Shown in pieces: positions 1 through 60,746 of a DNA stretch of 60,746 nucleotides. The number at the start of each line of letters is the position of its first letter. Within the stretch, counting starts at the first letter, position 1. A program made the position numbers and the translations under genes. Under the pieces are notes generated by a model. It was not told where the DNA came from. It was given only the letters and a program-made list of their open reading frames with translations, and did no database searches. The stretch is from a virus, in IMG/VR virus record IMGVR_UViG_3300049491_000195, positions 1 through 60,746 of that record, one strand, 5' to 3'.

Positions 1-206
1 TCGAAAGTCATCCAATCACCTGCATCAAAGAATGTGTCGCAGAATGAGCACGCTAGGTTGCACTTTGTCAGTCTAAGGAAGAATGCTGGTTTGCCAGCAT
101 ACGGACCCTCACCCTGCAATGTAAAGAACATGCTGGTAACAAACAACGCCTCCGGCGGAGCATCTTTAAAGTATTTCTGACCTACAATCTCATTTGTTCC
201 AAACAT
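1..206 (-). CDS. queE: QueE-like 7-carboxy-7-deazaguanine synthase, N-terminal part
   Basis: This gene runs off the left edge; the first 68 residues are visible. QueE is a radical-SAM enzyme that converts 6-carboxy-tetrahydropterin to 7-carboxy-7-deazaguanine on the route to preQ0. The sequence shows the family hallmark TLQGEGPYAGKPAFFLRL followed by the CX3CX2C cluster-binding motif (C49, C53, C56), the QueE variant seen in many proteobacteria and phages. The ATG is preceded by a strong AAGGAG about 5 nt away. A QueD-like gene (3208-3606) and a DpdA-like gene (8813-10414) on the same strand suggest use in DNA modification. A hairpin terminator lies just upstream, so expression may be partly insulated from the genes before it. 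Confidence 0.9.
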   Translation of the reverse strand, partial: MFGTNEIVGQKYFKDAPPEALFVTSMFFTLQGEGPYAGKPAFFLRLTKCNLACSFCDTFFDAGDWMTF

Positions 207-224
207 CTTATCTCCTTATGCTAT

Positions 225-249
225 AAAACAAAAATCCCGTATTACGGGA
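225..249 (-). terminator. Rho-independent terminator between 242-418 and queE
   Basis: On the minus strand a TCCCGTA/TACGGGA stem with a tiny loop is followed by TTTTTGTTTT. The TAA stop of the 242-418 gene lies inside the loop. Only about 19 nt separate the T-run from the queE ATG, so it is either leaky or queE has an overlapping start signal. Confidence 0.75.
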
Positions 250-418
250 CCAGTGTTTCTTTGTTGTAATTTTTTATCTCTCGCTTGAGAATTTTTAACG
301 CATCTTCCTTACGTTTCCATGCAAACTCAAGTGAAGGTCCCCAGGAAAAGTCTTCCACATCGGGTTTGCATTCTCTCAAAGATTCTTCTATCTGCTTTAG
401 TTCCTGTAGAGTCAGCAT
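242..418 (-). CDS. Small hypothetical protein, 58 aa
   Basis: I do not recognise this family. The chosen ATG (start 418) follows the stop of the preceding gene by 2 nt and gives a product starting MLTLQELKQIEESLRE, which is helical and charged. A longer reading to 448 would overlap the upstream gene. It ends inside a terminator hairpin, so it is the last gene of its transcription unit. Confidence 0.6.
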   Translation of the reverse strand: MLTLQELKQIEESLRECKPDVEDFSWGPSLEFAWKRKEDALKILKREIKNYNKETLVP

Positions 419-420
419 AT

Positions 421-618
421 TTACTCTTCGTGTGCCTCCACACCCCATACATCTTTGTTTAGAACTGCATCTTCGTCGGCTATCCAGATTTTTCCAACTT
501 GTTCATTATCATCGGGTTCAAACAACCTAAAGATATCACCCTCGCATATTTTAGACATTGATGTATTCATCCATATACCATTTTCTAATCTCTCAACTAC
601 TCTTAAATCAAGAGTCAT
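421..618 (-). CDS. Small hypothetical protein, 65 aa
   Basis: Unrecognised. An upstream in-frame GTG at 627 is possible, but the ATG at 618 has AAAGGG about 8 nt before it and is preferred. The protein is acidic and looks like a small beta-rich domain (GDIFRLFEPDDNEQVGKIWI). It overlaps the end of the 608-1237 gene by 11 nt, as is usual for translationally coupled phage genes. Confidence 0.55.
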   Translation of the reverse strand: MTLDLRVVERLENGIWMNTSMSKICEGDIFRLFEPDDNEQVGKIWIADEDAVLNKDVWGVEAHEE

Positions 619-1237
619 GCCTGCCACCCTTTAGCTTTTCTACAATTTTAGACGCTTGTAACAGATAAGTCAAGTCCTCTGCTGTTAAGGAGCCCTTTTC
701 TTTTGCGATTGCAATTAAGTCCTCAAATACGCTATCACGCATTTCAAGTTTAACTCTCTTTGTAACACCTGCTGAAAGTTCAGCACCAATACTGATAGCT
801 TGTCCGAATGCTTCGGCAGCCGCATCAACATCGACCTTATCATTCCAAGTAACAGATCCATCAATGTTCAGTCTAACAATTTCTGTACCACTATTGCTAA
901 GAGCAATAATACTTGTCGGTTTGGGTGGTGAAAATGTAATGGTCCCAAAACCACCAGCAAATGAACCACCGCCACCACCGGCCATAACACCAGCACCGCT
1001 ACCAACGGCAGTAATATACGAGCCAGAATATACAGGTGCTGGCGCAGCGGCTGTAGCACCAACAGACGAAAACCAAGATGATGGTGCTGCTGCGGTTGTG
1101 GGATAAACAGACATTGACGAAAGAGTCGATGACAATGTTGCCATCTTTTCATCTAGATCACGTTGAACTTCATCACTGAGTTCTTCCATAGTTTTGTCCC
1201 TTTTGCGCTTAAAGTAATCTAACCACTTGCTGCTCAT
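608..1237 (-). CDS. Hypothetical protein with Ala/Gly-rich middle, 209 aa
   Basis: The start at 1237 forms an ATGA overlap with the stop of the MazG gene. Residues 1-40 are basic then helical, residues about 45-105 are an Ala/Pro/Ser/Gly-rich low-complexity stretch including a run of five glycines, and the C-terminal third is a charged helical segment. A possible beta-strand region reads TEIVRLNIDGSVTWNDKVDV. The layout suggests a linker between two folded parts. No family or catalytic motif is seen. Confidence 0.6.
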   Translation of the reverse strand: MSSKWLDYFKRKRDKTMEELSDEVQRDLDEKMATLSSTLSSMSVYPTTAAAPSSWFSSVGATAAAPAPVYSGSYITAVGSGAGVMAGGGGGSFAGGFGTITFSPPKPTSIIALSNSGTEIVRLNIDGSVTWNDKVDVDAAAEAFGQAISIGAELSAGVTKRVKLEMRDSVFEDLIAIAKEKGSLTAEDLTYLLQASKIVEKLKGGRHDS

Positions 1238-1536
1238 TTTGCACCTACAGTATCTGCCCAGGTCCACATATAACGTGAAAGGCGCGCCATCTTAGCTACC
1301 TTCGCCTTTTCTAATCCCTCATCAGTAATGCCGATATTGGCTTCTTTGATAAGTTGAACTAGAGCTAGAACATCTCCCAGTTCCATTTCCAGGTTCTGAA
1401 GATTATTTAGCTCTGAACCGTCTCTTCTGTTAGTAAGTCCGAAACGTTTGATCTTAGATGCGGCTTGAATTACTTCAGCACATTCCTCCTGCAGAATGTT
1501 GAGACATTCTTCTTGGTGTTCATTTACTTGTTTCAA
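1234..1536 (-). CDS. mazG: MazG-like NTP pyrophosphohydrolase (TTG start)
   Basis: All-alpha NTP pyrophosphohydrolases hydrolyse (d)NTPs or ppGpp-like nucleotides to monophosphates; phage copies are thought to tune nucleotide pools or the stringent response. Visible signature: LQEECAEVIQAASKIKRFG followed by MELGDVLALVQLI, the two acidic metal-binding helices. I choose a TTG at 1536, preceded by AAAGGA at good spacing; this keeps overlap with galE to 17 nt. The open frame extends to 1596 but the extra residues do not look like the family. A second MazG-type gene is at 41400-41807. Confidence 0.75.
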   Translation of the reverse strand: MKQVNEHQEECLNILQEECAEVIQAASKIKRFGLTNRRDGSELNNLQNLEMELGDVLALVQLIKEANIGITDEGLEKAKVAKMARLSRYMWTWADTVGAK

Positions 1537-2500
1537 AATACTTTCCTTTAGTCTGTTCCCAATCCCAGGCGTGGGCAATAATATCTCGTATATCATACTC
1601 TGGTGTCCAATCTAACACGTTCTTAGCATGAGAAATGTCAGCTACCAACATTGCTGGATCGCCAGCTCGCCTTGGTGCATAAACAACTGTTGGAGTCTTT
1701 CCTACAACCTGTCCTGCATATTTTACCAATTCTTTTACACTAACACCGGAGCTACCGCCACCAATGTTAAAGGTTTGGTTCGCTAATTGGTTATCGAAAA
1801 GTTCTATGGCCTTTGCGTGTGCTCTTGCCAAATCCTGCACGTGAACATAGTCACGCACACAAGTACCGTCATTGGTTGAATAGTCCGAACCATAGATTGT
1901 AAATGGTTCCTCGTTCAGAATCTTGTTGCATAGAATTGGAATAACATGTGTAGCAGGACGCTGCACATAACCGAAACGTGCATGTGGATCTGCACCGGCT
2001 GCATTAAAGTAGCGGAAGGTTACATACTTCATACCGTATGCCCTTGAATAATCCTTGATTAAAAGTTCACCTGCAACCTTTGTACTTGCATATGGATTCT
2101 CTGGATCATAATATAGGTTTTCACGCAGTGGACCTGCGGCACCTTGTCTTCCATAAGTGTTGCCACTTGAACTAAAGACAATATTCTTGATCTTACGTGT
2201 GTGCATAACATCAAGCAGCGCCTTCATTTTTACCACGTTATTTGTGTAATACTTCTTCGGTTCAGAGACACTTTGCTCAACGAGATGTTCTGCTGCGAGG
2301 TGTATTACAGTATCGAAGGTTTCTTCTGTTGTTGAGATGAAATCTAGGTAATCTTCAACTTTGTAAACATTTGGAAAGAAGTGTACCGGATTAGCCCTGT
2401 CTACAATTGTAACATTATGCCCGGCATTGGCTAATTCCCAAGCTACTTGAGTTCCAACAAACCCGCCACCACCTGTAATTAAAATTCTATGTTTGATCAT
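1520..2500 (-). CDS. galE: GalE-like UDP-glucose 4-epimerase
   Basis: This 326-residue short-chain dehydrogenase/epimerase has the NAD-binding glycine motif ITGGGGFVG (residues 8-16), the SSSGNTYG segment (about 110-117) carrying the catalytic serine, and YASTK with Y137 and K141 as catalytic pair. The substrate-binding RYFNAAGADP and GTCVRDYVHV blocks of GalE are also present. Length is close to bacterial GalE (about 338). It should interconvert UDP-glucose and UDP-galactose, possibly feeding the glycosyltransferase at 4450-5628. A role in modifying phage DNA or host surface sugars is inference. Confidence 0.9.
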   Translation of the reverse strand: MIKHRILITGGGGFVGTQVAWELANAGHNVTIVDRANPVHFFPNVYKVEDYLDFISTTEETFDTVIHLAAEHLVEQSVSEPKKYYTNNVVKMKALLDVMHTRKIKNIVFSSSGNTYGRQGAAGPLRENLYYDPENPYASTKVAGELLIKDYSRAYGMKYVTFRYFNAAGADPHARFGYVQRPATHVIPILCNKILNEEPFTIYGSDYSTNDGTCVRDYVHVQDLARAHAKAIELFDNQLANQTFNIGGGSSGVSVKELVKYAGQVVGKTPTVVYAPRRAGDPAMLVADISHAKNVLDWTPEYDIRDIIAHAWDWEQTKGKYFETSK

Positions 2501-2732
2501 TTCCTAGTACCAGCCTTTCGATAAGTTTATACTCGCGATATGCCTCAGCGAGTGCAGGATACTTAGCCAAAGTCTCAGCAGGCGGATCAATAATCAATAA
2601 ACGCTTCTCAACTATCCTCAGTCGTTCATCTAAATCCATCGCTGGAATAGAATTAACAACATTAGCCCTTGAATAGAATTCGGACCAGTCTCGCGTATCT
2701 TGATTGAAATCACTTTTTATTAGCTTGGTCAT
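2487..2732 (-). CDS. Small paralogous protein with PAL-EAY C-terminus, 81 aa
   Basis: Function unknown. The C-terminal half, including LDERLRIVEKRLLII then YPALAEAYREYKLIERL, closely parallels the neighbouring 2710-3021 product and more distantly the 41136-41393 product, so it belongs to a small phage-internal family. It is probably helical coiled-coil. It overlaps its paralogue by 23 nt, indicating local tandem duplication. Confidence 0.65.
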   Translation of the reverse strand: MTKLIKSDFNQDTRDWSEFYSRANVVNSIPAMDLDERLRIVEKRLLIIDPPAETLAKYPALAEAYREYKLIERLVLGNDQT

Positions 2733-3021
2733 TTACTAACTTTTCAATAAGTTTGTAATGGTCGTATGCTTCTTGCAAGGCAGGAAACCTTGCCTGTAAA
2801 TCCTCATTTGGAATTACAATAGCAAGGCGTTTCTCAATTTCAACCATCCTGGCCGATAGTTCTTTGAACTCTTTATTTTCCGGAAGATTTAGTTCCAGTG
2901 ATTGCCATCCGGTTGATCCGGTAATGCTGATTCCTTCTCCAGCTACTAAGACTTGGCCAGCCATTCCCCCGGAAGGAACACCAAAATTCCATGGATCACC
3001 ACATGTTGCTTCTGTACTCAT
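2710..3021 (-). CDS. Small paralogous protein with glycine-rich N-terminus, 103 aa
   Basis: Unknown function. Residues 1-50 are Gly/Ser-rich and resemble the start of a tail-fibre-like protein (GQVLVAGEGISITGSTGW). The remainder is a predicted coiled coil ending RFPALQEAYDHYKLIEKL, shared with the 2487-2732 and 41136-41393 products. It may be a small virion or chaperone protein, but this is a guess. The ATG overlaps the stop of the preceding gene by 4 nt. Confidence 0.65.
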   Translation of the reverse strand: MSTEATCGDPWNFGVPSGGMAGQVLVAGEGISITGSTGWQSLELNLPENKEFKELSARMVEIEKRLAIVIPNEDLQARFPALQEAYDHYKLIEKLVNDQANKK

Positions 3022-3239
3022 ACTCTATACTTTATTTTGAAAAATAATGCGTCATCAGATTCCTCAAACGCAAAATAAATCCATTCGTTATCCTCGGACC
3101 GGCCAACATCAACAGAACCATGACTGTTGACTTGTGCCCATTCTAATTTCTCGAAAAAATCATGAGAGTATTTCGATTTAACTACTACCTTGTATTTCTT
3201 ATCAAATTTAGGCTCCGGGCTCGAAATACAGTGTTGCAC
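3018..3239 (-). CDS. Small DA-FK family protein, 73 aa (GTG start)
   Basis: Its C-terminus ESDDALFFKIKYRV carries the motif found in a family of small proteins scattered at 37.5-43.4 kb of this window. I choose the GTG at 3239 because GGAG lies 6 nt upstream; an ATG at 3251 is also possible and overlaps the QueD-like gene more. Predicted beta-rich fold with an aromatic-rich middle. Function unknown. Confidence 0.6.
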   Translation of the reverse strand: MQHCISSPEPKFDKKYKVVVKSKYSHDFFEKLEWAQVNSHGSVDVGRSEDNEWIYFAFEESDDALFFKIKYRV

Positions 3240-3606
3240 CGTTTTCTCCATCTTCGCTGACTTCGACGGAAATTTTTCTGCCAGGATACTTTTTAGATAT
3301 GTAATCAATCAAATCCTCTGCCAACATCTCACAGCTCTTATGATCAATCTCGAGAATGGATTGGCTATATTGATTCTCAAGTTCTCTTTTGAACTGAATA
3401 AATTCAATATCTCTATCATTATGCACAACCGAAATAGTTACACGGAAATGAAATATATGTCTGTGTGGGCTTGCTAGAAAGCTAACATCAAGCCATTTTC
3501 TAGCAGGATCTTTTGACGTGTTTAGCTTTGGATCCGTTTCGGCTGCTGGATAACGGTGTATCCCTTCCTTCTGGAAAGTTACAAAAACTGTTCTTTCTGA
3601 AATCAT
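3208..3606 (-). CDS. QueD/PTPS-like T-fold protein lacking the usual catalytic Cys
   Basis: This 132-aa protein has the layout of 6-pyruvoyl-tetrahydropterin/6-carboxytetrahydropterin synthases. A possible zinc triad is H17 (EGIHRYPAA) plus H48 and H50 (ASPHRHIFHF). An acidic block DRDIEFIQFKREL matches the family's IDF..LK region. The end, SCEMLAEDLIDYI then ISVEVSEDGENGATLYF, matches the PTPS helix and closing strand. The catalytic Cys normally just before the HxH is absent; the only Cys is in SCEMLAE. It may be a diverged QueD in the preQ0 route (with queE at 1-206) or a T-fold protein with another pterin substrate. Confidence 0.55.
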   Translation of the reverse strand: MISERTVFVTFQKEGIHRYPAAETDPKLNTSKDPARKWLDVSFLASPHRHIFHFRVTISVVHNDRDIEFIQFKRELENQYSQSILEIDHKSCEMLAEDLIDYISKKYPGRKISVEVSEDGENGATLYFEPGA

Positions 3607-4436
3607 TTCTTCTTTGTTCCCTTCTTGCTGCCTTCCTTGCTTAATGGGTCGGAAGTAGTGCCATCGGCATATATTTCAGCCGCTGCGGCTGCCGAAGCGG
3701 GAGTTACCTTAGCAATAACTTCTTCCGGATCAGGCTTCAGTGAAGACTTAGATTCGAGATCAAGCCCAAGAGTTGCATCATTAAATCCTGCCAATACGTC
3801 TGGATCTTGTAAGGCTTTAACTTCTATCGGGTGTAATGTGCTTAGATCTACAGTCTTACGCATTTCTCTCATCTCTGTAGAAACTTGTGGCTGTGGTGCA
3901 TATGGTGGCATTGGTGTTGGCTTGTCATCCAGTGTGATAACAACATCAGAACCGTACTCAACCCAATCAGTGAAACGATTGCTGTCTGTAACTTCATGGA
4001 AGTGCATACACCATACGCCGGGGTTGGTTCCCTTAAAGTCAATATCATCAATCTTAACTGTTAGATTAGGACTTGATGTTTGTACGCTTGGAATGCGAAC
4101 GCTCAGCAATGGTACAAACATGCGCGATTGCCAGATGCCCTTGTTTAGCATTCCTAGCACCTTTTCGTGTAGGTGTGCTTGATAATCCAATGTTACCCAA
4201 AATCCACGATCCAGTAATGCGGTGATTGTCATATCCCAATATGCATCAACAGTGCTTTCAAATGAGTGGTTTGCACCCATAAAGATATGTGGTGCCTTGT
4301 GTTGGCGTGCTAGATCAACAATTTCGTCGACCGGTTGTTTGCCAACAACAAAGAGTGTCTTCTTAGAATAGGCAGGAGTATGTTCTACTTCTGGTCCTAC
4401 AAAATACATGATATCGTTGTGTCCGTCTCTGTTCAT
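3603..4436 (-). CDS. Hypothetical protein with Ala/Lys-rich tail, 277 aa
   Basis: I do not recognise the family. The start at 4436 is set by GAGGAAA about 7 nt before the ATG; the longer frame to 4553 would run into the glycosyltransferase gene. Residues 1-170 look like a globular alpha/beta domain (VGPEVEHTPAYSKKTLFVVG; ITALLDRGFWVTLDYQAH), followed by a proline-rich linker and a low-complexity tail ending in lysines (KKGTKKK). It overlaps the QueD-like gene by 4 nt, so it may share that pathway, but no catalytic motif is evident. Confidence 0.6.
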   Translation of the reverse strand: MNRDGHNDIMYFVGPEVEHTPAYSKKTLFVVGKQPVDEIVDLARQHKAPHIFMGANHSFESTVDAYWDMTITALLDRGFWVTLDYQAHLHEKVLGMLNKGIWQSRMFVPLLSVRIPSVQTSSPNLTVKIDDIDFKGTNPGVWCMHFHEVTDSNRFTDWVEYGSDVVITLDDKPTPMPPYAPQPQVSTEMREMRKTVDLSTLHPIEVKALQDPDVLAGFNDATLGLDLESKSSLKPDPEEVIAKVTPASAAAAAEIYADGTTSDPLSKEGSKKGTKKK

Positions 4437-4449
4437 AATTTTTCCTCGT

Positions 4450-5628
4450 TTAAAACTTGGCAACGCTAACATACTTTCTGTAGTCGTTTCCGTTTCTGGC
4501 CCATTGTTCTCCCTTACCCTCAAATACATCAACAGTTCTGTCAATCGTACCATTTTGCCAATGGCTAATCATTCCTGTCTCATATGTTGTTGGCTTTAGG
4601 AACATATTTTCTAACCTGTCCGCAGCATCCTCGACGCTCCACGGAATGTACATATTCTTAGCATTGTTGGCAAACACTTCAGGGAAACTGCGATATGCAG
4701 GATATAGAGTGAGAGTGCCAAATGTATCAGCTTCGCTTACTGTATTACTTACCCAGTCTTGAAGTGCGCAGTTAAATAAAACGACAGAATCCGCTAAAAG
4801 ACGGTAATAATCGTTCTTTTTCAAGCCAGTATACACTTTAAAGTTGGCATTCTTGCTATTTTCTAGTGCTTTTGCACGTTCTACATAAGCTGGGTTATTA
4901 CTCTTCAATTCTGGATGGCCACAGAATACAGCAAACTCTACAAGTGGGTGAGTCTTATAGAACCTCTCAGCCAAATCCATGTAAAAATTCGGCTGCTTCT
5001 CATCATCCCAGCGTGCGGCAAAACCTACTCGCTTTGTTCTGTTTACCAATGGCATTTGCAGTGGAACACGCTCTAAAACCTCACCTTTACCAAACGGTAA
5101 ACCGGTGACATAGATAGGTGCCTTCATTCCTGCAATGCGTAGATGTGCAACCATCTCTTCGCTTGCCACAAGGATACCATCTACAAACTCGTCTACCATC
5201 TGCTCAAACTTACGCATCCAGTTTGCCATACCTTCGCGGTTGACAAAATCATCCGGATCAATGGATTGTGCCAAGCAACGAACATAAACACGTGGCCTAT
5301 ATTCTGCAGGAACTTGGTCGAGGATATACGGTAGACTCTCGATACCAGGGGTGAACATATCTTCATAAAAAATAACGTCATCCGAAGTAATCTTACCTTC
5401 CTTCATCATCTTGATAAGGTTGGCAGTTTGCATCATGCTGTAATATGTGCGTCCGTGTGCATCGAGCACACTACCTGTCACAATTTTCTTGTCCGTAGTT
5501 AATTCAGCACCAGTGACCAATTCATAGTCAATACCACGGCGCTTAAACACACGTTCATTCCAGTCTTGTAATTGAAGTGTGTAACGTGCCTCATAAGACT
5601 CAAGTCCCATGTAAATTAATTTTCTCAT
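4450..5628 (-). CDS. GT-B-type glycosyltransferase
   Basis: A 392-aa protein with two Rossmann-like halves. The N-terminal half starts LIYMGLESYEARYTLQLQDW; the C-terminal half has VGFAARWDDEKQPNFYMDLA and a donor-site-like region with SNTVSEADTFGTLTLYPAYR, comparable to the E-x7-E area of GT-B enzymes. It would transfer a sugar from a nucleotide-sugar donor. Substrate is unknown: phage DNA (as with T4 glucosyltransferases), a virion protein or host envelope are all possible. GalE nearby could supply UDP-galactose. Confidence 0.65.
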   Translation of the reverse strand: MRKLIYMGLESYEARYTLQLQDWNERVFKRRGIDYELVTGAELTTDKKIVTGSVLDAHGRTYYSMMQTANLIKMMKEGKITSDDVIFYEDMFTPGIESLPYILDQVPAEYRPRVYVRCLAQSIDPDDFVNREGMANWMRKFEQMVDEFVDGILVASEEMVAHLRIAGMKAPIYVTGLPFGKGEVLERVPLQMPLVNRTKRVGFAARWDDEKQPNFYMDLAERFYKTHPLVEFAVFCGHPELKSNNPAYVERAKALENSKNANFKVYTGLKKNDYYRLLADSVVLFNCALQDWVSNTVSEADTFGTLTLYPAYRSFPEVFANNAKNMYIPWSVEDAADRLENMFLKPTTYETGMISHWQNGTIDRTVDVFEGKGEQWARNGNDYRKYVSVAKF

Positions 5629-5876
5629 AGCTGCAACCCTTTTCTAATAGCTAATACTGTCAATTCTTCGCCGCTCAGTACAACAGTGTTTTCTGGAGTT
5701 GTTCTAATCGGGCCACCATTCTTAAAGTCTAGTTCAGTAACTACAATAGACTTTCTATTCATCTTTACAACCTTGCAAATTTTCATTCTACCAGAAACGG
5801 CGACAAGCAGCCTCGATTTCTCTGTAATCGGCTGATTGAAAAAATCTACGTATTCTGTATTAGGTTCCGGAATCAT
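5625..5876 (-). CDS. Small beta-barrel-like protein, copy A of a duplicated unit
   Basis: 83 aa from the ATG at 5876, which overlaps the upstream gene by 17 nt. The sequence resembles the 6145-6390 product: both have a QP.. turn, an I-C-K/T-K-N centre and VLSGEE/VLLSGPD near the end, suggesting an SH3- or KOW-like small barrel. With 5860-6144 it forms a two-gene unit repeated immediately upstream (6145-6623). Function unknown. Confidence 0.6.
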   Translation of the reverse strand: MIPEPNTEYVDFFNQPITEKSRLLVAVSGRMKICKVVKMNRKSIVVTELDFKNGGPIRTTPENTVVLSGEELTVLAIRKGLQL

Positions 5877-6144
5877 TTTTCTTAATCGGGAGTGTGTGAA
5901 TTTCACCAACGGGACCAGTCATCGGCTGAACACCTATAATCTCATTTGCAATCAGTGTAGGTAATACTTTCCTAATCATTGGCATAACTATTCTGCGAAA
6001 ATCATCCGGTGGCGTTGGATGGGTTGCAAGACGACGGACAATTTCGTCCGCTTCTTCTTCTTTGGTCATTGGTACTTTAGGCTTCTCAACCTGGTTAACC
6101 TCGGACAATATCTTCTTTAAATCTTGAAATTCTTTATCAAACAC
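5860..6144 (-). CDS. Small EEEADEI protein, copy A of a duplicated unit
   Basis: 94-aa helical, charged protein with the block TKEEEADEIVRRLAT, which matches TREEEADEIIKRLST in the 6264-6623 product. The two are paralogues within a tandemly duplicated two-gene unit. Its stop overlaps the start of its partner gene by 17 nt. No known function. Confidence 0.65.
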   Translation of the reverse strand: MFDKEFQDLKKILSEVNQVEKPKVPMTKEEEADEIVRRLATHPTPPDDFRRIVMPMIRKVLPTLIANEIIGVQPMTGPVGEIHTLPIKKNDSGT

Positions 6145-6390
6145 TTATCCGCCCGCATTTTTTAATATGTATGCGAGCGCATCGGGGCCCGACAGCAATA
6201 CTGATTGGCTTGCATAAATGAGATATCCATCACCGTTGCGATGCTTGATAGGCATCACTCTCATCATTTTAGGATTAAGTTTTGTGATGGAACATATATG
6301 CATGGCATTATGATGAGAGATGGCAACGTAATTGCCCTCACTAAGTGGTTGTCCGAGGATGTCGGTGTGAATAGGTTTTTCTTTTGCCAT
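6145..6390 (-). CDS. Small beta-barrel-like protein, copy B of a duplicated unit
   Basis: 81-aa paralogue of the 5625-5876 product (shared ILGQPLSEGNYVAIS / ICSITKLNPKMMRV / SVLLSGPDALAYIL pattern). The ATG at 6390 lies inside the 3' part of the 6264-6623 gene in another frame, producing a 127-nt overlap that is unusually long even for this genome. Function unknown. Confidence 0.65.
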   Translation of the reverse strand: MAKEKPIHTDILGQPLSEGNYVAISHHNAMHICSITKLNPKMMRVMPIKHRNGDGYLIYASQSVLLSGPDALAYILKNAGG

Positions 6391-6623
6391 TGTGTCGCTG
6401 TAACTAATATCTGCTCATCAATTTCTTTTGCAATCTCAGCAGATAACGCCTCCATTATTTCTTTTTCTAAATCAAGTCCATGATAAGTTTCTAGGTCTTT
6501 TACGGATTCGATAGTCCACGTGGCCTCTAATCTACGGCCTTTCTTCTTCGGCGGAGTAGAAAGACGTTTGATAATCTCATCAGCTTCCTCTTCCCGAGTT
6601 AAGACTTTCTTCTCATCCGACAT
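6264..6623 (-). CDS. Small EEEADEI protein with overprinted tail, copy B
   Basis: 119 aa from the ATG at 6623. Residues 1-75 match the 5860-6144 paralogue (REEEADEIIKRLS, then an acidic helical middle). The last ~40 residues lie wholly within the coding frame of the next gene and look unlike a native domain (hydrophobic, no counterpart in copy A). The simplest reading is that a stop codon was lost after duplication and translation now runs on through the neighbour. Confidence 0.55.
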   Translation of the reverse strand: MSDEKKVLTREEEADEIIKRLSTPPKKKGRRLEATWTIESVKDLETYHGLDLEKEIMEALSAEIAKEIDEQILVTATQWQKKNLFTPTSSDNHLVRAITLPSLIIMPCIYVPSQNLILK

Positions 6624-6897
6624 AGTCGATTTTGCGGATAAGTTTGTCTCCCATCCAGAAAGAACCTTCGCCGGTTGTTTCGGCATCCTTAAGCATCTTC
6701 CGATACTCTGCTTTTGTGATAGCTCTGGTATCAACAATTGTTTCTCCCAGGTGTTTCTGACTGAATTCCCCGAATGTGTCATCCGGATCACCCGAATCAA
6801 TCATTGTAACTTCGTCTTCGGCATGCGAAGCTTCCTTTGCGTCAATTACGTAACGCATACGCATGGTAACAATTGTGTCAACTACAAATAGTGGCAT
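6613..6897 (-). CDS. Small hypothetical protein, 94 aa
   Basis: Unrecognised. The N-terminus MPLFVVDTIVTMRMRYVID reads as a beta strand pair and the rest is acidic and helical with a final RKIDYVG. It overlaps the next gene's start by 11 nt. Its MRYVIDAKEASHAEDEV phrase is typical of small phage proteins of unknown role. Confidence 0.6.
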   Translation of the reverse strand: MPLFVVDTIVTMRMRYVIDAKEASHAEDEVTMIDSGDPDDTFGEFSQKHLGETIVDTRAITKAEYRKMLKDAETTGEGSFWMGDKLIRKIDYVG

Positions 6898-6899
6898 GA

Positions 6900-7370
6900 T
6901 TAGTATCCTCTCCAGAATTCTTCTGTTTTGTCATCTTTGGCGTCGATGCCGGCCAGCGCATTCTTAGTTTTCTCTTGTTGAGCAAGATCATATTCCAAAT
7001 CAATACGCTTCTTAAGGAATGAACGAATTGTATCTCGTTCAGCCCATATAAATGTTTCAAATCGGTGTAGACCATTGCACGGGCAATCCTCAACGAAGTT
7101 AATGCTGTTGAGTGTATGCCCCATAACACAATCCCAATCCCAGTGCAGAACTACACCTTCGGGGTTGTCTTTGTATTCCTGTTCGCAGTGCTCTTTCCAA
7201 CCTAAACCGCCATCGTCATCACCAAGGTAAGATTCGGCTGTTGGGCACAGGTGCATTCTTCCACACCATCCACATTCCATATCCGGTGACCCGGCACCAT
7301 TCTGTATCGAATCAACAAACATCTGCGATGGTGGCTTATCGTCTGTTCTGTATTCTTTCTTCGAGGTCAT
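6900..7370 (-). CDS. Hypothetical zinc-binding-like protein, 156 aa
   Basis: Residues about 33-42 carry CGWCGRMHLC, and further cysteines/histidines follow (HCEQEY, DWDCVMGH, DCPCNGLH), suggesting one or two bound zinc ions. The last 50 residues are helical and charged. No catalytic signature is seen. It overlaps the upstream gene by 35 nt. Confidence 0.6.
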   Translation of the reverse strand: MTSKKEYRTDDKPPSQMFVDSIQNGAGSPDMECGWCGRMHLCPTAESYLGDDDGGLGWKEHCEQEYKDNPEGVVLHWDWDCVMGHTLNSINFVEDCPCNGLHRFETFIWAERDTIRSFLKKRIDLEYDLAQQEKTKNALAGIDAKDDKTEEFWRGY

Positions 7371-7548
7371 ATATTCTTTTTTCTAAACGTACCATTTCTT
7401 TGCGCCAAGAATCATGTAAACCCAAATAATAATCCCTTTGCCGTTCATCCAATGAGAATATAAATTCAGCATTGCGTTGAATAGCTGACTTGATTGCTAT
7501 TTCTATTTCGCTATCAGATTTGCACCATGCTATAAATCTTTTTATCAT
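7336..7548 (-). CDS. Small helical hypothetical protein, 70 aa
   Basis: A strongly helical, charged 70-aa protein, probably coiled coil in its second half (KEMVRLEKRIYDLEERIQNR). It sits between the DHH phosphoesterase and the Cys-rich protein and overlaps both. No known family. Confidence 0.55.
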   Translation of the reverse strand: MIKRFIAWCKSDSEIEIAIKSAIQRNAEFIFSLDERQRDYYLGLHDSWRKEMVRLEKRIYDLEERIQNRR

Positions 7549-8372
7549 ATTTCAAAGTCTTTTGCTTCATCAAACGAGCGTTTAAATCCGGATGCGTGTT
7601 CGTGTCCGCCACCGCCGAATTGTACAGCAATTTCGCCTACATGTATACCGCCTTCTAAGGACCTAAGCCCAAACTCGCGATGTGTTGGTTTGTCGTAATA
7701 ATACGCCGCAAACGGTTCATTTTCCGCCAGTAGCATACACATATCCGAACCATATTGATAGGGCACGTTGGCACATGGCACATTGTATCCTGCGATGTTC
7801 ATTCGCCTGACCACAACACCCATGAGTTCGCGGACGTCTTTCGCCATCCTTCGCTCAATTGCCGTTCCTTCTAGGATTTGCTGATCCAAACGCTGGTTCA
7901 TTAGCATATTCCAATTTTCAAATGTATATGCGTAACTGAACATATTGGCAGCAATTTCGCGTGTACCAGGAAGGTTAAATTTCCAACGGTCGCGGTCGTC
8001 AACGTGTTTGATTATGTCCGGAACGTCTGCATTAGGGAAGAAATACTTCCACGTAAGCATTGCACCACTCTCGGTGTTTTCCGGACTATAGAATTTTTCT
8101 AACTTGGGAGATTCAAAACCAGCCATTGCCTTGATAGCTGTGTCATGGTGGTCTATGTGGATGACCTTAAAGGCCTTCGCCACAATCTCTTCCATGATCT
8201 CACGTGAGTAACTGAAATCTACAATAAAGACAATCTTGCCAGTTACATCTGGTGGAGAATCTCTGTAGAACCCTGCGTGGAATGCTGTGTTAGGATGAAC
8301 TTTCTTTACGACCCAGGCTGCGGTAAATCCGTCAGCGCAATTTCCGTGATATATGCATAACTTCTGGATCAT
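7545..8372 (-). CDS. DHH-family phosphoesterase
   Basis: This 275-aa protein has the metal-binding motifs of the DHH superfamily (RecJ, NrnA, pAp phosphatase): YHGNCADGFTAAW (D14), IVDFSYS (about 51-56) and the name-giving IDHHDT (73-78). A C-terminal GGGGHEHASGFKR is the DHHA1 substrate-binding glycine motif. It should cleave a phosphodiester or phosphomonoester in a short nucleotide, such as nanoRNA or pAp, with Mn2+. A role in recycling short RNAs or degrading signalling dinucleotides during infection is inference. Confidence 0.8.
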   Translation of the reverse strand: MIQKLCIYHGNCADGFTAAWVVKKVHPNTAFHAGFYRDSPPDVTGKIVFIVDFSYSREIMEEIVAKAFKVIHIDHHDTAIKAMAGFESPKLEKFYSPENTESGAMLTWKYFFPNADVPDIIKHVDDRDRWKFNLPGTREIAANMFSYAYTFENWNMLMNQRLDQQILEGTAIERRMAKDVRELMGVVVRRMNIAGYNVPCANVPYQYGSDMCMLLAENEPFAAYYYDKPTHREFGLRSLEGGIHVGEIAVQFGGGGHEHASGFKRSFDEAKDFEI

Positions 8373-8587
8373 TCATTTCCCTCTAACACAACCTGGAGGG
8401 ATGCCTTTGCAAATATATCAAAGCGTTCTCTGTTCGCATCGATGAATTGCTCTGCCATCAGCAACGCAACTCCATCAACATTTCCAACGCCTATTTCTTC
8501 AATGTTCTTTGTGTAACTTTCTAACGCAAGTTGAATTGCGGAAACGGCTTCTTGAGCTGTTACGGGATAAACTGTCAAATCTCTCAT
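8369..8587 (-). CDS. Small hypothetical protein, 72 aa
   Basis: Helical, acidic protein beginning MRDLTVYPVTAQEAVSAIQL. It overlaps the DHH gene by 4 nt and touches the next gene by 1 nt, consistent with coupling. No family recognised. Confidence 0.6.
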   Translation of the reverse strand: MRDLTVYPVTAQEAVSAIQLALESYTKNIEEIGVGNVDGVALLMAEQFIDANRERFDIFAKASLQVVLEGNE

Positions 8588-8820
8588 TATCTTCCTTTCT
8601 TACTTTTAGCATTTTTATGCCTTACTATACGCCCATATGGCCGTCGAGGTCTAGATACGTATTTTGGAGATTGATCAGTGAACATGGAATGTGCCAAAAT
8701 CATACCATTGGCCATTCCATGCATATAATCTACAGCATTGCCGGAACCATCGATACAATTTTTTTGTGTACCTATCAATGATTCTAGCAATGAAAGTTTT
8801 TCTTGTAGAGTCTTATTCAT
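8587..8820 (-). CDS. Small hypothetical protein with basic tail, 77 aa
   Basis: Helical first half with HGMANGMILAHSMF, then a strongly basic tail (SRPRRPYGRIVRHKNAKSKKGR has its core in residues 56-77), which could bind nucleic acid. It overlaps the DpdA-like gene by 8 nt. Unknown function. Confidence 0.6.
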   Translation of the reverse strand: MNKTLQEKLSLLESLIGTQKNCIDGSGNAVDYMHGMANGMILAHSMFTDQSPKYVSRPRRPYGRIVRHKNAKSKKGR

Positions 8821-10414
8821 CTAACTTTGATAGAGCTTCCGTCTTTGACTCTGCCTTCATTACAAGGTTTAGGTTTGCATCAATATCAATTAATGACTCT
8901 GCTGTTATCTCCTGAAGAACTTTTTCTTCCTTAATTTTACCAAAGATTGAATCAAATTCAGTTACAACCTTCTTATCACCGAAGCTTACATATTTTAGAA
9001 AAGAATCATGTTCCTTCAACATGGTATAGGGATCCGGCAACAACGGGTCTAGCAATACTTCAACAAATTTATTAAAATAGATGATAGAATTAGGAAGAAA
9101 CTTGCTTAACTTTACACCCTTAGATCTGCACTGGTCCCAATCAGAGACAAGAAATTCTTCGGGATCTCTGGTTGCATAATCTAAGTCAGCCAATCTATTC
9201 ACTTCCTGAATAGCCTGAATATGATTGTACACATTATGTGCCATTACCAATGCGTAAGTGGTTGTATCCCAGCTTGTCTTCCCTTCTTTACCATGTTTGT
9301 TTAGATCACCGGGACCCATTACGCATAGATCACCCAGTGTCAATCTTTCCATGATGGGTCCCTGGAAGGGCGCACCGGCAGTGCTGCCCTTCAATGACTT
9401 ATCATCAATTCCTCTGCCCATCGCATATGTAAGCTGATGCGGACTAAATTTATTGTAATTGTATGAAAGTGCATAACCACCTGCTGCAACAAAGGGAGAT
9501 GCGGCATCGAAACTAATATTGATGTTAGGATTATCGTGCTTTCGAAGTTGTCGTTCAATAGATGTTAAGTAACACGCCCAATCAAGCCTACCAATTCCCA
9601 AAAAGTGAATCCAATCCTTATCCTTAAGTAGCCCATCACGACGTAGATCAAGAATGCGCTCCAGAACGGTATACATGTTCTTCATGTTGATACCCGCAAA
9701 TGCCCATCCCTCTAAAGTACGATCACTTGTGTAATCCATTTTTTCCACTTCAGATGGAATGCTGAACTTCTTTACACACTCGTACCATGTCCTTGAGTTT
9801 TCATTACTGCTGCCCGACAGTACATTTAGGAACTTTGTCGCGCCCGGCACACGATGTTTCATAAAATAATGAAGATTGTATTCTGTAACTTCAAGACAGT
9901 CTTCAAATTTTGTGAGGCCAGTTTTCTCACTCAATGGTGGGAGTGCGGCAAACGCCGGAACATCGAGCGTCATTGACCAATCTGCAGTGTGTTCAAGGTA
10001 TCGAAGAATTTCTTCTCTTAGTTTATCACCGGCCGGAGTCTTAACAGTTGCCCAATCAAGTTTGATAACGCCTGTAGCAATTTGGAAACCACCGGAGTCA
10101 CCGATTAGAATTGTATCCTTATCTCTTTTGTGAATCATTGGTTCTCTAGCATCACACTTAGATAGATTTCTCTCAGCGTGGCCGGCCGAATATAATCCAA
10201 ATTTATAGTTAAAGTAACTATAGTCTGGATCAAAGAAATTAAGACCTTGTAGGCCAAATTCGAAATTTTTTGGCAGACGCGCCTGCGGCACAAATTTTTC
10301 GTCTGCCAAATCCTTGCCCAGGTGTGTAGTATAAAAACCACTGATAGCAGGCAGGTATTTTGCCCAACCACCAGCAATGTGTCGTTCTGTGAAATTTACT
10401 ATGTTTTTTGTCAT
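8813..10414 (-). CDS. DpdA/TGT-like 7-deazaguanine transglycosylase
   Basis: A 533-aa protein with the tRNA-guanine transglycosylase signature GDSGGFQ at 105-111 (D106 matches the substrate-binding Asp of TGT). FDAASPF near D303 is in the place of the nucleophilic Asp, and LNVLSGSSNENSRTW resembles the family's ligand-binding segment. Phage and island DpdA proteins of this superfamily insert preQ0 or related bases into DNA rather than tRNA. Length well above bacterial TGT (about 375) fits DpdA. With queE and a QueD-like gene on the same strand, it probably builds deazaguanine-modified phage DNA. Which derivative is made cannot be read from this window. Confidence 0.75.
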   Translation of the reverse strand: MTKNIVNFTERHIAGGWAKYLPAISGFYTTHLGKDLADEKFVPQARLPKNFEFGLQGLNFFDPDYSYFNYKFGLYSAGHAERNLSKCDAREPMIHKRDKDTILIGDSGGFQIATGVIKLDWATVKTPAGDKLREEILRYLEHTADWSMTLDVPAFAALPPLSEKTGLTKFEDCLEVTEYNLHYFMKHRVPGATKFLNVLSGSSNENSRTWYECVKKFSIPSEVEKMDYTSDRTLEGWAFAGINMKNMYTVLERILDLRRDGLLKDKDWIHFLGIGRLDWACYLTSIERQLRKHDNPNINISFDAASPFVAAGGYALSYNYNKFSPHQLTYAMGRGIDDKSLKGSTAGAPFQGPIMERLTLGDLCVMGPGDLNKHGKEGKTSWDTTTYALVMAHNVYNHIQAIQEVNRLADLDYATRDPEEFLVSDWDQCRSKGVKLSKFLPNSIIYFNKFVEVLLDPLLPDPYTMLKEHDSFLKYVSFGDKKVVTEFDSIFGKIKEEKVLQEITAESLIDIDANLNLVMKAESKTEALSKLDE

Positions 10415-10659
10415 TCTGAATCCGGAATTTCGATTAATTGATAGATGCGATATTTAGGCGGTTTGCCCGACTTCTTCTCAGTTTTATGGTCACGAGCAGT
10501 CTGTTCATTTACGTATGTACGAAATTGCTTTGCTTCTTCCATTGTACCGAAATGAACTTCGCTATGATAAGCGTAAATGCAAATAGAAGACTTGGGATCT
10601 TCTGGATCCCAAGGACGACCTACGGCATAACTAAATTTCTGTTGTTCTTTCTTCTTCAT
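10411..10659 (-). CDS. Small hypothetical protein, 82 aa
   Basis: A basic/aromatic small protein; MEEAKQFRTYVNEQ resembles the 'EDA..FR' feature of the small paralogue family at 37.5-43.4 kb, but the match is weak. It overlaps the DpdA-like gene by 4 nt. No function assigned. Confidence 0.55.
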   Translation of the reverse strand: MKKKEQQKFSYAVGRPWDPEDPKSSICIYAYHSEVHFGTMEEAKQFRTYVNEQTARDHKTEKKSGKPPKYRIYQLIEIPDSE

Positions 10660-10798
10660 TTTTATGCTCGTGCTGATAGATAAGCCTCATATGCCTGCGT
10701 ATGAATTGGAGGTCATCAAAATCTGCCCGCTCCTGAGCTAATTTCTCAAAGAGAATTTGCTCAGATTTGGGATCAATAGATTCTGGTAACTCTGGCAT
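10631..10798 (-). CDS. Small protein directly downstream of the clamp, 55 aa
   Basis: An open frame from the ATG at 10798 (TAATG overlap with the clamp stop) to TAG at 10631. The product starts MPELPESIDPKSEQILFEKL and is helical and acidic with a basic middle (RRHMRLIYQHEHK). The tight coupling to the clamp and the absence of other coding signal in the gap support it. In T4, small gp45-linked genes also follow the clamp, but I see no specific homology. Confidence 0.6.
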   Translation of the reverse strand: MPELPESIDPKSEQILFEKLAQERADFDDLQFIRRHMRLIYQHEHKNEEERTTEI

Positions 10799-11529
10799 TA
10801 AGTCTTGCTTGCCGGAAGGATATAACTGTAACGACCGATGCCGCTGTCGATATCAATCTTCATCGCACCCATATCTGAGAAATGAAGTGTAACATCTTCG
10901 GTGTCGTTAAGTTTCAGAATGCTCAGTACCTGTGAAAGAGGCCACGACCATTGATGCTTCAATGCGCCAGTAATTCCCTTCGCAAACGGGAGGTTGGTTC
11001 TGTCTGTTGGACCGCTACCAATTGAGAAGTTCAGTGTGTCTCCCTTTGTGGAAACAATGAAACGCTTCTCGGCACCACCCAATACACCTGCATATTGGTT
11101 CAAACGATCAACCTTAGCCTTTTCTGGCTTTAGTGTAACGTTCCATGTTGCACCCTTGAATGGCGGAACCTTGATTTGTTCATTTGCCATTGTTTCGCCC
11201 ATGAAGCGATATGATGCAACATCACCTTCCAAGTCATCGAACTTGAGTTCTGTGGGTACAGAAGCGCCAGCTCTAACTTCTTCGTCTACCGTAACTGTAG
11301 ACTTATCGTGAAGGTCCATAAAGCCCTTCAGTAATCCCAATCTTGACAATCCCACAGTGGATTGCAATTCCTTGATTGGTTGATACATTTCGCCATACAG
11401 TACCACAGTCTTGTCTGCATCGATTGCTTCAATCTTTGCATCAGTTGCAGTACCAATTAGCTTTACCATTTCTACGAAGCCCAGCGAATGTGTGTGCTTC
11501 ACAATATCTTTAAGTGAATCTAGTAACAT
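10798..11529 (-). CDS. Sliding clamp, gp45-like
   Basis: A 243-aa protein of about T4 gp45 size (228). The clamp trimer tethers polymerase to DNA and, in T4, also activates late transcription. The segment LSRLGLLKGFMDLHDK, the DLEGDVASYRFMGETM block and the C-terminal SDMGAMKIDIDSGIGRYSYILP resemble gp45-type clamps. It lies next to the polymerase gene, as expected for a replication module. Its ATG overlaps the end of the 71-aa ORF by 20 nt and is preceded by AAAGGAAG. Confidence 0.75.
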   Translation of the reverse strand: MLLDSLKDIVKHTHSLGFVEMVKLIGTATDAKIEAIDADKTVVLYGEMYQPIKELQSTVGLSRLGLLKGFMDLHDKSTVTVDEEVRAGASVPTELKFDDLEGDVASYRFMGETMANEQIKVPPFKGATWNVTLKPEKAKVDRLNQYAGVLGGAEKRFIVSTKGDTLNFSIGSGPTDRTNLPFAKGITGALKHQWSWPLSQVLSILKLNDTEDVTLHFSDMGAMKIDIDSGIGRYSYILPASKT

Positions 11530-11725
11530 TTTCTTCCTTTATGAAAACGGGTAGAAGTATCCAGTCAAAAAAGACATGAGATTTTAGAAAATTTTCTAAA
11601 TCTCCTGAATACAATCTTTCACATGTTAGTTTTGTTTGTCCGCCAATAATGCCGTAGGTAAGATAATACAATATACCGTCTGTGCCATTAAGCTTCTTTA
11701 ATTGTTCTGAAAAATATTCTTTCAT
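11510..11725 (-). CDS. Small hypothetical protein at a predicted leaderless start, 71 aa
   Basis: The product (MKEYFSEQLKKLNGTDGIL...) is helical then hydrophobic and is not recognised. A near-perfect sigma70 promoter ends 5 nt before the ATG, so the predicted transcript would begin at the start codon itself and no Shine-Dalgarno is possible. Either the protein is made from a leaderless mRNA or this stretch is only the 5' leader of the clamp gene. Confidence 0.45.
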   Translation of the reverse strand: MKEYFSEQLKKLNGTDGILYYLTYGIIGGQTKLTCERLYSGDLENFLKSHVFFDWILLPVFIKEENVTRFT

Positions 11726-11730
11726 ACCCT

Positions 11731-11759
11731 AGTATACAGAGTCTGTTACAGAATGTCAA
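11731..11759 (-). promoter_or_regulatory. sigma70-type promoter for the clamp unit
   Basis: Minus strand TTGACA, 17 bp spacer, TATACT. Both hexamers are at or one base from consensus. It drives the 71-aa ORF and the clamp gene. Confidence 0.85.
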
Positions 11760-11764
11760 GGTGT

Positions 11765-14716
11765 TCACATGGCGCTGAAGTCAAACAATGTCTCCAAATG
11801 TGCGTGCTCTTTGTTGGTACGGCTTAGGTCCCACTTCAGCACACCGAGCAAGTTCTCAACCTTCTTGTCAACAATACCAGCCTGCATGCCGTCGGTGTCG
11901 AATGGTAGGTTTAAGAACCAATCCGGTAAGTGTGCCTCGTCTACAGGATAGGCAATGCTGCTTAGATAGTTTTCTGGTGTCTCTCTTAGCTTGCAAACAA
12001 TAATCTTCTGTCCGTCAATAATCCGCATGGCATGTTGATCCATGTTGATTTCCTTCATTCTATTCCATGCAAGACTTGCTGTAACGTGTCCCGGAACATG
12101 CAGGTTACCCATATCAATACCCTTTAGTTTCTTGATACCAGCTTCCTCAATCTTGTCTCGATAGAATGTTAGCTTGTTAACTGCTCGTGGAGTACCTTGT
12201 TGCCAAGGCTTCATGTCTTCGAACTTTTCCTTGAATAAACGGATCTTATCAATAACTGCTGCTTCACCCTTATCGCACAATGTATCCATCAAAATATCTG
12301 ATAGGAACTCTTGTACGAACTTAGGAGTATCTGCGCGCTTCAAGTCCAGACCCATAGCCTTAACTTTACCTGGCTTACCACCAACGTCGAGTCGGATTCC
12401 GTCCTTGTCATACATCAAACAAGCATAACGCTTCTTAACCATCCAAATGCCACTTACAGAAACAGTTTCACGTGAGCTTGCAATAACACCAGTTGAACGC
12501 TTAACTGGAACATTTAGCTTGCCAAGCAAGAACTCTGGGAACGTTGCAGAAACCGCCTTCGCTAGGTCGTTATACAATGCAATGATACTTTCCTTAGACC
12601 AGTCAATATTACCGTTCTCAATTTCTGACTTAAGAATTGGATACGCGGAGAAATAGCACGAGTCTGTATCACCGTAAACAATGGCATCACCGTAGTGGTC
12701 ATAATCGCCAGTCATCATCTCGTTGGTTTTGGCTGCCATGTGCTTGGTAATTGTTCTACCAGTCAATGTTGTGGATTGACCCAGACGCTGGTCGAAGAAT
12801 CTGCTACCTGCATTCAACAAAGCGCCGTAAGCGGAGTTCAAGTTAATCTTCTTTACCAACTGACGCTTATCCCAATATCCAATAATGCGCTTCAAGTCCT
12901 TTTGGTTACGGTGAATAGCCTTACCATCCTTAACCATTAGGTTGTGTTGGTTCATGTACTGAACAACTCTAGCCTTGTGTCCTTCAGACACAATTTCCTT
13001 CAATTTTGTAGGCTTGTAGGACTCGGCGTCAACGTAGGGGTTGGCCTTAATGCCGGCATCGGAGATATCGTCATTTGTGAACAAATTATCAGGTACAAGT
13101 ACACCTTCTATCTTAGCATTGTCCTCGATGTCTGTGTAGTTGGTCATAATTTTCTGCAAGACCTTACGCTCGTTGTACCAACGAGTCAATAGTCTTGGAA
13201 TCACGCCTTCTACGTCAGTCTTGAAAATAGTACCATTGGCACTAATGCACCATGGCTGTCCACTTTCAAAGATCAAGTCATAAAGTTCCTTACCTGTAAC
13301 TTCAAACTCACTACCGTCTTCCATGTCAAGGATTAGCTTGGTACCAATATCCTTGTTATAGAACTCTTCCATTTCTAGAACATTGAATCTGTCGTTCCAC
13401 CATTGTGCGAATGTATGCTTACCGCCCTTAGATTCATAATCAGCAATAGCCTGGTTGGTACGATCAAGACGAATCTGCCCAACAATAGTTTCTGGGCTCA
13501 TATTCAGTGTTCTAATAACAGATGGATATAATGACTTCATGTCAGTGGATGCGATCCAGCGGTGAAATCCCTTACGTGGGTTCGCTACCCAACCGCCTGC
13601 TGCGCGAGTAGCTGTTTCATCATGCCCACGCTTCTTATCGGGACATACTTCACCGCAGCTATGCGCTTCAACAAGAACAGCCTGGTCTGTAACTGCTACC
13701 GCACCCATTGTTGTTTGAATAAGCACGCAGGTACCGTGTGCAATGGAATTTGCCAATTCAATGAATTGCAACTTCTTGTCAAGTCTGTCCAACAACCGTG
13801 TATCTTGAATGTTATACTCTAAGAACCTCTTAAAATCGTCATTGTATAATTCGTCAAGTGTACCTTCATACGCAATCTTACTTTCACCCAATTCCGTGTC
13901 GGCAATTGCGTTCAGTGCATAACTGTGACGTTCTTCATAGTTGTATTTCTTGTAGATTTGCATGTAGTCCACATGAACACGACCAATCAAGTCATATGTT
14001 TGTGCAGCCTTACCGCCACGTTCAAATTCGCGTGGTTTTGGTTCTTGATCCCACAAGCATAGTTTCCTAGCCTCATGTCGGCCCAGGGCTTTCTTGATAC
14101 GATTTACAACATAGGGAATATCATACGCTTCACTGTTCCAACCACTAAGAATGTCTGCATCTTCAATAACGGACATGAATGCTTGTAGCATTTCACCTTC
14201 GGACTTGAATAGCACAACATTGCCAACACTTTCGGCAATTTCTTGTGCTTCGTCCCATGTGAGTGTTTCTGGTGGTACAGCCAAACAAATAATTTCATCA
14301 ATCCACTGTAAGTGTACAGATATGGATGTGATGTAATTGTCTGCATCCGATGCTTCCGACCAGCCCGATTCTTTATCGAAACTTGTTTCAATGTCGAAGA
14401 AAGCGATGTTTAGTGCCGGTGCTTCAGAATGTAGGTAATTCTGTTCAATGCAACGGAAGATGGGATCAACATCCGACTCCCATCGTTTGACGTTACCAGA
14501 AAGAGATTTAACCAGTTTTTGTTTTTCTACAAAGGTTCGTGGAACTACCTTCTTTACGACATCGCCGTAAATAGATTTATGTGAACCTTTGGGATCATTA
14601 ATAAAGAAATGGTAATCAGGTGCGTATTCCTTGTAAACGCGCTTGCCGTTTACTCTTTCTACTACCTTGATTACCTCTTGATCGCCACCGCGTTTGAAAA
14701 GGCAATCTACGTACAT
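11765..14716 (-). CDS. Family-B DNA polymerase, gp43-like
   Basis: A 983-aa replicative polymerase, slightly longer than T4 gp43 (898). The 3'-5' exonuclease Exo I motif is FFDIETSF (D108, E110), with YDIPYVVNR and YNIQDTRLLDRL as later exonuclease motifs. Polymerase motif A is TDMKSLYPSV (D392), motif B is KINLNSAYGALLN (about 624-635), and motif C is YGDTDSCYF (D683, D685), so both activities look intact. The C-terminus probably carries the clamp-interacting tail (ETLFDFSAM). The stop overlaps no gene; a sigma70 promoter for the clamp lies inside the short gap that follows. Confidence 0.95.
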   Translation of the reverse strand: MYVDCLFKRGGDQEVIKVVERVNGKRVYKEYAPDYHFFINDPKGSHKSIYGDVVKKVVPRTFVEKQKLVKSLSGNVKRWESDVDPIFRCIEQNYLHSEAPALNIAFFDIETSFDKESGWSEASDADNYITSISVHLQWIDEIICLAVPPETLTWDEAQEIAESVGNVVLFKSEGEMLQAFMSVIEDADILSGWNSEAYDIPYVVNRIKKALGRHEARKLCLWDQEPKPREFERGGKAAQTYDLIGRVHVDYMQIYKKYNYEERHSYALNAIADTELGESKIAYEGTLDELYNDDFKRFLEYNIQDTRLLDRLDKKLQFIELANSIAHGTCVLIQTTMGAVAVTDQAVLVEAHSCGEVCPDKKRGHDETATRAAGGWVANPRKGFHRWIASTDMKSLYPSVIRTLNMSPETIVGQIRLDRTNQAIADYESKGGKHTFAQWWNDRFNVLEMEEFYNKDIGTKLILDMEDGSEFEVTGKELYDLIFESGQPWCISANGTIFKTDVEGVIPRLLTRWYNERKVLQKIMTNYTDIEDNAKIEGVLVPDNLFTNDDISDAGIKANPYVDAESYKPTKLKEIVSEGHKARVVQYMNQHNLMVKDGKAIHRNQKDLKRIIGYWDKRQLVKKINLNSAYGALLNAGSRFFDQRLGQSTTLTGRTITKHMAAKTNEMMTGDYDHYGDAIVYGDTDSCYFSAYPILKSEIENGNIDWSKESIIALYNDLAKAVSATFPEFLLGKLNVPVKRSTGVIASSRETVSVSGIWMVKKRYACLMYDKDGIRLDVGGKPGKVKAMGLDLKRADTPKFVQEFLSDILMDTLCDKGEAAVIDKIRLFKEKFEDMKPWQQGTPRAVNKLTFYRDKIEEAGIKKLKGIDMGNLHVPGHVTASLAWNRMKEINMDQHAMRIIDGQKIIVCKLRETPENYLSSIAYPVDEAHLPDWFLNLPFDTDGMQAGIVDKKVENLLGVLKWDLSRTNKEHAHLETLFDFSAM

Positions 14717-14967
14717 TAACCTAGCCCTGCCGCTTTGTACAGCTCTTCTAGAGTTTCAACGTCTTCACGCTTATCATTCATATCACCCTTCTGGCAAATC
14801 TTGATAAGCTTGTTTAGGATTGCAGGCTTGACTTCTAATTCTTCTGCGATTGCTTTTACGGTTTCGCTTAGACCTTGTTTCAGATCTTCGCATTCTTGTA
14901 AGACTTGAACGCCGTCAGCAATGACTTGTTTCAATCGTACAACATTTTCTGGGGATAGTTTAGCCAT
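14716..14967 (-). CDS. DsbA-like dsDNA-binding protein
   Basis: An 83-aa helical protein. Its second half (KAIAEELEVKPAILNKLIKI then KREDVETLEELYKAAGLG) follows the pattern of T4 DsbA, a small double-strand DNA-binding protein that binds T4 late promoters. It lies just upstream of DNA polymerase, sharing 1 nt, and starts a unit with its own sigma70 promoter. The presence of many T4-like late promoters in this window makes this role plausible, but the similarity is from memory and short. Confidence 0.6.
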   Translation of the reverse strand: MAKLSPENVVRLKQVIADGVQVLQECEDLKQGLSETVKAIAEELEVKPAILNKLIKICQKGDMNDKREDVETLEELYKAAGLG

Positions 14968-14989
14968 TTGACTCCTCGAACTTATAGTT

Positions 14990-15010
14990 TACTTACCGTT
15001 GCAGTAAGTA
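14990..15010. promoter_or_regulatory. Inverted repeat TACTTAC-N7-GTAAGTA at the start site
   Basis: Perfect 7-bp half-sites spaced by 7 bp cover the -10 and expected start of the DsbA/polymerase promoter. The same half-site flanks the -10 of the exonuclease promoter near 46.45 kb, so this may be an operator. Confidence 0.45.
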
Positions 15011-15035
15011 TAGGCAAAACGTTTCTGAAAGTCAA
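15007..15035 (-). promoter_or_regulatory. sigma70-type promoter for DsbA-like gene and DNA polymerase
   Basis: Minus strand TTGACT, 17 bp, TATACT, followed by a roughly 35-nt leader ending in GAGGAG before the ATG. Confidence 0.85.
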
Positions 15036-15042
15036 GAATTTC

Positions 15043-15438
15043 TTACTTGCAGGCGCAGCGAGCTTCTTCTTTGCCCTGATAATCCGCTATAGCGGCTTTA
15101 ACGGCATCCTCGGCGAGAATGCTACAATGTATTTTGACCGGAGGTAGGGCGAGTTCTTCTGCAATGTGAGAATTCTTAATGCTTCCTGCCTGCTCAAGCG
15201 TCTTTCCCTTGACCCATTCTGTAACAAGAGAACTGGAAGCAATTGCCGACCCACAACCGTATGTCTTGAATTTCGCATCTTTGATGATTCCGTCTTCTAC
15301 TCTGATTTGAAGTTTCATAACATCGCCACAAGCTGGTGCTCCGACCATTCCTGTACCTACAGAAAGATCGTTCTTATCCAGTGCTCCGACATTGCGTGGG
15401 TTTTCGTAGTGATCTAATACTTTTTCAGAATATGCCAT
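15043..15438 (-). CDS. iscU: IscU-like iron-sulphur cluster scaffold
   Basis: IscU holds nascent [2Fe-2S] clusters for transfer to client proteins. All ligand residues are visible: C37 and D39 (GAPACGD), C62 (YGCGSAI), H104 and C105 (KIHCSILAEDAVK). The LPPVK motif (about 98-102), which binds the chaperone HscA, is intact, so the protein could use host HscA/HscB and the host desulfurase. It is full length (131 aa). No iscS is in the window. An A-type carrier is at 44310-44633, and a radical-SAM enzyme (queE) that needs a cluster is in the same phage. Confidence 0.93.
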   Translation of the reverse strand: MAYSEKVLDHYENPRNVGALDKNDLSVGTGMVGAPACGDVMKLQIRVEDGIIKDAKFKTYGCGSAIASSSLVTEWVKGKTLEQAGSIKNSHIAEELALPPVKIHCSILAEDAVKAAIADYQGKEEARCACK

Positions 15439-16013
15439 TAGTAGCTTCCATATGCATTGCCAGTCAACGGATCGTTGGTGCCCTTGTACATATGTGAATC
15501 ATATCCGTGAATTGGAGATAATACACCGTTCTTCTGTGCCATGTCTGGCTCATCTTCAGTAAAACGATACATTTGGTCTGGCATAACTCTCTTAAACCAT
15601 TCAACGATGAGCGGACGAACGTCTAGGCCAGGGTTGCTGGATTCTAACGCCAATAACTGGTCATTAAGTTCATCATCTTCAATGATTTCCTGTATGTAGA
15701 TTGGTGCTACAACCGCAGGAATTGGCCTTTCCATCATTTTCTTTACTACTTCAAAATCATCATAAGAAAGAGGAAGTTTAGTAACCGCTTCAGCTACTGC
15801 ATGAACACGCGGCATAGCATTTCTCAACTCATAATAATCATCACGCAGGCGTGATTTTAGGAACTCTCTACCAGCTTGACTGGTCTTAGGGTCCATAATC
15901 TTGTCAACATATGTATCCATGCGTCTTTGCAACGCATCAATTTGTCGAACAACTTGCGGAGAGAGGCTCCTATCAGAAGCCCCTTTTGGTAATAATATTT
16001 CTACAATTCGCAT
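15438..16013 (-). CDS. Hypothetical late protein, 191 aa
   Basis: The protein starts MRIVEILLPKGASDRSLSPQ; the MRIVEIL start resembles other phage late proteins here. The rest is helical with a hydrophobic PIPAVVAPIYIQEIIEDDEL segment and a Gly/Tyr-rich tail. A T4-type late promoter ends 4 nt before the ATG (16013), so its mRNA would be nearly leaderless. A virion or internal protein is plausible; function is unknown. Confidence 0.65.
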   Translation of the reverse strand: MRIVEILLPKGASDRSLSPQVVRQIDALQRRMDTYVDKIMDPKTSQAGREFLKSRLRDDYYELRNAMPRVHAVAEAVTKLPLSYDDFEVVKKMMERPIPAVVAPIYIQEIIEDDELNDQLLALESSNPGLDVRPLIVEWFKRVMPDQMYRFTEDEPDMAQKNGVLSPIHGYDSHMYKGTNDPLTGNAYGSY

Positions 16014-16016
16014 CTT

Positions 16017-16025
16017 GTATTTATC
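16017..16025 (-). promoter_or_regulatory. T4-type late promoter GATAAATAC
   Basis: Element ends 3 bp before the ATG of 15438-16013, putting the predicted start site at the start codon. Confidence 0.65.
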
Positions 16026-16050
16026 ACAAGATGCGGCAGATTAGAAATTA

Positions 16051-16407
16051 TTAAACTTCGAATTCTTTCTTAACAGAAGCAGGAATAAAATCAAAATCAT
16101 ATTCTTCTGCAATCTTAGAAAGAATTGGCAATGCAAACATTGCGCCCGGCAAAGCCATTACAGTTGCGAAACGTGCTGTAACCAGCAATTCCTTCGCCTT
16201 CTTGTTTGCTGCGGTAATTTCGTTAATCGAAGCATCGCCAGAAGCGGCCTTGTTGTAGGTGGAAATTACAGCCTTTACATTCTCAGTTTCAGCAGTAACG
16301 ACGCGCTGAGTCTTTTCAACAATTGCCTTGACATCTTCTGGTGTCTTTGGAAGTGTTGCGAATGTGTCTTGTAGAGCCTTGAAATAATCTTGTGGTGTTG
16401 TGAACAT
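16051..16407 (-). CDS. Phasin-like hypothetical protein, 118 aa
   Basis: The ATG at 16407 has AAGGAGA about 5 nt upstream, so it is preferred to the ATG at 16434. The sequence is helical (FTTPQDYFKALQDTFATLPK, VKAVISTYNKAASGD) with an Ala-rich second half, a pattern seen in phasin-like and other helical-bundle proteins. It is preceded by both a sigma70-type and a T4-late-type promoter, suggesting expression early and late. Its role is unknown. Confidence 0.65.
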   Translation of the reverse strand: MFTTPQDYFKALQDTFATLPKTPEDVKAIVEKTQRVVTAETENVKAVISTYNKAASGDASINEITAANKKAKELLVTARFATVMALPGAMFALPILSKIAEEYDFDFIPASVKKEFEV

Positions 16408-16468
16408 ATTGTCTCCTTGTGCCATTTTGGCCACTTGTTATCTGCCTCACCATTGAGCGCAGTTCTTT

Positions 16469-16497
16469 AGTGTAACTGTATTTATGTTGCAGTGCAA
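16469..16497 (-). promoter_or_regulatory. sigma70-type promoter, overlapping a late element
   Basis: TTGCAC, 17 bp, TACACT on the minus strand. The spacer contains CATAAATAC, a second promoter type. Confidence 0.65.
16478..16486 (-). promoter_or_regulatory. T4-type late promoter CATAAATAC
   Basis: Lies inside the spacer of the sigma70-type promoter of the phasin-like gene; about 70 nt of leader follows. Confidence 0.6.
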
Positions 16498-16507
16498 CAA
16501 AACCGCG

Positions 16508-17047
16508 TTATTTCAGGCCTTTTCTGACGTTTGTGTAAACCAAACGCTTAATGTTCTCATTTAAAGATTCCGGCAAGCCAAGGAAGAACTGTTCCTTATT
16601 ACCCTCTGCCGCATATTGACGTAATTTGGTAGCACTTGCACCCTCTACGCCCTCTGACTCGACAATCCTTTGTCCTGCGGATATAACTTCGAATCCAATT
16701 CCCCACATATCCGCATATGGAGTAAATCTTTTGGTAAACTCCGCTGCCTGATCAGAGCCCACTACCATCACTATATTATCATAGCTCTTCGCGAGAGACT
16801 CGAGAGCAATATAGGGATTTCTAATAGTGGCATCCTGCGAGATATTGACTCCCCGAAATGCACTCTCACACACACGTCTTTTGAAAAACCACTCAAGAGG
16901 ATCGGTGGGTGCCTTGTGCGTCTGTGAAAGATACACAATATGGTCTCCACCGGTGGATTTAGCTGTCTCTACTACTTTAGAAACAAGGCGTTCGTGACCC
17001 TTTGTTGGAGGGTTCATTCGGCCAAATGTAAAGACAACGCTACTCAT
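16508..17047 (-). CDS. Nucleotidyltransferase (cytidylyltransferase-like)
   Basis: A 179-aa Rossmann-type nucleotidyltransferase of the NadM/RfaE/CTP transferase class. It begins VVFTFGRMNPPTKGHERLVS with the PPTKGH nucleotide-binding turn and ends with SATKLRQYA in the place of the ISSTxIR motif. Length fits NMN adenylyltransferases (about 170-180). It should join a nucleotide to a phosphate-bearing substrate, for example NMN, but the substrate cannot be assigned. Either ATG (17053 or 17047) could start it; the predicted transcription start of the upstream sigma70 promoter is exactly the A of the ATG at 17047, so I chose that. Confidence 0.75.
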   Translation of the reverse strand: MSSVVFTFGRMNPPTKGHERLVSKVVETAKSTGGDHIVYLSQTHKAPTDPLEWFFKRRVCESAFRGVNISQDATIRNPYIALESLAKSYDNIVMVVGSDQAAEFTKRFTPYADMWGIGFEVISAGQRIVESEGVEGASATKLRQYAAEGNKEQFFLGLPESLNENIKRLVYTNVRKGLK

Positions 17048-17053
17048 TTGCAT

Positions 17054-17082
17054 AGTATAGCACAGTCCTTATCGAATGTCAA
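17054..17082 (-). promoter_or_regulatory. sigma70-type promoter with leaderless start
   Basis: TTGACA, 17 bp, TATACT on the minus strand. Counting 7 bases from the -10 lands on the ATG at 17047. The -35 abuts the stop of the holin-like gene. Confidence 0.85.
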
Positions 17083-17391
17083 TTAAACCTTTGGTGGCTT
17101 TAGTGATTCGCTATCGTCGCCTGCTGTAATCTTTGGTAGCAATGCTTTAGCTTGATCTACGCGGGCAGTGTCACGGTTATCCAGGAATTTATTCAGACCT
17201 GCATTGCCCGAACCATATGCTAGATAGGCTAGGAAATACTCAATGCTCATTCCGCCAAGAATGACGAGTTTCCACATGAATACTGTAGCTGCGACTGCGA
17301 CTAACATAGAAATAACGCGAGTTGAAGAGTAACGACCGGTGGCGTTATCTTGTAGGGATTCTTTTACGATTTTGCACAATGTTTGAAACAT
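17083..17391 (-). CDS. Small membrane protein, possible holin
   Basis: 102 aa with two likely membrane helices (about residues 27-46 ISMLVAVAATVFMWKLVILG and 49-62 IEYFLAYLAYGSGN) and a charged C-terminal tail. It has its own late promoter and terminator upstream. Size, topology and late expression fit a holin or a lysis accessory protein, but no specific holin family motif is seen, so this call is tentative. Confidence 0.55.
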   Translation of the reverse strand: MFQTLCKIVKESLQDNATGRYSSTRVISMLVAVAATVFMWKLVILGGMSIEYFLAYLAYGSGNAGLNKFLDNRDTARVDQAKALLPKITAGDDSESLKPPKV

Positions 17392-17412
17392 GGGTGTCTC
17401 CTAATTATACCC

Positions 17413-17421
17413 ATATTTATA
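17413..17421 (-). promoter_or_regulatory. T4-type late promoter TATAAATAT
   Basis: Perfect TATAAATA on the minus strand, 21 bp upstream of the holin-like ATG, followed by TAGGAGA ribosome-binding site. Confidence 0.75.
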
Positions 17422-17422
17422 G

Positions 17423-17453
17423 AAAAAGCCCGGGAGATTAAACCGGGCTTTTT
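17423..17453 (-). terminator. Terminator after tail-fibre gene 17475-20546
   Basis: Stem AAAAAGCCCGG / CCGGGCTTTTT, loop about 9 nt, followed on the minus strand by a T-run. It lies between the fibre stop and the late promoter of the holin-like gene; the stem is symmetric enough to work on either strand. Confidence 0.9.
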
Positions 17454-17474
17454 GTTTTTGGAAGTTAACTAGAA

Positions 17475-20400
17475 TTAACCAGCGACCTTGTATTCAACAA
17501 TAATTTGTGCTGAGCCTACACCGCCTGTTTGACCTGCGACTGTTGCCTGCACAGTAATCGAAGTACCTTCAACAACATAAGTTTCTGCAAGATACAATCC
17601 GGTTGTTTGTGGATCGTTTTCAGCAGTTGTCATGTATTCAGCACCACCCGACTTGCCAATTTGTAATGTCGAGGTTGTGTTAACGACTGTAACATTTACC
17701 TTAACGCGAAGGATTGTTGCACCTGCTGGTAGAGCTGTGCCAATGTTAGTTGATCCGTTAGCACCAAGACTGACTGTAGCCGTAACTGCCTTGATAGCAC
17801 CGGCTGCTGCACCAGAAGCAATTGCATCATCAACATATTGCTTGTTGGTTAGATCCTCTGCAGCCAGGGAAGTTGCATATTCTACTGCTGTTGGCCCGGA
17901 AACTGTAACTTTGTTTCCTGTTCCAGTCGCCAACAACATTGTTGTATCGCCGGAACCGGATTCCAATGTCAATGTTGTGTTACCACGAACTGTCAACGCT
18001 GTTCCACTGTCAGACTGGATCAAACCAGCACCGACCGGACCAATAATAACAGAACCTGTACCATCCGGTAACAATACGATATCACCGTTAGAACCAACTG
18101 CTGTTAGTGTTATGTCATGAGAAGTGGAATCGGTTGTTAATGTCAAACCAGTTGCACCACCGATTGACAATGTATCAACTGGGGAACCCGATGTGAACAC
18201 AAAATCAGATGATGTAGAAATTGGAGATGTTCCATTACCAAACAGAATTTGCCCAGTTGTGAAAGTTGTCTGACCAGTACCACCCTTTGTTACAGGAACT
18301 GTGCCAAGAGTAAATGTTACTTGGTTAGTTGCAACCGCTGTTGTGATTGTGCCATCGCCGTTGAAGTCAAAAGATTCACCAAGTGATACTGGATCAGATC
18401 CTGCATCGCCAGTCATTGTAATTGAACTGTTAACCAACATTGCATTTGTAACGCCAGATGTTGAAATGTCAACGCTGCCTGCCGTCACTGTAAAGGTTGG
18501 GGAAACAAACTTAGCAACACCCTTCTGCGAAGAAGTTGCATCAGCCGCTGTGATTGTTACCGTTTGTGCTGCTACAGAAGTAGAAATACCTTGTACTGAA
18601 GTTCCAATAACTTGCAATGTCTGCCCAAGTGCCAATGTGCTTGTGCCCGAGTCAGCATTCAAACCAACTGTCGAGTTTGTCAACATTGCATTCGAAACTG
18701 CACCGGCTGCAATCTTCAATCCTGTTGAAGTTTGTGCAAGACCGCCTGTAACACCCGATTGCAATTGCAAGTAAAGCTGAGCGCCAGTAGCTGTCGATTG
18801 TGTTGTTCCGTTTGTTGTCAAGAGCAATGCGCCGTTGACTGCATCATACAAGTCGATACCAACTTCGTCCGATGGCAATTGTGTAATACCAGCACCAAGG
18901 TTAACAGAAATTGTGTTACCTGTGATGTCGATACCAGTACCACCAACATATGTGTTAGAACCAGAGAACTGTACCCATGTCTGTGTGGTTGTACCAACAG
19001 TTACAATCGTTGCTGTTTGTGTCCAACCTGTATCAGCGTTAACTGTACCCTGCTGAACGAAAACCGCAGCGGAATCAAGTTCCGACGGGCTGTCTGCATC
19101 AGTTGCACGAGTTGGTGCACCAGAAGCGTTAACAACGTAAATACCGTTTTCTGCACCGGCTGTTTGGTTCTTAATAAGAATGCGGTTACCAGTTGCAAGT
19201 GTAACGCCGTCGATTGTGTCGCCGTTTTCGAATGCTGTTGCTAGTGTACCGTTAACTGTGGTAGCTGCAAGAACTGCTGTCTTCCATGTCAAACCTGCTG
19301 CGGTTGCATCAACATAGGCCTTGTTTGCTGCGTCTGTATCATTTACAGGAGCATCTGGTAATGTGATGTGGGTTCCACCTGACATTGTTAATGAACCGGT
19401 CATTGTGTCGCCAGAAACGTTTACGTATGTAGCATCAACCAACGATGTGATATCAGATGCGACAACGGCTGTGTTACCAGTTACACGGCCAAAACCGTCA
19501 AGTGTTACCTTAACGAAGTTACCAGTTGCTGCTTGAGAAACTGTTGCTAGGTCGATTGAAGTATCAGAAGCAACACCAGAGCCGTTTGTAACAACGATGT
19601 TACCAGCTGTACCAGCAATGGTGCGTGTTGTCCATGTGCTTGTACCTGTACGAACTGCATAACCAGTTGTTGAAAGACCTTCTAGGGCTGCTAGATCATC
19701 TGCCAACACGAATGTTGGGTTACCTGCAATACCTGCCGGGTTGGTAATTGTGATACCGGCTGCTGGAGCAACCAATGTACGGTTTGCAAATACGCCATCT
19801 GCAGTTTCAACTACAAGACCTGTACCAGCCAACGCCGCAAGCGCGTCTAGACCTGCATCCCACGCTTGAACACCGGATGTTGCACCCGGAACAGCCTGTT
19901 GCCAGTTTGAGCCATCGGAATAGATTACCTTTCCCGCACCAGTTTGTGGAAAAATTTCATCTAGAGTGTCTTTTGTTAGAGCGTAGTTAGCAACTTGTTG
20001 AATTGCATTTGTGAAGCTTGTTGGCGAGCTGAATACTGCACCAGTAAATCCGCTCGGAACAAAGTTACCAGACGAATCAACACCAGCACCAAGTGATGCC
20101 TCAATGTTGTCAATTTCTGTTTGTAGTGCTGTTGAAGAACTTAGAACAAACCAAGACGAACCGTTTGCATATTCCATCGCACCGGTTGTTGAGTTATAAC
20201 GGAACGCACCAGCTGTAGCGGCTGGTTGTTGGGCGGTCGTGCCATTTGGCATAACAATTGCGCCAGTACCACTAAGTTGAAATACTCCGGTACCAAAGCG
20301 GCTCAATGAACCTGCATCACCTAGAGTGACAACACCAGAATTCGATGAAAGAACTACGTTGCCTGTGGTAAGTGTTATGTTACCTGACGCAGATGTGATT

Positions 20401-20546
20401 CCTGCTGCTGTTAGGGCTGCATTGGTTGTACCATCTGCTGCCTTAAAGTTGAAAGTACCCGCATTGTTGATAAGTCGCGTACCAGTCTTACCAAACTGTA
20501 CATCAGAACCTACGCCAATGAGGCTGAAATTTTTTACGTTAGCCAT
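17475..20546 (-). CDS. Long tail-fibre protein, 1023 aa
   Basis: Rich in Gly, Thr, Ser, Asn and Val with repeating short beta-strand patterns (TGNITLTTGNVVLSSNSGVV; TANKAYVDATAAGL-like segments), typical of phage fibre beta-helices. The block AGAFRYNSTTGAMEYANGSS is a widespread fibre motif, and NKQYVDDAIASGAAAG precedes the end. The C-terminus GSAQIIVEYKVAG matches the end of the 20611-21897 product, suggesting a shared attachment or trimerisation tip. It should bind a host surface receptor. Late promoter at 20589. Confidence 0.85.
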   Translation of the reverse strand: MANVKNFSLIGVGSDVQFGKTGTRLINNAGTFNFKAADGTTNAALTAAGITSASGNITLTTGNVVLSSNSGVVTLGDAGSLSRFGTGVFQLSGTGAIVMPNGTTAQQPAATAGAFRYNSTTGAMEYANGSSWFVLSSSTALQTEIDNIEASLGAGVDSSGNFVPSGFTGAVFSSPTSFTNAIQQVANYALTKDTLDEIFPQTGAGKVIYSDGSNWQQAVPGATSGVQAWDAGLDALAALAGTGLVVETADGVFANRTLVAPAAGITITNPAGIAGNPTFVLADDLAALEGLSTTGYAVRTGTSTWTTRTIAGTAGNIVVTNGSGVASDTSIDLATVSQAATGNFVKVTLDGFGRVTGNTAVVASDITSLVDATYVNVSGDTMTGSLTMSGGTHITLPDAPVNDTDAANKAYVDATAAGLTWKTAVLAATTVNGTLATAFENGDTIDGVTLATGNRILIKNQTAGAENGIYVVNASGAPTRATDADSPSELDSAAVFVQQGTVNADTGWTQTATIVTVGTTTQTWVQFSGSNTYVGGTGIDITGNTISVNLGAGITQLPSDEVGIDLYDAVNGALLLTTNGTTQSTATGAQLYLQLQSGVTGGLAQTSTGLKIAAGAVSNAMLTNSTVGLNADSGTSTLALGQTLQVIGTSVQGISTSVAAQTVTITAADATSSQKGVAKFVSPTFTVTAGSVDISTSGVTNAMLVNSSITMTGDAGSDPVSLGESFDFNGDGTITTAVATNQVTFTLGTVPVTKGGTGQTTFTTGQILFGNGTSPISTSSDFVFTSGSPVDTLSIGGATGLTLTTDSTSHDITLTAVGSNGDIVLLPDGTGSVIIGPVGAGLIQSDSGTALTVRGNTTLTLESGSGDTTMLLATGTGNKVTVSGPTAVEYATSLAAEDLTNKQYVDDAIASGAAAGAIKAVTATVSLGANGSTNIGTALPAGATILRVKVNVTVVNTTSTLQIGKSGGAEYMTTAENDPQTTGLYLAETYVVEGTSITVQATVAGQTGGVGSAQIIVEYKVAG

Positions 20547-20588
20547 CTATTTTAATCTCCATATCGGCCGTAAATGGCCTTCAGTACG

Positions 20589-20597
20589 TTATTTATC
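20589..20597 (-). promoter_or_regulatory. T4-type late promoter GATAAATAA
   Basis: Minus strand, 43 bp upstream of the 17475-20546 ATG, followed by GGCC-N6-GGCC hairpin and GGAG ribosome-binding site. Confidence 0.6.
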
Positions 20598-20610
20598 CTA
20601 AGTTGTTCTT

Positions 20611-21897
20611 TTAGACGTAAGACACTATGATTTGCGCAGACCCCACAGTTGAGCCTCCCGACACAAAATTTCCTGTTATATCGACGTCCCCTGGTAGTGT
20701 GTCTGTGCCGAAAAGTATGTCAGATAGTGCAGAATATGTGCCTGCAACAGTCAAATCAATTTCACTAATTGTCATCAAGCCAGCAGGGACTGGTGGTGGC
20801 AACGATGGATTGTTAACTGTATATCCGAGTTCTAGTGTTGGTGCTCCATCAAACGGTGTTGTAACCTCAATGGTAATAAGTGTAATACGTCCGCCAGTTG
20901 GTAGAGTTCCAACTGCAAATGGGCTTGGTTCTGTAGGACCAAAGGTAAATTCGAGTGTTGCGGAATCTGAATCTGCGCTGTCTTGGCGTGAAAGTAATGT
21001 CCATCCATTTGATGGTCCAGAAATGGTGTAAATCCACAGGCTCCACTGGTTAACATAATCACCTGCGCCATCGTCGGAGTTGACAACATACGATTGATTA
21101 CCAAGTGTTGGTGTCAATGCATCACGTGCTGCAAGATTGGCAACAACTCTCATTGGTGGATTAATGACAACCCATTGCGAACCGTTCCACTGCAAAATCT
21201 TACCAGCATCTGTGGTATTGTTCAATGTATCTGCGATTGGAGAAACATTAGTTAGGGAGCCGATTGTTCCTGCTGTTGCTACTGGAGCAAGACCCGATAC
21301 TTGTGTGGCTGGAATTGTGGTTGCATAGACAACAGTTGCTGCCAATGCATCCCATTTTAAGATAGCATTTGCAACCGCTGGCTTTGCTGTATCTGACAGT
21401 CCAATTAAAGCATATGAAGCCGATGTTGGTTTGTTAGACAAATCATTAAAATTTCCACTTGTAGCAACCAGAGCAAGACCTGTTATGCTCGCAGCCGGTA
21501 TAGTTGTGGAATATACCAATTGTGTGCCGGTAGCATTCCACAATACGTAGCCATTTGATACTGCTGGTTTAGCAGTATCCGATAATCCGATAAAACTGTA
21601 TGCTGAGCTTGTTGGTGGATTCAACAATGTATTGAAATCCACAAACTGGTTAACCCAGAGTTGATTTAGTGCATTGTAAACCAATGCTTGTCCATTAGGA
21701 ACAAGAACGCTGTCAACAGAATCATCCACGTTGACAAGTTGTCCCAAACGTGTGATGTTTGAAACTACAACTTCTGGATCAACGTTAATGAAAGTCTTTC
21801 GTGTTGAATCATACACAAGTACCTGTCCGTCGATGAGATCCCTCATCGTGAATGTAGGCATGTATTGGTTAATGAGAGCGTTTTGACCTATAATCAT
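20611..21897 (-). CDS. Tail-fibre protein, 428 aa
   Basis: Fibre-like composition. Two internal repeats read FIGLSDTAKPAV (about 100-112) and LIGLSDTAKPAV (about 160-172), each followed by a Tyr/Thr-rich stretch; they are direct internal duplications. The C-terminal GSAQIIVSYV equals the end of the longer fibre downstream. No enzymatic motif is visible. It probably forms part of the host-recognition fibre with 17475-20546. Confidence 0.8.
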   Translation of the reverse strand: MIIGQNALINQYMPTFTMRDLIDGQVLVYDSTRKTFINVDPEVVVSNITRLGQLVNVDDSVDSVLVPNGQALVYNALNQLWVNQFVDFNTLLNPPTSSAYSFIGLSDTAKPAVSNGYVLWNATGTQLVYSTTIPAASITGLALVATSGNFNDLSNKPTSASYALIGLSDTAKPAVANAILKWDALAATVVYATTIPATQVSGLAPVATAGTIGSLTNVSPIADTLNNTTDAGKILQWNGSQWVVINPPMRVVANLAARDALTPTLGNQSYVVNSDDGAGDYVNQWSLWIYTISGPSNGWTLLSRQDSADSDSATLEFTFGPTEPSPFAVGTLPTGGRITLITIEVTTPFDGAPTLELGYTVNNPSLPPPVPAGLMTISEIDLTVAGTYSALSDILFGTDTLPGDVDITGNFVSGGSTVGSAQIIVSYV

Positions 21898-21907
21898 TTC
21901 TTAATCC

Positions 21908-22351
21908 TTACAAGCTCAATAACACTGTATCAACCTGACCCCATTGCCATGTAGTCCATTGGGCCTGTGATGGCGGAATAGGTGGTTGAATGTAATCACG
22001 TGTAACTACTGCACGGATGAATACAAAATTTCCAATAAAGGATGTTGCCAACGAACCCGTGTCACCACCATTAGCACCTGTTGGTGCAAGTGGGACCTGT
22101 GGGAATGTTAGAAACGGAGTATTCACATCACCTTCCGGATTGATCTTGATCCAAAACCAATCTTCTGGTTGTGGCTTCAATGCTAGGGTTGCCTGCAATC
22201 CAAAGCCACCAACAAAGTTTTGGTAGATTACCTGAACAGTGTGAATTCCATCAGTATAGCCATAATATGCGTCGCCGCGGACTGGCTCACCGATCACATT
22301 CCATTTTGTGCCGGTGTTAGTCATCATCAAAACTGATTTACGAATTGCCAT
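21908..22351 (-). CDS. Structural/fibre-associated protein, 147 aa
   Basis: Late promoter GATAAATAC lies 19 bp upstream with AAAGGAAAAA ribosome site. The protein is aromatic-rich with Trp/Tyr/Pro motifs (PEDWFWIKINPEGDVNTP; QWTTWQWGQVDT), likely a beta-sandwich. The order inside the fibre cluster suggests an adapter, chaperone or fibre component. No family was recognised. Confidence 0.6.
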   Translation of the reverse strand: MAIRKSVLMMTNTGTKWNVIGEPVRGDAYYGYTDGIHTVQVIYQNFVGGFGLQATLALKPQPEDWFWIKINPEGDVNTPFLTFPQVPLAPTGANGGDTGSLATSFIGNFVFIRAVVTRDYIQPPIPPSQAQWTTWQWGQVDTVLLSL

Positions 22352-22369
22352 TATTTTTCCTTTCTTTCA

Positions 22370-22378
22370 GTATTTATC
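22370..22378 (-). promoter_or_regulatory. T4-type late promoter GATAAATAC
   Basis: On the minus strand 18 bp upstream of the 21908-22351 ATG. Confidence 0.7.
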
Positions 22379-23753
22379 AAGGCTGGCCTTCATAATCTAG
22401 GACTGGTGGAGTAAAGTTTGCTGTCCAACGAGCCATCTTTGAAACACGAACTTCCTCAAGATATCCTTTATATATGTATGCGTTCGCACCATCAGTAGAA
22501 CCTGCACCAATGTAGATAGATGTTGCAGCATTACCATCCCAACTTGTGGCATTGATGGCAAAAGTGGCCGCTGATGTTCCGTTGATATAAAGTGTCAATG
22601 TACTTCCATTTCTCACCAATGCAATGTGATTCCAGGCTTGGTCGGTTATAAGACCGCCGGCCGATTCCATGATTGGCGAAGCATTATTTGCATTGAAATT
22701 AAAGATAGCCATTGTCTTGGTGTTACCAGCACGGTTATAGTAGAATCCCCAGAAATTAGCTGCAAAGCTTCCAAGGAAGTTACTGAGAGGAATATTCAAT
22801 GCTGTATTACTTGTACTGTCGGGCCACATCCAAAAATCATATGTGAAATTATCAGTACCCATTGATGTAGAAGATGAAGACGGTGTCTGAAGCAAATTCG
22901 CAATTGCTCCGGTGAAATTCATACTACTTCCACCAAACTTAAATTGGGTTGTACTAATGGTTGTTGTGGTGCCTGTTCTTGTAATTGTTCTTCCACGAGC
23001 CGAATCGACGAAAACTGTTGATCCGTTGACATTGTCTCCGTGTAATAGAAGAGATGTGGTATAATCAAGTGGATCGTAAAGGCTTCCAAATTTTGTAGCA
23101 CGTGAAATTGTTACCGGGCCGCTAACTGTCGAGACAGTCGCTGCCACAGTTGAAGTATCTGTAGCGTTGCCAACAGTAAGAATAAGAATCTTGGTATTTG
23201 CCACTGCTGTTAATGGTGCTGTCGGCGGCGTGAAATTGGTTGTATAAATTGCGGTACCATTTACATAACGGAATTGAGAAATGTTGCCAACAAAGTTGAT
23301 TGAACCTTCTCCAAACCATCCCACGTTCCATGCATTGTTTAGTGGTGTAATATTTCTAGAAGCAGTATCTGTGCCATTAGCAATACCATTGATATAGAGA
23401 GTGGTAGTAGTTCCAACTCTTGCTACAGCGATATGATATAAGGTATTCACAGCAAGAACAGCCGAAGATGTTATTCTTGCGCCACCGCTGATATCCACCT
23501 GTACATGCCCCGATGCATCGGTATAGCATCCCAACTTCGGGACCGCGCCTGCGCCGTTAGAGCATCCCCAAAAGAAAACACTCACCACAGTTGACGTGAA
23601 GGTGAACCAACCCTCAACTGTAAAATCGGCGTTACCCGGTGCATAATCTGTCGAATTGGCCGGCAAGGTATAATACTGGCCAGCAGTGAAATTCGCTTGA
23701 TATCTACGGGCGGGATCAAGCGTTAATCCGTATCCTGACTGAGCACTTTTCAT
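22377..23753 (-). CDS. LamG-type lectin-fold adhesin, 458 aa
   Basis: Two concanavalin/LamG-like jelly-roll domains can be read: the first near residues 40-190 (FTVEGWFTF, YHIAVARVGTTTTLYINGI) and the second near 300-445 (FTYDFWMWPD, WNHIALVRNGSTLTLYINGT). Each has the W/F-x-H-x-A-L/V-V-R pattern and YING turn typical of these carbohydrate-binding domains. It may bind host glycans and act as fibre tip or receptor-binding protein. It shares fibre-cluster position with its neighbours and overlaps none. Confidence 0.8.
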   Translation of the reverse strand: MKSAQSGYGLTLDPARRYQANFTAGQYYTLPANSTDYAPGNADFTVEGWFTFTSTVVSVFFWGCSNGAGAVPKLGCYTDASGHVQVDISGGARITSSAVLAVNTLYHIAVARVGTTTTLYINGIANGTDTASRNITPLNNAWNVGWFGEGSINFVGNISQFRYVNGTAIYTTNFTPPTAPLTAVANTKILILTVGNATDTSTVAATVSTVSGPVTISRATKFGSLYDPLDYTTSLLLHGDNVNGSTVFVDSARGRTITRTGTTTTISTTQFKFGGSSMNFTGAIANLLQTPSSSSTSMGTDNFTYDFWMWPDSTSNTALNIPLSNFLGSFAANFWGFYYNRAGNTKTMAIFNFNANNASPIMESAGGLITDQAWNHIALVRNGSTLTLYINGTSAATFAINATSWDGNAATSIYIGAGSTDGANAYIYKGYLEEVRVSKMARWTANFTPPVLDYEGQP

Positions 23754-23754
23754 A

Positions 23755-26646
23755 TTAGTAGTTCAATCCAACTACAGCACCATACCAGTTTGTACCACCA
23801 TCCGGCGTTGTCAAAGTAATAATGTCTGTCTTACCAGCTGTTGTGGTTAAAACGGGTGCTGCACCGCCTTGCCACTTTGTTCCTGTCGGCCATGTCATTG
23901 TTCTCGAACCAGTACCGTCCTGTGTTAGGAACAATGTAACTGTATAAACAAGTCCAGATGCCGGAACGTTTGTAAAGGCAAATGATGTTGTATTGGCAGT
24001 GAGTGTAGCACGATACGAATTTACCAATGCACAGTTGATTGACAATGTTGCAGAGAATGTTGTATTAGCTGTATCAGCCCAACCAGTGTTGAATTGCATT
24101 GCACCTGTCGAACCCTTAACTGTGACACGAGTGGTAAGTGCCGAACCGGCACCTGCAGGCGACTGGATAATAACATCTCCAGGAACACCAACTGTAACTG
24201 TTGTACCTGACGCAATAGTGACATTACCGCCTGTTCCTGATGTTGCGCCGTTGGTTGAATTACCACCTCGAATCGTAATATTACCACCGGGGCCTGTTGC
24301 GCCGTTGCCGCCAGCATCGCCACCACGAACAATTACCGCGCCGCCAGCACCTAACGAACTATCGGCATGAATTGTAACTGCACCAGCAGTACCACCAGCC
24401 GCAGCGGTGTCTCCTCCACGAAGAGTTGCTGCACCACCATTGTTTGCGCCGCCACCTGCCGCACCAGATACTAGAATTGCACCACCGGTGGTGGCTCCTG
24501 CACCACCAAGAAGTGTCAATGAGTTACCAGTTCCCGACGATGTTGCACTTGCGCTGATAGTCATTGGTGACGATGAGGCTGTTGTTCCCGAAATACCAGT
24601 GATAGAAGTGGCACTGTTAGTTGTTGTTCCAAGAGTTGTTGCATTGGCAAGAGATGATATTGCAAGTGTTGTCCAGGTTGGTGGAGCATTACCTGCCGAT
24701 GTTAGAACTTGTCCTGAAGTACCAAAGTTAGCACCGGAAAGTCCAAAACCGCCTGCATTTGAGATTCTAAAGCGTTCTACTAGGGTGGTACTTGTGCCTG
24801 TGTGCATTGAAATTAGACCACCTGTAGATCCTGCGCCACCTGTACCACCACGTATGATTGCATCACCGCTCCCACCGCCCGAAGTGGATGCGCCACCACC
24901 TTCGACAATAGCATCACCACCTGCATTTGCACCAGTACCGGTCGAAGCTGTACCACCACGAAGATATGCGTCTCCGGCGTTTGAACCAGTTCCTGCTGTT
25001 GCCTGCCCACCCTGGATGAAGATGTTTCCAGCTGTTCCGCTAGTTCCCGAAACTGCACCACCACGTAATGTCATTGACGCCGCAGTTGATGAAGTAGAAT
25101 TTCCCGGAGACATTGTTACTGTTCCGGCAGTTGTTGCATCAGCAGTTTGAATTACAAGGTTACCACCGCCTGTGCCGTTTTGAATTGTACCGCTGGTTGC
25201 ATTACCGACAGATACTGTTCTTGTTGTGCTGTCGAATGTGAATGTTGTTGTACCAGACAGAACGTTTGAACCGTTACCAAAGCCAACCTGCGTTGCTGTT
25301 AATGATGATCCACTGGACGGAGTAGTCCAGGTTGGTGTTGCACCAGTACCTGCCGATGTTAGAACTTGTCCTGAAGTTCCAGCCGATCCACCGACCTGCA
25401 ATGGAGAACTTGCGCCGGCAAGATTAAGAGCACCAGTCTGAGTTGTTGTACCGGTAACTGCCAGGGACGATAACGTTCCAACAGATGTCAATGATGAAGT
25501 AACGACATTAGATGCGAGTGTTGTTCCAGTTAGTGTACCTGCTGCCGAACCACCTGCTTGCCATGTAGGTGCTGATCCCGATCCATTGGATGTTAATATC
25601 TGACCTGCTGTACCGGTATCAGTTCCGGCCGATCCTACAGACCATGCACCGTTTCCAGTAATGCGGAAACGTTCTGTATTGGTTGTCTTGAAAATAACAA
25701 CACCCTGAGATGCTGTACCAACACCACCAGAAATGTATACGTGTCCTGCATAACCAGTTCCGCTAAATCCAGCACCACCGGAAATGTTTACGTCACCACC
25801 ACCATAACCGCTTGTATTTTCTTGACCCGCTGTAATGACAACATTACCACCGCGACGTGAAGATTGACCACCAAATAGGTTCAAATCCGCACCCGGAGTA
25901 TTGCCGATATATGTAGAAGGATACAATGAGAGTGATAGTCCGCCACCCGATGTAATGACACCAGAAACAGATCCGCCATCTTCGCTAACTTTCAACGTAG
26001 CGGTGCTATCAGTAAATGTGAGTTTTGTGGAACCGGTTAATAGATTTGACCCGGATCCAAATCCAACTTGTGTGGATGCTAGTGTAGGTGTTCCACTAAT
26101 CGGAGATCCTGCTACTGTTGGTGCTACTGCAAAATCAACCACGCCTGTTGCGCGGGATGCGGTAAACACGGTATTCTGTGTAGCACCGTTATCCGCAATT
26201 CGAAGAAGTTGCAAATTAGAACCTGCATTGCTGCCACTTTCCGATGTGCTGTTTGCTCTAAGAATCCAACGATCACTTCCAGATGTTTGATAAGTGAAAT
26301 CTCTGTCGGAAACTGCTTTCGAAATATACAAGCCTTGGTTGAGCAAGGTACTTGTTGACGTTACAGCACCAGTTGATTTATTGATTGTTAGAAACGAGTT
26401 TCCGCCGAATGAGCCAGAATCGTTATACTGGATTGCTGTATCTGAACCGCCCGGTGTTCCTGACAGGTTCTGCCACGCTGCGACAGTTCCATTTGTAACC
26501 AAAGCTTTGCCGGAATTACCGGCTTGTGATGGGAGAAGTGCAGTGATAGCAGCTGAAGCTGACGTCTGTCCTGTACCACCATTTGCAATCGGTAGTGGAC
26601 CACCGTTTGACTGAACGAGAATATTACCTGCAAATTGTACACCCAT
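23755..26646 (-). CDS. Glycine-rich tail-fibre protein, 963 aa
   Basis: N-terminus GNILVQSNGGPLPIANGGTG is a common phage fibre motif. The middle has dense Gly-Gly-x-x turns (GGDAIVEGGGAS; AAGGTAGAVTIHADSS; GGNITIRGGNS) arranged as many short repeats, suggesting a long beta-helical or collagen-like shaft. A repeat TSGQVLTSAGTGATPTW occurs at several spacings. The C-terminal region (TLFLTQDGTGSRTMTWPTGT; LTTPDGGTNWYGAVV) resembles fibre-tip domains of other phages. Late promoter at 26676; CGGAGA ribosome site before the ATG at 26646. Confidence 0.85.
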   Translation of the reverse strand: MGVQFAGNILVQSNGGPLPIANGGTGQTSASAAITALLPSQAGNSGKALVTNGTVAAWQNLSGTPGGSDTAIQYNDSGSFGGNSFLTINKSTGAVTSTSTLLNQGLYISKAVSDRDFTYQTSGSDRWILRANSTSESGSNAGSNLQLLRIADNGATQNTVFTASRATGVVDFAVAPTVAGSPISGTPTLASTQVGFGSGSNLLTGSTKLTFTDSTATLKVSEDGGSVSGVITSGGGLSLSLYPSTYIGNTPGADLNLFGGQSSRRGGNVVITAGQENTSGYGGGDVNISGGAGFSGTGYAGHVYISGGVGTASQGVVIFKTTNTERFRITGNGAWSVGSAGTDTGTAGQILTSNGSGSAPTWQAGGSAAGTLTGTTLASNVVTSSLTSVGTLSSLAVTGTTTQTGALNLAGASSPLQVGGSAGTSGQVLTSAGTGATPTWTTPSSGSSLTATQVGFGNGSNVLSGTTTFTFDSTTRTVSVGNATSGTIQNGTGGGNLVIQTADATTAGTVTMSPGNSTSSTAASMTLRGGAVSGTSGTAGNIFIQGGQATAGTGSNAGDAYLRGGTASTGTGANAGGDAIVEGGGASTSGGGSGDAIIRGGTGGAGSTGGLISMHTGTSTTLVERFRISNAGGFGLSGANFGTSGQVLTSAGNAPPTWTTLAISSLANATTLGTTTNSATSITGISGTTASSSPMTISASATSSGTGNSLTLLGGAGATTGGAILVSGAAGGGANNGGAATLRGGDTAAAGGTAGAVTIHADSSLGAGGAVIVRGGDAGGNGATGPGGNITIRGGNSTNGATSGTGGNVTIASGTTVTVGVPGDVIIQSPAGAGSALTTRVTVKGSTGAMQFNTGWADTANTTFSATLSINCALVNSYRATLTANTTSFAFTNVPASGLVYTVTLFLTQDGTGSRTMTWPTGTKWQGGAAPVLTTTAGKTDIITLTTPDGGTNWYGAVVGLNY

Positions 26647-26675
26647 GGGAAATCTCCGATATTTGATTGATAATC

Positions 26676-26684
26676 ATATTTATC
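26676..26684 (-). promoter_or_regulatory. T4-type late promoter GATAAATAT
   Basis: About 30 bp upstream of the 23755-26646 ATG and just downstream of the clpA terminator. Confidence 0.65.
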
Positions 26685-26700
26685 AGAAATCTCCAAAAGG

Positions 26701-26720
26701 AAAGGGCCCGAAGGCCCTTT
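26701..26720 (-). terminator. Terminator after clpA, UUCG tetraloop
   Basis: Minus-strand stem AAAGGGCC-TTCG-GGCCCTTT followed by CCTTTTGG. The UUCG tetraloop is very stable. Confidence 0.9.
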
Positions 26721-26736
26721 GATTAAGTGGGGTGTT

Positions 26737-28959
26737 TTATACCACTACTGTTTCCACTACAGGTTCAAAAACATCTACATGGATCTCATCATTGATGCAA
26801 TCCGCATTTGCTCGTCCACCCTTTGTAAGTCTGCCAAACAAGATTTCCTTTGACAGTGGAATCTTGACAAGCTTCTCAAAGAGCCTTTCAAACGGTCTTG
26901 CACCCATCTTTGGATCCAAGCCGTGCTGTGCAAGCCAATCGCGTGCCTGTTGTGTTACATTCAATGTAACATTCTTCGGAGCAAGCAATACCTCAGTCTT
27001 CTCAACTTCAGCGTTGACGATAAGGTTCATCTCAACCAATGTGAGCTTATTGAACCTAACAATGCCGTCCAAACGGTTTCTAAACTCGGGACTGAAGAAT
27101 CGCTTGATCTCCTTTTCCACCGCACCAGAGTTGTCCTGATCACCAAAGCCAATCTTGAGCTTTTCCGCATCGGCAGAACCCAAGTTAGCAGACAAGATGA
27201 TAATGACATTTGAGAAGTCAACGGTCTTGCCCTTAGCGGATGTCAATCTTCCATCATCCATAACTTGCAAGAGCACCGTCATAACATCAGGGTGCGCCTT
27301 ATCAACTTCGTCCAGCAACAATACGCAAGTTGGATTGGTATCAACTGCCTGGATAAGTTGTCCTTCGCCCATTTTGCCCTCACCGTGGCCAACGTAGCCC
27401 GGAGGTGCACCAATAAGCTTGGATACAGTGTGCTTCTCCATGTATTCCGACAAGTCGAAGCGAACAAACTTCACTCCAAGAGCCTTGGCCAGCTGTTTTG
27501 CTGTGTAGGTCTTACCAGTACCGGTTGTACCAGTAAACAAGAACGAACCAATAGGCTTGGTAGGATTACGCAAGCCTGCCTTAGAAAGGAAGATTGCTGT
27601 TGTCAATGTGTCGATTGCTTCATCCTGACCATACACTGCGTTCTTAACACGCGGAGCAAGGTTGGATAAAGAGTCATTTTCCTTCATATCCATCATCTGC
27701 GGAGGAATCTTAGCAAGCTTACTGGCCTGTGTCAATACCAGGTCCTGCGTTACTACTTTTTCCTCTATGAGCTTGGCCATAGCGCCTGCCGAGTCCATAA
27801 TATCGATGGCCTTGTCTGGGAAAAACTTGTTCTTCATATAGCGGTCTGCCAAGTCAACGCAAAGGTCCAGGGAACCTGCTTCAAAGGTAACACCGTGGAA
27901 CTTCTCGTATTGGTAAGCAATGCCTGCCAGGATGAGCTTTGTCTGCTCGGCGGATGGCTGCTCAATGTCGTACTTTTGGAAACGACGTAGCAGAGCCTTG
28001 TCCTTTTCAAAGTGTTCGTGGAACTCGTCGTAAGTGGTTGCACCCACGCACATGAGTTGACCCTTAGCAAGCATCGGCTTCAGCAAATTACCTGCATCCA
28101 TCTGGCTGCCAGTTGTTGAACCTGCACCAAGGATCATGTGTATTTCGTCGATGAACATAATGCAGTTTCCAAGCTTCTTAACTTGATCCAGCACACCCTT
28201 CAGACGTTCTTCAAAATCACCACGGAACTTGGTACCTGCAAGCAATGCACCCAAGTCCAAACTGTAAACAACCTTGTCTTGTAGGGCCTTTGGTACTTCC
28301 TTCTTGACGATCTTGAATGCAAGTCCTTCCGCAAGTGCTGTTTTACCAACACCGGGTTCACCCACATAGACCACATTGTTCTTCTTGCGACGTGCCAAGA
28401 TTTCAATGGTATCCTTAACTTCCTTCTCTCGTCCAATAACAGGGTCGATGGAACCGTCTGCTGCTTCTTTGTTCAAGTTGCGTGCATACATATCCAATGG
28501 GGATTCTTCGGGTTGTCCCGGTGTTCCCTTTTCATCCGACTTACGCAATTGTGCGATGATCTTTTCACGGTTCACGCCATTCTTACCAAGGAAGTAATAT
28601 GCGTGACTTGTTTCCTCACTAAGAATGCTTAATAGCACCGCTTCATTCGTGAGCTCGTTGCGTCCACTGAACACAAGTTGTGTCAGGGCGCGCTGAAATG
28701 TACGTTGCAGGACTGCTGTACGCTTTGCAGGAACATCTTTCAATGCTTCCGGCTTCTTAAGCTCGGGCTGTCCAAGAAACTGAATTACATCAGCTTTGAT
28801 TTTGGCTGGCTGTGCGCTAATGGAGAGAATCAGTTCGTTAACATCCTTCTCATGAAGCAATGACAACAAAATGTGTTCCAATGTAACATATTCGTGATTG
28901 TTATCATTGGCGATCGATACTGCACGTTCGATCATCTTCTCTACTTTCTTTGTACTCAT
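26737..28959 (-). CDS. clpA: ClpA-like AAA+ unfoldase
   Basis: A 740-aa double-AAA+ Hsp100 (E. coli ClpA 758). The Clp N-domain is at about 1-140 (ERAVSIANDNNHEYVTLEHIL). Walker A1 is GEPGVGKT (200-207), with FIDEIH as Walker B1. Walker A2 is GTTGTGKT (477-484), with LLLDEVDKAH as Walker B2, and pore loop GYVGHGEGKMGEG (near 521-533). IGFGDQDNSGAVEKE at about 603 sits where ClpA has its IGL ClpP-docking loop. An unfoldase that docks ClpP is therefore likely, and clpP (44630) and clpS (58022) are in the same genome. It lies upstream of the fibre operon with its own UUCG terminator. Confidence 0.9.
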   Translation of the reverse strand: MSTKKVEKMIERAVSIANDNNHEYVTLEHILLSLLHEKDVNELILSISAQPAKIKADVIQFLGQPELKKPEALKDVPAKRTAVLQRTFQRALTQLVFSGRNELTNEAVLLSILSEETSHAYYFLGKNGVNREKIIAQLRKSDEKGTPGQPEESPLDMYARNLNKEAADGSIDPVIGREKEVKDTIEILARRKKNNVVYVGEPGVGKTALAEGLAFKIVKKEVPKALQDKVVYSLDLGALLAGTKFRGDFEERLKGVLDQVKKLGNCIMFIDEIHMILGAGSTTGSQMDAGNLLKPMLAKGQLMCVGATTYDEFHEHFEKDKALLRRFQKYDIEQPSAEQTKLILAGIAYQYEKFHGVTFEAGSLDLCVDLADRYMKNKFFPDKAIDIMDSAGAMAKLIEEKVVTQDLVLTQASKLAKIPPQMMDMKENDSLSNLAPRVKNAVYGQDEAIDTLTTAIFLSKAGLRNPTKPIGSFLFTGTTGTGKTYTAKQLAKALGVKFVRFDLSEYMEKHTVSKLIGAPPGYVGHGEGKMGEGQLIQAVDTNPTCVLLLDEVDKAHPDVMTVLLQVMDDGRLTSAKGKTVDFSNVIIILSANLGSADAEKLKIGFGDQDNSGAVEKEIKRFFSPEFRNRLDGIVRFNKLTLVEMNLIVNAEVEKTEVLLAPKNVTLNVTQQARDWLAQHGLDPKMGARPFERLFEKLVKIPLSKEILFGRLTKGGRANADCINDEIHVDVFEPVVETVVV

Positions 28960-28967
28960 TATGGTCC

Positions 28968-29798
28968 TTAAATTGTTATGGAGTCCCTATGAGGCAAACT
29001 CCCGAGTGACGCCTTTTCAGAATCTTTAAGATCTCTTGGAATGGTAATACCTATACGTACCAACAGGTCACCATGCGCTTCCATCTCCGGGTTTTTCATA
29101 CCCATCTTTGAAAGCTTTACAATCTGCCCTGGCTGTATTCCGGCCGGAATATCAAACTGTAATTTGTTACCATCAAGGTGTTCCAACATTGCTTCAATGC
29201 CTAACATTGCCTCAATTGCAGTGATATTTATTTCAACCATCAGGTCATCTAACGCCCGCTTGAATTTTGCATCAGGGCGAACGTCAATCTGATAGAATTT
29301 TCCATTCACGTACAATTTTGTACCAGAACGAATTCCCTTAGGAATAATGATTGTGGTGTGTGAGTCGTGCTTTACAGTTCTACCAATGTAGGCATCCTGT
29401 AAGCTAATATTGATGAGTGTGACAGGTGTGGCACGTTGACGTCCGAAACCACCAGCAGCCTGCGATTTAAAGATTTCATCGAAGACATGTTGCATGTCTC
29501 CAATATCCTCAAATGTCCAAGTATGTGATTGGCCACGTGCTTGGCGACCATGTGCAAACGGATTCTGGCTAGGATCAATATGACCGTGTTGGTCATAGAT
29601 TCCTTTCTTCTCAGGATCACTAAGATGTTCGTATGCTTCCTTGGCTTCCTTGAATTTAGCTTCGCCGGCAGCTTTTTCAGCTTCGGCCAATTTGTCAGGA
29701 TGGTATTTGCTGGCTAGTTTACGATATGCTTTCTTGATATCGTCTTCACTAGCATTTTTTGCAAGGCCCAGGACTTCGTAGTAATCCCGTTTGCTCAT
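28968..29798 (-). CDS. DnaJ/CbpA-type J-domain co-chaperone
   Basis: A 276-aa type-B J-protein. The J-domain is residues 1-70 with [20 protein letters not shown] and the HPD triad in [10 protein letters not shown] Gly/Phe region ([12 protein letters not shown]) follows, then two beta-sandwich substrate domains, with DALMVEI- and [12 protein letters not shown]-like strands. The zinc-finger CxxCxGxG repeats of DnaJ are absent, as in CbpA. It should stimulate host DnaK and could feed substrates to ClpA encoded by the next gene, 8 bp downstream. Confidence 0.9.
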
Positions 29799-29805
29799 AG
29801 TGTGG

Positions 29806-29976
29806 TTATTTCTTTTTTAGGTTGACAACACAAACGTATTTGGTTGCACTCCATTCGTATCCTGCGGCAAGGCAGGCTGACCTGTCAGCCGAATGTGCTG
29901 ATGCTAGAAACTCTGCTACACCAATCATTATGGCTAGGCTTATCCCACAAATGATTGCAACTTGAAACCAAGACAT
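29806..29976 (-). CDS. Small single-span membrane protein, 56 aa
   Basis: An open frame starting with a TGATG overlap with the IF-1 stop. The N-terminus [22 protein letters not shown] is a membrane helix; the tail has two cysteines ([16 protein letters not shown]) that could form a disulphide if periplasmic. Role unknown; a lysis or envelope function is possible. It is short, so confidence is moderate. Confidence 0.55.
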
Positions 29977-30215
29977 CAGAAGCGATAGGTGATTCTACCC
30001 AGCGTCAAATCGTAAGGACTTAGTTCAATCTCAACCAAGTCATCAAGTAAGATCTGGATATTGTTTTTACGGATTTTTCCGCTGATAACTGCATTCAAGA
30101 CATGCCCGTTTTCTAGTTTTACCTTAAATCGAGCACCGGGTGATGCGTCTGTGACGCGACCCTTCGTAATAATCATATCGTCTTTGCTGGCCAAGTTATC
30201 AAACTCCGTAATCAA
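29976..30215 (-). CDS. infA: Translation initiation factor IF-1-like protein
   Basis: A 79-aa OB-fold protein. Aligned by eye to E. coli IF-1: [19 protein letters not shown], then [19 protein letters not shown], then [17 protein letters not shown], matching E. coli IF-1 in the order GTVLETLPNTMFRVELENG, HISGKMRKNYIRIL and VELTPYDLSKGRIVFR. IF-1 occupies the ribosomal A site during initiation; phage copies are rare. The frame's first start is TTG at 30215; an in-frame ATG at 30176 is an alternative. It overlaps its neighbour by 17 nt. Confidence 0.88.
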
Positions 30216-30951
30216 GTTGGGTATTTTTAAGTAACATTACCGTGTCGTCCCTATTGACGCATAGGTATTTTCCGAGTGGAAGTACATTGCAATTGCCCAA
30301 CATGCTTTGTAATACATTAGCCTCATGCGGGTTCTTGCCTACTCCAAAAGCAGATTCGCTTAAGAAGTTCCTTCCAATAACAACATCATAATCGCCCACG
30401 TCAACTACTTCCGCGACGATCTTTCGCTTGTTATGAGTGAGTGTAACAACATTACCTTCTAGAGTCAAGCCCGATACTAAGGATTCTTTGAAGAATTGAT
30501 TGATGCTTTCTTTCATATCTTTCATTTTGAATTCGTCCTTAGGTACATATGCTTCTGGTTGAAGGATGAGGTAATTGAATAGTTCCGGATCGTTATAAGC
30601 GAACGATTGTCCATCCGCCAAATAAGTCTTTACGGTCCAATCCATACTACCGGTTAAGTTACCAACGTCCTTTAACAGGGCCTGGAACTTGTTAGGAAAA
30701 GTATCATCTCTCGACATTTCGACGAAGACGAGATAGCGCCCTTCTTCATCTGTATTGGGACTTACTTCAACATCCAGGGTGTCGATAAACCCTCTTTGGA
30801 TGAATGTATTAAGGTCTTCTGCGGGGTTTTGGTCGTTGAGATAGAAGGCCACCACGATAACGTCTTTTTCATCTCCGGCCTTAGGTTCAAACTCGTCGAT
30901 CGAAACGTCCGGCAAGATAGTACCTGCTAGATCGCCATTCTTTAAGCTCAT
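30199..30951 (-). CDS. Hypothetical phage protein, 250 aa
   Basis: A conserved-looking alpha/beta protein with alternating strands ([33 protein letters not shown]) and a region [20 protein letters not shown]. It is coupled to 30948-31520 by a 4-nt overlap and lies just upstream of IF-1. No motif points to a function; a late virion-associated role is suggested by the late promoter driving the unit. Confidence 0.6.
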
Positions 30952-31520
30952 ACTTCTTCCTCTGGAGGCATCTCTTCGCCAGGTCCACCCATATCTTCGG
31001 GTGTAATGTCTTGAGGTGCTTCTGCTTCTGGTGGCTGCTCATCCGCAAATGCGCTTGCTAGTTCTTCGTTGGTATCATCAATGTCTTTCTGGATGATATC
31101 GTCTAGGTCTTGCAATCCGCGGTTGATATACTTAATTGGCAATTCTATTGTCACGAGCCAGACATCACTGTCTACCATTTTTGCTCGCTTACTTTGGGGA
31201 TCAACCCAATCTTCAGGTCCCTTAACTTTTACGGGTCTCTTAAAGATACCCTTTCTAAAATTCACTTTAGCGCCAAGCTTGGTTAGACGCAGTCCGGCAT
31301 TTGGATCTGGCATCATTGCATATGGATACATCCATACAGTTTTGTACCAGTATCTTCCAATTGTTGGGCCTTCTACCAATTCGCCAAGAATCCAATTCTT
31401 ATAGGCGAAGATTTCCGCATTATCTAATGTGCGCTCAAACTCCAATAGGGTGTCCAGAATTGTGTCACCCTTTGAAATTCCCACTAGCGTCTGTTTAATC
31501 GTATCTAAATCGGTAGTCAT
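30948..31520 (-). CDS. Hypothetical late protein, 190 aa
   Basis: Starts MTTDLDTIKQTLVGISKGDT after GAGGGTAACA. It has a central GRYWYKTVWMYPYAMMPDPN segment, a basic patch KVNFRKGIFKRPVKVKGPED and an acidic tail ending [15 protein letters not shown]4-type late promoter lies 17 bp upstream. Unrecognised; probably a virion component or assembly factor. Confidence 0.65.
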   Translation of the reverse strand: MTTDLDTIKQTLVGISKGDTILDTLLEFERTLDNAEIFAYKNWILGELVEGPTIGRYWYKTVWMYPYAMMPDPNAGLRLTKLGAKVNFRKGIFKRPVKVKGPEDWVDPQSKRAKMVDSDVWLVTIELPIKYINRGLQDLDDIIQKDIDDTNEELASAFADEQPPEAEAPQDITPEDMGGPGEEMPPEEEV

Positions 31521-31536
31521 TGTTACCCTCTTTTGA

Positions 31537-31545
31537 GTATTTATC
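31537..31545 (-). promoter_or_regulatory. T4-type late promoter GATAAATAC
   Basis: Minus strand, upstream of 30948-31520; faces away from the phoH promoter on the opposite strand. Confidence 0.7.
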
Positions 31546-31601
31546 TATAAGTTGTCGGAATCTGAAATTATCGTCTATCGGTGCTCAAACGTTCCATTGA
31601 C

Positions 31602-31610
31602 CATAAATAC
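31602..31610 (+). promoter_or_regulatory. T4-type late promoter CATAAATAC for phoH
   Basis: Plus strand. The predicted start site lies at the ATG at 31616, which is in frame with phoH. Confidence 0.7.
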
Positions 31611-31717
31611 CTGGTATGCAAAATACACTCGATACTATTATCGACGTTTCGCAGGGTGGACAGTCCTTGTCCAGCAATCCCTTAACTCCAAAAAAATCAC
31701 ACCGAAGGAGCATAACT

Positions 31718-32476
31718 TTGAGCAAAAATCGCAAAATGGCTTCCAAGCCAGCATCGTCACGTTCAGCACGTTCATTACCATACCGCGCTGAGGAGACACA
31801 ACCCACAAACGTAGTAAAACTAGGCAACCGCAATTACAAGCGAGTCGAAATGATTCCACGTAATACAGCCCAAGAAACTTACGTTGAAGCGTTGCTAGAA
31901 AAGAGAATGGTATTTGCTGTAGGTCCGGCAGGTACTGGAAAGACGTTGCTCGCTGTCCTACGTGCCATTAAAGCACTAAGAGAACAAGAAATAACAAAAA
32001 TCATTCTGACACGTCCAGCCGTGAGTGTAGATGAAAAACACGGGTTTTTACCGGGAGACTTAAATGCAAAAATGGAACCTTGGACACGTCCGATCTTTGA
32101 CGTATTTGAAGAATATTACGGACTACAGGAGACAAAGAGAATGCTTGATGAGGGCACCATCGAAATTGCGCCCCTGGGCTTTATGCGCGGTCGTACATTC
32201 AAACACGCATATGTCATCGCAGATGAAATGCAAAACGCGACGCCCGATCAAACTAAGATGCTCCTAACACGTATTGGTGAAGGAAGCAGCATGATTATCA
32301 CGGGTGACTTGAAGCAACACGATCGTGGCTTTGAGAAGAATGGTCTTAAGGATTTCCTAGACCGTCTAAAGATCACGCCAAAAAGCTCAATGGCAATTTG
32401 TACATTCCAAAGATGTCACATTGAACGAGATCCGCTAGTAGCGGAAGTCCTTGAAATATACGGGGATGAAGAGTAA
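31718..32476 (+). CDS. phoH: PhoH-like P-loop ATPase
   Basis: A 252-aa protein if started at the TTG at 31718, which has AAGGAG 7 nt upstream; an in-frame ATG at 31616, right at the predicted transcription start of the late promoter, would add 34 residues. Walker A is FAVGPAGTGKTLLA, and the PhoH blocks KIILTRPAVSVDEKHGFLPG, ADEMQNATPDQTKMLLTRIG and SSMIITGDLKQHDR are all present. PhoH proteins are ATPases (with RNA helicase activity in some cases) common in phages, with debated function. It is the only large gene on the plus strand and ends at a bidirectional terminator. Confidence 0.92.
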   Translation: MSKNRKMASKPASSRSARSLPYRAEETQPTNVVKLGNRNYKRVEMIPRNTAQETYVEALLEKRMVFAVGPAGTGKTLLAVLRAIKALREQEITKIILTRPAVSVDEKHGFLPGDLNAKMEPWTRPIFDVFEEYYGLQETKRMLDEGTIEIAPLGFMRGRTFKHAYVIADEMQNATPDQTKMLLTRIGEGSSMIITGDLKQHDRGFEKNGLKDFLDRLKITPKSSMAICTFQRCHIERDPLVAEVLEIYGDEE

Positions 32477-32480
32477 AAGG

Positions 32481-32505
32481 AAAAGGGCCTAAACGGCCCT
32501 TTTTT
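32481..32505. terminator. Bidirectional terminator between phoH and 32504-32716
   Basis: AAAAGGGCC-TAAAC-GGCCCTTTT stem with T-runs on both strands; it separates the convergent phoH and minus-strand genes. Confidence 0.9.
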
Positions 32506-32716
32506 AATGCTTTGAAAGTTCTTTGAGTTCTTTTTTCATGTCGTCAATTGCTTGGCGAATTTCTGCGTTGTTCTTCTTAACGTCTACTGCGTGAGCGTAA
32601 CGCGCATCGGAAAACATTGTACCAGCAACAGTAAAAATAATTGTTCCTGTTGTACCAGTAAGTATCTTTCCGTAATGGTTCTTAAGAAATTGGATTGTAG
32701 TTGATAATTTGCTCAT
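32504..32716 (-). CDS. Small membrane-anchored protein, copy B of a duplicated pair, 70 aa
   Basis: Has an N-terminal hydrophobic span (KILTGTTGTIIFTVAGTMF) followed by SDARYAHAVDVKKNNAEIRQ and a coiled coil. The block GTII..A..F..DARYAHA.DV.K matches the 32713-33042 product, so these two genes are tandem paralogues. Inner-membrane proteins with periplasmic or cytosolic coiled coils occur in phage lysis modules, but function is unknown. Confidence 0.65.
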   Translation of the reverse strand: MSKLSTTIQFLKNHYGKILTGTTGTIIFTVAGTMFSDARYAHAVDVKKNNAEIRQAIDDMKKELKELSKH

Positions 32717-33042
32717 CTATCGTCCCTCTTTTGTGCAATTTCATCTAGCTGCCTTTTGTATCTTGCTGCTAATGCTGCATCAATGGGTGATAATCTTTGT
32801 TGAGTTGATTGTTCCCTTTTTATATCTAATTCGAACAACTTGTCCTCCAACATCTGCTTTCGAAGGCCTGTCGTTGTCTCTCTTACCACTTGCTGAATCT
32901 GTTTCTTGTCCTTCTCGACATCTGCGGCATGGGCGTAACGTGCATCGAGCGTGAAAAGGGTTGCCACTAGCGTAATGATAGTGCCGGAAGAACCCAACAT
33001 GATTTTCCATGGATTTTCTTTAATAGTTTGCATTACTGGCAT
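32713..33042 (-). CDS. Small membrane-anchored protein, copy A of a duplicated pair, 109 aa
   Basis: Hydrophobic helix (KIMLGSSGTIITLVATLF) followed by TLDARYAHAADVEKDKKQIQ and a long charged coiled coil. It is preceded by a late promoter (33063-33071) and AGAGGA ribosome site. It overlaps its paralogue by 4 nt. An inner-membrane spanin or a virion membrane protein is possible, but no lipoprotein partner is visible beside it. Confidence 0.7.
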   Translation of the reverse strand: MPVMQTIKENPWKIMLGSSGTIITLVATLFTLDARYAHAADVEKDKKQIQQVVRETTTGLRKQMLEDKLFELDIKREQSTQQRLSPIDAALAARYKRQLDEIAQKRDDR

Positions 33043-33062
33043 AGGTTTGTCCTCTTAAGCCA

Positions 33063-33071
33063 GTATTTATC
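33063..33071 (-). promoter_or_regulatory. T4-type late promoter GATAAATAC
   Basis: Minus strand, 20 bp upstream of the 32713-33042 ATG. Confidence 0.65.
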
Positions 33072-33087
33072 GCGAATTTTAAAGAAA

Positions 33088-33690
33088 TTAAGTTGGTAGA
33101 TTATACGCCTTACACACTAGATGATAAATTTCTTGCCAAGGACTCTTAGGCCCGACAATATCAAACTTATCAGTTTCATAGTGTGCATTATGATCCTGCT
33201 GGATTAGTACAGTCCGTAGGCCCATTTCATGGCCTTGCTCGGCGTTCTTAATGTGATCCTCAATCCAGAAGAAGCCAGTACCTTCCCAAGACATTAGGGC
33301 AGCTTTCTTAGGCGATCCCATTGCTAGGCAAATAATTTCTAGGAAGTGCGGACCAAAGAGTTTTTCTAGATTCTCTCTTCGATACTTTGCCGCATTGGGA
33401 TGAGAGCTAATGCTTGTGATACAAACGAATTTGAATCCATGTGCAACTAACTTTCCAATGTACTCAACTGCATCTTCGTGAGCTGGCAAATCGGCAATGA
33501 ATGGGCTTTCGTTATACAGACGAATAACCCTATGTGCCTCATCGCTTGATATTCCGTAACGTGCTTCCATTCCGTAATGGTGCTCGGTGCCAGGAATCAA
33601 ATTATAACCTTCACTTGCCATGAATTGTTCAAATCCGGCGAGCCAAGTAACTAGCACGCCATCAGCATCAGTTAGGATAATCTTTTTCAT
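33088..33690 (-). CDS. HAD-superfamily phosphatase, nucleotidase-like
   Basis: A 200-aa protein beginning KKIILTDADGVLVTW, the DxDG motif of HAD hydrolases (nucleophile D8, acid-base D10). CITSISSH is in the position of motif II, and FWIEDHIKNAEQG gives the motif IV acid. The cap region between holds RYGISSDEAHRVIRLYN. Size and layout resemble 5'(3')-deoxyribonucleotidases, which could recycle dNMPs. The substrate is not certain. Confidence 0.75.
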   Translation of the reverse strand: MKKIILTDADGVLVTWLAGFEQFMASEGYNLIPGTEHHYGMEARYGISSDEAHRVIRLYNESPFIADLPAHEDAVEYIGKLVAHGFKFVCITSISSHPNAAKYRRENLEKLFGPHFLEIICLAMGSPKKAALMSWEGTGFFWIEDHIKNAEQGHEMGLRTVLIQQDHNAHYETDKFDIVGPKSPWQEIYHLVCKAYNLPT

Positions 33691-34064
33691 ACGTCAAAGA
33701 CAGTTTTCTGTCTAACATTTCCAAAACTGTCAATGAACACTTCGGGACTTTCTGGAGGTGCCACTTGTTGGTCACGATAAGCAGTGTCGAGTTCGTCCAT
33801 TTGCTTTTTGTACTTTGTGCGAATGTATTCTTCAAACTTCTCGTATTCTGTCACACCATGTCTTGCACCAATAACCATCTTTCGGTTGATGTAATCACCG
33901 ATGGCGCTTGCTGTTGAAATGTGCTTATTACGAACTTGATTTACAAACTCAACGTTCTCGGTAACTTCCCACTTGATTTCGTCCTTGTTGTTGCGTCCAG
34001 GATGTGATCCCTTTGCCGGACTATTCAAATGTGTTACAACAATGAATACTTTTTCTTTAGACAT
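33687..34064 (-). CDS. Hypothetical protein, 125 aa
   Basis: N-terminal strands (KVFIVVTHLNSPAKGSHPGR) and a basic, helical middle with KKQMDELDTAYRD, then a Pro/Glu tail ending RQKTVFDV. No known family is obvious. It overlaps the HAD gene by 4 nt and the next gene by 8 nt, and probably belongs to the clamp-loader unit. Confidence 0.55.
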   Translation of the reverse strand: MSKEKVFIVVTHLNSPAKGSHPGRNNKDEIKWEVTENVEFVNQVRNKHISTASAIGDYINRKMVIGARHGVTEYEKFEEYIRTKYKKQMDELDTAYRDQQVAPPESPEVFIDSFGNVRQKTVFDV

Positions 34065-34341
34065 TCTTTTCTTCCTTTACGGTATATCTATTAACTTTTA
34101 CATCTTTTCTACCAGCAAATTTAAGTGCCAGAAATGCATCTACCTCACGAGAATACACCAACAAAATTATCCTATTTGTGTCTGTCGCAAGTGCCGGTGT
34201 TACACCTTCAATGTGAACTCCTCGTTCATCAAACACCTGTGTAACCATCGCATTATACTCATCAACAACCTCGATATATGAATCCTTATCCATTGGATAT
34301 TCATATCGGGCATAAATTACTTGCTTATGCTTCTCTTGCAA
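34057..34341 (-). CDS. Hypothetical protein next to the clamp loader, 94 aa
   Basis: Small alpha/beta protein (KQVIYARYEYPMDKDSYIEV ; RIILLVYSREVDAFLALKF). It overlaps the gp44-like gene by 17 nt. In T4 the small clamp-loader subunit gp62 follows gp44; this product is half that size (gp62 is 187 aa) and I see no clear match, so I do not call it gp62. Confidence 0.55.
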   Translation of the reverse strand: MQEKHKQVIYARYEYPMDKDSYIEVVDEYNAMVTQVFDERGVHIEGVTPALATDTNRIILLVYSREVDAFLALKFAGRKDVKVNRYTVKEEKNV

Positions 34342-35263
34342 TTATTTCAAGCTCCACCAGTGTTGCACTCAGGTTAATTTCCAAATCGGAACATAGTGTG
34401 TGATTAACCAAACCATCACGAATCATCAAAATGCAACGATCTTCTTTAGCTGAGTTTCCGTCCGCCCACACATCAAGATTTTCATACATGAAGCGATAGA
34501 TATCTTCGTACTCTTCCTGCTGTACCTGTGTGCAGATCAACTGTCTTGCTTCCTTAAACTTCTTAGATCTAAACAATGCAATCATGTCCAGTCTGTAGTC
34601 CGATACACTCTCGCTACCTTCGCCGGGTTTTTGCAATTTTCCATCTAAAGAATTCGCCTGCGTCATGCTGATGCCCCTACGCAAGTCGGGATAGGTTTTT
34701 TGAACGATTGCTTCTAGCGCATCCGGATCAATCTCTATCTTTTCCTTGTCCAGAATATCCACAAGGCGCATATAGAATTCGCCAGTCTCAAGTTTCTCAA
34801 TATGCATGCGCCCTGTTTCACAGCGCGAATGTATAGCCTGGATGAGCTTGTGTGGATAGTTGCAGGTTAGCAGGAATCGCACACTCGCTGCATACTTTTC
34901 CATTGTGCCACGTAATGTTCCCTGCGCTGACGGAGATAATCCATCTGCTTCGTCTAGGAATACATAGCGGATTTCTCCGTAGCCCATTGTCTCAGAGAAT
35001 TTTGTAATTGTGTCGCGAATATAATCAACACCGTTGTCCTTAGAAGCATTAACTTCCAAAACGTCAAAGGGATTTACACCTAATTCGTTTAGTAGGGCTT
35101 TTATCAGTGTTGACTTACCCGTGCCAGGACTTCCGGATAGGAGCATGTGTGGTAATGCTCCACCAGAGATCCAGCGTTCAATTTGTTTCTTTTGATTTTT
35201 GTCTTTAAAGACGTAACCATCCAGCTTTGGAGGTCTATATTTGTCAACCCAGAGTTCTTTCAC
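34325..35263 (-). CDS. Clamp-loader ATPase, gp44-like (GTG start)
   Basis: A 312-aa AAA+ clamp loader subunit (T4 gp44 319 aa). Walker A LLSGSPGTGKSTLIKA (G44-T52), Walker B VFLDEADGLS (101-110), and the arginine finger segment IHSRCETGRMHIE are visible. KYRPPKLDGYVFKDKNQKK matches the clamp-loader N-terminus. It opens the gp45 clamp (10798) for loading onto primed DNA. The start is GTG at 35263. No gp62-like partner was confirmed. A sigma70-type promoter is just upstream. Confidence 0.9.
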   Translation of the reverse strand: MKELWVDKYRPPKLDGYVFKDKNQKKQIERWISGGALPHMLLSGSPGTGKSTLIKALLNELGVNPFDVLEVNASKDNGVDYIRDTITKFSETMGYGEIRYVFLDEADGLSPSAQGTLRGTMEKYAASVRFLLTCNYPHKLIQAIHSRCETGRMHIEKLETGEFYMRLVDILDKEKIEIDPDALEAIVQKTYPDLRRGISMTQANSLDGKLQKPGEGSESVSDYRLDMIALFRSKKFKEARQLICTQVQQEEYEDIYRFMYENLDVWADGNSAKEDRCILMIRDGLVNHTLCSDLEINLSATLVELEIIAREA

Positions 35264-35288
35264 TGATCAAACCTTTCACGTTTATCTA

Positions 35289-35317
35289 AGTGTAACAGTT
35301 TGATGTAGAAACGTCAA
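35289..35317 (-). promoter_or_regulatory. sigma70-type promoter for the clamp loader
   Basis: TTGACG, 17 bp, TACACT on the minus strand, overlapping the stop of the GroES-like gene. A 20-nt leader follows. Confidence 0.75.
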
Positions 35318-35667
35318 ATTGGTGCGCGTTCGTTTGCTTGGGAAAATACTGAAAAGATTTCTGTCTCCGGATCAGTGTCGGAAACGAGCATAACAGATTG
35401 TGGCCATTCAACGCCCCACAATTGTGTTTCTGACCCGTCATCTTCCTTCACCTTAAGCATTCTCGTCCAGCGACCATTTTCAATCAAAATCCACTGACCG
35501 GGTACAATATCGGTAATGTCGAATCCGACAGAATAAACCTTTCCCCAGCGAGGACGAATGCCTTCACTCTTGCCATTGTCGTCAGGAATAATGATTCCCT
35601 TAACAACTCTAGAACCACGTTCTAAATCGGTAACAAGTACCTTTCCTTTAAGTGCTTTAACTGTCAT
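35314..35667 (-). CDS. GroES/gp31-like co-chaperonin
   Basis: A 117-aa protein with the GroES barrel pattern: KALKGKVLVTDLERG, then VVKGIIIPDDNGK in the place of the mobile loop, then GKVYSVGFDITDIVPGQW, ILIENGRWTRMLKV and a terminal strand SVMLVSDTD. T4 encodes gp31, which replaces host GroES for capsid folding. The match is by pattern, so this is a moderate call. If right, the phage carries GroES-, DnaJ-, Hsp20- and ClpA-type factors together. Confidence 0.6.
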   Translation of the reverse strand: MTVKALKGKVLVTDLERGSRVVKGIIIPDDNGKSEGIRPRWGKVYSVGFDITDIVPGQWILIENGRWTRMLKVKEDDGSETQLWGVEWPQSVMLVSDTDPETEIFSVFSQANERAPI

Positions 35668-36004
35668 CTTCTTCTTTCATAACAATGTCGCCGCTTGGCA
35701 ACTCTACTTCTATCAAAGGCTTGGCTGGTGCTGTTGCCTTTCCCGGAATTTTCTTAGACTTAGGAGCTTCCAAAACTGCTGGTGCAGCTGGAATTGGTCC
35801 CTTCAATCCTGTGTTCACAATTGTTGCTTGAACGCGATGATTTTCGCGTGCAATCTGATCGGCTGACTTGGTAATGCGGCCGCCAGCGATTTGATCACCC
35901 TTAGCGTTAACTTTCATGTTACCAATTGCTGGTACCTTTTCGTTGTCACGGCGAATAGAATCCATGTCTAATGTTGCGCCACGATATGTTGTATGTCTAC
36001 TCAT
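35657..36004 (-). CDS. Hypothetical protein with disordered tail, 115 aa
   Basis: The conserved-looking N-terminus MSRHTTYRGATLDMDSIRRD and GNMKVNAKGDQIAGGRI segment are followed by an Ala/Pro/Lys-rich disordered stretch (AAPAVLEAPKSKKIPGKATA). No function assigned. It overlaps the GroES-like gene by 11 nt. Confidence 0.6.
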   Translation of the reverse strand: MSRHTTYRGATLDMDSIRRDNEKVPAIGNMKVNAKGDQIAGGRITKSADQIARENHRVQATIVNTGLKGPIPAAPAVLEAPKSKKIPGKATAPAKPLIEVELPSGDIVMKEEDDS

Positions 36005-36016
36005 ATTCTTCTTTTC

Positions 36017-36520
36017 CTATTTTAGATAATCTCTAATGTCAAAACCATATTCCAGAGAGTTTACGCGGTGAACACCAATCAGGAATAGAATGTAGGACGA
36101 TACACTAGAACCGCGCCCTACTCCCCAAATAAAACCATTCTTTCTCATGTAATCAATTAAGTAGATAAACATTCTGAGCAACATGATTAAATCCCTTTCT
36201 TCATAAAGGGCGTATTCCTGTTCAACTCTATCTGTTTCGGCTAACGTCTTACATTTATCAAGTAGCCATTTCTTAACATCTATTTGCTGATAGATCTCTG
36301 GAAAAATCCATTCTTCAGCGCACTTTGCGTGAAACTCGTCAAACGTCAATTCTTCTGCTGGTGGATCAAGGAATACAATTGTTTCCTGGAGTAACTCAGC
36401 CTGGTGTTTTTGGAAGAGCAGAATTTCATCATCCGGCTCTACGTTTAGATGGCTTATACTTTTTCCCTGTAGGAGTAATTCTTTTAACTCGTTACTGGAT
36501 AGTATGGCTTGGCCATACAT
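36017..36520 (-). CDS. DnaE-like C-terminal fragment protein
   Basis: 167 aa from the ATG at 36520; a longer form from 36553 would overlap the previous gene. The last ~40 residues read GFIWGVGRGSSVSSYILFLIG ending VNSLEYGFDIRDYLK, resembling the nucleotide-binding GRGSAAGS...DPLEYGLLF segment at the start of the palm of bacterial Pol III alpha. The rest is an unrelated helical domain. No polymerase catalytic Asp motifs follow, so it cannot be a working polymerase; it may be a captured fragment with a new role. Confidence 0.6.
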   Translation of the reverse strand: MYGQAILSSNELKELLLQGKSISHLNVEPDDEILLFQKHQAELLQETIVFLDPPAEELTFDEFHAKCAEEWIFPEIYQQIDVKKWLLDKCKTLAETDRVEQEYALYEERDLIMLLRMFIYLIDYMRKNGFIWGVGRGSSVSSYILFLIGVHRVNSLEYGFDIRDYLK

Positions 36521-36528
36521 ATTTACTT

Positions 36529-37245
36529 TTATTCCACCTTCTTTGGTTTCCACTTTTCCACCTGAACAATTCGAGCTGGTTCTCTTACCATGCCTATGTG
36601 TGTATCGGACATCTCTGAGATTGCTTTCTCAAATTCGTCCATCGGGTCATTAATACCCGCAAAAATCTCTTCGTCCGTTGCTTCTGATTCTTCTGGCCTG
36701 ACAAATTCAAAGCAGAATCCATCGTTTCTTGTCCACCACGGTTCGGAATCTCTACAAGTTCCTTCTGTGTAATACTCTGTTGTCTTTGAGGGTAACTCAT
36801 ACTCACTATCAGGACAATCGTATGTGTATTGCAGTGAAGTATCGCTGGCTTTTAGCCTAATTTCGCCAATCTCCATGTCGGTACCGGCGAGTGTAGATAG
36901 CTTAGAATGAATCAAACGTATGATCAAATCATCGCTGGGATTGCCAGGACAATACATCATAATGTTGGATGAAAGGTTGGCAAGATACAGATCATCTTCG
37001 TTACCTACGTCAACCATTGCAATTGAGGGTAAGTTTGTATCTAACCAGAAATAAAGTTTCTGGTAAACAACTGTGGCCCTGTACTCAATGTCTTCTTTGG
37101 ATTTAGACTTCTTTGCAGTTACAATTAGATTAACCTCTAGGTCCCAATCTACTGGTGTTAGAAATCCTTCTTGAATTCGAATACCGGTAAACTCGTAACT
37201 TAGAGTCATGTAGTTTCTAATGATGTTTTTTCCACGTTTCATCAT
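36529..37245 (-). CDS. Hypothetical phage protein, 238 aa
   Basis: Predicted beta-rich N-terminal domain (NLIVTAKKSKSKEDIEYR; VVYQKLYFWLDTNLPSIAMV) and acidic C-terminal tail with WWTRNDGFCFEFVRPEESEA. Unrecognised. It is in a coupled unit with the DnaE-like fragment gene (8 nt apart). Confidence 0.6.
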   Translation of the reverse strand: MMKRGKNIIRNYMTLSYEFTGIRIQEGFLTPVDWDLEVNLIVTAKKSKSKEDIEYRATVVYQKLYFWLDTNLPSIAMVDVGNEDDLYLANLSSNIMMYCPGNPSDDLIIRLIHSKLSTLAGTDMEIGEIRLKASDTSLQYTYDCPDSEYELPSKTTEYYTEGTCRDSEPWWTRNDGFCFEFVRPEESEATDEEIFAGINDPMDEFEKAISEMSDTHIGMVREPARIVQVEKWKPKKVE

Positions 37246-37248
37246 AGA

Positions 37249-37497
37249 TTAGTCCTCGAGCTTACCTAATTCGATCGGTTTATTGGCATCGGGGAATTTT
37301 CTTGCATACTCGTCATCAACAAGTTTCTGCATTCTTCTGCTTCTTTCATTTTCCAAGTCTTGGATCACTTCCTTGATACTTAATACTGCCGGAGTGTGTC
37401 CTAGAACTTTTTGCATATTCATGAAGGTGTAGGCTTTACCCAGCTTCTCAATAATTTCTTCGTCGGTGAGTTTAGCTACATCTAAAAACGGGTGCAT
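37249..37497 (-). CDS. Small hypothetical late protein, 82 aa
   Basis: From the ATG at 37497, preceded by AAAGGACAAGCC. The longer frame to 37626 would run into the neighbour, so the shorter start is preferred. It is helical (LTDEEIIEKLGKAYTFMN; SRRMQKLVDDEYARKF). A late promoter CATAAATAC lies at 37517-37525. Function unknown. Confidence 0.65.
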   Translation of the reverse strand: MHPFLDVAKLTDEEIIEKLGKAYTFMNMQKVLGHTPAVLSIKEVIQDLENERSRRMQKLVDDEYARKFPDANKPIELGKLED

Positions 37498-37516
37498 GGC
37501 TTGTCCTTTATATCTT

Positions 37517-37525
37517 GTATTTATG
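37517..37525 (-). promoter_or_regulatory. T4-type late promoter CATAAATAC
   Basis: Minus strand, 19 bp upstream of the 37249-37497 ATG. Confidence 0.65.
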
Positions 37526-37531
37526 GCCAGT

Positions 37532-38122
37532 TCAGAGCCGTGCTGAGAATGCTGACATAGCAGACATTTTGTTACGAAGGAAATCAGTGAGCGCTTTGCG
37601 ATACTTTTCTGCAGTATCTTTGTCATAGAACATCTCTATAAAATCAGATTTTGCGTGCGGAACAATAGGCAGGGTATTCAGCCTAAATGTTAGTGCATCG
37701 AACACCTCTCCGTCTTTTACAAATCTTTCAAACTTATCACCCTCTGTCAAACAATATGGCAATCCGTTGTGCTCTATACTGCCGACATGAAGCGTAGTAG
37801 CTTCTTTTGCATTTTTATACAGGATTGGATTGTTAGTAAGAATAACAGGTCTTACCAGTTCAACAACATGTGCTTCTTCGTATGAGTCATGCTGTGTGAG
37901 CAGGCCGGCCGAAACAATATACACTGTTTCGCCCCTTAAATCAAGCAATTGCTCCGTGAACTCTATGCGGCAGGGCCAACTAAACTTGGGATCGTAGACA
38001 GCATCCCATGGCTGAATATGGTCTATTGCAGACCGTGCTTCTTTGAAGTAGGCGACATGCTCTGGCTTGCTCTGCAGGAATCTGAAGCTCCTGTATTCGT
38101 CGGTGTAGAGATCAGGATTCAT
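37532..38122 (-). CDS. Hypothetical protein with DALTFRL motif, 196 aa
   Basis: The central GEVFDALTFRLNTLPIVPH echoes the DA-x-F-R/K-L phrase of the small paralogue family. It is bigger than those proteins and has extra N- and C-terminal regions. No function known. It overlaps the next gene by 11 nt. Confidence 0.6.
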   Translation of the reverse strand: MNPDLYTDEYRSFRFLQSKPEHVAYFKEARSAIDHIQPWDAVYDPKFSWPCRIEFTEQLLDLRGETVYIVSAGLLTQHDSYEEAHVVELVRPVILTNNPILYKNAKEATTLHVGSIEHNGLPYCLTEGDKFERFVKDGEVFDALTFRLNTLPIVPHAKSDFIEMFYDKDTAEKYRKALTDFLRNKMSAMSAFSARL

Positions 38123-38543
38123 CCGTTTCTACTACCTCGTGGATAGTGAACCATCTTTCCGGCCACATGAATACTTGCCTAGCAGTAGTCGAGATGGCGA
38201 GTCTAAATTGCAATGCATCCAGTTCGTCTGCGAAACACAGATAACCGCGTGTGCGGTGCTGGTAATCGGAATCGAACAAAGATGCAATCATCACACCCGG
38301 AGCCATTCCGGCAAAGTGTGATGGACCTGGCGGGGTAGGATGATTAAATTCATCCTTTACTTTGACCAATTCTGGTTCCAGTGGACAATAACCCCATGTA
38401 CCCTTAATTAATCTATAGGCTCGGCGTGTGAGCTTCCTATAGTCAGATTCTGCCTGCTCCATCATTATGTCCGCAGGATATTCCACCCGCACCACATAAG
38501 GACGAGAGAAGAATATTTTAGAACGTGGATGAAGCCGTTTCAT
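38112..38543 (-). CDS. DA-FRL family protein, 143 aa
   Basis: Contains RGYLCFADELDALQFRLAI and ends FMWPERWFTIHEVVE, matching the pattern of small family members here. An aromatic/basic N-terminus (RPYVVRVEYPADI) adds to it. Function unknown; 1-nt overlap with the next gene suggests coupling. Confidence 0.6.
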   Translation of the reverse strand: MKRLHPRSKIFFSRPYVVRVEYPADIMMEQAESDYRKLTRRAYRLIKGTWGYCPLEPELVKVKDEFNHPTPPGPSHFAGMAPGVMIASLFDSDYQHRTRGYLCFADELDALQFRLAISTTARQVFMWPERWFTIHEVVETDES

Positions 38544-38785
38544 TAAATGTATTCGTGATGATCCCTGTGGAAGGAAGTTAGATCATCCTTCTCGGAGAAG
38601 CGCAGGATGATATACTGACCCATGTCAAGTTCCGCGTACAGGCCCTTGATCTTTTCCAGCGTAGGCAAAATATCTTCCTGACGACGGTAATAGGTAGTCG
38701 GGTGCATCTTGACAGACATCCAGTTGGTGGTGTAGCTGTCAACCACACGTTGCTCGCCAACAATGCATTTTCCTAGTTGCTTCAT
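38543..38785 (-). CDS. Small hypothetical protein, 80 aa
   Basis: ATG at 38785 has GGAG 6 nt upstream; an ATG at 38797 is possible. It has an aromatic, mixed alpha/beta sequence ending SEKDDLTSFHRDHHEY, a His-rich tail. It may be a distant member of the DA-FK family (DD..SFHR). Function unknown. Confidence 0.6.
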   Translation of the reverse strand: MKQLGKCIVGEQRVVDSYTTNWMSVKMHPTTYYRRQEDILPTLEKIKGLYAELDMGQYIILRFSEKDDLTSFHRDHHEYI

Positions 38786-38796
38786 TACCATCTCCA

Positions 38797-39066
38797 TTAA
38801 GGTTTGTTAATCCAGAGCCACTTTTCACAAACCGCTATGGCCAAGTCTTTGCCGTGGAGCGAACCACCACCTAAACTTTCCCATACCGACTTCATTGATG
38901 CTGTATGTTCTTTTCCGGATATCGTTCTAATCGAGAGAACAACGTCCCCCTTAAGTTTGTCGATTACCAAATCATCGTCATCACGGACGTGTATGGATTC
39001 AACAAACTTAAGGAGGACGAGGTCACCCTCCACAGTCATAATGGAATGACCGCTGTAAACGGACAT
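38797..39066 (-). CDS. Small hypothetical protein, 89 aa
   Basis: Predicted beta-rich protein (MTVEGDLVLLKFVESIHVRD; LKGDVVLSIRTISGKEHT) with an aromatic end VCEKWLWINKP. Sits in a run of coupled small genes with no known families. Confidence 0.55.
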   Translation of the reverse strand: MSVYSGHSIMTVEGDLVLLKFVESIHVRDDDDLVIDKLKGDVVLSIRTISGKEHTASMKSVWESLGGGSLHGKDLAIAVCEKWLWINKP

Positions 39067-39344
39067 TAAAGCAGGCTCAGATACAGAGAGCTGGACGGAT
39101 CAAAATCCTGCTTGAAAATGTAGACCTTCGGGCTGACGGTCTTGCCGGTCTTCAGGGTCTTCAGAACACGGCCTTCCATGGTCCACTTGTCCTGACCCTT
39201 GCCGACGTTTGCGTTCAGCCAGTTCACGATCTTGTAGAAGTGATCACGATCGCGGACCGTGACACGGAAGGAATGAGCCGCATTCTTTTCCTTGAGGTTC
39301 ACCGGTTGTTCCTTGGTGCCCGTCTTGGTAGCTTGCTTGTTCAT
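39066..39344 (-). CDS. Small hypothetical protein, 92 aa
   Basis: Basic N-terminus, then HSFRVTVRDRDHFYKIVNWL and KVYIFKQDFDPSS. This resembles the strand-helix-strand arrangement of the neighbouring small family without the final DA-FKLW motif. A sigma70-type promoter (39381-39409) precedes it and probably drives the 37.5-39.3 kb run. Confidence 0.6.
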   Translation of the reverse strand: MNKQATKTGTKEQPVNLKEKNAAHSFRVTVRDRDHFYKIVNWLNANVGKGQDKWTMEGRVLKTLKTGKTVSPKVYIFKQDFDPSSSLYLSLL

Positions 39345-39380
39345 ATTACACTTTCTATAAGGTAAAGTTGTTGAGTCTCT

Positions 39381-39409
39381 ATTTTACTAAGGCCCGACTA
39401 AAGCGTCAA
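39381..39409 (-). promoter_or_regulatory. sigma70-type promoter for the 39066-39344 unit
   Basis: TTGACG, 17 bp, TAAAAT on the minus strand, overlapping the 3' end of the dCMP deaminase gene. Confidence 0.75.
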
Positions 39410-39858
39410 GTGGTTGGGATATCCAACTCTAATAACTCTAGTCCACATTCAGCAATATATTCACGAACCTTCTCCATAGCTGGTCCCCAACGGGAAATGA
39501 TATCTGGAGATGATTTTGGTGCTACAAAACGTGTAATTCCTGCCTGTGCCATATGTGCAAAGCAACGGTCACACGACATGAGCGGCCAGGTATATAGTGT
39601 GCATCCATGTGTATCTTCTTGTGCAAAAAGCAATGCATTCATCTCACAGTGAATAATTCTGCTGTACTTTTGCTCACGGTTGGAATAGTTTTCCGGAAGA
39701 TCTATCATCTTCTGCGGAAAGCCATTGAAACCTACCGAAACCACTCTGTTTCCTTTTGTAATGACTGCACCTGTCTGCGTGCTCGGATCTTTGGACCACG
39801 TCGATACAAGTTTGGCCATTTCCAGAAATCGAAGATCCCACTTTAACTTATTTTCCAT
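39406..39858 (-). CDS. dCMP deaminase-like protein
   Basis: A 150-aa zinc-dependent deaminase. The HxE motif is IIHCEMNAL (H70, E72) and the PCxxC-like motif is PLMSCDRCFAHM (C96, C99). KDPSTQTGAVI and VVSVGFNGFP are typical of dCMP deaminases. It converts dCMP to dUMP for dTTP synthesis, so a thymine-containing genome is expected. Sits in a nucleotide-metabolism setting with two MazG-like genes elsewhere. Confidence 0.88.
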   Translation of the reverse strand: MENKLKWDLRFLEMAKLVSTWSKDPSTQTGAVITKGNRVVSVGFNGFPQKMIDLPENYSNREQKYSRIIHCEMNALLFAQEDTHGCTLYTWPLMSCDRCFAHMAQAGITRFVAPKSSPDIISRWGPAMEKVREYIAECGLELLELDIPTT

Positions 39859-40052
39859 TTTATTACGTATGCTAATGCATCCTCTTCATTATTAAATCTT
39901 ATATAGCGATCATCGGAGTTAACACCACCATACCATGCCCGATAAGAGTCCTTCTGAAGATTTTCAATAAGCCAATTCTGCCTATCTATAACTTCCTTCA
40001 CATGCCAGTCGACCCCACAACCAACAATGGTCTCTTTTACGGTTATCGGCAC
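39843..40052 (-). CDS. DA-FK family small protein, 69 aa
   Basis: The C-terminus NNEEDALAYVIKWKIS carries the family motif EDA..y-I-K-W. The rest is short with a GCGVDWHVKEVI turn. It overlaps its neighbour by 10 nt and dCMP deaminase by 16 nt. Function unknown. Confidence 0.6.
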   Translation of the reverse strand: MPITVKETIVGCGVDWHVKEVIDRQNWLIENLQKDSYRAWYGGVNSDDRYIRFNNEEDALAYVIKWKIS

Positions 40053-40366
40053 AGACTTTCTTTAGTAATAATTTGACCCAACTCGTCTCCCAGATCTTCT
40101 TTATCTGTAATTACATACAGACTGGTATTGTGTCGATCGGTGCGCGGATCATAGGTTCTAACTTCTATAGCCTTTCCACCAGTTGCAGAATAAACCATAA
40201 AGTTCATCCCATTTGCACCATCACGAATACTCGGAGATCCTTTAGATATCATTCCAGATGAAACAGACACAGGGTAATCATCCCTAATCTTTGTATTTTC
40301 ATCATCCCTGACAGCCCATTTAATCATCGCTTTTATCGCTGTTTTTACATATCTACCAATCGCCAT
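40043..40366 (-). CDS. Small hypothetical protein, 107 aa
   Basis: Not a DA-FK member by sequence. Has a helical basic N-terminus (KTAIKAMIKWAVRDDEN) and a beta-rich second half (NGMNFMVYSATGGKAIEVRT). Function unknown. Confidence 0.6.
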   Translation of the reverse strand: MAIGRYVKTAIKAMIKWAVRDDENTKIRDDYPVSVSSGMISKGSPSIRDGANGMNFMVYSATGGKAIEVRTYDPRTDRHNTSLYVITDKEDLGDELGQIITKESLCR

Positions 40367-40592
40367 AATGCCCCCACGTTAGTTTGAATACCAATAATGT
40401 TGCCTCATCCTTGAACGCATACATCCTAGTACGTTTATTATCACCAAATCCGTAACTATACCAATCTATAAATCTTCTTCCAATAGATTGCGCACACCAG
40501 TTATCAAGTGCAACTAATTCATTTACCGTTTCAACTTCTGGCATCGTGATAAAGACCTGGTAAGGCCAGACTTCTTTCTTTAATGTTCTCAC
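40353..40592 (-). CDS. DA-FK family small protein, 79 aa
   Basis: Strand-turn-helix start (WPYQVFITMPEVETVNELVA), then aromatic YSYGFGDNKRTRMYAF and the family end DEATLLVFKLTWGHYGDW. It is one of a run of similar proteins between 39.8 and 41.1 kb. Confidence 0.65.
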   Translation of the reverse strand: MRTLKKEVWPYQVFITMPEVETVNELVALDNWCAQSIGRRFIDWYSYGFGDNKRTRMYAFKDEATLLVFKLTWGHYGDW

Positions 40593-40906
40593 CAGGCACC
40601 TGCCCCACCGAACCTGTCGGGATTAGGATTCCATGTCAACTTAAACAATGTTGCATCTTCGGGTTTGGTAATAAGGACAGTGTGCATAGGATCGCCGGAA
40701 TTAAATCTCCATGTGCAATCGTATGCACCTGTCATATTATTTTTCATCCATTCCTCGAAACCATGATGATCATCACAATATGCCCAGCAATGCCAACCGA
40801 CAAGTTCCTCGTTAAATTCCTTTTCAGGGCCGCCACTCTTACGCAAGACGTGTGGAATATCTCTCCATCCATCCATGTAATGCCAATGGTGAACTTTTAC
40901 TTGCAT
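40589..40906 (-). CDS. DA-FK family small protein, 105 aa
   Basis: VKVHHWHYMDGWRDIPHVL at the N-terminus, an aromatic/His-rich middle (GWHCWAYCDDHHGFEEW) and TKPEDATLFKLTWNPN at the C-terminal motif. Several conserved aromatic residues could form a binding surface. Function unknown. Confidence 0.65.
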   Translation of the reverse strand: MQVKVHHWHYMDGWRDIPHVLRKSGGPEKEFNEELVGWHCWAYCDDHHGFEEWMKNNMTGAYDCTWRFNSGDPMHTVLITKPEDATLFKLTWNPNPDRFGGAGAW

Positions 40907-41139
40907 TTGAATTTTAGTCTGAATGCTAATGCGTCTTCTGGTGTTGCAAATAGGAAAGTTGCAATTGTATCAAACTTGCCAGATACATCACTAACGTCTT
41001 GATTTTTGAACGAGTGTAATTCTAAGTTAAAATCTTCACAGTAGTCAATCATATCACTAATTTCCTGATCTGTGAGATCACCTATCACAATCTCACATGG
41101 ATTTTTGGGCCAGCGAAATTCGTAGATAGGTTCGGTCAT
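40897..41139 (-). CDS. DA-FK family small protein, 80 aa
   Basis: Starts IYEFRWPKNPCEIVIGDL and ends ATPEDALAFRLKFKCK. The strand-helix-strand-helix order with the final EDA-F-R-L-F motif matches the other members. Overlaps its neighbours by 4-10 nt. Confidence 0.65.
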   Translation of the reverse strand: MTEPIYEFRWPKNPCEIVIGDLTDQEISDMIDYCEDFNLELHSFKNQDVSDVSGKFDTIATFLFATPEDALAFRLKFKCK

Positions 41140-41393
41140 ACACCCAGCAGTTTCTTAATCACCATAAACTCTTCCCATGCTTTCTTTAGGGAAGGATGTT
41201 TTTTCATCTGTTCTTCGGTCGGTGGCATAAAAGGTGGCGCTGGCAGTGGATCACCGGAAAATGCAATCCAGGCCATTCCTTGCCAAATATATCCCTGATT
41301 TGTAGCAGAATCAAAATAACAGTCGCCTGTATCGGGTGCCGGTGGCCTCGAGGCGTGCCAACATATTCCGGTCATGACATCATCCGTATACAT
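41136..41393 (-). CDS. Small PAL-EAY family protein, 85 aa
   Basis: C-terminal half EEQMKKHPSLKKAWEEFMVI follows the same pattern as the 2487-2732 and 2710-3021 proteins. The N-terminal half GYIWQGMAWIAFSGDPLPAP is aromatic and proline-rich, unlike those. A far paralogue located about 38 kb away. Function unknown. Confidence 0.6.
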   Translation of the reverse strand: MYTDDVMTGICWHASRPPAPDTGDCYFDSATNQGYIWQGMAWIAFSGDPLPAPPFMPPTEEQMKKHPSLKKAWEEFMVIKKLLGV

Positions 41394-41399
41394 ACGAAA

Positions 41400-41807
41400 T
41401 CAGAGATCGCCTTCTTTTCTGTTTTCTGAATGCCAAACAGAGAACTTACCACCCGGGTAACGGCTTTCCAGCTTTGAGACATTCTCTTCGATAATTTCAT
41501 ACGGGTCATATCCTAACGCAGTGCAAGCATTCATCCAATACCAAATAATGTCGCCCAATTCACGCTTCATATGAAAGCGATTGTCTTCGTTGTATTCCTT
41601 ACCGTGAAAGAAAATCTTCTTTACGATTTCATCAAACTCTCCGCCTTCACTTGCAAGGCCGATACCGGCAGTCATCAAACGTGCTGGATCACATCCAGCA
41701 GCATCAAGGTCGCGAATGCGTTGAATGAATAGATCTGTTGTTTTGCTTACCGGGCTTGTAACACCATCAACGAATGTTTGATAGTTGTGTAGAAATGTTT
41801 TGTCCAT
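41400..41807 (-). CDS. MazG-like NTP pyrophosphohydrolase, second copy
   Basis: A 135-aa all-alpha protein with LASEGGEFDEIVKK and RELGDIIWYWMNACTAL, the two acidic metal-binding helices of MazG-like enzymes. Comparable to phage MazG by length. It probably hydrolyses an NTP; substrate unknown. The sigma70-type promoter at 41854-41881 drives it. A different MazG-like gene is at 1234-1536. Confidence 0.8.
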   Translation of the reverse strand: MDKTFLHNYQTFVDGVTSPVSKTTDLFIQRIRDLDAAGCDPARLMTAGIGLASEGGEFDEIVKKIFFHGKEYNEDNRFHMKRELGDIIWYWMNACTALGYDPYEIIEENVSKLESRYPGGKFSVWHSENRKEGDL

Positions 41808-41819
41808 GAAACTCCTTAG

Positions 41820-42974
41820 TCATACGTAAGATTCTTTCTTTACGTGTTTGACTATTTTATAGAATTTCGCAAAATTGTCAAGAGATCGAACTTCTTTCGT
41901 TTTGGTCCCACCACCATATCTGCCAGTGTTCTCAAGGATAGGAGAAATTATTTCATCTCCGGCAATTACATTCTGAATCTTATACGCTTCAAATCCGGAT
42001 ATGCTTGATTTCTTTGTTGCTGAGAAACTGTAAGGAAAATCAACCATGTACTTCTGTCCGCGATTATCTTCCACCACTAACATACCGTCATCCGAAATTG
42101 CCGAAGCCTCTGCAAAGAGGTTAGCTGCCTCATCTTGTGTAATTTCTTCTAGAGATAATGTCAGCTTAGGGACTGCATTTAGAGATGTGTGCTTAATCAT
42201 TCCGCGTGTGGAATAATATCCCGATGCTGAGAAATGAGTAGTATTGCTAAACTGCGCCTTACCCTTTAATATCTCTGCATTCATCTTTGCGGATACTTCT
42301 TCACGAGTCAATGGCTTGTCAGTTTTCTTTGTGACCTTTAGAATCTTAAGATCAGTTTGATACGTATACTTGCCCTTTGAAATTTCTACAATTTGCCTAC
42401 GCAAAAAGACTTGTGGCTTGTAGGTACTTCCATACGTATCCAATGGCGCATATAGGGATAGAACACCCATATACTTTCCTGTCTCGTTACTTTGAAGCAA
42501 GACTTCGTCACCGATTTGTACTTCCTTGATACTGACACGATTTTCTAGAAGTTCTGTATTATCGGTGGCTTCAATATAAAGCGGTGAACTGGTGGGTACC
42601 AGAATCATCTTTGTTTGGGAATCCTCACGGGCCCAAACACATTTCTGTTGAATCAACCCTTCTGTAATACCTGTTACGTGTAGAATATCTTCCAAATTGT
42701 CATTTGTAATTCTAACCAAGTATCCGCGTGGATCAATTACTAGCCAGGTAGGGTCGGCAGAACCGTAGTTCTTTCTTTCGTTCTTATGAAGTGTAAATCC
42801 AGGTAAAGGAACATTCTCATGCTCCTTTAGGACTGTGTATCGCTTCGTAATTGTTTCTAGCCGTTTCTTTTCATTAGACGACGTACCAAAAGGTATTACT
42901 TCTGCTTCTGGTAGTTCGTGTTTAATGCCTGCTGTGTTCCATCCTGAGTAAATTTGCTTTGCGATGTTGAGCAT
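41820..42974 (-). CDS. Hypothetical phage protein, 384 aa
   Basis: The start is ATG at 42974, overlapping the previous stop (TGATG); a TTG one codon earlier is not needed. The protein is beta-rich with KYTYQTDLKILKVTKKTDKP and acidic segments. Residues near 80-110 (TWLVIDPRGYLVRITNDNLE) look like a compact domain. No family recognised. The 3' end carries the promoter of the MazG-like gene. Confidence 0.6.
   Translation of the reverse strand: MLNIAKQIYSGWNTAGIKHELPEAEVIPFGTSSNEKKRLETITKRYTVLKEHENVPLPGFTLHKNERKNYGSADPTWLVIDPRGYLVRITNDNLEDILHVTGITEGLIQQKCVWAREDSQTKMILVPTSSPLYIEATDNTELLENRVSIKEVQIGDEVLLQSNETGKYMGVLSLYAPLDTYGSTYKPQVFLRRQIVEISKGKYTYQTDLKILKVTKKTDKPLTREEVSAKMNAEILKGKAQFSNTTHFSASGYYSTRGMIKHTSLNAVPKLTLSLEEITQDEAANLFAEASAISDDGMLVVEDNRGQKYMVDFPYSFSATKKSSISGFEAYKIQNVIAGDEIISPILENTGRYGGGTKTKEVRSLDNFAKFYKIVKHVKKESYV
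41854..41881 (-). promoter_or_regulatory. sigma70-type promoter for MazG-like gene
   Basis: TTGACA, 16 bp, TAAAAT on the minus strand, inside the 3' end of the 41820-42974 gene. Confidence 0.65.
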
Positions 42975-43174
42975 CAATTGGTTCCGTTGTCACCTGTTAA
43001 ATGTTTAATTCTGCGGCGAACAATAGATCGTAGAACTACGAACTGTTCTTTCTCATCAGGGTTTGGTGTCTCACTGATAAGTTGCAAATAGTTTTCGTCG
43101 AGGATAGTGGCGTCATCAAGGTCAGAGTTTCTGATAATGATAAGGCGTTGCTTCAATTCTTGAACATCGTACAT
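42974..43174 (-). CDS. Small hypothetical late protein, 66 aa
   Basis: ATG at 43174 follows GGAGGATATACT. It is helical (MYDVQELKQRLIIIRNSDLD, then FVVLRSIVRRRIKHLTG). A late element CATAAATAG is at 43201-43209. Function unknown. Confidence 0.65.
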   Translation of the reverse strand: MYDVQELKQRLIIIRNSDLDDATILDENYLQLISETPNPDEKEQFVVLRSIVRRRIKHLTGDNGTN

Positions 43175-43200
43175 AGTATATCCTCCGTGTGTAGTCATAA

Positions 43201-43209
43201 CTATTTATG
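43201..43209 (-). promoter_or_regulatory. T4-type late promoter CATAAATAG
   Basis: Minus strand, upstream of the 42974-43174 gene and overlapping the 3' end of 43205-43435. Confidence 0.55.
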
Positions 43210-43435
43210 AACCCAATCCAAATTGGATTTTGAACATGGTTGCATCCATTGCTTCCTCGAACCCGAATTTATTGCCACCCAGCATAGTCCAACGTCCTTC
43301 TAAATTTTGGACACACCAGATAACAATCCCTTTACTAGCAATCTCATGATATGGAAGATTAATATGTGTGAATGTCCAATGAGTTTCTTTATCACGGATT
43401 AGTTCGTTCATTGGTACATACGTATTTTTATCCAT
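43205..43435 (-). CDS. DA-FK family small protein, 76 aa
   Basis: ATG at 43435 follows GAGGTAGAAAA. It contains KETHWTFTHINLPYHEIASK and ends FEEAMDATMFKIQFGLGS, matching the small family. It has its own near-consensus sigma70-type promoter. Confidence 0.7.
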   Translation of the reverse strand: MDKNTYVPMNELIRDKETHWTFTHINLPYHEIASKGIVIWCVQNLEGRWTMLGGNKFGFEEAMDATMFKIQFGLGS

Positions 43436-43463
43436 TTTTCTACCTCGATTGCTATGTTCGTTA

Positions 43464-43492
43464 ATTGTAACAGATATTTTGTGCAATGTCAA
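43464..43492 (-). promoter_or_regulatory. sigma70-type promoter for 43205-43435
   Basis: TTGACA, 17 bp, TACAAT on the minus strand. Confidence 0.85.
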
Positions 43493-43509
43493 ATTTGCAT
43501 GAATCATAC

Positions 43510-43534
43510 AAAAAGGGCCCGGAGGCCCTTTTTT
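43510..43534. terminator. Terminator after the alpha/beta hydrolase
   Basis: AAAAAGGGCC / GGCCCTTTTT stem closed on the minus strand by a TCCG tetraloop. T-runs are on both strands. Confidence 0.9.
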
Positions 43535-43549
43535 AGTGGTTTTGGTGGT

Positions 43550-44281
43550 TTAGTTTGTCTTGAACGGTGTCCAATTCGATCTTGTTTGAGTTAGACGGTT
43601 AGCAATCACATACATTGCAATTGGATTATGTCCAAGCCCAAGATGACTGGCTGCGGGAATCTCAATATTCTGAGATGTATCGGATTCTTCCTCAATGCTG
43701 CATTCCCAATGTACCACCCCGTCTGATTTACTGTACAAAGAGGTAAATGGGACAGGAGGACGTTCACCCAGCTTTCTTAAAATCTCTGGATTCCTATGAC
43801 TTGTATCTTTGCTCAGCATTTCGTAGACACGAGCAGCATTAGTTCCTTCTCCAATAGATTTGAAGGGTGTTCCTAATGTGATTACTTGACGCACAAGGTC
43901 CGGGCATTGCTTGGCAATTTCCCTGCTGTAGATACCGCCTAAAGACCAGCCAATTATGCTAATCTGCGCGCCACCTGCACCTGCTGAGACCTCTGTAGCA
44001 CGAGCAACAAGATCAGCCAGTAGTTTCTCCATTCCGTGACGTGGGCCCAGGTTTCTTCCAAGACCCCAGGAATGAGGATTGTATCCCAAATTTTCTAGGA
44101 AATTGCGAAGATAGTGGGTTGATCCGTCGGAGCCGCCAAGTCCGGGAATTACCAGAACCGGGTGGCCATCTCCGTGTGGGGAGATAAATTGCAGAGGTGT
44201 GTTTAGAAGCCAACCCAGACCGTACTCATACAATCCTCTAGCTGCCTCCAGGCCTAAGAGCACCTTCGATGGTCCTTCCAT
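43550..44281 (-). CDS. Alpha/beta-hydrolase, lipase/esterase-like
   Basis: A 243-aa hydrolase with nucleophile elbow IGWSLGG (S113) and an HPVLVIPGLGG oxyanion strand near residues 40-50. A likely acid is the Asp in YSKSDGVVHW and the catalytic His is in ASHLGLGHN. The LVRQVITLGTPF stretch resembles lipase/PGAP1-like serine esterases. A late promoter lies 22 bp upstream, suggesting action at lysis, release or on host lipids. Substrate unknown. Confidence 0.75.
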   Translation of the reverse strand: MEGPSKVLLGLEAARGLYEYGLGWLLNTPLQFISPHGDGHPVLVIPGLGGSDGSTHYLRNFLENLGYNPHSWGLGRNLGPRHGMEKLLADLVARATEVSAGAGGAQISIIGWSLGGIYSREIAKQCPDLVRQVITLGTPFKSIGEGTNAARVYEMLSKDTSHRNPEILRKLGERPPVPFTSLYSKSDGVVHWECSIEEESDTSQNIEIPAASHLGLGHNPIAMYVIANRLTQTRSNWTPFKTN

Positions 44282-44302
44282 GGGTTATCCTTCAGTGATA
44301 AC

Positions 44303-44311
44303 GTATTTATT
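44303..44311 (-). promoter_or_regulatory. T4-type late promoter AATAAATAC
   Basis: Upstream of the alpha/beta hydrolase ATG at 44281, with GAAGGA ribosome site between. Confidence 0.6.
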
Positions 44312-44633
44312 AAAATCCCACACTATTGCCACATCCGCAGGAAGAAGTTTGATTCGGGTTATTGAACACAAATGTTTCTCCCATGATGTCTTTCTTGTAA
44401 TCGACTTCGGCGGAGTCGAGATACATGCTGCTGGCAGCATCTACTACCAGCTTATGCGATTCTCCGAGTGGAAACTCGAAGTCATCCTCTGAAATTGGGT
44501 CATTCTCAATTGCAAGGAAGTAAGTGAAACCATTGCAACCACCGCCTTGTAGGCCAAAACGAATTGTTCCGGCTTTTTCTTCGGTGAGAATGGAGATGAT
44601 TTTGTCTTTTGCTGCGTCTGAAATCTTGATCAT
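44310..44633 (-). CDS. A-type iron-sulphur carrier (IscA/ErpA/HesB-like)
   Basis: A 107-aa protein with the three conserved cysteines: C33 in [11 protein letters not shown], and C99/C101 in SSCGCGNS near the C-terminus. [15 protein letters not shown] is the typical N-terminal helix. A-type carriers pass Fe-S clusters to apoproteins. It shares an ATGA overlap with clpP and sits far from the phage IscU, so the two Fe-S genes are in separate units. Confidence 0.92.
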
Positions 44634-45226
44634 AGTCTCTTATCCACAATATGGTCTGCCAGTCCAAGCTCAACTGCTTCTGGAGCGGTCAACCACTTAT
44701 CTCTGTCAAGCAATGCCACGAATTGATCGTATGTAATACCCTTCGAATTGTGCTTGACATACAATTCAGTCATCTCTTTCTTCATACGGAGACTTTCCCT
44801 AAGGTCAATTTCCATATCAGAAATCTTACCACGTGTGCCCGATGCAGGTTGGTGGATCATTGTCATTGTGCGCGGAAGCAAATATCTGTGGCCAGGTTCA
44901 CCAGCTTGTGCGATAAACGAACCCATACTTGCCGCCCAACCAATTGCATATGTGTGAACTGGACACTTGATGTATTGCATAACATCATAGACTGCCAATC
45001 CGTCATATACAGAGCCGCCCGGTGACTTGATATACATACTTATCGGTTGTTCTGGATTTTCAGCCTCCAGAAACAACATTTGTGCAACAATAACATCACA
45101 CATATTTTCCTCAACTTCGCCGGTGAAGAAAATGACACGCTCTTTCATCAAGCGTGAATAAAGATCGTAGCTACGTTCTCCGCGTGCGGTTTGTTCTACT
45201 ACGATTGGTACCAATGCATTTCTCAT
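44630..45226 (-). CDS. clpP: ClpP-like serine protease
   Basis: 198 aa from the ATG at 45226 (the longer upstream frame overlaps the plus-strand gene and is not ClpP-like). Catalytic triad: S100 in WAASMGSF, H125 in MIHQPASG, and D176 in [11 protein letters not shown]. The [11 protein letters not shown] segment and conserved [17 protein letters not shown] core are typical. It would form tetradecameric rings that partner with ClpA. The phage clpA lies far away at 26737 and clpS at 58022, so the set is dispersed rather than an operon. Confidence 0.93.
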
Positions 45227-45240
45227 TTTATGTTTCCTGT

Positions 45241-45249
45241 GATAAATAC
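45241..45249 (+). promoter_or_regulatory. T4-type late promoter GATAAATAC
   Basis: Plus strand, predicted start exactly on the ATG at 45254. Confidence 0.7.
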
Positions 45250-45253
45250 TGTT

Positions 45254-45643
45254 ATGAAGATTAAAGACATTTTGAATGAAGGTGCTACTGACGTTGTTGC
45301 CCGTTTCTATAAGGAAGCGAGCTCGGATATGGAAAAATTCTACAATCCCGAAGATGTTAAGTATAAAGCCCAAAACAAGGAATATTACGACGAGCACTTC
45401 AAACAATGGTTTAGTGAAGAAGTAGTTCCTGTCTTTACTAAGCCTGTCACCAAGCCACAGCCAGAATACACTAATCACCCCAAGGAAAGCAAACTTCAGT
45501 CTCCCGGCTATCGTGGACTACAGTATGCACTGGCCGCAGCGGGCCTTCCTTATAATCACGACGTTCAAGCCTACAAAGCGGATCCACAGCGTGCTCTTGC
45601 AGCACAGACTATGGATGGTGCTAGAAACAACAACGGACAGTGA
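45254..45643 (+). CDS. Small late protein with CTS-like N-terminus
   Basis: 129 aa starting [13 protein letters not shown] followed by G fits the T4 prohead-protease cleavage pattern (L/I-x-E before A, G or S) at the end of a 9-residue basic/hydrophobic leader, as in T4 internal proteins. The rest is helical and ends in [16 protein letters not shown]. The late promoter leaves no leader, so translation probably starts from a leaderless mRNA. It would be a good candidate for an internal virion protein. It is the only small gene on the plus strand. Confidence 0.6.
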
Positions 45644-46420
45644 TCAATCCAGGCCAAGCGCCTTGTGAATGCTTGCTGCAAGATCCGGATCAAAGTTATC
45701 AGCTTCTTCATTAAGCCAATCGGTATTCTTCATACCCCATTGCCAATAACTGTGTGGAATAGCTGACATCAATTCACCCTTATGCTTACCAAACGGCATG
45801 CGTTCGTAAATGATTGGCTCAGCAGCCCATTTCGCAATTTGCGGACCGTAGGGTTGATCCTTATCAATCAGCCCCATTTCTTCCATATAGCTTACCAAGA
45901 CTTCCAACAACTTTGCAGTCATGAAGGAATCGTTGCCTGCACGGTGGCAGCGCATCTCGATTGGAATATCCAATTCAAGTGCGAAACGTAAGTATGGGAG
46001 ATTTGTTTCTTCGATGGTCTCTACACCATTGAACAGCTTCTTTGCCATTCTCCATGTGCAGATCCAGTTGTAATCTGTTGTATCAACTCCGTGTCTTTCT
46101 AAAACACGCATATCATAGAAGTGATTATGTGCTACAAGGTAGCCACCTCTATAACCATTTACAACTTCTTGAAATATTTCTTTTGAATCGATAAAAGACG
46201 GTTTGTCTTCTACCATTTTATTTGTGATGTAGCAGATTGACTCTACTTTCGGTGGGATGGGACGATCGGTGGGCTTATGCAGCTCTTGAAAAATTGTCCA
46301 GGAATCGCCTTCTCTTATAACGAAACCAGATTCGACAATTTCTGCAATCTTGTAATCATCAGAGTTAGTTTCTGTATCTAGAACTAAACAACTCTGTAGA
46401 AAATCTTCTTTGTGTGACAT
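45644..46420 (-). CDS. DEDD exonuclease with a C-terminal DUF3820-like domain
   Basis: 258 aa from the ATG at 46420, preceded by GGAGAG. The DnaQ-fold Exo I motif is VLDTETNS (D15, E17), with AHNHFYDMRVLERHG and HRAGNDSFMTAKLL for Exo II and Exo III/IV. A C-terminal MPFGKHKGELMSAIPHSYW is a DUF3820-type motif seen in ExoX-like exonucleases. It should cut DNA or RNA 3'-5'. It has its own sigma70-type promoter. Confidence 0.85.
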   Translation of the reverse strand: MSHKEDFLQSCLVLDTETNSDDYKIAEIVESGFVIREGDSWTIFQELHKPTDRPIPPKVESICYITNKMVEDKPSFIDSKEIFQEVVNGYRGGYLVAHNHFYDMRVLERHGVDTTDYNWICTWRMAKKLFNGVETIEETNLPYLRFALELDIPIEMRCHRAGNDSFMTAKLLEVLVSYMEEMGLIDKDQPYGPQIAKWAAEPIIYERMPFGKHKGELMSAIPHSYWQWGMKNTDWLNEEADNFDPDLAASIHKALGLD

Positions 46421-46434
46421 GGTGAAACTCTCCA

Positions 46435-46461
46435 GTAAGTAAAAGTGTAACAATTACTTAC
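46435..46461. promoter_or_regulatory. Inverted half-sites GTAAGTA-N13-TACTTAC
   Basis: Flank the -10 of the exonuclease promoter. The same half-site occurs around the DsbA/polymerase promoter (14990-15010), in the opposite order. Candidate operator. Confidence 0.4.
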
Positions 46462-46472
46462 CGAAAAGTCAA
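46444..46472 (-). promoter_or_regulatory. sigma70-type promoter for the exonuclease
   Basis: TTGACT, 17 bp, TACACT on the minus strand. Confidence 0.8.
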
Positions 46473-46479
46473 CCACCCT

Positions 46480-46590
46480 TTAAACATTCGCGTAAGGCCT
46501 GCCCGCTTCCTTATAGTAACCCGGATCTTCAGGATACACAGGATAATAATCGGGATTCGGGGCAGGTTCTGGGACAGGAGTTTCCTCCAT
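46480..46590 (-). CDS. Pro/Tyr-rich peptide, 36 aa
   Basis: An open frame with a TAATG overlap with the 46590-48212 stop. The product is very Pro/Tyr/Glu-rich (MEETPVPEPAPNPDYYPVYP). Its composition is not random, and its coupling to the upstream gene and exact end before the exonuclease promoter favour it, but the evidence is limited. It may be a short virion peptide. Confidence 0.4.
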   Translation of the reverse strand: MEETPVPEPAPNPDYYPVYPEDPGYYKEAGRPYANV

Positions 46591-48212
46591 TAACCCATTT
46601 TACCCAGACTAGCGAAACGCTTCATCCATGTCAGGACTTCTGCGTCTGCGCCTGTGTCTTCGTCGACCTTGTCTTTCTTCTTGTCATCTTTCTTGACATC
46701 TGTGTCGCCACCTTCCGAGTCGGCTGAGTCTTCTGGACCGCCGGCCTTCTTGTCTTTTAGCCAAGGTGGAAGATCACCCTTCTTTTCTTCTAAAGGTTCA
46801 TTCTCGGCAATTCTCTTATCAGCAGCCTTCATTCCGGCAGCTCTTTTATCCATCTTCGCCTGATCACCCTTAATCATTCCCATGCGCCCGTCATCTCGTG
46901 CAGCACCTTTATATGATTTAAGTGTTTCTTGAGATAGTTCATTGAGTTGTGGTTTTGCATTGAGAGTGACCATTCCCATTACAGGAGCCACTGACTCGAC
47001 TAGCTTGTCATATTTCTTAAGTGATGCGAGCATTGCTGCTACGTCTTTGTCTACATTTTCCATGGTTGGATTTCCTTCTTGTGGTTGTGGTGCAGGTAAT
47101 GCTTCGGGCCGGCCGCCTTCGGGCGCATCTGCAGAAGACCCTTTTGCTCTTGGACGAACTTGATCGGTGAAATAACCTTTATCTACCAATTTCTGTAACT
47201 TCTTAATTTCGTCATCAATCTCATAACTCTTAATCTTAAAGTCTTCTCCTTGCAGAGTTGGATCTGCGGAAAGTTCTTTAAATGCTTGTTCCATTTTTGA
47301 CTTATTCTGTTTCAGTGCCTTGGCAAGATCCGTAAACAGATATGGAAACTTTTCTGCAACAATAGCAGGCTTCACTGGCGTATCGGTAATGTCCATAAAG
47401 TTCGGACTCATATCCTTACCGCCTGCATCAAACTGAAACTTATGCTTATCGTTTAGAACTGGCTTACCTTCGTCATTAACTGTGTTAGTTATTTCCCCAT
47501 CTTTTTCTTCTTTAGCATAAGGAAAGACTTGAAACAACATTCCTCTATTGCTATAGTTATGGAAATGGGTACCAGAACTTGAGTTAGCTGTACACCATTG
47601 AGTTCCTAATCCTAGTGCGCAACCTGCTGCACGATTAAGTGTTGTATATACTCTGTAATCATCGTTATCAATAAGTTTGACACTCTTTGCCATCTTATTT
47701 CTAGCTGCATTCTTTGCCGCGTCTCTAACGTCCCTCAACTTATCTTCGTAGTGAGTGTTCATATACTTTCCGATATCACGAACACTATTAAACTTAGGAA
47801 TATCTTTGTGATTTGGGTCTAGAAGATTTCTATTCTTCAGAATAGTCCAATCTCTTAGATTCATGTTCATAACACCGGTAATATCTTCCCAGTTATGAGC
47901 TCCTGCGATGTAACGACGTACAATCCAATCGCTGTAAACACCGTCACGTGAATAAATTGTACCCTCGTAGCCTTCTTTTTCAATCTTGTCTAGATTTTCT
48001 AGGAACCATTGTGCTAATTCTTCGTCTGGTGCTTTCTGAAAAGTTCTAGATGAATTTGGAGGAAAGTTATGCGGATGTGAACGTGCATCATCGCGCATTG
48101 TATCCGCTAAACCTGCGACAAGTCTTCTGTCGTTCATAACGCGCTGGCTGCCCTTTGTCAGGGCAGCAGCTTCAGTTAAGATCATTTCATCTAGTAACTC
48201 TGCTGGCTTCAT
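46590..48212 (-). CDS. Large late protein with GTxWCTA domain and CTS-like start
   Basis: 540 aa. N-terminus MKPAELLDEMILTE|AA fits the T4 prohead-protease pattern L-T-E before A. Residues about 205-240 contain CALGLGTQWCTANSSSGTHF, a domain I recall from many large phages whose function is not known to me. The second half is charged, low-complexity and Glu/Lys/Asp-rich with SADAPEGGRPEALPAPQPQE and a helical end. Coupled to the 1038-aa gene upstream; both follow the late promoter at 51355. A virion internal or ejected protein is inferred. Confidence 0.7.
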   Translation of the reverse strand: MKPAELLDEMILTEAAALTKGSQRVMNDRRLVAGLADTMRDDARSHPHNFPPNSSRTFQKAPDEELAQWFLENLDKIEKEGYEGTIYSRDGVYSDWIVRRYIAGAHNWEDITGVMNMNLRDWTILKNRNLLDPNHKDIPKFNSVRDIGKYMNTHYEDKLRDVRDAAKNAARNKMAKSVKLIDNDDYRVYTTLNRAAGCALGLGTQWCTANSSSGTHFHNYSNRGMLFQVFPYAKEEKDGEITNTVNDEGKPVLNDKHKFQFDAGGKDMSPNFMDITDTPVKPAIVAEKFPYLFTDLAKALKQNKSKMEQAFKELSADPTLQGEDFKIKSYEIDDEIKKLQKLVDKGYFTDQVRPRAKGSSADAPEGGRPEALPAPQPQEGNPTMENVDKDVAAMLASLKKYDKLVESVAPVMGMVTLNAKPQLNELSQETLKSYKGAARDDGRMGMIKGDQAKMDKRAAGMKAADKRIAENEPLEEKKGDLPPWLKDKKAGGPEDSADSEGGDTDVKKDDKKKDKVDEDTGADAEVLTWMKRFASLGKMG

Positions 48213-51200
48213 TTACAATCCAACAAGTTGGTCTCTTAGTCCATCAAGAATTGGGCGTAGTGCCGAAGCATTTCCACTTGCTGCTGTAGATGCGTATTCC
48301 TTGTATTCATCGCTGTCAACTGGAGCACCGGATGCCTGTGCAATCGCCTTAGTGATTGCTGCCGACAATTCCTTTGTTCTGCTGATGTAAGAAGTGTCTA
48401 CGTTGACTGCATTGTTGGTATCTAGAGAAACAAGCAATTGCTTCAATTTCTGTCCGTTACCTGCAACCTTCTGCGCACCTTCAAAGTTACCACCCTCAAT
48501 ATAGCGTTGAGCACGCTTGTTGATTTGTAGAATAGCTTGGTTTGCCAAGGTCTTTAGAACTGGACGAACACGCTGGAAGATTTGTTGAACTGCCTGCGTT
48601 GGATCAGTGGATGGCGATTTCTTCAAATCTGAACGTTGCTTCATCTTATCACGTTCAACGGAGCCAGGCTTCGCGCCACCAGCTGCATTTTCAAATCCGG
48701 TAATATAGACGTTCTTCAGTGTGCCGATTTGTTCAGCAAGCAAGTTGAAAACGTTGTATGCATTCTGCATGTCTTTACCGCTGTGCTTACCCATTCTAGC
48801 ACGCATAACAGTTGGATCTTTTGCATCGCGATAATCTTGCCCGTCTTCCGGAGGAGCACGTAGCAATTCCGGATCAACTTGTTGACCATCGTCAGTAAAA
48901 GCGATAATCTGGTATGGTAATGTACTGTCTCCACCCGGATTATATTGCTTGCCCTTTCTTGCAAATTCCTTTGTTCTTGCATCAATGAATTTCTTGTCAG
49001 GCTTGATACCTGCGACACCATTTTGTGCTGTAACGATAACAAAGTTGTCTGGATTAGCTTTGAATTCTTTCCATAGCAATCTTTCGCTGAATGGTGCCGG
49101 CTGAAGATCTGCATCGTTGCTCAAGCCGTGCCTTCTGTGCATCCAACGAACTAGATTTTGTCCGCCCTTTTGCTTACCAACTAGCTTGCTCAAGGAACTT
49201 TCTTCAATAAACGCTTCCTCTAGCTCCTCGTCCCACTTAATCTGCTCTAGCAGAGTCGGATTTAGCATTGATTCACGCAATCTAGGCATGCCGCCTTGCG
49301 CACCTGCGATCTGTGCTTGTCCTTGTGTTGGCCCACCTAACTTTGCATCCGAATCCGGATAAGCATAGATGTATTGTCCCATTGGATCTCTTACCAAGTG
49401 GAAACGTACACCATTCATGCTGTATTCCTTGACGTCTGGCTTGTATCCAGGAACTGCCATTCCGTGGTCAACATCAACTCTGCCCAAGTCTTGTGCATTG
49501 TCTCTCAACCATGCTGCTACAGAACGCATTTCTGCATCTGTGTTTGGACCCTGTCCCTGTACATTGGCCATTGTTTGAATTTGTTCAAGTGGAGTATTTG
49601 TAAACATACCAAATAGCTGACGACCCATACCACGAACGTTTTGCTGGCTGTAGCCTGGCAAATTGCTGACATGGTGCCACTCTGGAGTTTGCATTCCTGT
49701 TGTCTGCATTGCATTGCTAATAATTGCTGGAACGTCTGCTGCTGTTCTTAATGCAACCGCATTGGTTGCTTGATCTGGAAGAACATCTGATTCTCCAGCA
49801 CCTGCCATCGGATTAATACGGTTCATGAAGTCACGCATTGTGTCTGATGGAGAAATAGCACCAACTTTACGTTGTGTATCTGCACGTGATGCAGCCGGTA
49901 GGTTCATAGGTTTATCGCTACCAACAACTTCACCATCATCGGTATCCATTGTAGCTGGAAGATCATCATTACCCAAACTTAGAATATCGTCAATATCGTC
50001 GAGGTGATGGCGAGACTTTGTCATTGTTGGCTTTGCTTCAGAAACATCGCCCATAACACGGTCATAGCAAGCCTTCATTTCTTCCGGAGTATACATCATC
50101 AATTCTTGCATTGAATAATGTCTGCTGTCCTTACTGAAACCCATGTTTTGAATGTTTTCAATCTTCTGGGCCATTTCCTGCTTGTGCATGTCATTCCCAG
50201 TATCCATCATTGGTTCTTGTTCATCGAACTCACCGAAATGATCTTGTGAATAACGTCCTGCCTTACCATATGCATCAGTTGTTGTATCTGGCATTTCTGG
50301 TTCAGCTTCATCCATCGCACCTAAGTTCTCATCACCGTATGTCATTGGAGAATTTTGTCCTGCAGACTTACTCTTCATGTCTGATCTAATAACAAGATTA
50401 CCAAGCTTTACACCCTTACCGGATGCTGGCTTTTCGACAAACTTATTATCTTCCTCATCAACCATGCCGTCCATTGTGGCATCATCCATGATTTCCAGGC
50501 CATCGACTTGCATACCCATTTCAGAGCCGTCACACGCCGGGCAACCCTGTCCCTGGCAGGCTGGGCATCCAGTGCTGTCTTGTTCCATACCATCAACCTC
50601 TGCACCCAACTCTGGGAAGCAGGTTGGGCAATTCCAGGCACCACATTCACATGCTGGCTTGGCCATTGCTTGCTGCATTGGAACACCTTCATTCTGAAGT
50701 GCTTCTTCAACTGCCGACATCCACTTGCTAAATTCGTCCTTTTGATCCATTGCTGGCTCCTCTACCTTTACGTTTGCTGAACCGAATGACATAGGCGAGA
50801 GATTGCCGTCATTATCCATTTCACCAAAATTGTCTTTTGCGTTTTGTTCTAGAACTGCTGCAATGTTGGCAACAGGTACGACAATCTCTTTATTGTCGAA
50901 ACTAATGATTGCTTCTTGACCACTTGTGCTGTAGGCAACAAAGACACCCATTCCTGGGCCAATAACTGAGCCGTAAACATCGGCAATTTTCACCATATCA
51001 CCTGAGCGGAATTCCGGACGCTCATTTGATGTACCTGGTGTATCTGGATTTACACTCATGTGGAACCAATCGTTGCCCTTTTGGTAGCCATCTTCGTAGT
51101 CACGTTCTGGGAGGCCAAATTCATCGGCACCAAGTTCCTTAGCAATACCCTTGATATCAACCATAGCACCATCTTGAGTGCTGTGCATATATCTACCAGT

Positions 51201-51329
51201 TCCACCACCGACGCTAGGATCAACCATAATGGTTGCATCTTGCTTAATCAATGCGTGTTTTGGGTCCTGATCGGGGAAGACTGCCGGTACACTCTCCATA
51301 ATCTTTATCCATTTTCTAATATCTGACAT
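48213..51329 (-). CDS. Very large late protein with DnaJ-like Cys repeats
   Basis: 1038 aa from the ATG at 51329 (AAGGGA about 8 nt upstream). The start MSDIRKWIKIME|SVPAV ends in I-M-E before S, matching the prohead protease pattern. Residues near 235-285 hold ECGAWNCPTCFPELG then GCPACQGQGCPACDG; the latter is like a DnaJ zinc-finger half. An acidic Met-rich middle follows, with repeated MTYGDENLGAMDEAE-like phrases. The C-terminal 350 residues are basic/helical (KQRSDLKKSPSTDPTQAV). Likely a virion-associated protein; large size and late promoter agree. Function unknown. Confidence 0.75.
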   Translation of the reverse strand: MSDIRKWIKIMESVPAVFPDQDPKHALIKQDATIMVDPSVGGGTGRYMHSTQDGAMVDIKGIAKELGADEFGLPERDYEDGYQKGNDWFHMSVNPDTPGTSNERPEFRSGDMVKIADVYGSVIGPGMGVFVAYSTSGQEAIISFDNKEIVVPVANIAAVLEQNAKDNFGEMDNDGNLSPMSFGSANVKVEEPAMDQKDEFSKWMSAVEEALQNEGVPMQQAMAKPACECGAWNCPTCFPELGAEVDGMEQDSTGCPACQGQGCPACDGSEMGMQVDGLEIMDDATMDGMVDEEDNKFVEKPASGKGVKLGNLVIRSDMKSKSAGQNSPMTYGDENLGAMDEAEPEMPDTTTDAYGKAGRYSQDHFGEFDEQEPMMDTGNDMHKQEMAQKIENIQNMGFSKDSRHYSMQELMMYTPEEMKACYDRVMGDVSEAKPTMTKSRHHLDDIDDILSLGNDDLPATMDTDDGEVVGSDKPMNLPAASRADTQRKVGAISPSDTMRDFMNRINPMAGAGESDVLPDQATNAVALRTAADVPAIISNAMQTTGMQTPEWHHVSNLPGYSQQNVRGMGRQLFGMFTNTPLEQIQTMANVQGQGPNTDAEMRSVAAWLRDNAQDLGRVDVDHGMAVPGYKPDVKEYSMNGVRFHLVRDPMGQYIYAYPDSDAKLGGPTQGQAQIAGAQGGMPRLRESMLNPTLLEQIKWDEELEEAFIEESSLSKLVGKQKGGQNLVRWMHRRHGLSNDADLQPAPFSERLLWKEFKANPDNFVIVTAQNGVAGIKPDKKFIDARTKEFARKGKQYNPGGDSTLPYQIIAFTDDGQQVDPELLRAPPEDGQDYRDAKDPTVMRARMGKHSGKDMQNAYNVFNLLAEQIGTLKNVYITGFENAAGGAKPGSVERDKMKQRSDLKKSPSTDPTQAVQQIFQRVRPVLKTLANQAILQINKRAQRYIEGGNFEGAQKVAGNGQKLKQLLVSLDTNNAVNVDTSYISRTKELSAAITKAIAQASGAPVDSDEYKEYASTAASGNASALRPILDGLRDQLVGL

Positions 51330-51354
51330 TGGGCATCCCTTGTTATTCAATATT

Positions 51355-51363
51355 GTATTTATC
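51355..51363 (-). promoter_or_regulatory. T4-type late promoter GATAAATAC
   Basis: On the minus strand 26 bp upstream of the 48213-51329 ATG. Confidence 0.7.
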
Positions 51364-51388
51364 AAGGTCTACGGAGTTTGCGGCCATT

Positions 51389-51414
51389 AAAAAAGGGTGC
51401 CCGGAGGCACCCTT
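51389..51414 (-). terminator. Terminator after the HNH-RNA ligase gene
   Basis: Minus-strand stem AAGGGTGCC-TCCG-GGCACCCTT then TTTT. The UCCG tetraloop matches the UNCG class. Confidence 0.9.
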
Positions 51415-51432
51415 GGGTGTTTGTTCTTGTTT

Positions 51433-52452
51433 TTATTTCTTTAGTTCATTTGGAATAAAAGATCTGCCAGCGCGCCAGTGCTTGGTTGTCTGTACGTGAC
51501 CCTTTCGTACAAACTTAGCAATGGATGTCTTAAACTCCCTATAGGTGAAAGAATCTGCCAGTCGGACGACATAGCCTTCATCCCTTTCCCAATGCAGAGT
51601 CTTCTCCAGTGCTCGTATTTTAGCCTCATCCCAAATATCTTTGTAGATTACCGGAACAGGTTCAATACCCAGCAGGTCAAAATACTGCAAAGTATCGTCC
51701 CAGCTAAGGCAAACATTCATCTCATTCCAGACGGAAAATCCAAGGAAATAAGATGTTAGGTCCGCGTAGTGGATCGAGTGCTCAGCCCACAGATTCTCGC
51801 CACAAATCCGCCAATCCTGCGGTATATCGTGTGCAATTCCGGACCAAAATCCCTTGACCCAAGCACGGTCTGCCCCGCCCCTTGAATCTATGCTACGTGC
51901 ATGGATATGGTCACTATACATGGTAGTATTTTCACCATCCATTTTCTTTGTGACAATAACCAGTTTCCCTACGAAGTGTGAAAGATCCTGCATTACGCGG
52001 TCATCATCGTTGACGCCCGGACTCCAGGGTAGATGGTTGGTCCTAGGATATTTTACACGAGAGGTAAACAGGGGCAACACTTCTTCTAGAACCTTTTGTA
52101 CGGATTCATCAAAGAATAGTTCGCCCTTCCCCCTGCGGCCGTCTTCCAATACAGGATTACCCCATTTGTCATAAATGTGGTCATCGTAAAGGTGAGGCGG
52201 AACCCATACCTTGGTGATCCCGGCCGCATGGCGGACATCTTCTACGCTGATAGTGGTACGTTCGCATGCAAGGTGGTGTTCCTCACACACAGACGCACCA
52301 TTCTCCAAATAATAGCCGCCGTCGGGCCACAGTCTGCGCTCAAGAATGTGATGTGCATCCTTGGCAGGTTTTTCGCAGAAGACACACCTATGACCATCCC
52401 GTAGGAATACCCCTTCCCGGAATGCATCACGTGTTAACAGTTTTGATTCCAT
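51433..52452 (-). CDS. HNH endonuclease-RNA ligase fusion
   Basis: 339 aa from the ATG at 52452. Residues 1-65 are a Cys-bearing HNH-type domain: FLRDGHRCVFCEKPAKDAHH (C23, C26, H34, H35) then ENGASVCEEHHLACE (N51, C56, H59, H60). Residues about 160-330 are a nucleotidyltransferase of the Rnl/ligase superfamily: VTKKMDGENTTMYSD holds motif I (K170-x-D-G), CGENLWAEHSIHYADL is motif III-like, and DEGYVVRLAD with FKTSIAKFVRKGHV give motifs IV and V. Sealing of RNA or nicked nucleic acid is predicted. A hairpin (52460-52477) precedes the ATG. A GTG at 52479 would extend it through the hairpin. Confidence 0.8.
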   Translation of the reverse strand: MESKLLTRDAFREGVFLRDGHRCVFCEKPAKDAHHILERRLWPDGGYYLENGASVCEEHHLACERTTISVEDVRHAAGITKVWVPPHLYDDHIYDKWGNPVLEDGRRGKGELFFDESVQKVLEEVLPLFTSRVKYPRTNHLPWSPGVNDDDRVMQDLSHFVGKLVIVTKKMDGENTTMYSDHIHARSIDSRGGADRAWVKGFWSGIAHDIPQDWRICGENLWAEHSIHYADLTSYFLGFSVWNEMNVCLSWDDTLQYFDLLGIEPVPVIYKDIWDEAKIRALEKTLHWERDEGYVVRLADSFTYREFKTSIAKFVRKGHVQTTKHWRAGRSFIPNELKK

Positions 52453-52459
52453 AATTCTT

Positions 52460-52477
52460 GGTAGTCCAAGAACTACC
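52460..52477 (-). promoter_or_regulatory. Hairpin GGTAGT-N6-ACTACC before the HNH-ligase ATG
   Basis: Perfect 6-bp stem ends 7 nt before the ATG. It may modulate translation or partially attenuate read-through from the gene before it. No T-run follows. Confidence 0.4.
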
Positions 52478-52479
52478 AC

Positions 52480-52947
52480 TCAAAAGTTATATTCAAGCGC
52501 CAAATTGATAACTTCGAAAGTTGAAAAATCCTTCTTCGGAATTACTGACAGAACCGCGTTGGTCTTTTCAGTAATTGGCATCTTCAACAATGCAGCCGCG
52601 AAGGGGAAAATAGCAGAGTTTTCGTAGCCGGTAACAGCACCAAGGAAAACACCCATGTACCTATTGTACATAAATTCCTTGCCGCCGTAAACCGAAGTAT
52701 GGTATTGTGAATTACGATAAACGCCTACAGCATATCCACTGTCAAACTTATATGCCAGCCCAAAGTTGTTATTGTTGTGTGCTTTGTCGGTATGAATCCA
52801 TCGTTGGCCATTCTCGTCGGTAAATTCATATGAACTGTCATGATTATTGGCACTGTGGCGTGAAATCAAATGAACAGTAATTCCATCTGCAAAAGCAAAT
52901 GTCGACGAAAGTCCCAATACAGCTACTGCCAATAATTTCTTATACAT
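52480..52947 (-). CDS. Secreted outer-membrane beta-barrel-like protein
   Basis: 155 aa from the ATG at 52947, preceded by AAGG. Residues 1-20 MYKKLLAVAVLGLSSTFAFA form a clear signal peptide ending AFA|DG. The remainder alternates hydrophobic strands (NFGLAYKFDSGYAVGVYRN; YMGVFLGAVTGYENSAIFPF) and ends in LALEYNF, a terminal Phe typical of outer-membrane barrels. A PagP-like size is noted but no catalytic motif is certain. It could alter the envelope, for example blocking superinfection. Confidence 0.65.
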   Translation of the reverse strand: MYKKLLAVAVLGLSSTFAFADGITVHLISRHSANNHDSSYEFTDENGQRWIHTDKAHNNNNFGLAYKFDSGYAVGVYRNSQYHTSVYGGKEFMYNRYMGVFLGAVTGYENSAIFPFAAALLKMPITEKTNAVLSVIPKKDFSTFEVINLALEYNF

Positions 52948-52967
52948 GACAGGCCTTGCTGACCTCA

Positions 52968-53099
52968 TCAGCCTTCATACCTGCCTTGATAGCTTCCATT
53001 TTGCAGGTGTGATTGATATGCACAAGATGAAAGGAAAATCGTTAGGCACATTGCACATATACCTACCAGGAATAATATATTTCTTAGATCTGCATCCAT
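52968..53099 (-). CDS. Small lipoprotein-like peptide, 43 aa
   Basis: The frame from the ATG at 53099 to TGA at 52968 codes MDADLRNILFLVGICAMCLT then IFLSSCAYQSH, a hydrophobic helix followed by LSSC, a plausible lipobox. It overlaps the ligase start region by one base. A similarly short outer-membrane lipoprotein would be a candidate o-spanin, but length and context do not prove this. Confidence 0.4.
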   Translation of the reverse strand: MDADLRNILFLVGICAMCLTIFLSSCAYQSHLQNGSYQGRYEG

Positions 53100-54463
53100 T
53101 ATTTAATCTCCGCTGAAGAGTTTGCCACAGTCTTGTCGCTTCTAAACTCGGCAAAACGGCACAGGAACAGTGAATCCACTCCGGTACGAGTCTTGCTCTT
53201 GATGCGCTCATTGTAGAGCACCGTTGCAATGGTTCCAAGAAGTTCATTCTGTGTTGCAGTAATTTCCTTACGCAACTCATCCGAGAATCCACTGATATTG
53301 CATTCAACAAGCCTGTCACTGGATGCCATCTGGATGCTGCCGACCATACCGACAAACTTACCTTCGCCGGGATTGAAACCGATGATCTCCATGTCGGCAT
53401 CCTTTTCTGCCTTGAATTTAACCAGGTGCTTGCTGCGGGTATCTTCCCACAGGCCGCAATAATTCTTCAGGATGGTGCCTTCTTCGCCATCGGCCAGCAA
53501 CTCTTCAAAGTGGGCCACTGCTTCTGCCTGGCTATTCACGACGCGGGTCGGAATCATCCAGAAAGTTGCCTTCTTACCCTTAAGCTTTGCGGCCAGTGCA
53601 TCCACATCTCTCGGTGTGACACTTTGTACAGCCAAATCCAACGATGCAAAACGCTTTTCATACGTCAGCTTGGAAATACCCGCCTTGAATTCATCTGCAG
53701 GGATGATATCCCAAATCTGGGCACGAACCATCTTGGCTTCTTCGGGGCTAATCGTGCCTTTGATAGCTTTGTTGATGATGCCATTGCCGGTCTTTCTATC
53801 CAGAAGCTTGCCATTAGCATCCACAACCACCAACTCACCGTCAATTACGACAGGTTTGGAAAATTGCTTGCCAAGTTCGACAAATTCCGGTTCCATGTAT
53901 CCAAGCAAGTCGATCGCACGACCGCTGCGTCCACAGATAGCAACCTTATTGCCATCCACATGGAAGTTTACCCGGAGACCGTCAGCCTTCAACTGGCTAA
54001 GGGCCGGATAGGTAATGTTCTTGATGTTTTTCTCGTCGTAAGGACGACAGAGCAAACAGGGGTAGGTCGGGATGAATCCTTTGATCACTTCATTGATCGT
54101 GCCATCCGCCATACCGCAACGCAGATCCTTGCCAATAATGCGCTCAATAACAGTGGCGTCAGGAGTGTCAAGGCTGCTAAGAACACCACGAAGATGCTCA
54201 ATAGCTGCGTTACCAGTGAGTTGTCTAGACGACAACTTGTCAAGTTCAGCCAATGCCCAGTCGAGGGTCTGGTGGCTTTCGCCTTCTGCAAGGAACTTGA
54301 AGGTATAGGAAGGGATTTTTCGGATGAAGAAGTTGACATATGGATCCAGAGCAAGTTTCACAACTTTCAGGAATAACTCGTTGTCACGATGCTGCTCGAT
54401 CAGCGCATGCTTATGACCACGCTTAGTGTCGGACCCGATATTTTCCAGAATCTGCAGAATCAT
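53099..54463 (-). CDS. ATP-dependent DNA ligase, T4 gp30-like
   Basis: A 454-aa ligase. Active-site motif I is QLKADGLR with K159, identical in position to the T4 ligase lysine. The N-terminus MILQILENIGSDTKRGHKHA aligns with T4 (MILKILNEIASIG...). LTGNAAIEHLRGVL, VVIDGELVVVD (motif III), EGTILKNYCGLWED (motif IV) and KHLVKFKAEKDADMEIIGF (motif V) are present. It seals nicks in replication and recombination. Its own sigma70-type promoter precedes it. Confidence 0.95.
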   Translation of the reverse strand: MILQILENIGSDTKRGHKHALIEQHRDNELFLKVVKLALDPYVNFFIRKIPSYTFKFLAEGESHQTLDWALAELDKLSSRQLTGNAAIEHLRGVLSSLDTPDATVIERIIGKDLRCGMADGTINEVIKGFIPTYPCLLCRPYDEKNIKNITYPALSQLKADGLRVNFHVDGNKVAICGRSGRAIDLLGYMEPEFVELGKQFSKPVVIDGELVVVDANGKLLDRKTGNGIINKAIKGTISPEEAKMVRAQIWDIIPADEFKAGISKLTYEKRFASLDLAVQSVTPRDVDALAAKLKGKKATFWMIPTRVVNSQAEAVAHFEELLADGEEGTILKNYCGLWEDTRSKHLVKFKAEKDADMEIIGFNPGEGKFVGMVGSIQMASSDRLVECNISGFSDELRKEITATQNELLGTIATVLYNERIKSKTRTGVDSLFLCRFAEFRSDKTVANSSAEIK

Positions 54464-54483
54464 AGTATCCCCTTTGTGTCACA

Positions 54484-54512
54484 ATTGTACTGTGATCAAC
54501 AGGTCTTGTCAA
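54484..54512 (-). promoter_or_regulatory. sigma70-type promoter for DNA ligase
   Basis: TTGACA, 17 bp, TACAAT on the minus strand, followed by AAAGGGG before the ATG. Confidence 0.85.
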
Positions 54513-54696
54513 TCGGGTGTTTGAATACATCCTTAAGCTCTTTCTCAAGGATATAGTTAGCCATTTCTGGTGGCATTGTCAGGTACATTCTATCGTGGTG
54601 TGTCTCACAATAGGATTTACCGTATATGGTTGGATGATGGCATTTTTCACCATCTCCAATCCACGTGCAAATTGTTGGCTTATCTTGGCTTTTCAT
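54496..54696 (-). CDS. Small zinc-binding-like protein, 66 aa
   Basis: Has CTWIGDGEKCHHPTIYGKSY followed by CETHHDRMYL, with cysteines at 10, 19, 30 and nearby histidines at 20, 33 and 34, suggesting a single zinc site. The C-terminal half is helical. Function unknown; it overlaps the metallopeptidase by 17 nt. Confidence 0.65.
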   Translation of the reverse strand: MKSQDKPTICTWIGDGEKCHHPTIYGKSYCETHHDRMYLTMPPEMANYILEKELKDVFKHPIDKTC

Positions 54697-55855
54697 ACCA
54701 AGTTGTCATGCCAAACGGAGACTTGATGCGGTGCTCCGGATCGCTGTGGATGACATATACGGTATCGCAGTAAAGCGGGTCGCCAAAGCCAAGACCGCAA
54801 TCATATCCATCGGTGAAGTGGATAAACTTTTCCGGCATGATGTCATTTGCCTTCATGTAACGCCAGTTACAGTTGAAGTCGTTACCACCACGACCCATAA
54901 CCTTGTATTCGTCGATTTCGTCCAAATTGTCCGGTGTGTATTTCTGCGGATTGTAGACTTCCGTGTCCGAGCACCACAGCAGCAAGTTGAAATCTTGGAA
55001 CTGTTGCATAATGCCCTTAACTTCACCAAGGAAGTCACGGATCATCTCGTCGGAAATAGAACCCGAACTGTCCATTGCTACTGCAACGTCAATCTTGAAG
55101 TCTTTCTTCGTGCCAGGCAGGAAAATACCCATCGCCTGGGTCTTTCTCGAGCAACGATTCCAGTCAAAGTCGTTACGCATGATCGATTGGACAGTCATGT
55201 TCAAGATTTCACGCCAATCCATCTGCGGTTCCGTCATGTCTTTCAACATGCGCTTCACACCCAATGGTGTGTTGCCAACGTCAACCTTTGCGGCTTGCAT
55301 AACAGCGGCAGCAATCTCATTGGAAAGGTTGCGACGCTCTTCTTCCGTCATCGGTTCACCCTTACCATCACCCGGTTCGAGGTGAATGTCAAATTCAGGA
55401 TGTTTTGCGCTGGGATCTTTCAGGAGAAGCTCGTAGACTTCTTCCGTGAACATTCCCTTGTACTTGGGATCGTAGCAACCCTCAACACCAGTGCGGACCT
55501 TATCCGGGAATGTACCAACTCTGTGATCACGCAACTCGCCATTGATAACATAGTCAGCAGCAGCATTCCATAACTTGGCCTTTCGGCTTCCGCGGCGGCT
55601 CATGTGGTCATACACACAATGCTCAACTTCGTGTGCAATCAGGAAGATTGTTTCCTGTTTGTTCAACTTCTCGATGAAGTTGCGGTTGTAGTAGAAATAA
55701 CGACCGTCAGTTGCAGCGGTCGGGCACCAATCGGAATCGGTTTCATCCCTCAAAATCAACCTGGTGGCAAGAGTGCCCCAAAAAGGTTGAGTCAGGAGCA
55801 GCGAGACTCGTGCTCTGATAATTTGTTCGACGATTTCGTCAGGTGATTTTGCCAT
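54680..55855 (-). CDS. VWA-like metallopeptidase (DUF2201-type)
   Basis: 391 aa from the ATG at 55855 (GAGGTACAC upstream; the longer frame to 55936 runs through the promoter). The N-terminal part contains HEVEHCVYDHM, an HExxHxxxxH zinc motif (H75, E76, H79, H84). The C-terminal half is a von Willebrand A-like fold with AMDSSGSISDEMIRDFLG and a metal-adhesion Thr/Asp near HFTDGYDCGL. This combination is known in bacteria and T4-like phages as putative metallopeptidases. It may cleave host proteins or take part in virion assembly; substrate unknown. Confidence 0.8.
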   Translation of the reverse strand: MAKSPDEIVEQIIRARVSLLLTQPFWGTLATRLILRDETDSDWCPTAATDGRYFYYNRNFIEKLNKQETIFLIAHEVEHCVYDHMSRRGSRKAKLWNAAADYVINGELRDHRVGTFPDKVRTGVEGCYDPKYKGMFTEEVYELLLKDPSAKHPEFDIHLEPGDGKGEPMTEEERRNLSNEIAAAVMQAAKVDVGNTPLGVKRMLKDMTEPQMDWREILNMTVQSIMRNDFDWNRCSRKTQAMGIFLPGTKKDFKIDVAVAMDSSGSISDEMIRDFLGEVKGIMQQFQDFNLLLWCSDTEVYNPQKYTPDNLDEIDEYKVMGRGGNDFNCNWRYMKANDIMPEKFIHFTDGYDCGLGFGDPLYCDTVYVIHSDPEHRIKSPFGMTTWYEKPR

Positions 55856-55874
55856 GTGTACCTCGTTGTGTGTC

Positions 55875-55903
55875 ATTATAGCGAGACAGAGGCGTGTCTG
55901 CAA
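55875..55903 (-). promoter_or_regulatory. sigma70-type promoter for the metallopeptidase
   Basis: TTGCAG, 17 bp, TATAAT on the minus strand, about 20 nt upstream of the ATG. Confidence 0.8.
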
Positions 55904-56054
55904 GCGGTAGTGGTACCCCATGATGGAACACTTCAAACCACCGTCCTGCCAGTTAAGTGCTGGCTGCTCTCTTCAGTGTAACTAATCCGGCATGCAGCCG
56001 GTGGCGCCACCTTGTGTGCAGCGACCGAACGTTTTTCTGAGCTAATGAGGTATC
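55904..56054. other. Structured non-coding spacer
   Basis: About 150 bp without a credible gene. It holds three inverted repeats on either strand: GCCAG-N7-CTGGC (55948-55964), CCGGC-N5-GCCGG (55987-56001) and the palindrome GGTGGCGCCACC (56000-56011). A weak TTGAAG-N18-TACACT promoter-like element lies at the right end (TACACT at 56056-56061). I tested it for a tRNA and it does not fold as one. A small RNA, a decayed gene or a recombination site are possible. Confidence 0.4.
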
Positions 56055-56396
56055 TTAGTGTAACAGACCCTGACCCAACTCTTCAAGGTGCTCCAGCACA
56101 ATCTTGTCGTAGCCATTTTGTACTGCGTATTCGATGATTTCGGAGAGGACAACTTGTTCGTCGGGAGTAGAATACCAGAGAACCTTGTAAGGATCAATTG
56201 TATCTGTTCCGGATAGTGTTGCAACTGATTTTTCGAGGTAGTTTTTAATGGATCCAAATTCTGGTGTAAACTTTCCCAGAGCAGCATCAAGTATTTCAGA
56301 ATGCGTAACCACCTGGATCTTCTTAATGACGTTACCGGAAGTATCGGTAACTGTGTATTCGGTCCCCAACGAGTCGATATTAGTATTTTTGAACAT
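56055..56396 (-). CDS. Hypothetical protein, 113 aa
   Basis: Predicted beta-rich N-terminus (GTEYTVTDTSGNVIKKIQVV) and helical C-terminus (LSEIIEYAVQNGYDKIVLEH). Located directly after the SOD-like gene with 1 nt between. No family recognised. Confidence 0.6.
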   Translation of the reverse strand: MFKNTNIDSLGTEYTVTDTSGNVIKKIQVVTHSEILDAALGKFTPEFGSIKNYLEKSVATLSGTDTIDPYKVLWYSTPDEQVVLSEIIEYAVQNGYDKIVLEHLEELGQGLLH

Positions 56397-56397
56397 T

Positions 56398-56946
56398 TTA
56401 GTTTAACCTCGCGTTTATTATTTTCCAGTCTATAATGTTCCAAATACTTTTAAGGTATTTCTCCTTATCAGCACCGTAGTCTATTATATACGAATGTTCC
56501 CACATGTCAACAATTAATGCCACATTGCTAACATCCTTATGATTGGTGATTGTTTTGATAATCCCCTTTGTATCTAAATATACCCAGCCCGAGCCGTGTA
56601 TACCTAGGGCAGTTTTTGTGAACGATTCCTTAAACTTGTCAAAGTCTCCAAACTTACTGTTGATAAGAATTTTGGATGCATCAGATGGTTTATTTGATGA
56701 TTTTGGAACTTGAAGCTGCTCAAAGAATAGTGTATGCAGCTTTGCTCCTGCTACTTGAAATTCTCCCTCGCCGGCAAGTGCCTTTTTGACATAATTTTTG
56801 TACAGTGTTCCATAATGCAAGTCAATTGCATCCTTGGAAAATACTGGAGACAGTTCTGTATCTTTTACAGGTAATTGAATCTGATAAACCTCTGTCTCAG
56901 CAGTTACCTTCTCAATTAAAGTACGAAATGAGTTATCGTCTGACAT
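56398..56946 (-). CDS. Fe/Mn superoxide dismutase-like protein
   Basis: 182 aa. Possible metal ligands follow the Fe/Mn SOD pattern: H44 (IDLHYGTLYKNYV), H71 (GAKLHTLFFEQL), D147 and H151 (LIVDMWEHSYIIDYGADKEK). Y52 falls in the place of the active-site Tyr34. The family's second-shell HxxxH is changed to L48/Y49, and the usual NN before H71 is GA, so activity may be altered. Late promoter CATAAATAC gives a predicted leaderless start on this ATG. It could protect the virion or infected cell against superoxide, or serve a structural role. Confidence 0.7.
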   Translation of the reverse strand: MSDDNSFRTLIEKVTAETEVYQIQLPVKDTELSPVFSKDAIDLHYGTLYKNYVKKALAGEGEFQVAGAKLHTLFFEQLQVPKSSNKPSDASKILINSKFGDFDKFKESFTKTALGIHGSGWVYLDTKGIIKTITNHKDVSNVALIVDMWEHSYIIDYGADKEKYLKSIWNIIDWKIINARLN

Positions 56947-56950
56947 AATA

Positions 56951-56959
56951 GTATTTATG
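56951..56959 (-). promoter_or_regulatory. T4-type late promoter CATAAATAC
   Basis: Predicted start on the A of the SOD-like ATG (56946). Confidence 0.7.
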
Positions 56960-57992
56960 GAAAATGGAGGAACTTAGATTTGTTATCGTAGAACCTCTTT
57001 ACACCGACCATTCTGTCAAGTGTACCACGTTCAATGATTTCATCAAGGTATTTCTTAACTTCAATATCTGCTTCCTCTTGTGGAATTTCTTCAAGTGTGA
57101 TATTTGACACAGATATGGTGGCCAAATTGGTTGGATCTTGCCCTAAAATTACAGGGAAGAAAGTAACATTTGCCTTACCATACAAAACGTCTCTATAATC
57201 CACATTTACAGAATAATCTTCGCTTGCAGGTTGGACAAATAGAATGGAGTGAAAGTTTCTTGCGTCAGAATTAACAATTCCCAAGAATTCCGACCTGGAT
57301 GCATGATAAGAATGAATCTTATTTTCGTCAATTACATTCGACGAACCCTTACCAAACAATACATGGGTGTAGGAAGTATCATCCTGTGCAATAATATTCC
57401 TATAGAAGAAAGACAGTGCTGAGATATGATTTTGGTAGAAGGTTCTTAGGTCGAGCTTTGCAGTTGTTTGCAGAATATAATTGGTTACGGCATTCAGCGC
57501 ACTATAACTTTCAATTTCTTCAACAATTTCAACATGTATGCCAATCGCCACTTCAACCACAATGACGGAATTGTAAAACGTTTCATAATCCGATTTATAC
57601 TTTAGGTAAATGGGTTCGTCTACCTCTCCCACAATTTGGAACATGGTGTGATTCTGACACACAAGATATGCCATTGTGGAGAAAGTATCCGGATTATACA
57701 GACTGCGCGGATTACTATTCTGGTTCTTATTTTCCATTGAGTTGGTAATAATCACGCTTGGATGATCATACAACTCTTTACTGATATGAACTTCGTTTCC
57801 GGCGATAATTGCAATCAAACCATTTAATCCAGGATCAACAATCATCTGGGCCTTATTTCCTTGAATGAAAAATCGCTGATCAAAGAAGGTATCCAGGTTA
57901 GTGTGTTGATACTTTTCCTGGATAGCTGAATAACTTAGTTCTGGGTAGTATTTTCCTAGGAAGGCTTTTACTGGAATTCTATTATCGGACAT
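56955..57992 (-). CDS. Hypothetical late protein, 345 aa
   Basis: Beta-rich protein (VGEVDEPIYLKYKSD; IVVEVAIGIHVEIVEEIESY) with C-terminal acidic helix EEADIEVKKYLDEIIERGTL. Some pattern of SufB/SufD-like beta-helix (repeated V-E-x-V strands) can be imagined but I could not match the conserved motifs, so function is left open. A late promoter (58012) and CAGGAG ribosome site precede it. Possibly linked with the next gene, clpS, only by proximity. Confidence 0.55.
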   Translation of the reverse strand: MSDNRIPVKAFLGKYYPELSYSAIQEKYQHTNLDTFFDQRFFIQGNKAQMIVDPGLNGLIAIIAGNEVHISKELYDHPSVIITNSMENKNQNSNPRSLYNPDTFSTMAYLVCQNHTMFQIVGEVDEPIYLKYKSDYETFYNSVIVVEVAIGIHVEIVEEIESYSALNAVTNYILQTTAKLDLRTFYQNHISALSFFYRNIIAQDDTSYTHVLFGKGSSNVIDENKIHSYHASRSEFLGIVNSDARNFHSILFVQPASEDYSVNVDYRDVLYGKANVTFFPVILGQDPTNLATISVSNITLEEIPQEEADIEVKKYLDEIIERGTLDRMVGVKRFYDNKSKFLHFP

Positions 57993-58011
57993 TCGACTCC
58001 TGCATTACAGG

Positions 58012-58020
58012 ATATTTATG
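58012..58020 (-). promoter_or_regulatory. T4-type late promoter CATAAATAT
   Basis: Minus strand, 19 bp upstream of the 56955-57992 ATG. Confidence 0.65.
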
Positions 58021-58021
58021 G

Positions 58022-58333
58022 TTATACTTCTTCAAATGTTGCAGTTAGCGGGAAGTTATTCGCACGAGAGAATGAAATAGTCTCGATCGTCTTTTCTTCC
58101 GCAATTTCTCTTGTATAAGGAGAACCTGCAATGCCCTGTTGGTTGACGTGGATGGCCTTTGTGATTTCAATGGCATCTTCCACAGTCCTGTGGAAAATCT
58201 GGACAAGGACAAGTATCACGAAATCAAATGTCGTGGTATCGTCGTTGTGGAGCAGGACCTTGTACATCTTTGGAATCTGTACTTTGATCGTCTCATCAAT
58301 TTTCTCGATGACTTCAATATCTGCGGTTGACAT
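58022..58333 (-). CDS. clpS: ClpS-like N-degron adaptor
   Basis: A 103-aa ClpS. The core YKVLLHNDDTTTFDFVILVL aligns with E. coli [20 protein letters not shown]; N30 and D31 are the N-degron amine-binding residues and H62 (KAIHVNQQGIAG) corresponds to the conserved His. The Met gate residue of the family is replaced (F36 region), so specificity may differ. It should deliver proteins with N-terminal Phe/Leu/Trp/Tyr to ClpA. A clpA homologue (26737) is in the same genome. Confidence 0.92.
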   Translation of the reverse strand: MSTADIEVIEKIDETIKVQIPKMYKVLLHNDDTTTFDFVILVLVQIFHRTVEDAIEITKAIHVNQQGIAGSPYTREIAEEKTIETISFSRANNFPLTATFEEV

Positions 58334-58342
58334 ATTCGTAAT

Positions 58343-58377
58343 CCCCGGGTAATTGCGTTAGTTTACGCTACCCGGGG
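58343..58377. promoter_or_regulatory. Inverted repeat CCCCGGGTA-N17-TACCCGGGG around the -10
   Basis: Perfect 9-bp inverted repeat. The -10 hexamer is inside the 17-bp loop and the TTGACA is just outside. No T-run follows, so this is not a terminator for hsp20; it looks like a protein-binding operator, or could form a cruciform. Confidence 0.5.
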
Positions 58378-58388
58378 CCTCTTGTCAA
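58360..58388 (-). promoter_or_regulatory. sigma70-type promoter for clpS
   Basis: TTGACA, 17 bp, TAAACT on the minus strand. Confidence 0.8.
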
Positions 58389-58394
58389 GAAATA

Positions 58395-58817
58395 TTACTT
58401 AATGGCAATGAGCTTAGGTTGTACTTCCTCTGGAAGATTCCTCATCAATGTGATTGATAGGATACCATCTTCGAGTTTAGCATCAACGATTTCTAAGAAT
58501 TCGGCCATCTTAAACTTCTTTTCAAAGTTGCGACGACCAATGCCACGATATTGGAAAGTATCTTCCGCATCCTCTGGGAAACCGTTTTCCTTTGTGCCTT
58601 TAATAACAAGTTCACCCTGGTGTTCGGTAACAGAGATTTCATTCTTCTTGAATCCTGCCACTGCTAACTCAAGTATGAATACATTCTCAGTATTCTTGAT
58701 GATATTGTGTGGTGGATAGTTGTTTGTTGGAATGTGGAACTCCCTGAAGACAGGTCCAAAACCAAGAGACATTGCCTCGAGTTGATCAAAGAGGCGTGAG
58801 AAGTCGTTTCTAGACAT
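58395..58817 (-). CDS. Small heat-shock protein, Hsp20/IbpA-like
   Basis: A 140-aa alpha-crystallin-domain protein. The N-terminal arm is about 30 residues. The alpha-crystallin core reads NYPPHNIIKNTENVFILELA, GFKKNEISVTEHQGELVIKG and LEDGILSITLMRNLP (with the ILSI-type strand), matching IbpA. sHsps bind unfolding proteins without ATP and pass them to DnaK/ClpB. The leader contains a ROSE-like hairpin at the Shine-Dalgarno site, and a late promoter lies just upstream. Confidence 0.9.
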   Translation of the reverse strand: MSRNDFSRLFDQLEAMSLGFGPVFREFHIPTNNYPPHNIIKNTENVFILELAVAGFKKNEISVTEHQGELVIKGTKENGFPEDAEDTFQYRGIGRRNFEKKFKMAEFLEIVDAKLEDGILSITLMRNLPEEVQPKLIAIK

Positions 58818-58890
58818 AATTTACTCCTAATATAGCAAGTTATTTGCGCACCATGCGCGATTTGCAAGGCCCCACTATTGGGCACCCTGC
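58818..58890 (-). promoter_or_regulatory. ROSE-type RNA thermometer candidate in hsp20 leader
   Basis: The ~73-nt leader from the predicted start to the ATG. Its last hairpin pairs CUUGCU (58839-58834) with AGGAG (58828-58824) around a 5-nt AUAUU loop, with one bulged G: the signature U-U-G-C-U / AGGA pairing of ROSE elements that hide the ribosome site. A second hairpin GCGCA-N3-TGCGC lies at 58846-58858, and a third stem TTTGCA/TGCAAA with GCCC/GGGC inside spans 58861-58893. Multi-hairpin layout and sHsp target fit ROSE. Confidence 0.6.
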
Positions 58891-58894
58891 AAAT

Positions 58895-58903
58895 TTATTT
58901 ATC
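58895..58903 (-). promoter_or_regulatory. T4-type late promoter GATAAATAA for hsp20
   Basis: Minus strand, 78 bp upstream of the hsp20 ATG. Gives the leader that carries the candidate thermometer. Confidence 0.6.
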
Positions 58904-58908
58904 ACTGA

Positions 58909-59763
58909 TTATAGAGGTGTGAACCTAAAATTCTTTACCCACATATAACGAGTGACGTCGGGTGTACCTAGTCCACCCCAATTTGTATCATTGGTCCCCC
59001 AATGATTGAACAAGAACGGTGCTGGTTGAGTTGGTACAACCTTTGTATGTGTACCAATTAGCACATTATTTCTGTAGAATTGAATCTTACCGGGTGTCCA
59101 AACAAACTTATAGTCGAAGAATGCTTCGTGTGGAAGTGCTCCGGCCGGAGAAACATCAGTATGCTCATTTGGCTTGGTTTCATCAATCCAAGATGTAAGT
59201 TGAGTGGTGCGATTTCTTTCGTTACCTTCAACTTCAATGTCAATTTCCGTTGCAGAAGCTGTCAAATAGTTGAAGCAACCAGTAATGGATCCACTAACAG
59301 GTGTTCCTACGGCTTCAGGTGTTGCTGCTGTTGAGCTTGCCTTAACTGAATATTCGTATGTACCATATCCAAACTTCTCTACAGTAGCAATCTCGCCACC
59401 CTTTGAGGAAATACCATACGACACCGCCGATTGGTTCAGGGTTAAGCACAAAACACCGTTAACAATTGTGGCGTTTTTGGCTAAAAACGTGCCCTTGTGT
59501 ACTGCGTTAGTGCCAGGTGCTGCCCATGTAGAGATGACCCATTTTGCAGGATCAATTTTACCAGAATCAAATCCATCAACAAAGGTAGGCAATGCTACCA
59601 CTGGTGGAGGTGCTGGTACAGGAGCAGGTGGTGGGGGCACGAGTGCCGGAGGCATCGGTGCAGGTGGGGTAAAAGGAGGAGGCGCCGGAACAGGTGTTGG
59701 CGCCGGAACAGAAATTGTATTCTTTCCGAATAGTTTATCGAGAAATCGTCTTATTGCTTTCAT
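58909..59763 (-). CDS. GH16-like glycanase with Pro-rich linker
   Basis: 284-285 aa (two ATGs at 59766/59763). Residues 1-17 MMKAIRRFLDKLFGKNT are amphipathic, 20-60 a Pro/Ala-rich linker, then a beta-jelly-roll domain. The GH16 catalytic motif is TEIDIEVEGNERN (E174, D176, E178; family E-I/L-D-x-E). WTPGKIQFYRNNVLIGTHT and FNHWGTNDTNWGGLGTPDV are GH16-like. It should cut beta-1,3/1,4-glucans, agar-like or other beta-glycans, perhaps host exopolysaccharide or capsule. A TATAAATAT element inside the preceding deacetylase gene can drive it. Confidence 0.75.
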   Translation of the reverse strand: MKAIRRFLDKLFGKNTISVPAPTPVPAPPPFTPPAPMPPALVPPPPAPVPAPPPVVALPTFVDGFDSGKIDPAKWVISTWAAPGTNAVHKGTFLAKNATIVNGVLCLTLNQSAVSYGISSKGGEIATVEKFGYGTYEYSVKASSTAATPEAVGTPVSGSITGCFNYLTASATEIDIEVEGNERNRTTQLTSWIDETKPNEHTDVSPAGALPHEAFFDYKFVWTPGKIQFYRNNVLIGTHTKVVPTQPAPFLFNHWGTNDTNWGGLGTPDVTRYMWVKNFRFTPL

Positions 59764-60562
59764 CATTGCAGGCCTTTACATGTTTTGTCTGCAACATTTC
59801 TTCGAAATCGACAATGTTGCAGCGTCCGTCTATATTTATACGACGAACCTGTAAAGGTGACATCCCAACAGAATTATTACTATCCGATGTTACCAGCATA
59901 GTTGATGTAAATCCCATATCCGAAATCATCTTCATCACATCACTGCGAATATAGCCAAATGGCCATGCAAAGGATTTAACTTTTACACCAATAGCATGTT
60001 CAATGAGTATCTTTGACATAGCAATCTCGCCAATCATGGTGCGACTGTCGAGACTATCCATCTTATCTGCCCATTCCATAAAATGGGTGTGAGTATGTGC
60101 CCCAATTTCAAAATTCTTATTCTGAGCCAATAACATCAACTCACTTTCAGTTAAATATTCGGGATCATTTACAAACCCACTCACAGCATAGAAAGTAGCA
60201 GAAAAATTGTGTCCATTTAAGACTCGTACAGCATTCAATCCAGATTTCCAACCGTCATCGAATGTCAATACTACAGTCTTAGAAGGAAGTTGTATATTTC
60301 CGTTCAGGAATTCTGTCAATTCGGACGCTGTAATTGTCTTGTATCCGTTTGCTTGGAGATAAGACATCTGTTCGGCAAATTTGGAGGTTCCTACAATCGT
60401 CTCACCTAATGGTTTAGAGTCTGTCACCTGATGATACATCAGGGCAGGAATTTCTATTGGCGTGCAAGATTCCTTATTAATAGTAGACGAACTCATACAA
60501 CGGCCATTGGCAAAAACACTGCATGAGGTAATTGCAATCAGGGCGCCAATCAGAAATTTCAT
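59735..60562 (-). CDS. Secreted polysaccharide deacetylase (NodB-like)
   Basis: 275 aa from the ATG at 60562. The N-terminus MKFLIGALIAITSCSVFANG is a signal peptide. NodB motifs: VLTFDDGWKSGL (D102, D103) and FEIGAHTHTHFMEW (H156, H158, H160). FAWPFGYIRSDVM carries motif 3-like arginine/proline. It should deacetylate N-acetyl sugars in peptidoglycan, chitin or exopolysaccharide outside the cytoplasm. It overlaps the GH16 start by 29 nt, so the two enzymes are probably co-expressed. Confidence 0.85.
   Translation of the reverse strand: MKFLIGALIAITSCSVFANGRCMSSSTINKESCTPIEIPALMYHQVTDSKPLGETIVGTSKFAEQMSYLQANGYKTITASELTEFLNGNIQLPSKTVVLTFDDGWKSGLNAVRVLNGHNFSATFYAVSGFVNDPEYLTESELMLLAQNKNFEIGAHTHTHFMEWADKMDSLDSRTMIGEIAMSKILIEHAIGVKVKSFAWPFGYIRSDVMKMISDMGFTSTMLVTSDSNNSVGMSPLQVRRINIDGRCNIVDFEEMLQTKHVKACNDESNKTISR
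59832..59840 (-). promoter_or_regulatory. T4-type late promoter TATAAATAT inside the deacetylase gene
   Basis: Consensus TATAAATA on the minus strand, about 60 nt upstream of the GH16 start, which would allow GH16 to be made late alone. Confidence 0.55.
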
Positions 60563-60746
60563 TTTATGGTCACTTTCGAAGTTGAACAACAGTCCATTAG
60601 CTGATTATACACTTCGGGCGTCACGTTTACGCAACCGGCTGTGACAGTTATACGATGCTCAGCATATGGGCTTCTAATTCTTGCAAGACGTTGTTGCCCT
60701 GGGATATCTAATACCCGATGGATGGCGTATATATCATTTCCATCTA
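60559..60746 (-). CDS. L,D-transpeptidase-like domain, C-terminal part
   Basis: The 3' end of a gene cut by the right edge. The frame, ending TGA with ATGA overlap on the deacetylase start, reads YAIHRVLDIPGQQRLARI then SPYAEHRITVTAGCVNVTPE. The H...R-x-T-x-GC motif is the YkuD-type L,D-transpeptidase active site (Cys in TAGCVNV, His in AIHRV). It should act on peptidoglycan peptides. The role in phage is unknown. Confidence 0.65.
   Translation of the reverse strand, partial: DGNDIYAIHRVLDIPGQQRLARIRSPYAEHRITVTAGCVNVTPEVYNQLMDCCSTSKVTIK

Follow-up and report, generated by a model that had tools for sequence, protein, structure and literature searches.

Does the small heat-shock gene of a phage carry its own RNA thermometer, and, if so, would melting of the RNA be the whole of the mechanism? 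The question is raised by hsp20 in an IMG/VR record of 60,746 bases, which is taken here at its full length as the window and which belongs to a T4-like phage, as seen from its genes for a B-family-type phage DNA polymerase, a clamp loader, a baseplate wedge and tail fibre proteins. The gene lies between one for a glycoside hydrolase of family 16 and clpS, and an earlier note had proposed that a ROSE-type element precedes it. Two observations on the surroundings stand apart from this question. The ClpS adaptor adjoining hsp20 (58022-58333) and a ClpA-like AAA+ ATPase with a Clp_N domain, encoded elsewhere (26737-28959), form a phage-borne protease-adaptor pair, and genes for an Fe/Mn superoxide dismutase and a SufBD-like core protein lie near hsp20 (56398-56946 and 56955-57992), so that the neighbourhood is possibly a stress gene cluster.

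The hsp20 leader comprises 91 nt of the minus strand, in which GATAAATA, hairpin I, hairpin II and the Shine-Dalgarno (SD) hairpin follow one another in that order, and the AUG begins at 58817. CUUGCU, AGGAG and a bulged G do stand just before the hsp20 ATG, as had been claimed, and the two further hairpins said to precede them are predicted at 58894-58860 and 58858-58846. The features are as follows.

58395..58817, minus strand: hsp20 coding sequence, 140 aa (Pfam HSP20, E 5.9e-15)
58823..58840, minus strand: SD hairpin, 3'-proximal, in the ROSE register (from sequence, the fold of the relative L553 and phage-wide conservation)
58834..58839, minus strand: anti-SD CUUGCU with its bulged G at 58836 (from sequence; core identical to that of P. 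putida ibpA, PMC3669281)
58824..58828, minus strand: Shine-Dalgarno AGGAG (from sequence)
58860..58894, minus strand: hairpin I, a long stable stem with a bulged G at 58883 (predicted fold, kept in L553)
58846..58858, minus strand: hairpin II, GCGCA-UGG-UGCGC (predicted), between hairpin I and the SD hairpin
58816..58844, minus strand: rival register UUGCU/AGUAA plus AUAA/UUAU, with the start codon paired (nearest-neighbour model)
58896..58903, minus strand: GATAAATA, a box resembling T4-like late promoters, placed 12 nt before the bulged G of hairpin I and conserved in L553

In the ROSE register the SD hairpin is built from the pairs A-U, C-G, U-A and U.G, the bulged G, and the pairs C-G and U-A, closed by the loop AUAUU. 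Hairpin I reads ..GGU[G]CCCA-AUAG-UGGG-GCC.., and its bulged-G core is that of Rfam ROSE_3 and of E. coli ibpA hairpin I. ROSE elements are recognised by U(U/C)GCU with a bulged G opposite the SD, by a small heat-shock (sHsp) gene downstream and by at least two hairpins (PMC3669281; PMC11342760 for the anti-SD motif). The window leader has U(U/C)GCU opposite the SD in the 3'-proximal hairpin, a bulged G in the anti-SD (G58836 in the ROSE register, a position at which the control scans given below proved base-specific) and three hairpins, within the range of two to four, before a small heat-shock gene. It does not meet the criterion of a FourU thermometer, four consecutive U opposite the SD, its anti-SD being CUUGCU.

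Such an arrangement could be an ordinary ribosome-binding site that resembles ROSE by chance, or the terminator of the upstream gene. One motif match in 60 kb is not impossible: CU(C/U)GCU-N2-10-AGGAG occurs in the window only at hsp20, with 0.33 occurrences expected by chance and 0.10 with an ATG in place. A terminator is contradicted by the letters after hairpin I, AAAUCGCGC, which contain no U run. The 119-nt region folds better than 199 of 200 shuffled sequences (z = -2.88).

Which pairs form in the SD hairpin is less easily settled. For the window, nearest-neighbour energies prefer the rival register by about 3-4.5 kcal/mol (about 3 at 37 °C, 4.3 at 20 °C), with the AUG paired and AGG in the loop, and in that register the predicted exposure of the AUG is 2% at 20 °C and about 60% at 50 °C. 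Because the rival register pairs the start codon, either fold would block initiation. The energy model does not include the non-canonical pairs of ROSE elements. With it, the ROSE register is the dominant predicted fold at 20 °C in 18% of CUUGCU-type leaders, as against 87% of CUCGCU types, and predicted exposure of the SD rises between 20 and 42 °C by a mean of 0.08, compared with 0.04 in controls, so that melting curves are weakly informative. The closest relative, L553, was found by a scan with a window-like pattern; its Hsp20 protein is 62% and the surrounding DNA about 78% identical to that of the window. The leader is the best conserved part (87%; the hsp20 coding sequence has 70% and the neighbouring gene 82%), and the three hairpins, the ROSE pairing and the GATAAATA box are all retained, with hairpin II differing in its loop alone. 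When the SD hairpin of L553 is folded by itself, the ROSE pairing has the lowest energy, and the rival register lacks an intact outer helix in that genome, so that comparison favours the pairing of CUUGCU with AGGAG put forward in the earlier note, even though it is not the nearest-neighbour minimum in the window itself.

The association of the motif with one type of gene can be observed directly. IMG/VR viral contigs were scanned by motif only, as CU(C/U)GCUU-loop-AAGGAGA and without any protein input; the totals of such scans are lower bounds (at least the numbers found), and the counts refer to the matches listed. Among the matches listed, an HSP20 gene lies downstream of 92 of the 121 CUCGCUU sites and 89 of the 123 CUUGCUU sites, and control scans found none, again among the matches listed, when the bulged G of CUCGCUU was replaced by A (CUCACUU, 0/121) or the motif was scrambled (0/120). 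When phage records were instead selected by protein, UYGCU was found before the SD and no more than 45 nt from the start in 17 of 18 (one contaminated record left out), a set that includes cyanophages, Pelagibacter phages, the Methylophilales phage Melnitz, the Sinorhizobium phage Phosso and a marine single-cell virus. The exception is the P. aeruginosa phage PAC2, with UUGCG. Campylobacter phage A11a (L164, MG065691.1, 73530-75101, marked UNVERIFIED) was excluded: its hsp20 leader has exactly the sequence of the E. coli ibpA leader, and DNA of the host or of a contaminant is probably present in the record. As a separate observation, PAC2 (L166) combines the degenerate leader motif CUUGCG with an Hsp20 that has K at the position of IbpA R93, which fits a loss of self-binding, as a single case.

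The phage groups that have the element are cyanophages, Pelagibacter, Methylophilales and rhizobial phages and large freshwater phages, and on the strength of these genome comparisons it is a widespread phage family rather than a single case. Hairpin II is absent from most of the other phage elements. At least 122 of 203 phage elements are preceded by a late-promoter or TATAATTA-like box, in most cases with a spacing of 7-12 nt to the bulged G, and this near-fixed distance suggests that the leader probably begins at hairpin I, the use of the promoter being inferred.

Conservation of the structure is likewise observed and extends to compensatory change. The outer pairs 4 and 5 of hairpin I form in 167 and 134 of 174 distinct hairpins, with shuffled controls giving 77 and 66 on average and at most 99 and 85; three pairs were required by the search itself, and only pairs 4 to 6 are evidential. 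Whole-leader alignment by MAFFT was misregistered, and a length-matched seed and covariance models were used instead; in the model-fitted alignment of 77 leaders 98.9% of cells are paired, with 74 double changes against 15.6 in shuffled alignments. Natural variants of the SD stem also compensate, as in S-RSM4 (GUC[G]CUU..AAGGAC), HTVC103P (AUC[G]CUU..AAGGAU) and L008 (AGAC[G]CU..AGGUCU). Stem covariation, the absence of which had been named in advance as grounds for refutation, is thus present both in hairpin I and in these SD stems. A phage model built without the window and run without filters (R2) returned the window leader as its top match in the window (14.7 bits, E 0.023). The first phage model had missed it in a joint search of 0.75 Mb (E 1), because of the extra hairpin of the window. 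In alphaproteobacterial genomes R2 gave matches, mostly weak, in only 6 of 76, and bacterial leaders were therefore read from sHsp genes found by protein.

Gene specificity, covariation and the conservation in L553 all speak against a chance resemblance, and the phage-wide association with HSP20 led us to reject both that reading and the terminator as very improbable. The proposal of a ROSE-type element before a phage sHsp gene is borne out by the hallmarks, the HSP20 specificity and the stem covariation and, as far as sequence comparison can decide, the element before the window hsp20 is real.

Its nearest known counterparts are bacterial. The core of the ROSE element of P. putida ibpA, a proven thermometer that is sufficient in vitro, consists of the same bases as that of the window (PMC3669281), and the ROSE-like leaders of Pseudomonas ibpA share with it CUUGCU opposite the SD, the U.G wobble, the bulged G, a stable upstream hairpin I and the sHsp gene (PMC3669281). 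The window differs in that it is a phage genome, has a late-type promoter box instead of a sigma-32 one and an extra middle hairpin, and comes without temperature data. The E. coli ibpA and ibpB leaders (Rfam ROSE_2, which our search confirmed for the E. coli leader) carry the bulged G in upstream hairpins as well as in the SD hairpin (in ibpA, in each of the two upstream ones), but are unrelated in sequence outside the core. Hairpin I has a bulged G at the same place, stem-Y[G]CC-loop-GG, in ROSE_3, in the 19 alphaproteobacterial sHsp leaders that could be read and in E. coli ibpA and ibpB alike. The Rfam family ROSE_3 (RF02523) has in common with the window the bulge position and the hairpin I core, GAU[G]CC..GGGUC, and its match ends at the AUG; it scores the window leader, in register with the AUG, at 17.1 bits where the gathering score is 43. 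In phages Melnitz (34.1 bits, E 1.6e-6) and S-SM2 (24.9 bits, E 5e-4) its best match falls at hsp20, with both scores below 43, and at the Rfam gathering level no ROSE element came up, whether in the window or among 20 phage loci. As the gathering thresholds of the Rfam ROSE families (RF00435, RF01832, RF02523) are not reached, the window leader is not filed as a member.

ROSE elements have previously been described for bacterial small heat-shock genes; as inferred from motif and fold, a ROSE-type family exists in phages too, before hsp20 and also before dnaK. Phage RNA thermometers, proposed or shown, include those of lambda cIII and SPbeta blyA (a fourU element, PMC10586365) and a sigma-70 fourU (PMC11182007). 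All three fall outside the ROSE type and none governs a chaperone, unlike the window element, and lambda cIII closes on warming. The open-access literature yielded only these three, in agreement with the earlier note's view that phage thermometers of the ROSE kind are little described; no earlier phage ROSE element was found there (subscription journals and preprints being outside the scope), and neither leaders nor thermometers are brought up in the open-access papers on phage Hsp20.

The motif is not confined to hsp20. At 80 dnaK loci found by protein, most dnaK leaders contain the element, and a second copy precedes the hsp20 gene that follows. An IMG/VR contig (L257:10696-12700), the phage origin of which was not confirmed by PHROGs matches, carries groES with a ROSE-type leader, then groEL and hsp20. 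Two-hairpin ROSE-type leaders are also found on phage contigs before proteins of 65-90 aa without a Pfam family (L116:6319-6528, L149:10512-10718, L183:2534-2803, L233:4207-4401 and L088:744-968). By eye, these small proteins are phasin-like. Separately, a gene for an AhpC-type peroxiredoxin follows CUCGCUU-AAC-AAGGAG in a locus with a GOLLD RNA and many tRNAs (L042:1910-2470 and 5247-5710).

In a set of the phages that have both dnaK and hsp20, the bulged base is A in the SD hairpin and A in hairpin I as well. A scan with CUUACUU-loop-AAGGAGA listed 126 sites, 11 of them with HSP20 downstream and 10 with dnaK, and hairpin I has a bulged A in each of these 21 leaders. This co-switch is observed over the leaders as a whole: both bulges are G in 256 and A in 57, with nine discordant. 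Eight of the nine were judged by eye to be artefacts of parsing, in which a second CUYNCU closer to the SD had been picked up or an unrelated hairpin further upstream mistaken for hairpin I. The only genuinely mixed leader is that of L827 dnaK (L711 has the same sequence type), with A in hairpin I and G in the SD hairpin; the hsp20 leader of L827 is A/A, its dnaK falls among the G types on the tree, and the mixed state is possibly a recent further switch or a switch in progress. The association has a Fisher value of 3e-52, which ignores descent, and it is absent from non-chaperone leaders with similar letters (18 cases, odds 0.9).

The leader may nevertheless be a purely intrinsic thermometer, in which the SD hairpin melts unaided by any protein reader and hairpin I stabilises the 5' end or guides folding. 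The hallmark ROSE core, which suffices in vitro in P. putida (PMC3669281), favours such a reading, and all of the anatomy is compatible with it. However, melting of one hairpin does not call for another with an identical bulged base, so that intrinsic melting leaves the matching unexplained and gives no reason why the bulges of hairpin I and the SD hairpin should change in step in the hsp20 and dnaK leaders of the same phages. The in-step change suggests that melting is not the whole mechanism, and we regard the intrinsic thermometer as possible without favouring it.

Alternatively, the matching could be an accident of descent, with dnaK and hsp20 leaders duplicated or exchanging sequence and the A types inheriting one ancestral change. 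The switches are indeed few: the DnaK tree shows at least three, of which well-supported branches force two, and the Hsp20 tree three, of which one is forced; and there is the one discordant leader, the dnaK leader of L827 and L711. But every hairpin of a lineage would have to change together while the stems diverge widely, and the hairpin I stems of dnaK and hsp20 differ even within one phage. Common descent alone is in our judgement an unlikely cause of the matching bulges.

If neither melting nor descent accounts for the paired bulge, a protein that reads both hairpins becomes a candidate explanation, and its identity can only be inferred. In E. coli, the ibpA leader is bound by IbpA itself, and translation stays repressed until aggregates have titrated the protein (PMC10474464). 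For this RNA binding R93 is essential, and K at that position abolishes it, while the positions of R97 and K98 require a cationic residue and that of Y34 an aromatic one (PMC10474464). By alignment, Y34, A54, R96, K100 and K101 of the window Hsp20 correspond to Y34, A54, R93, R97 and K98 of IbpA, so that the protein meets the IbpA-type residue criterion (Y34, R96, K100, K101). Phage Hsp20 retains the equivalents of Y34 and R93, and R occupies the R93 position in most of the phage proteins (G type, 201 of 221; A type, 30 of 31). Counting against Hsp20 as the reader, 17 G-type proteins have K there, and K98 is not conserved. Residue 54 separates the bulge types best: it is A in 217 of 221 G-type proteins, T or S in 31 of 31 A-type proteins and S in L827. 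With so few bulge switches, residue 54 as the determinant is a lead, not a proof. Without binding data for any phage Hsp20, the inference that it is the trans-acting reader of the leader remains tentative, its chances approaching but not reaching even.

The leader could also be read by a protein other than Hsp20, for instance by a repressor of translation, from phage or host, such as RegA. The regA gene lies just upstream of hsp20 in several cyanophages, adjoining it in S-PM2, S-SM2, S-RSM4, S-CRM01, S-CAM1 and P-TIM68. Bacterial sHsp genes without phage genes nonetheless have the double bulged-G leader, as does E. coli ibpA, for which the known binder is IbpA itself, and a reader other than Hsp20 seems to us improbable.

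We therefore return to the hsp20 leader as a ROSE-type translational switch that is opened by heat, with a closed state that is probably also stabilised by a reader in trans, for which Hsp20 is the best candidate. We consider this reading likely, in the absence of temperature, probing or binding data. A phage late-type promoter would give a transcript starting at hairpin I, and in this transcript the 3'-proximal hairpin would sequester the SD in a weak stem with a bulged purine. Warming would open this hairpin and Hsp20 would be made, a base mechanism that is inferred from the class of element. Since both bulges must match (G/G or A/A), the closed state would probably also be stabilised by a trans-acting reader, and phage Hsp20, like IbpA in E. 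coli, may bind the leader and be released when titrated by unfolded protein. Phages differ from E. coli in having the additional A-bulge type and in the extension of the element to dnaK. A wider proposal, which we hold as a hypothesis that could well fail, is that of a post-transcriptional heat-shock regulon in phages, in which hsp20, dnaK and other stress genes would have leaders marked by a code of bulged purines in two hairpins (G/G or A/A), with phage Hsp20 as its reader, residue 54 co-evolving with the base and the G form underlying bacterial ROSE.

If the switch operates as proposed, chaperone output at the time of infection would be tied to temperature or protein damage. The paired bulge also bears on how IbpA recognises its mRNA and on the role of the upstream hairpins of ROSE elements; both questions could now be approached by simply measuring binding, and residue 54 is a possible determinant. 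Should the wider proposal be true, ROSE would be a joint thermometer and chaperone-responsive operator.
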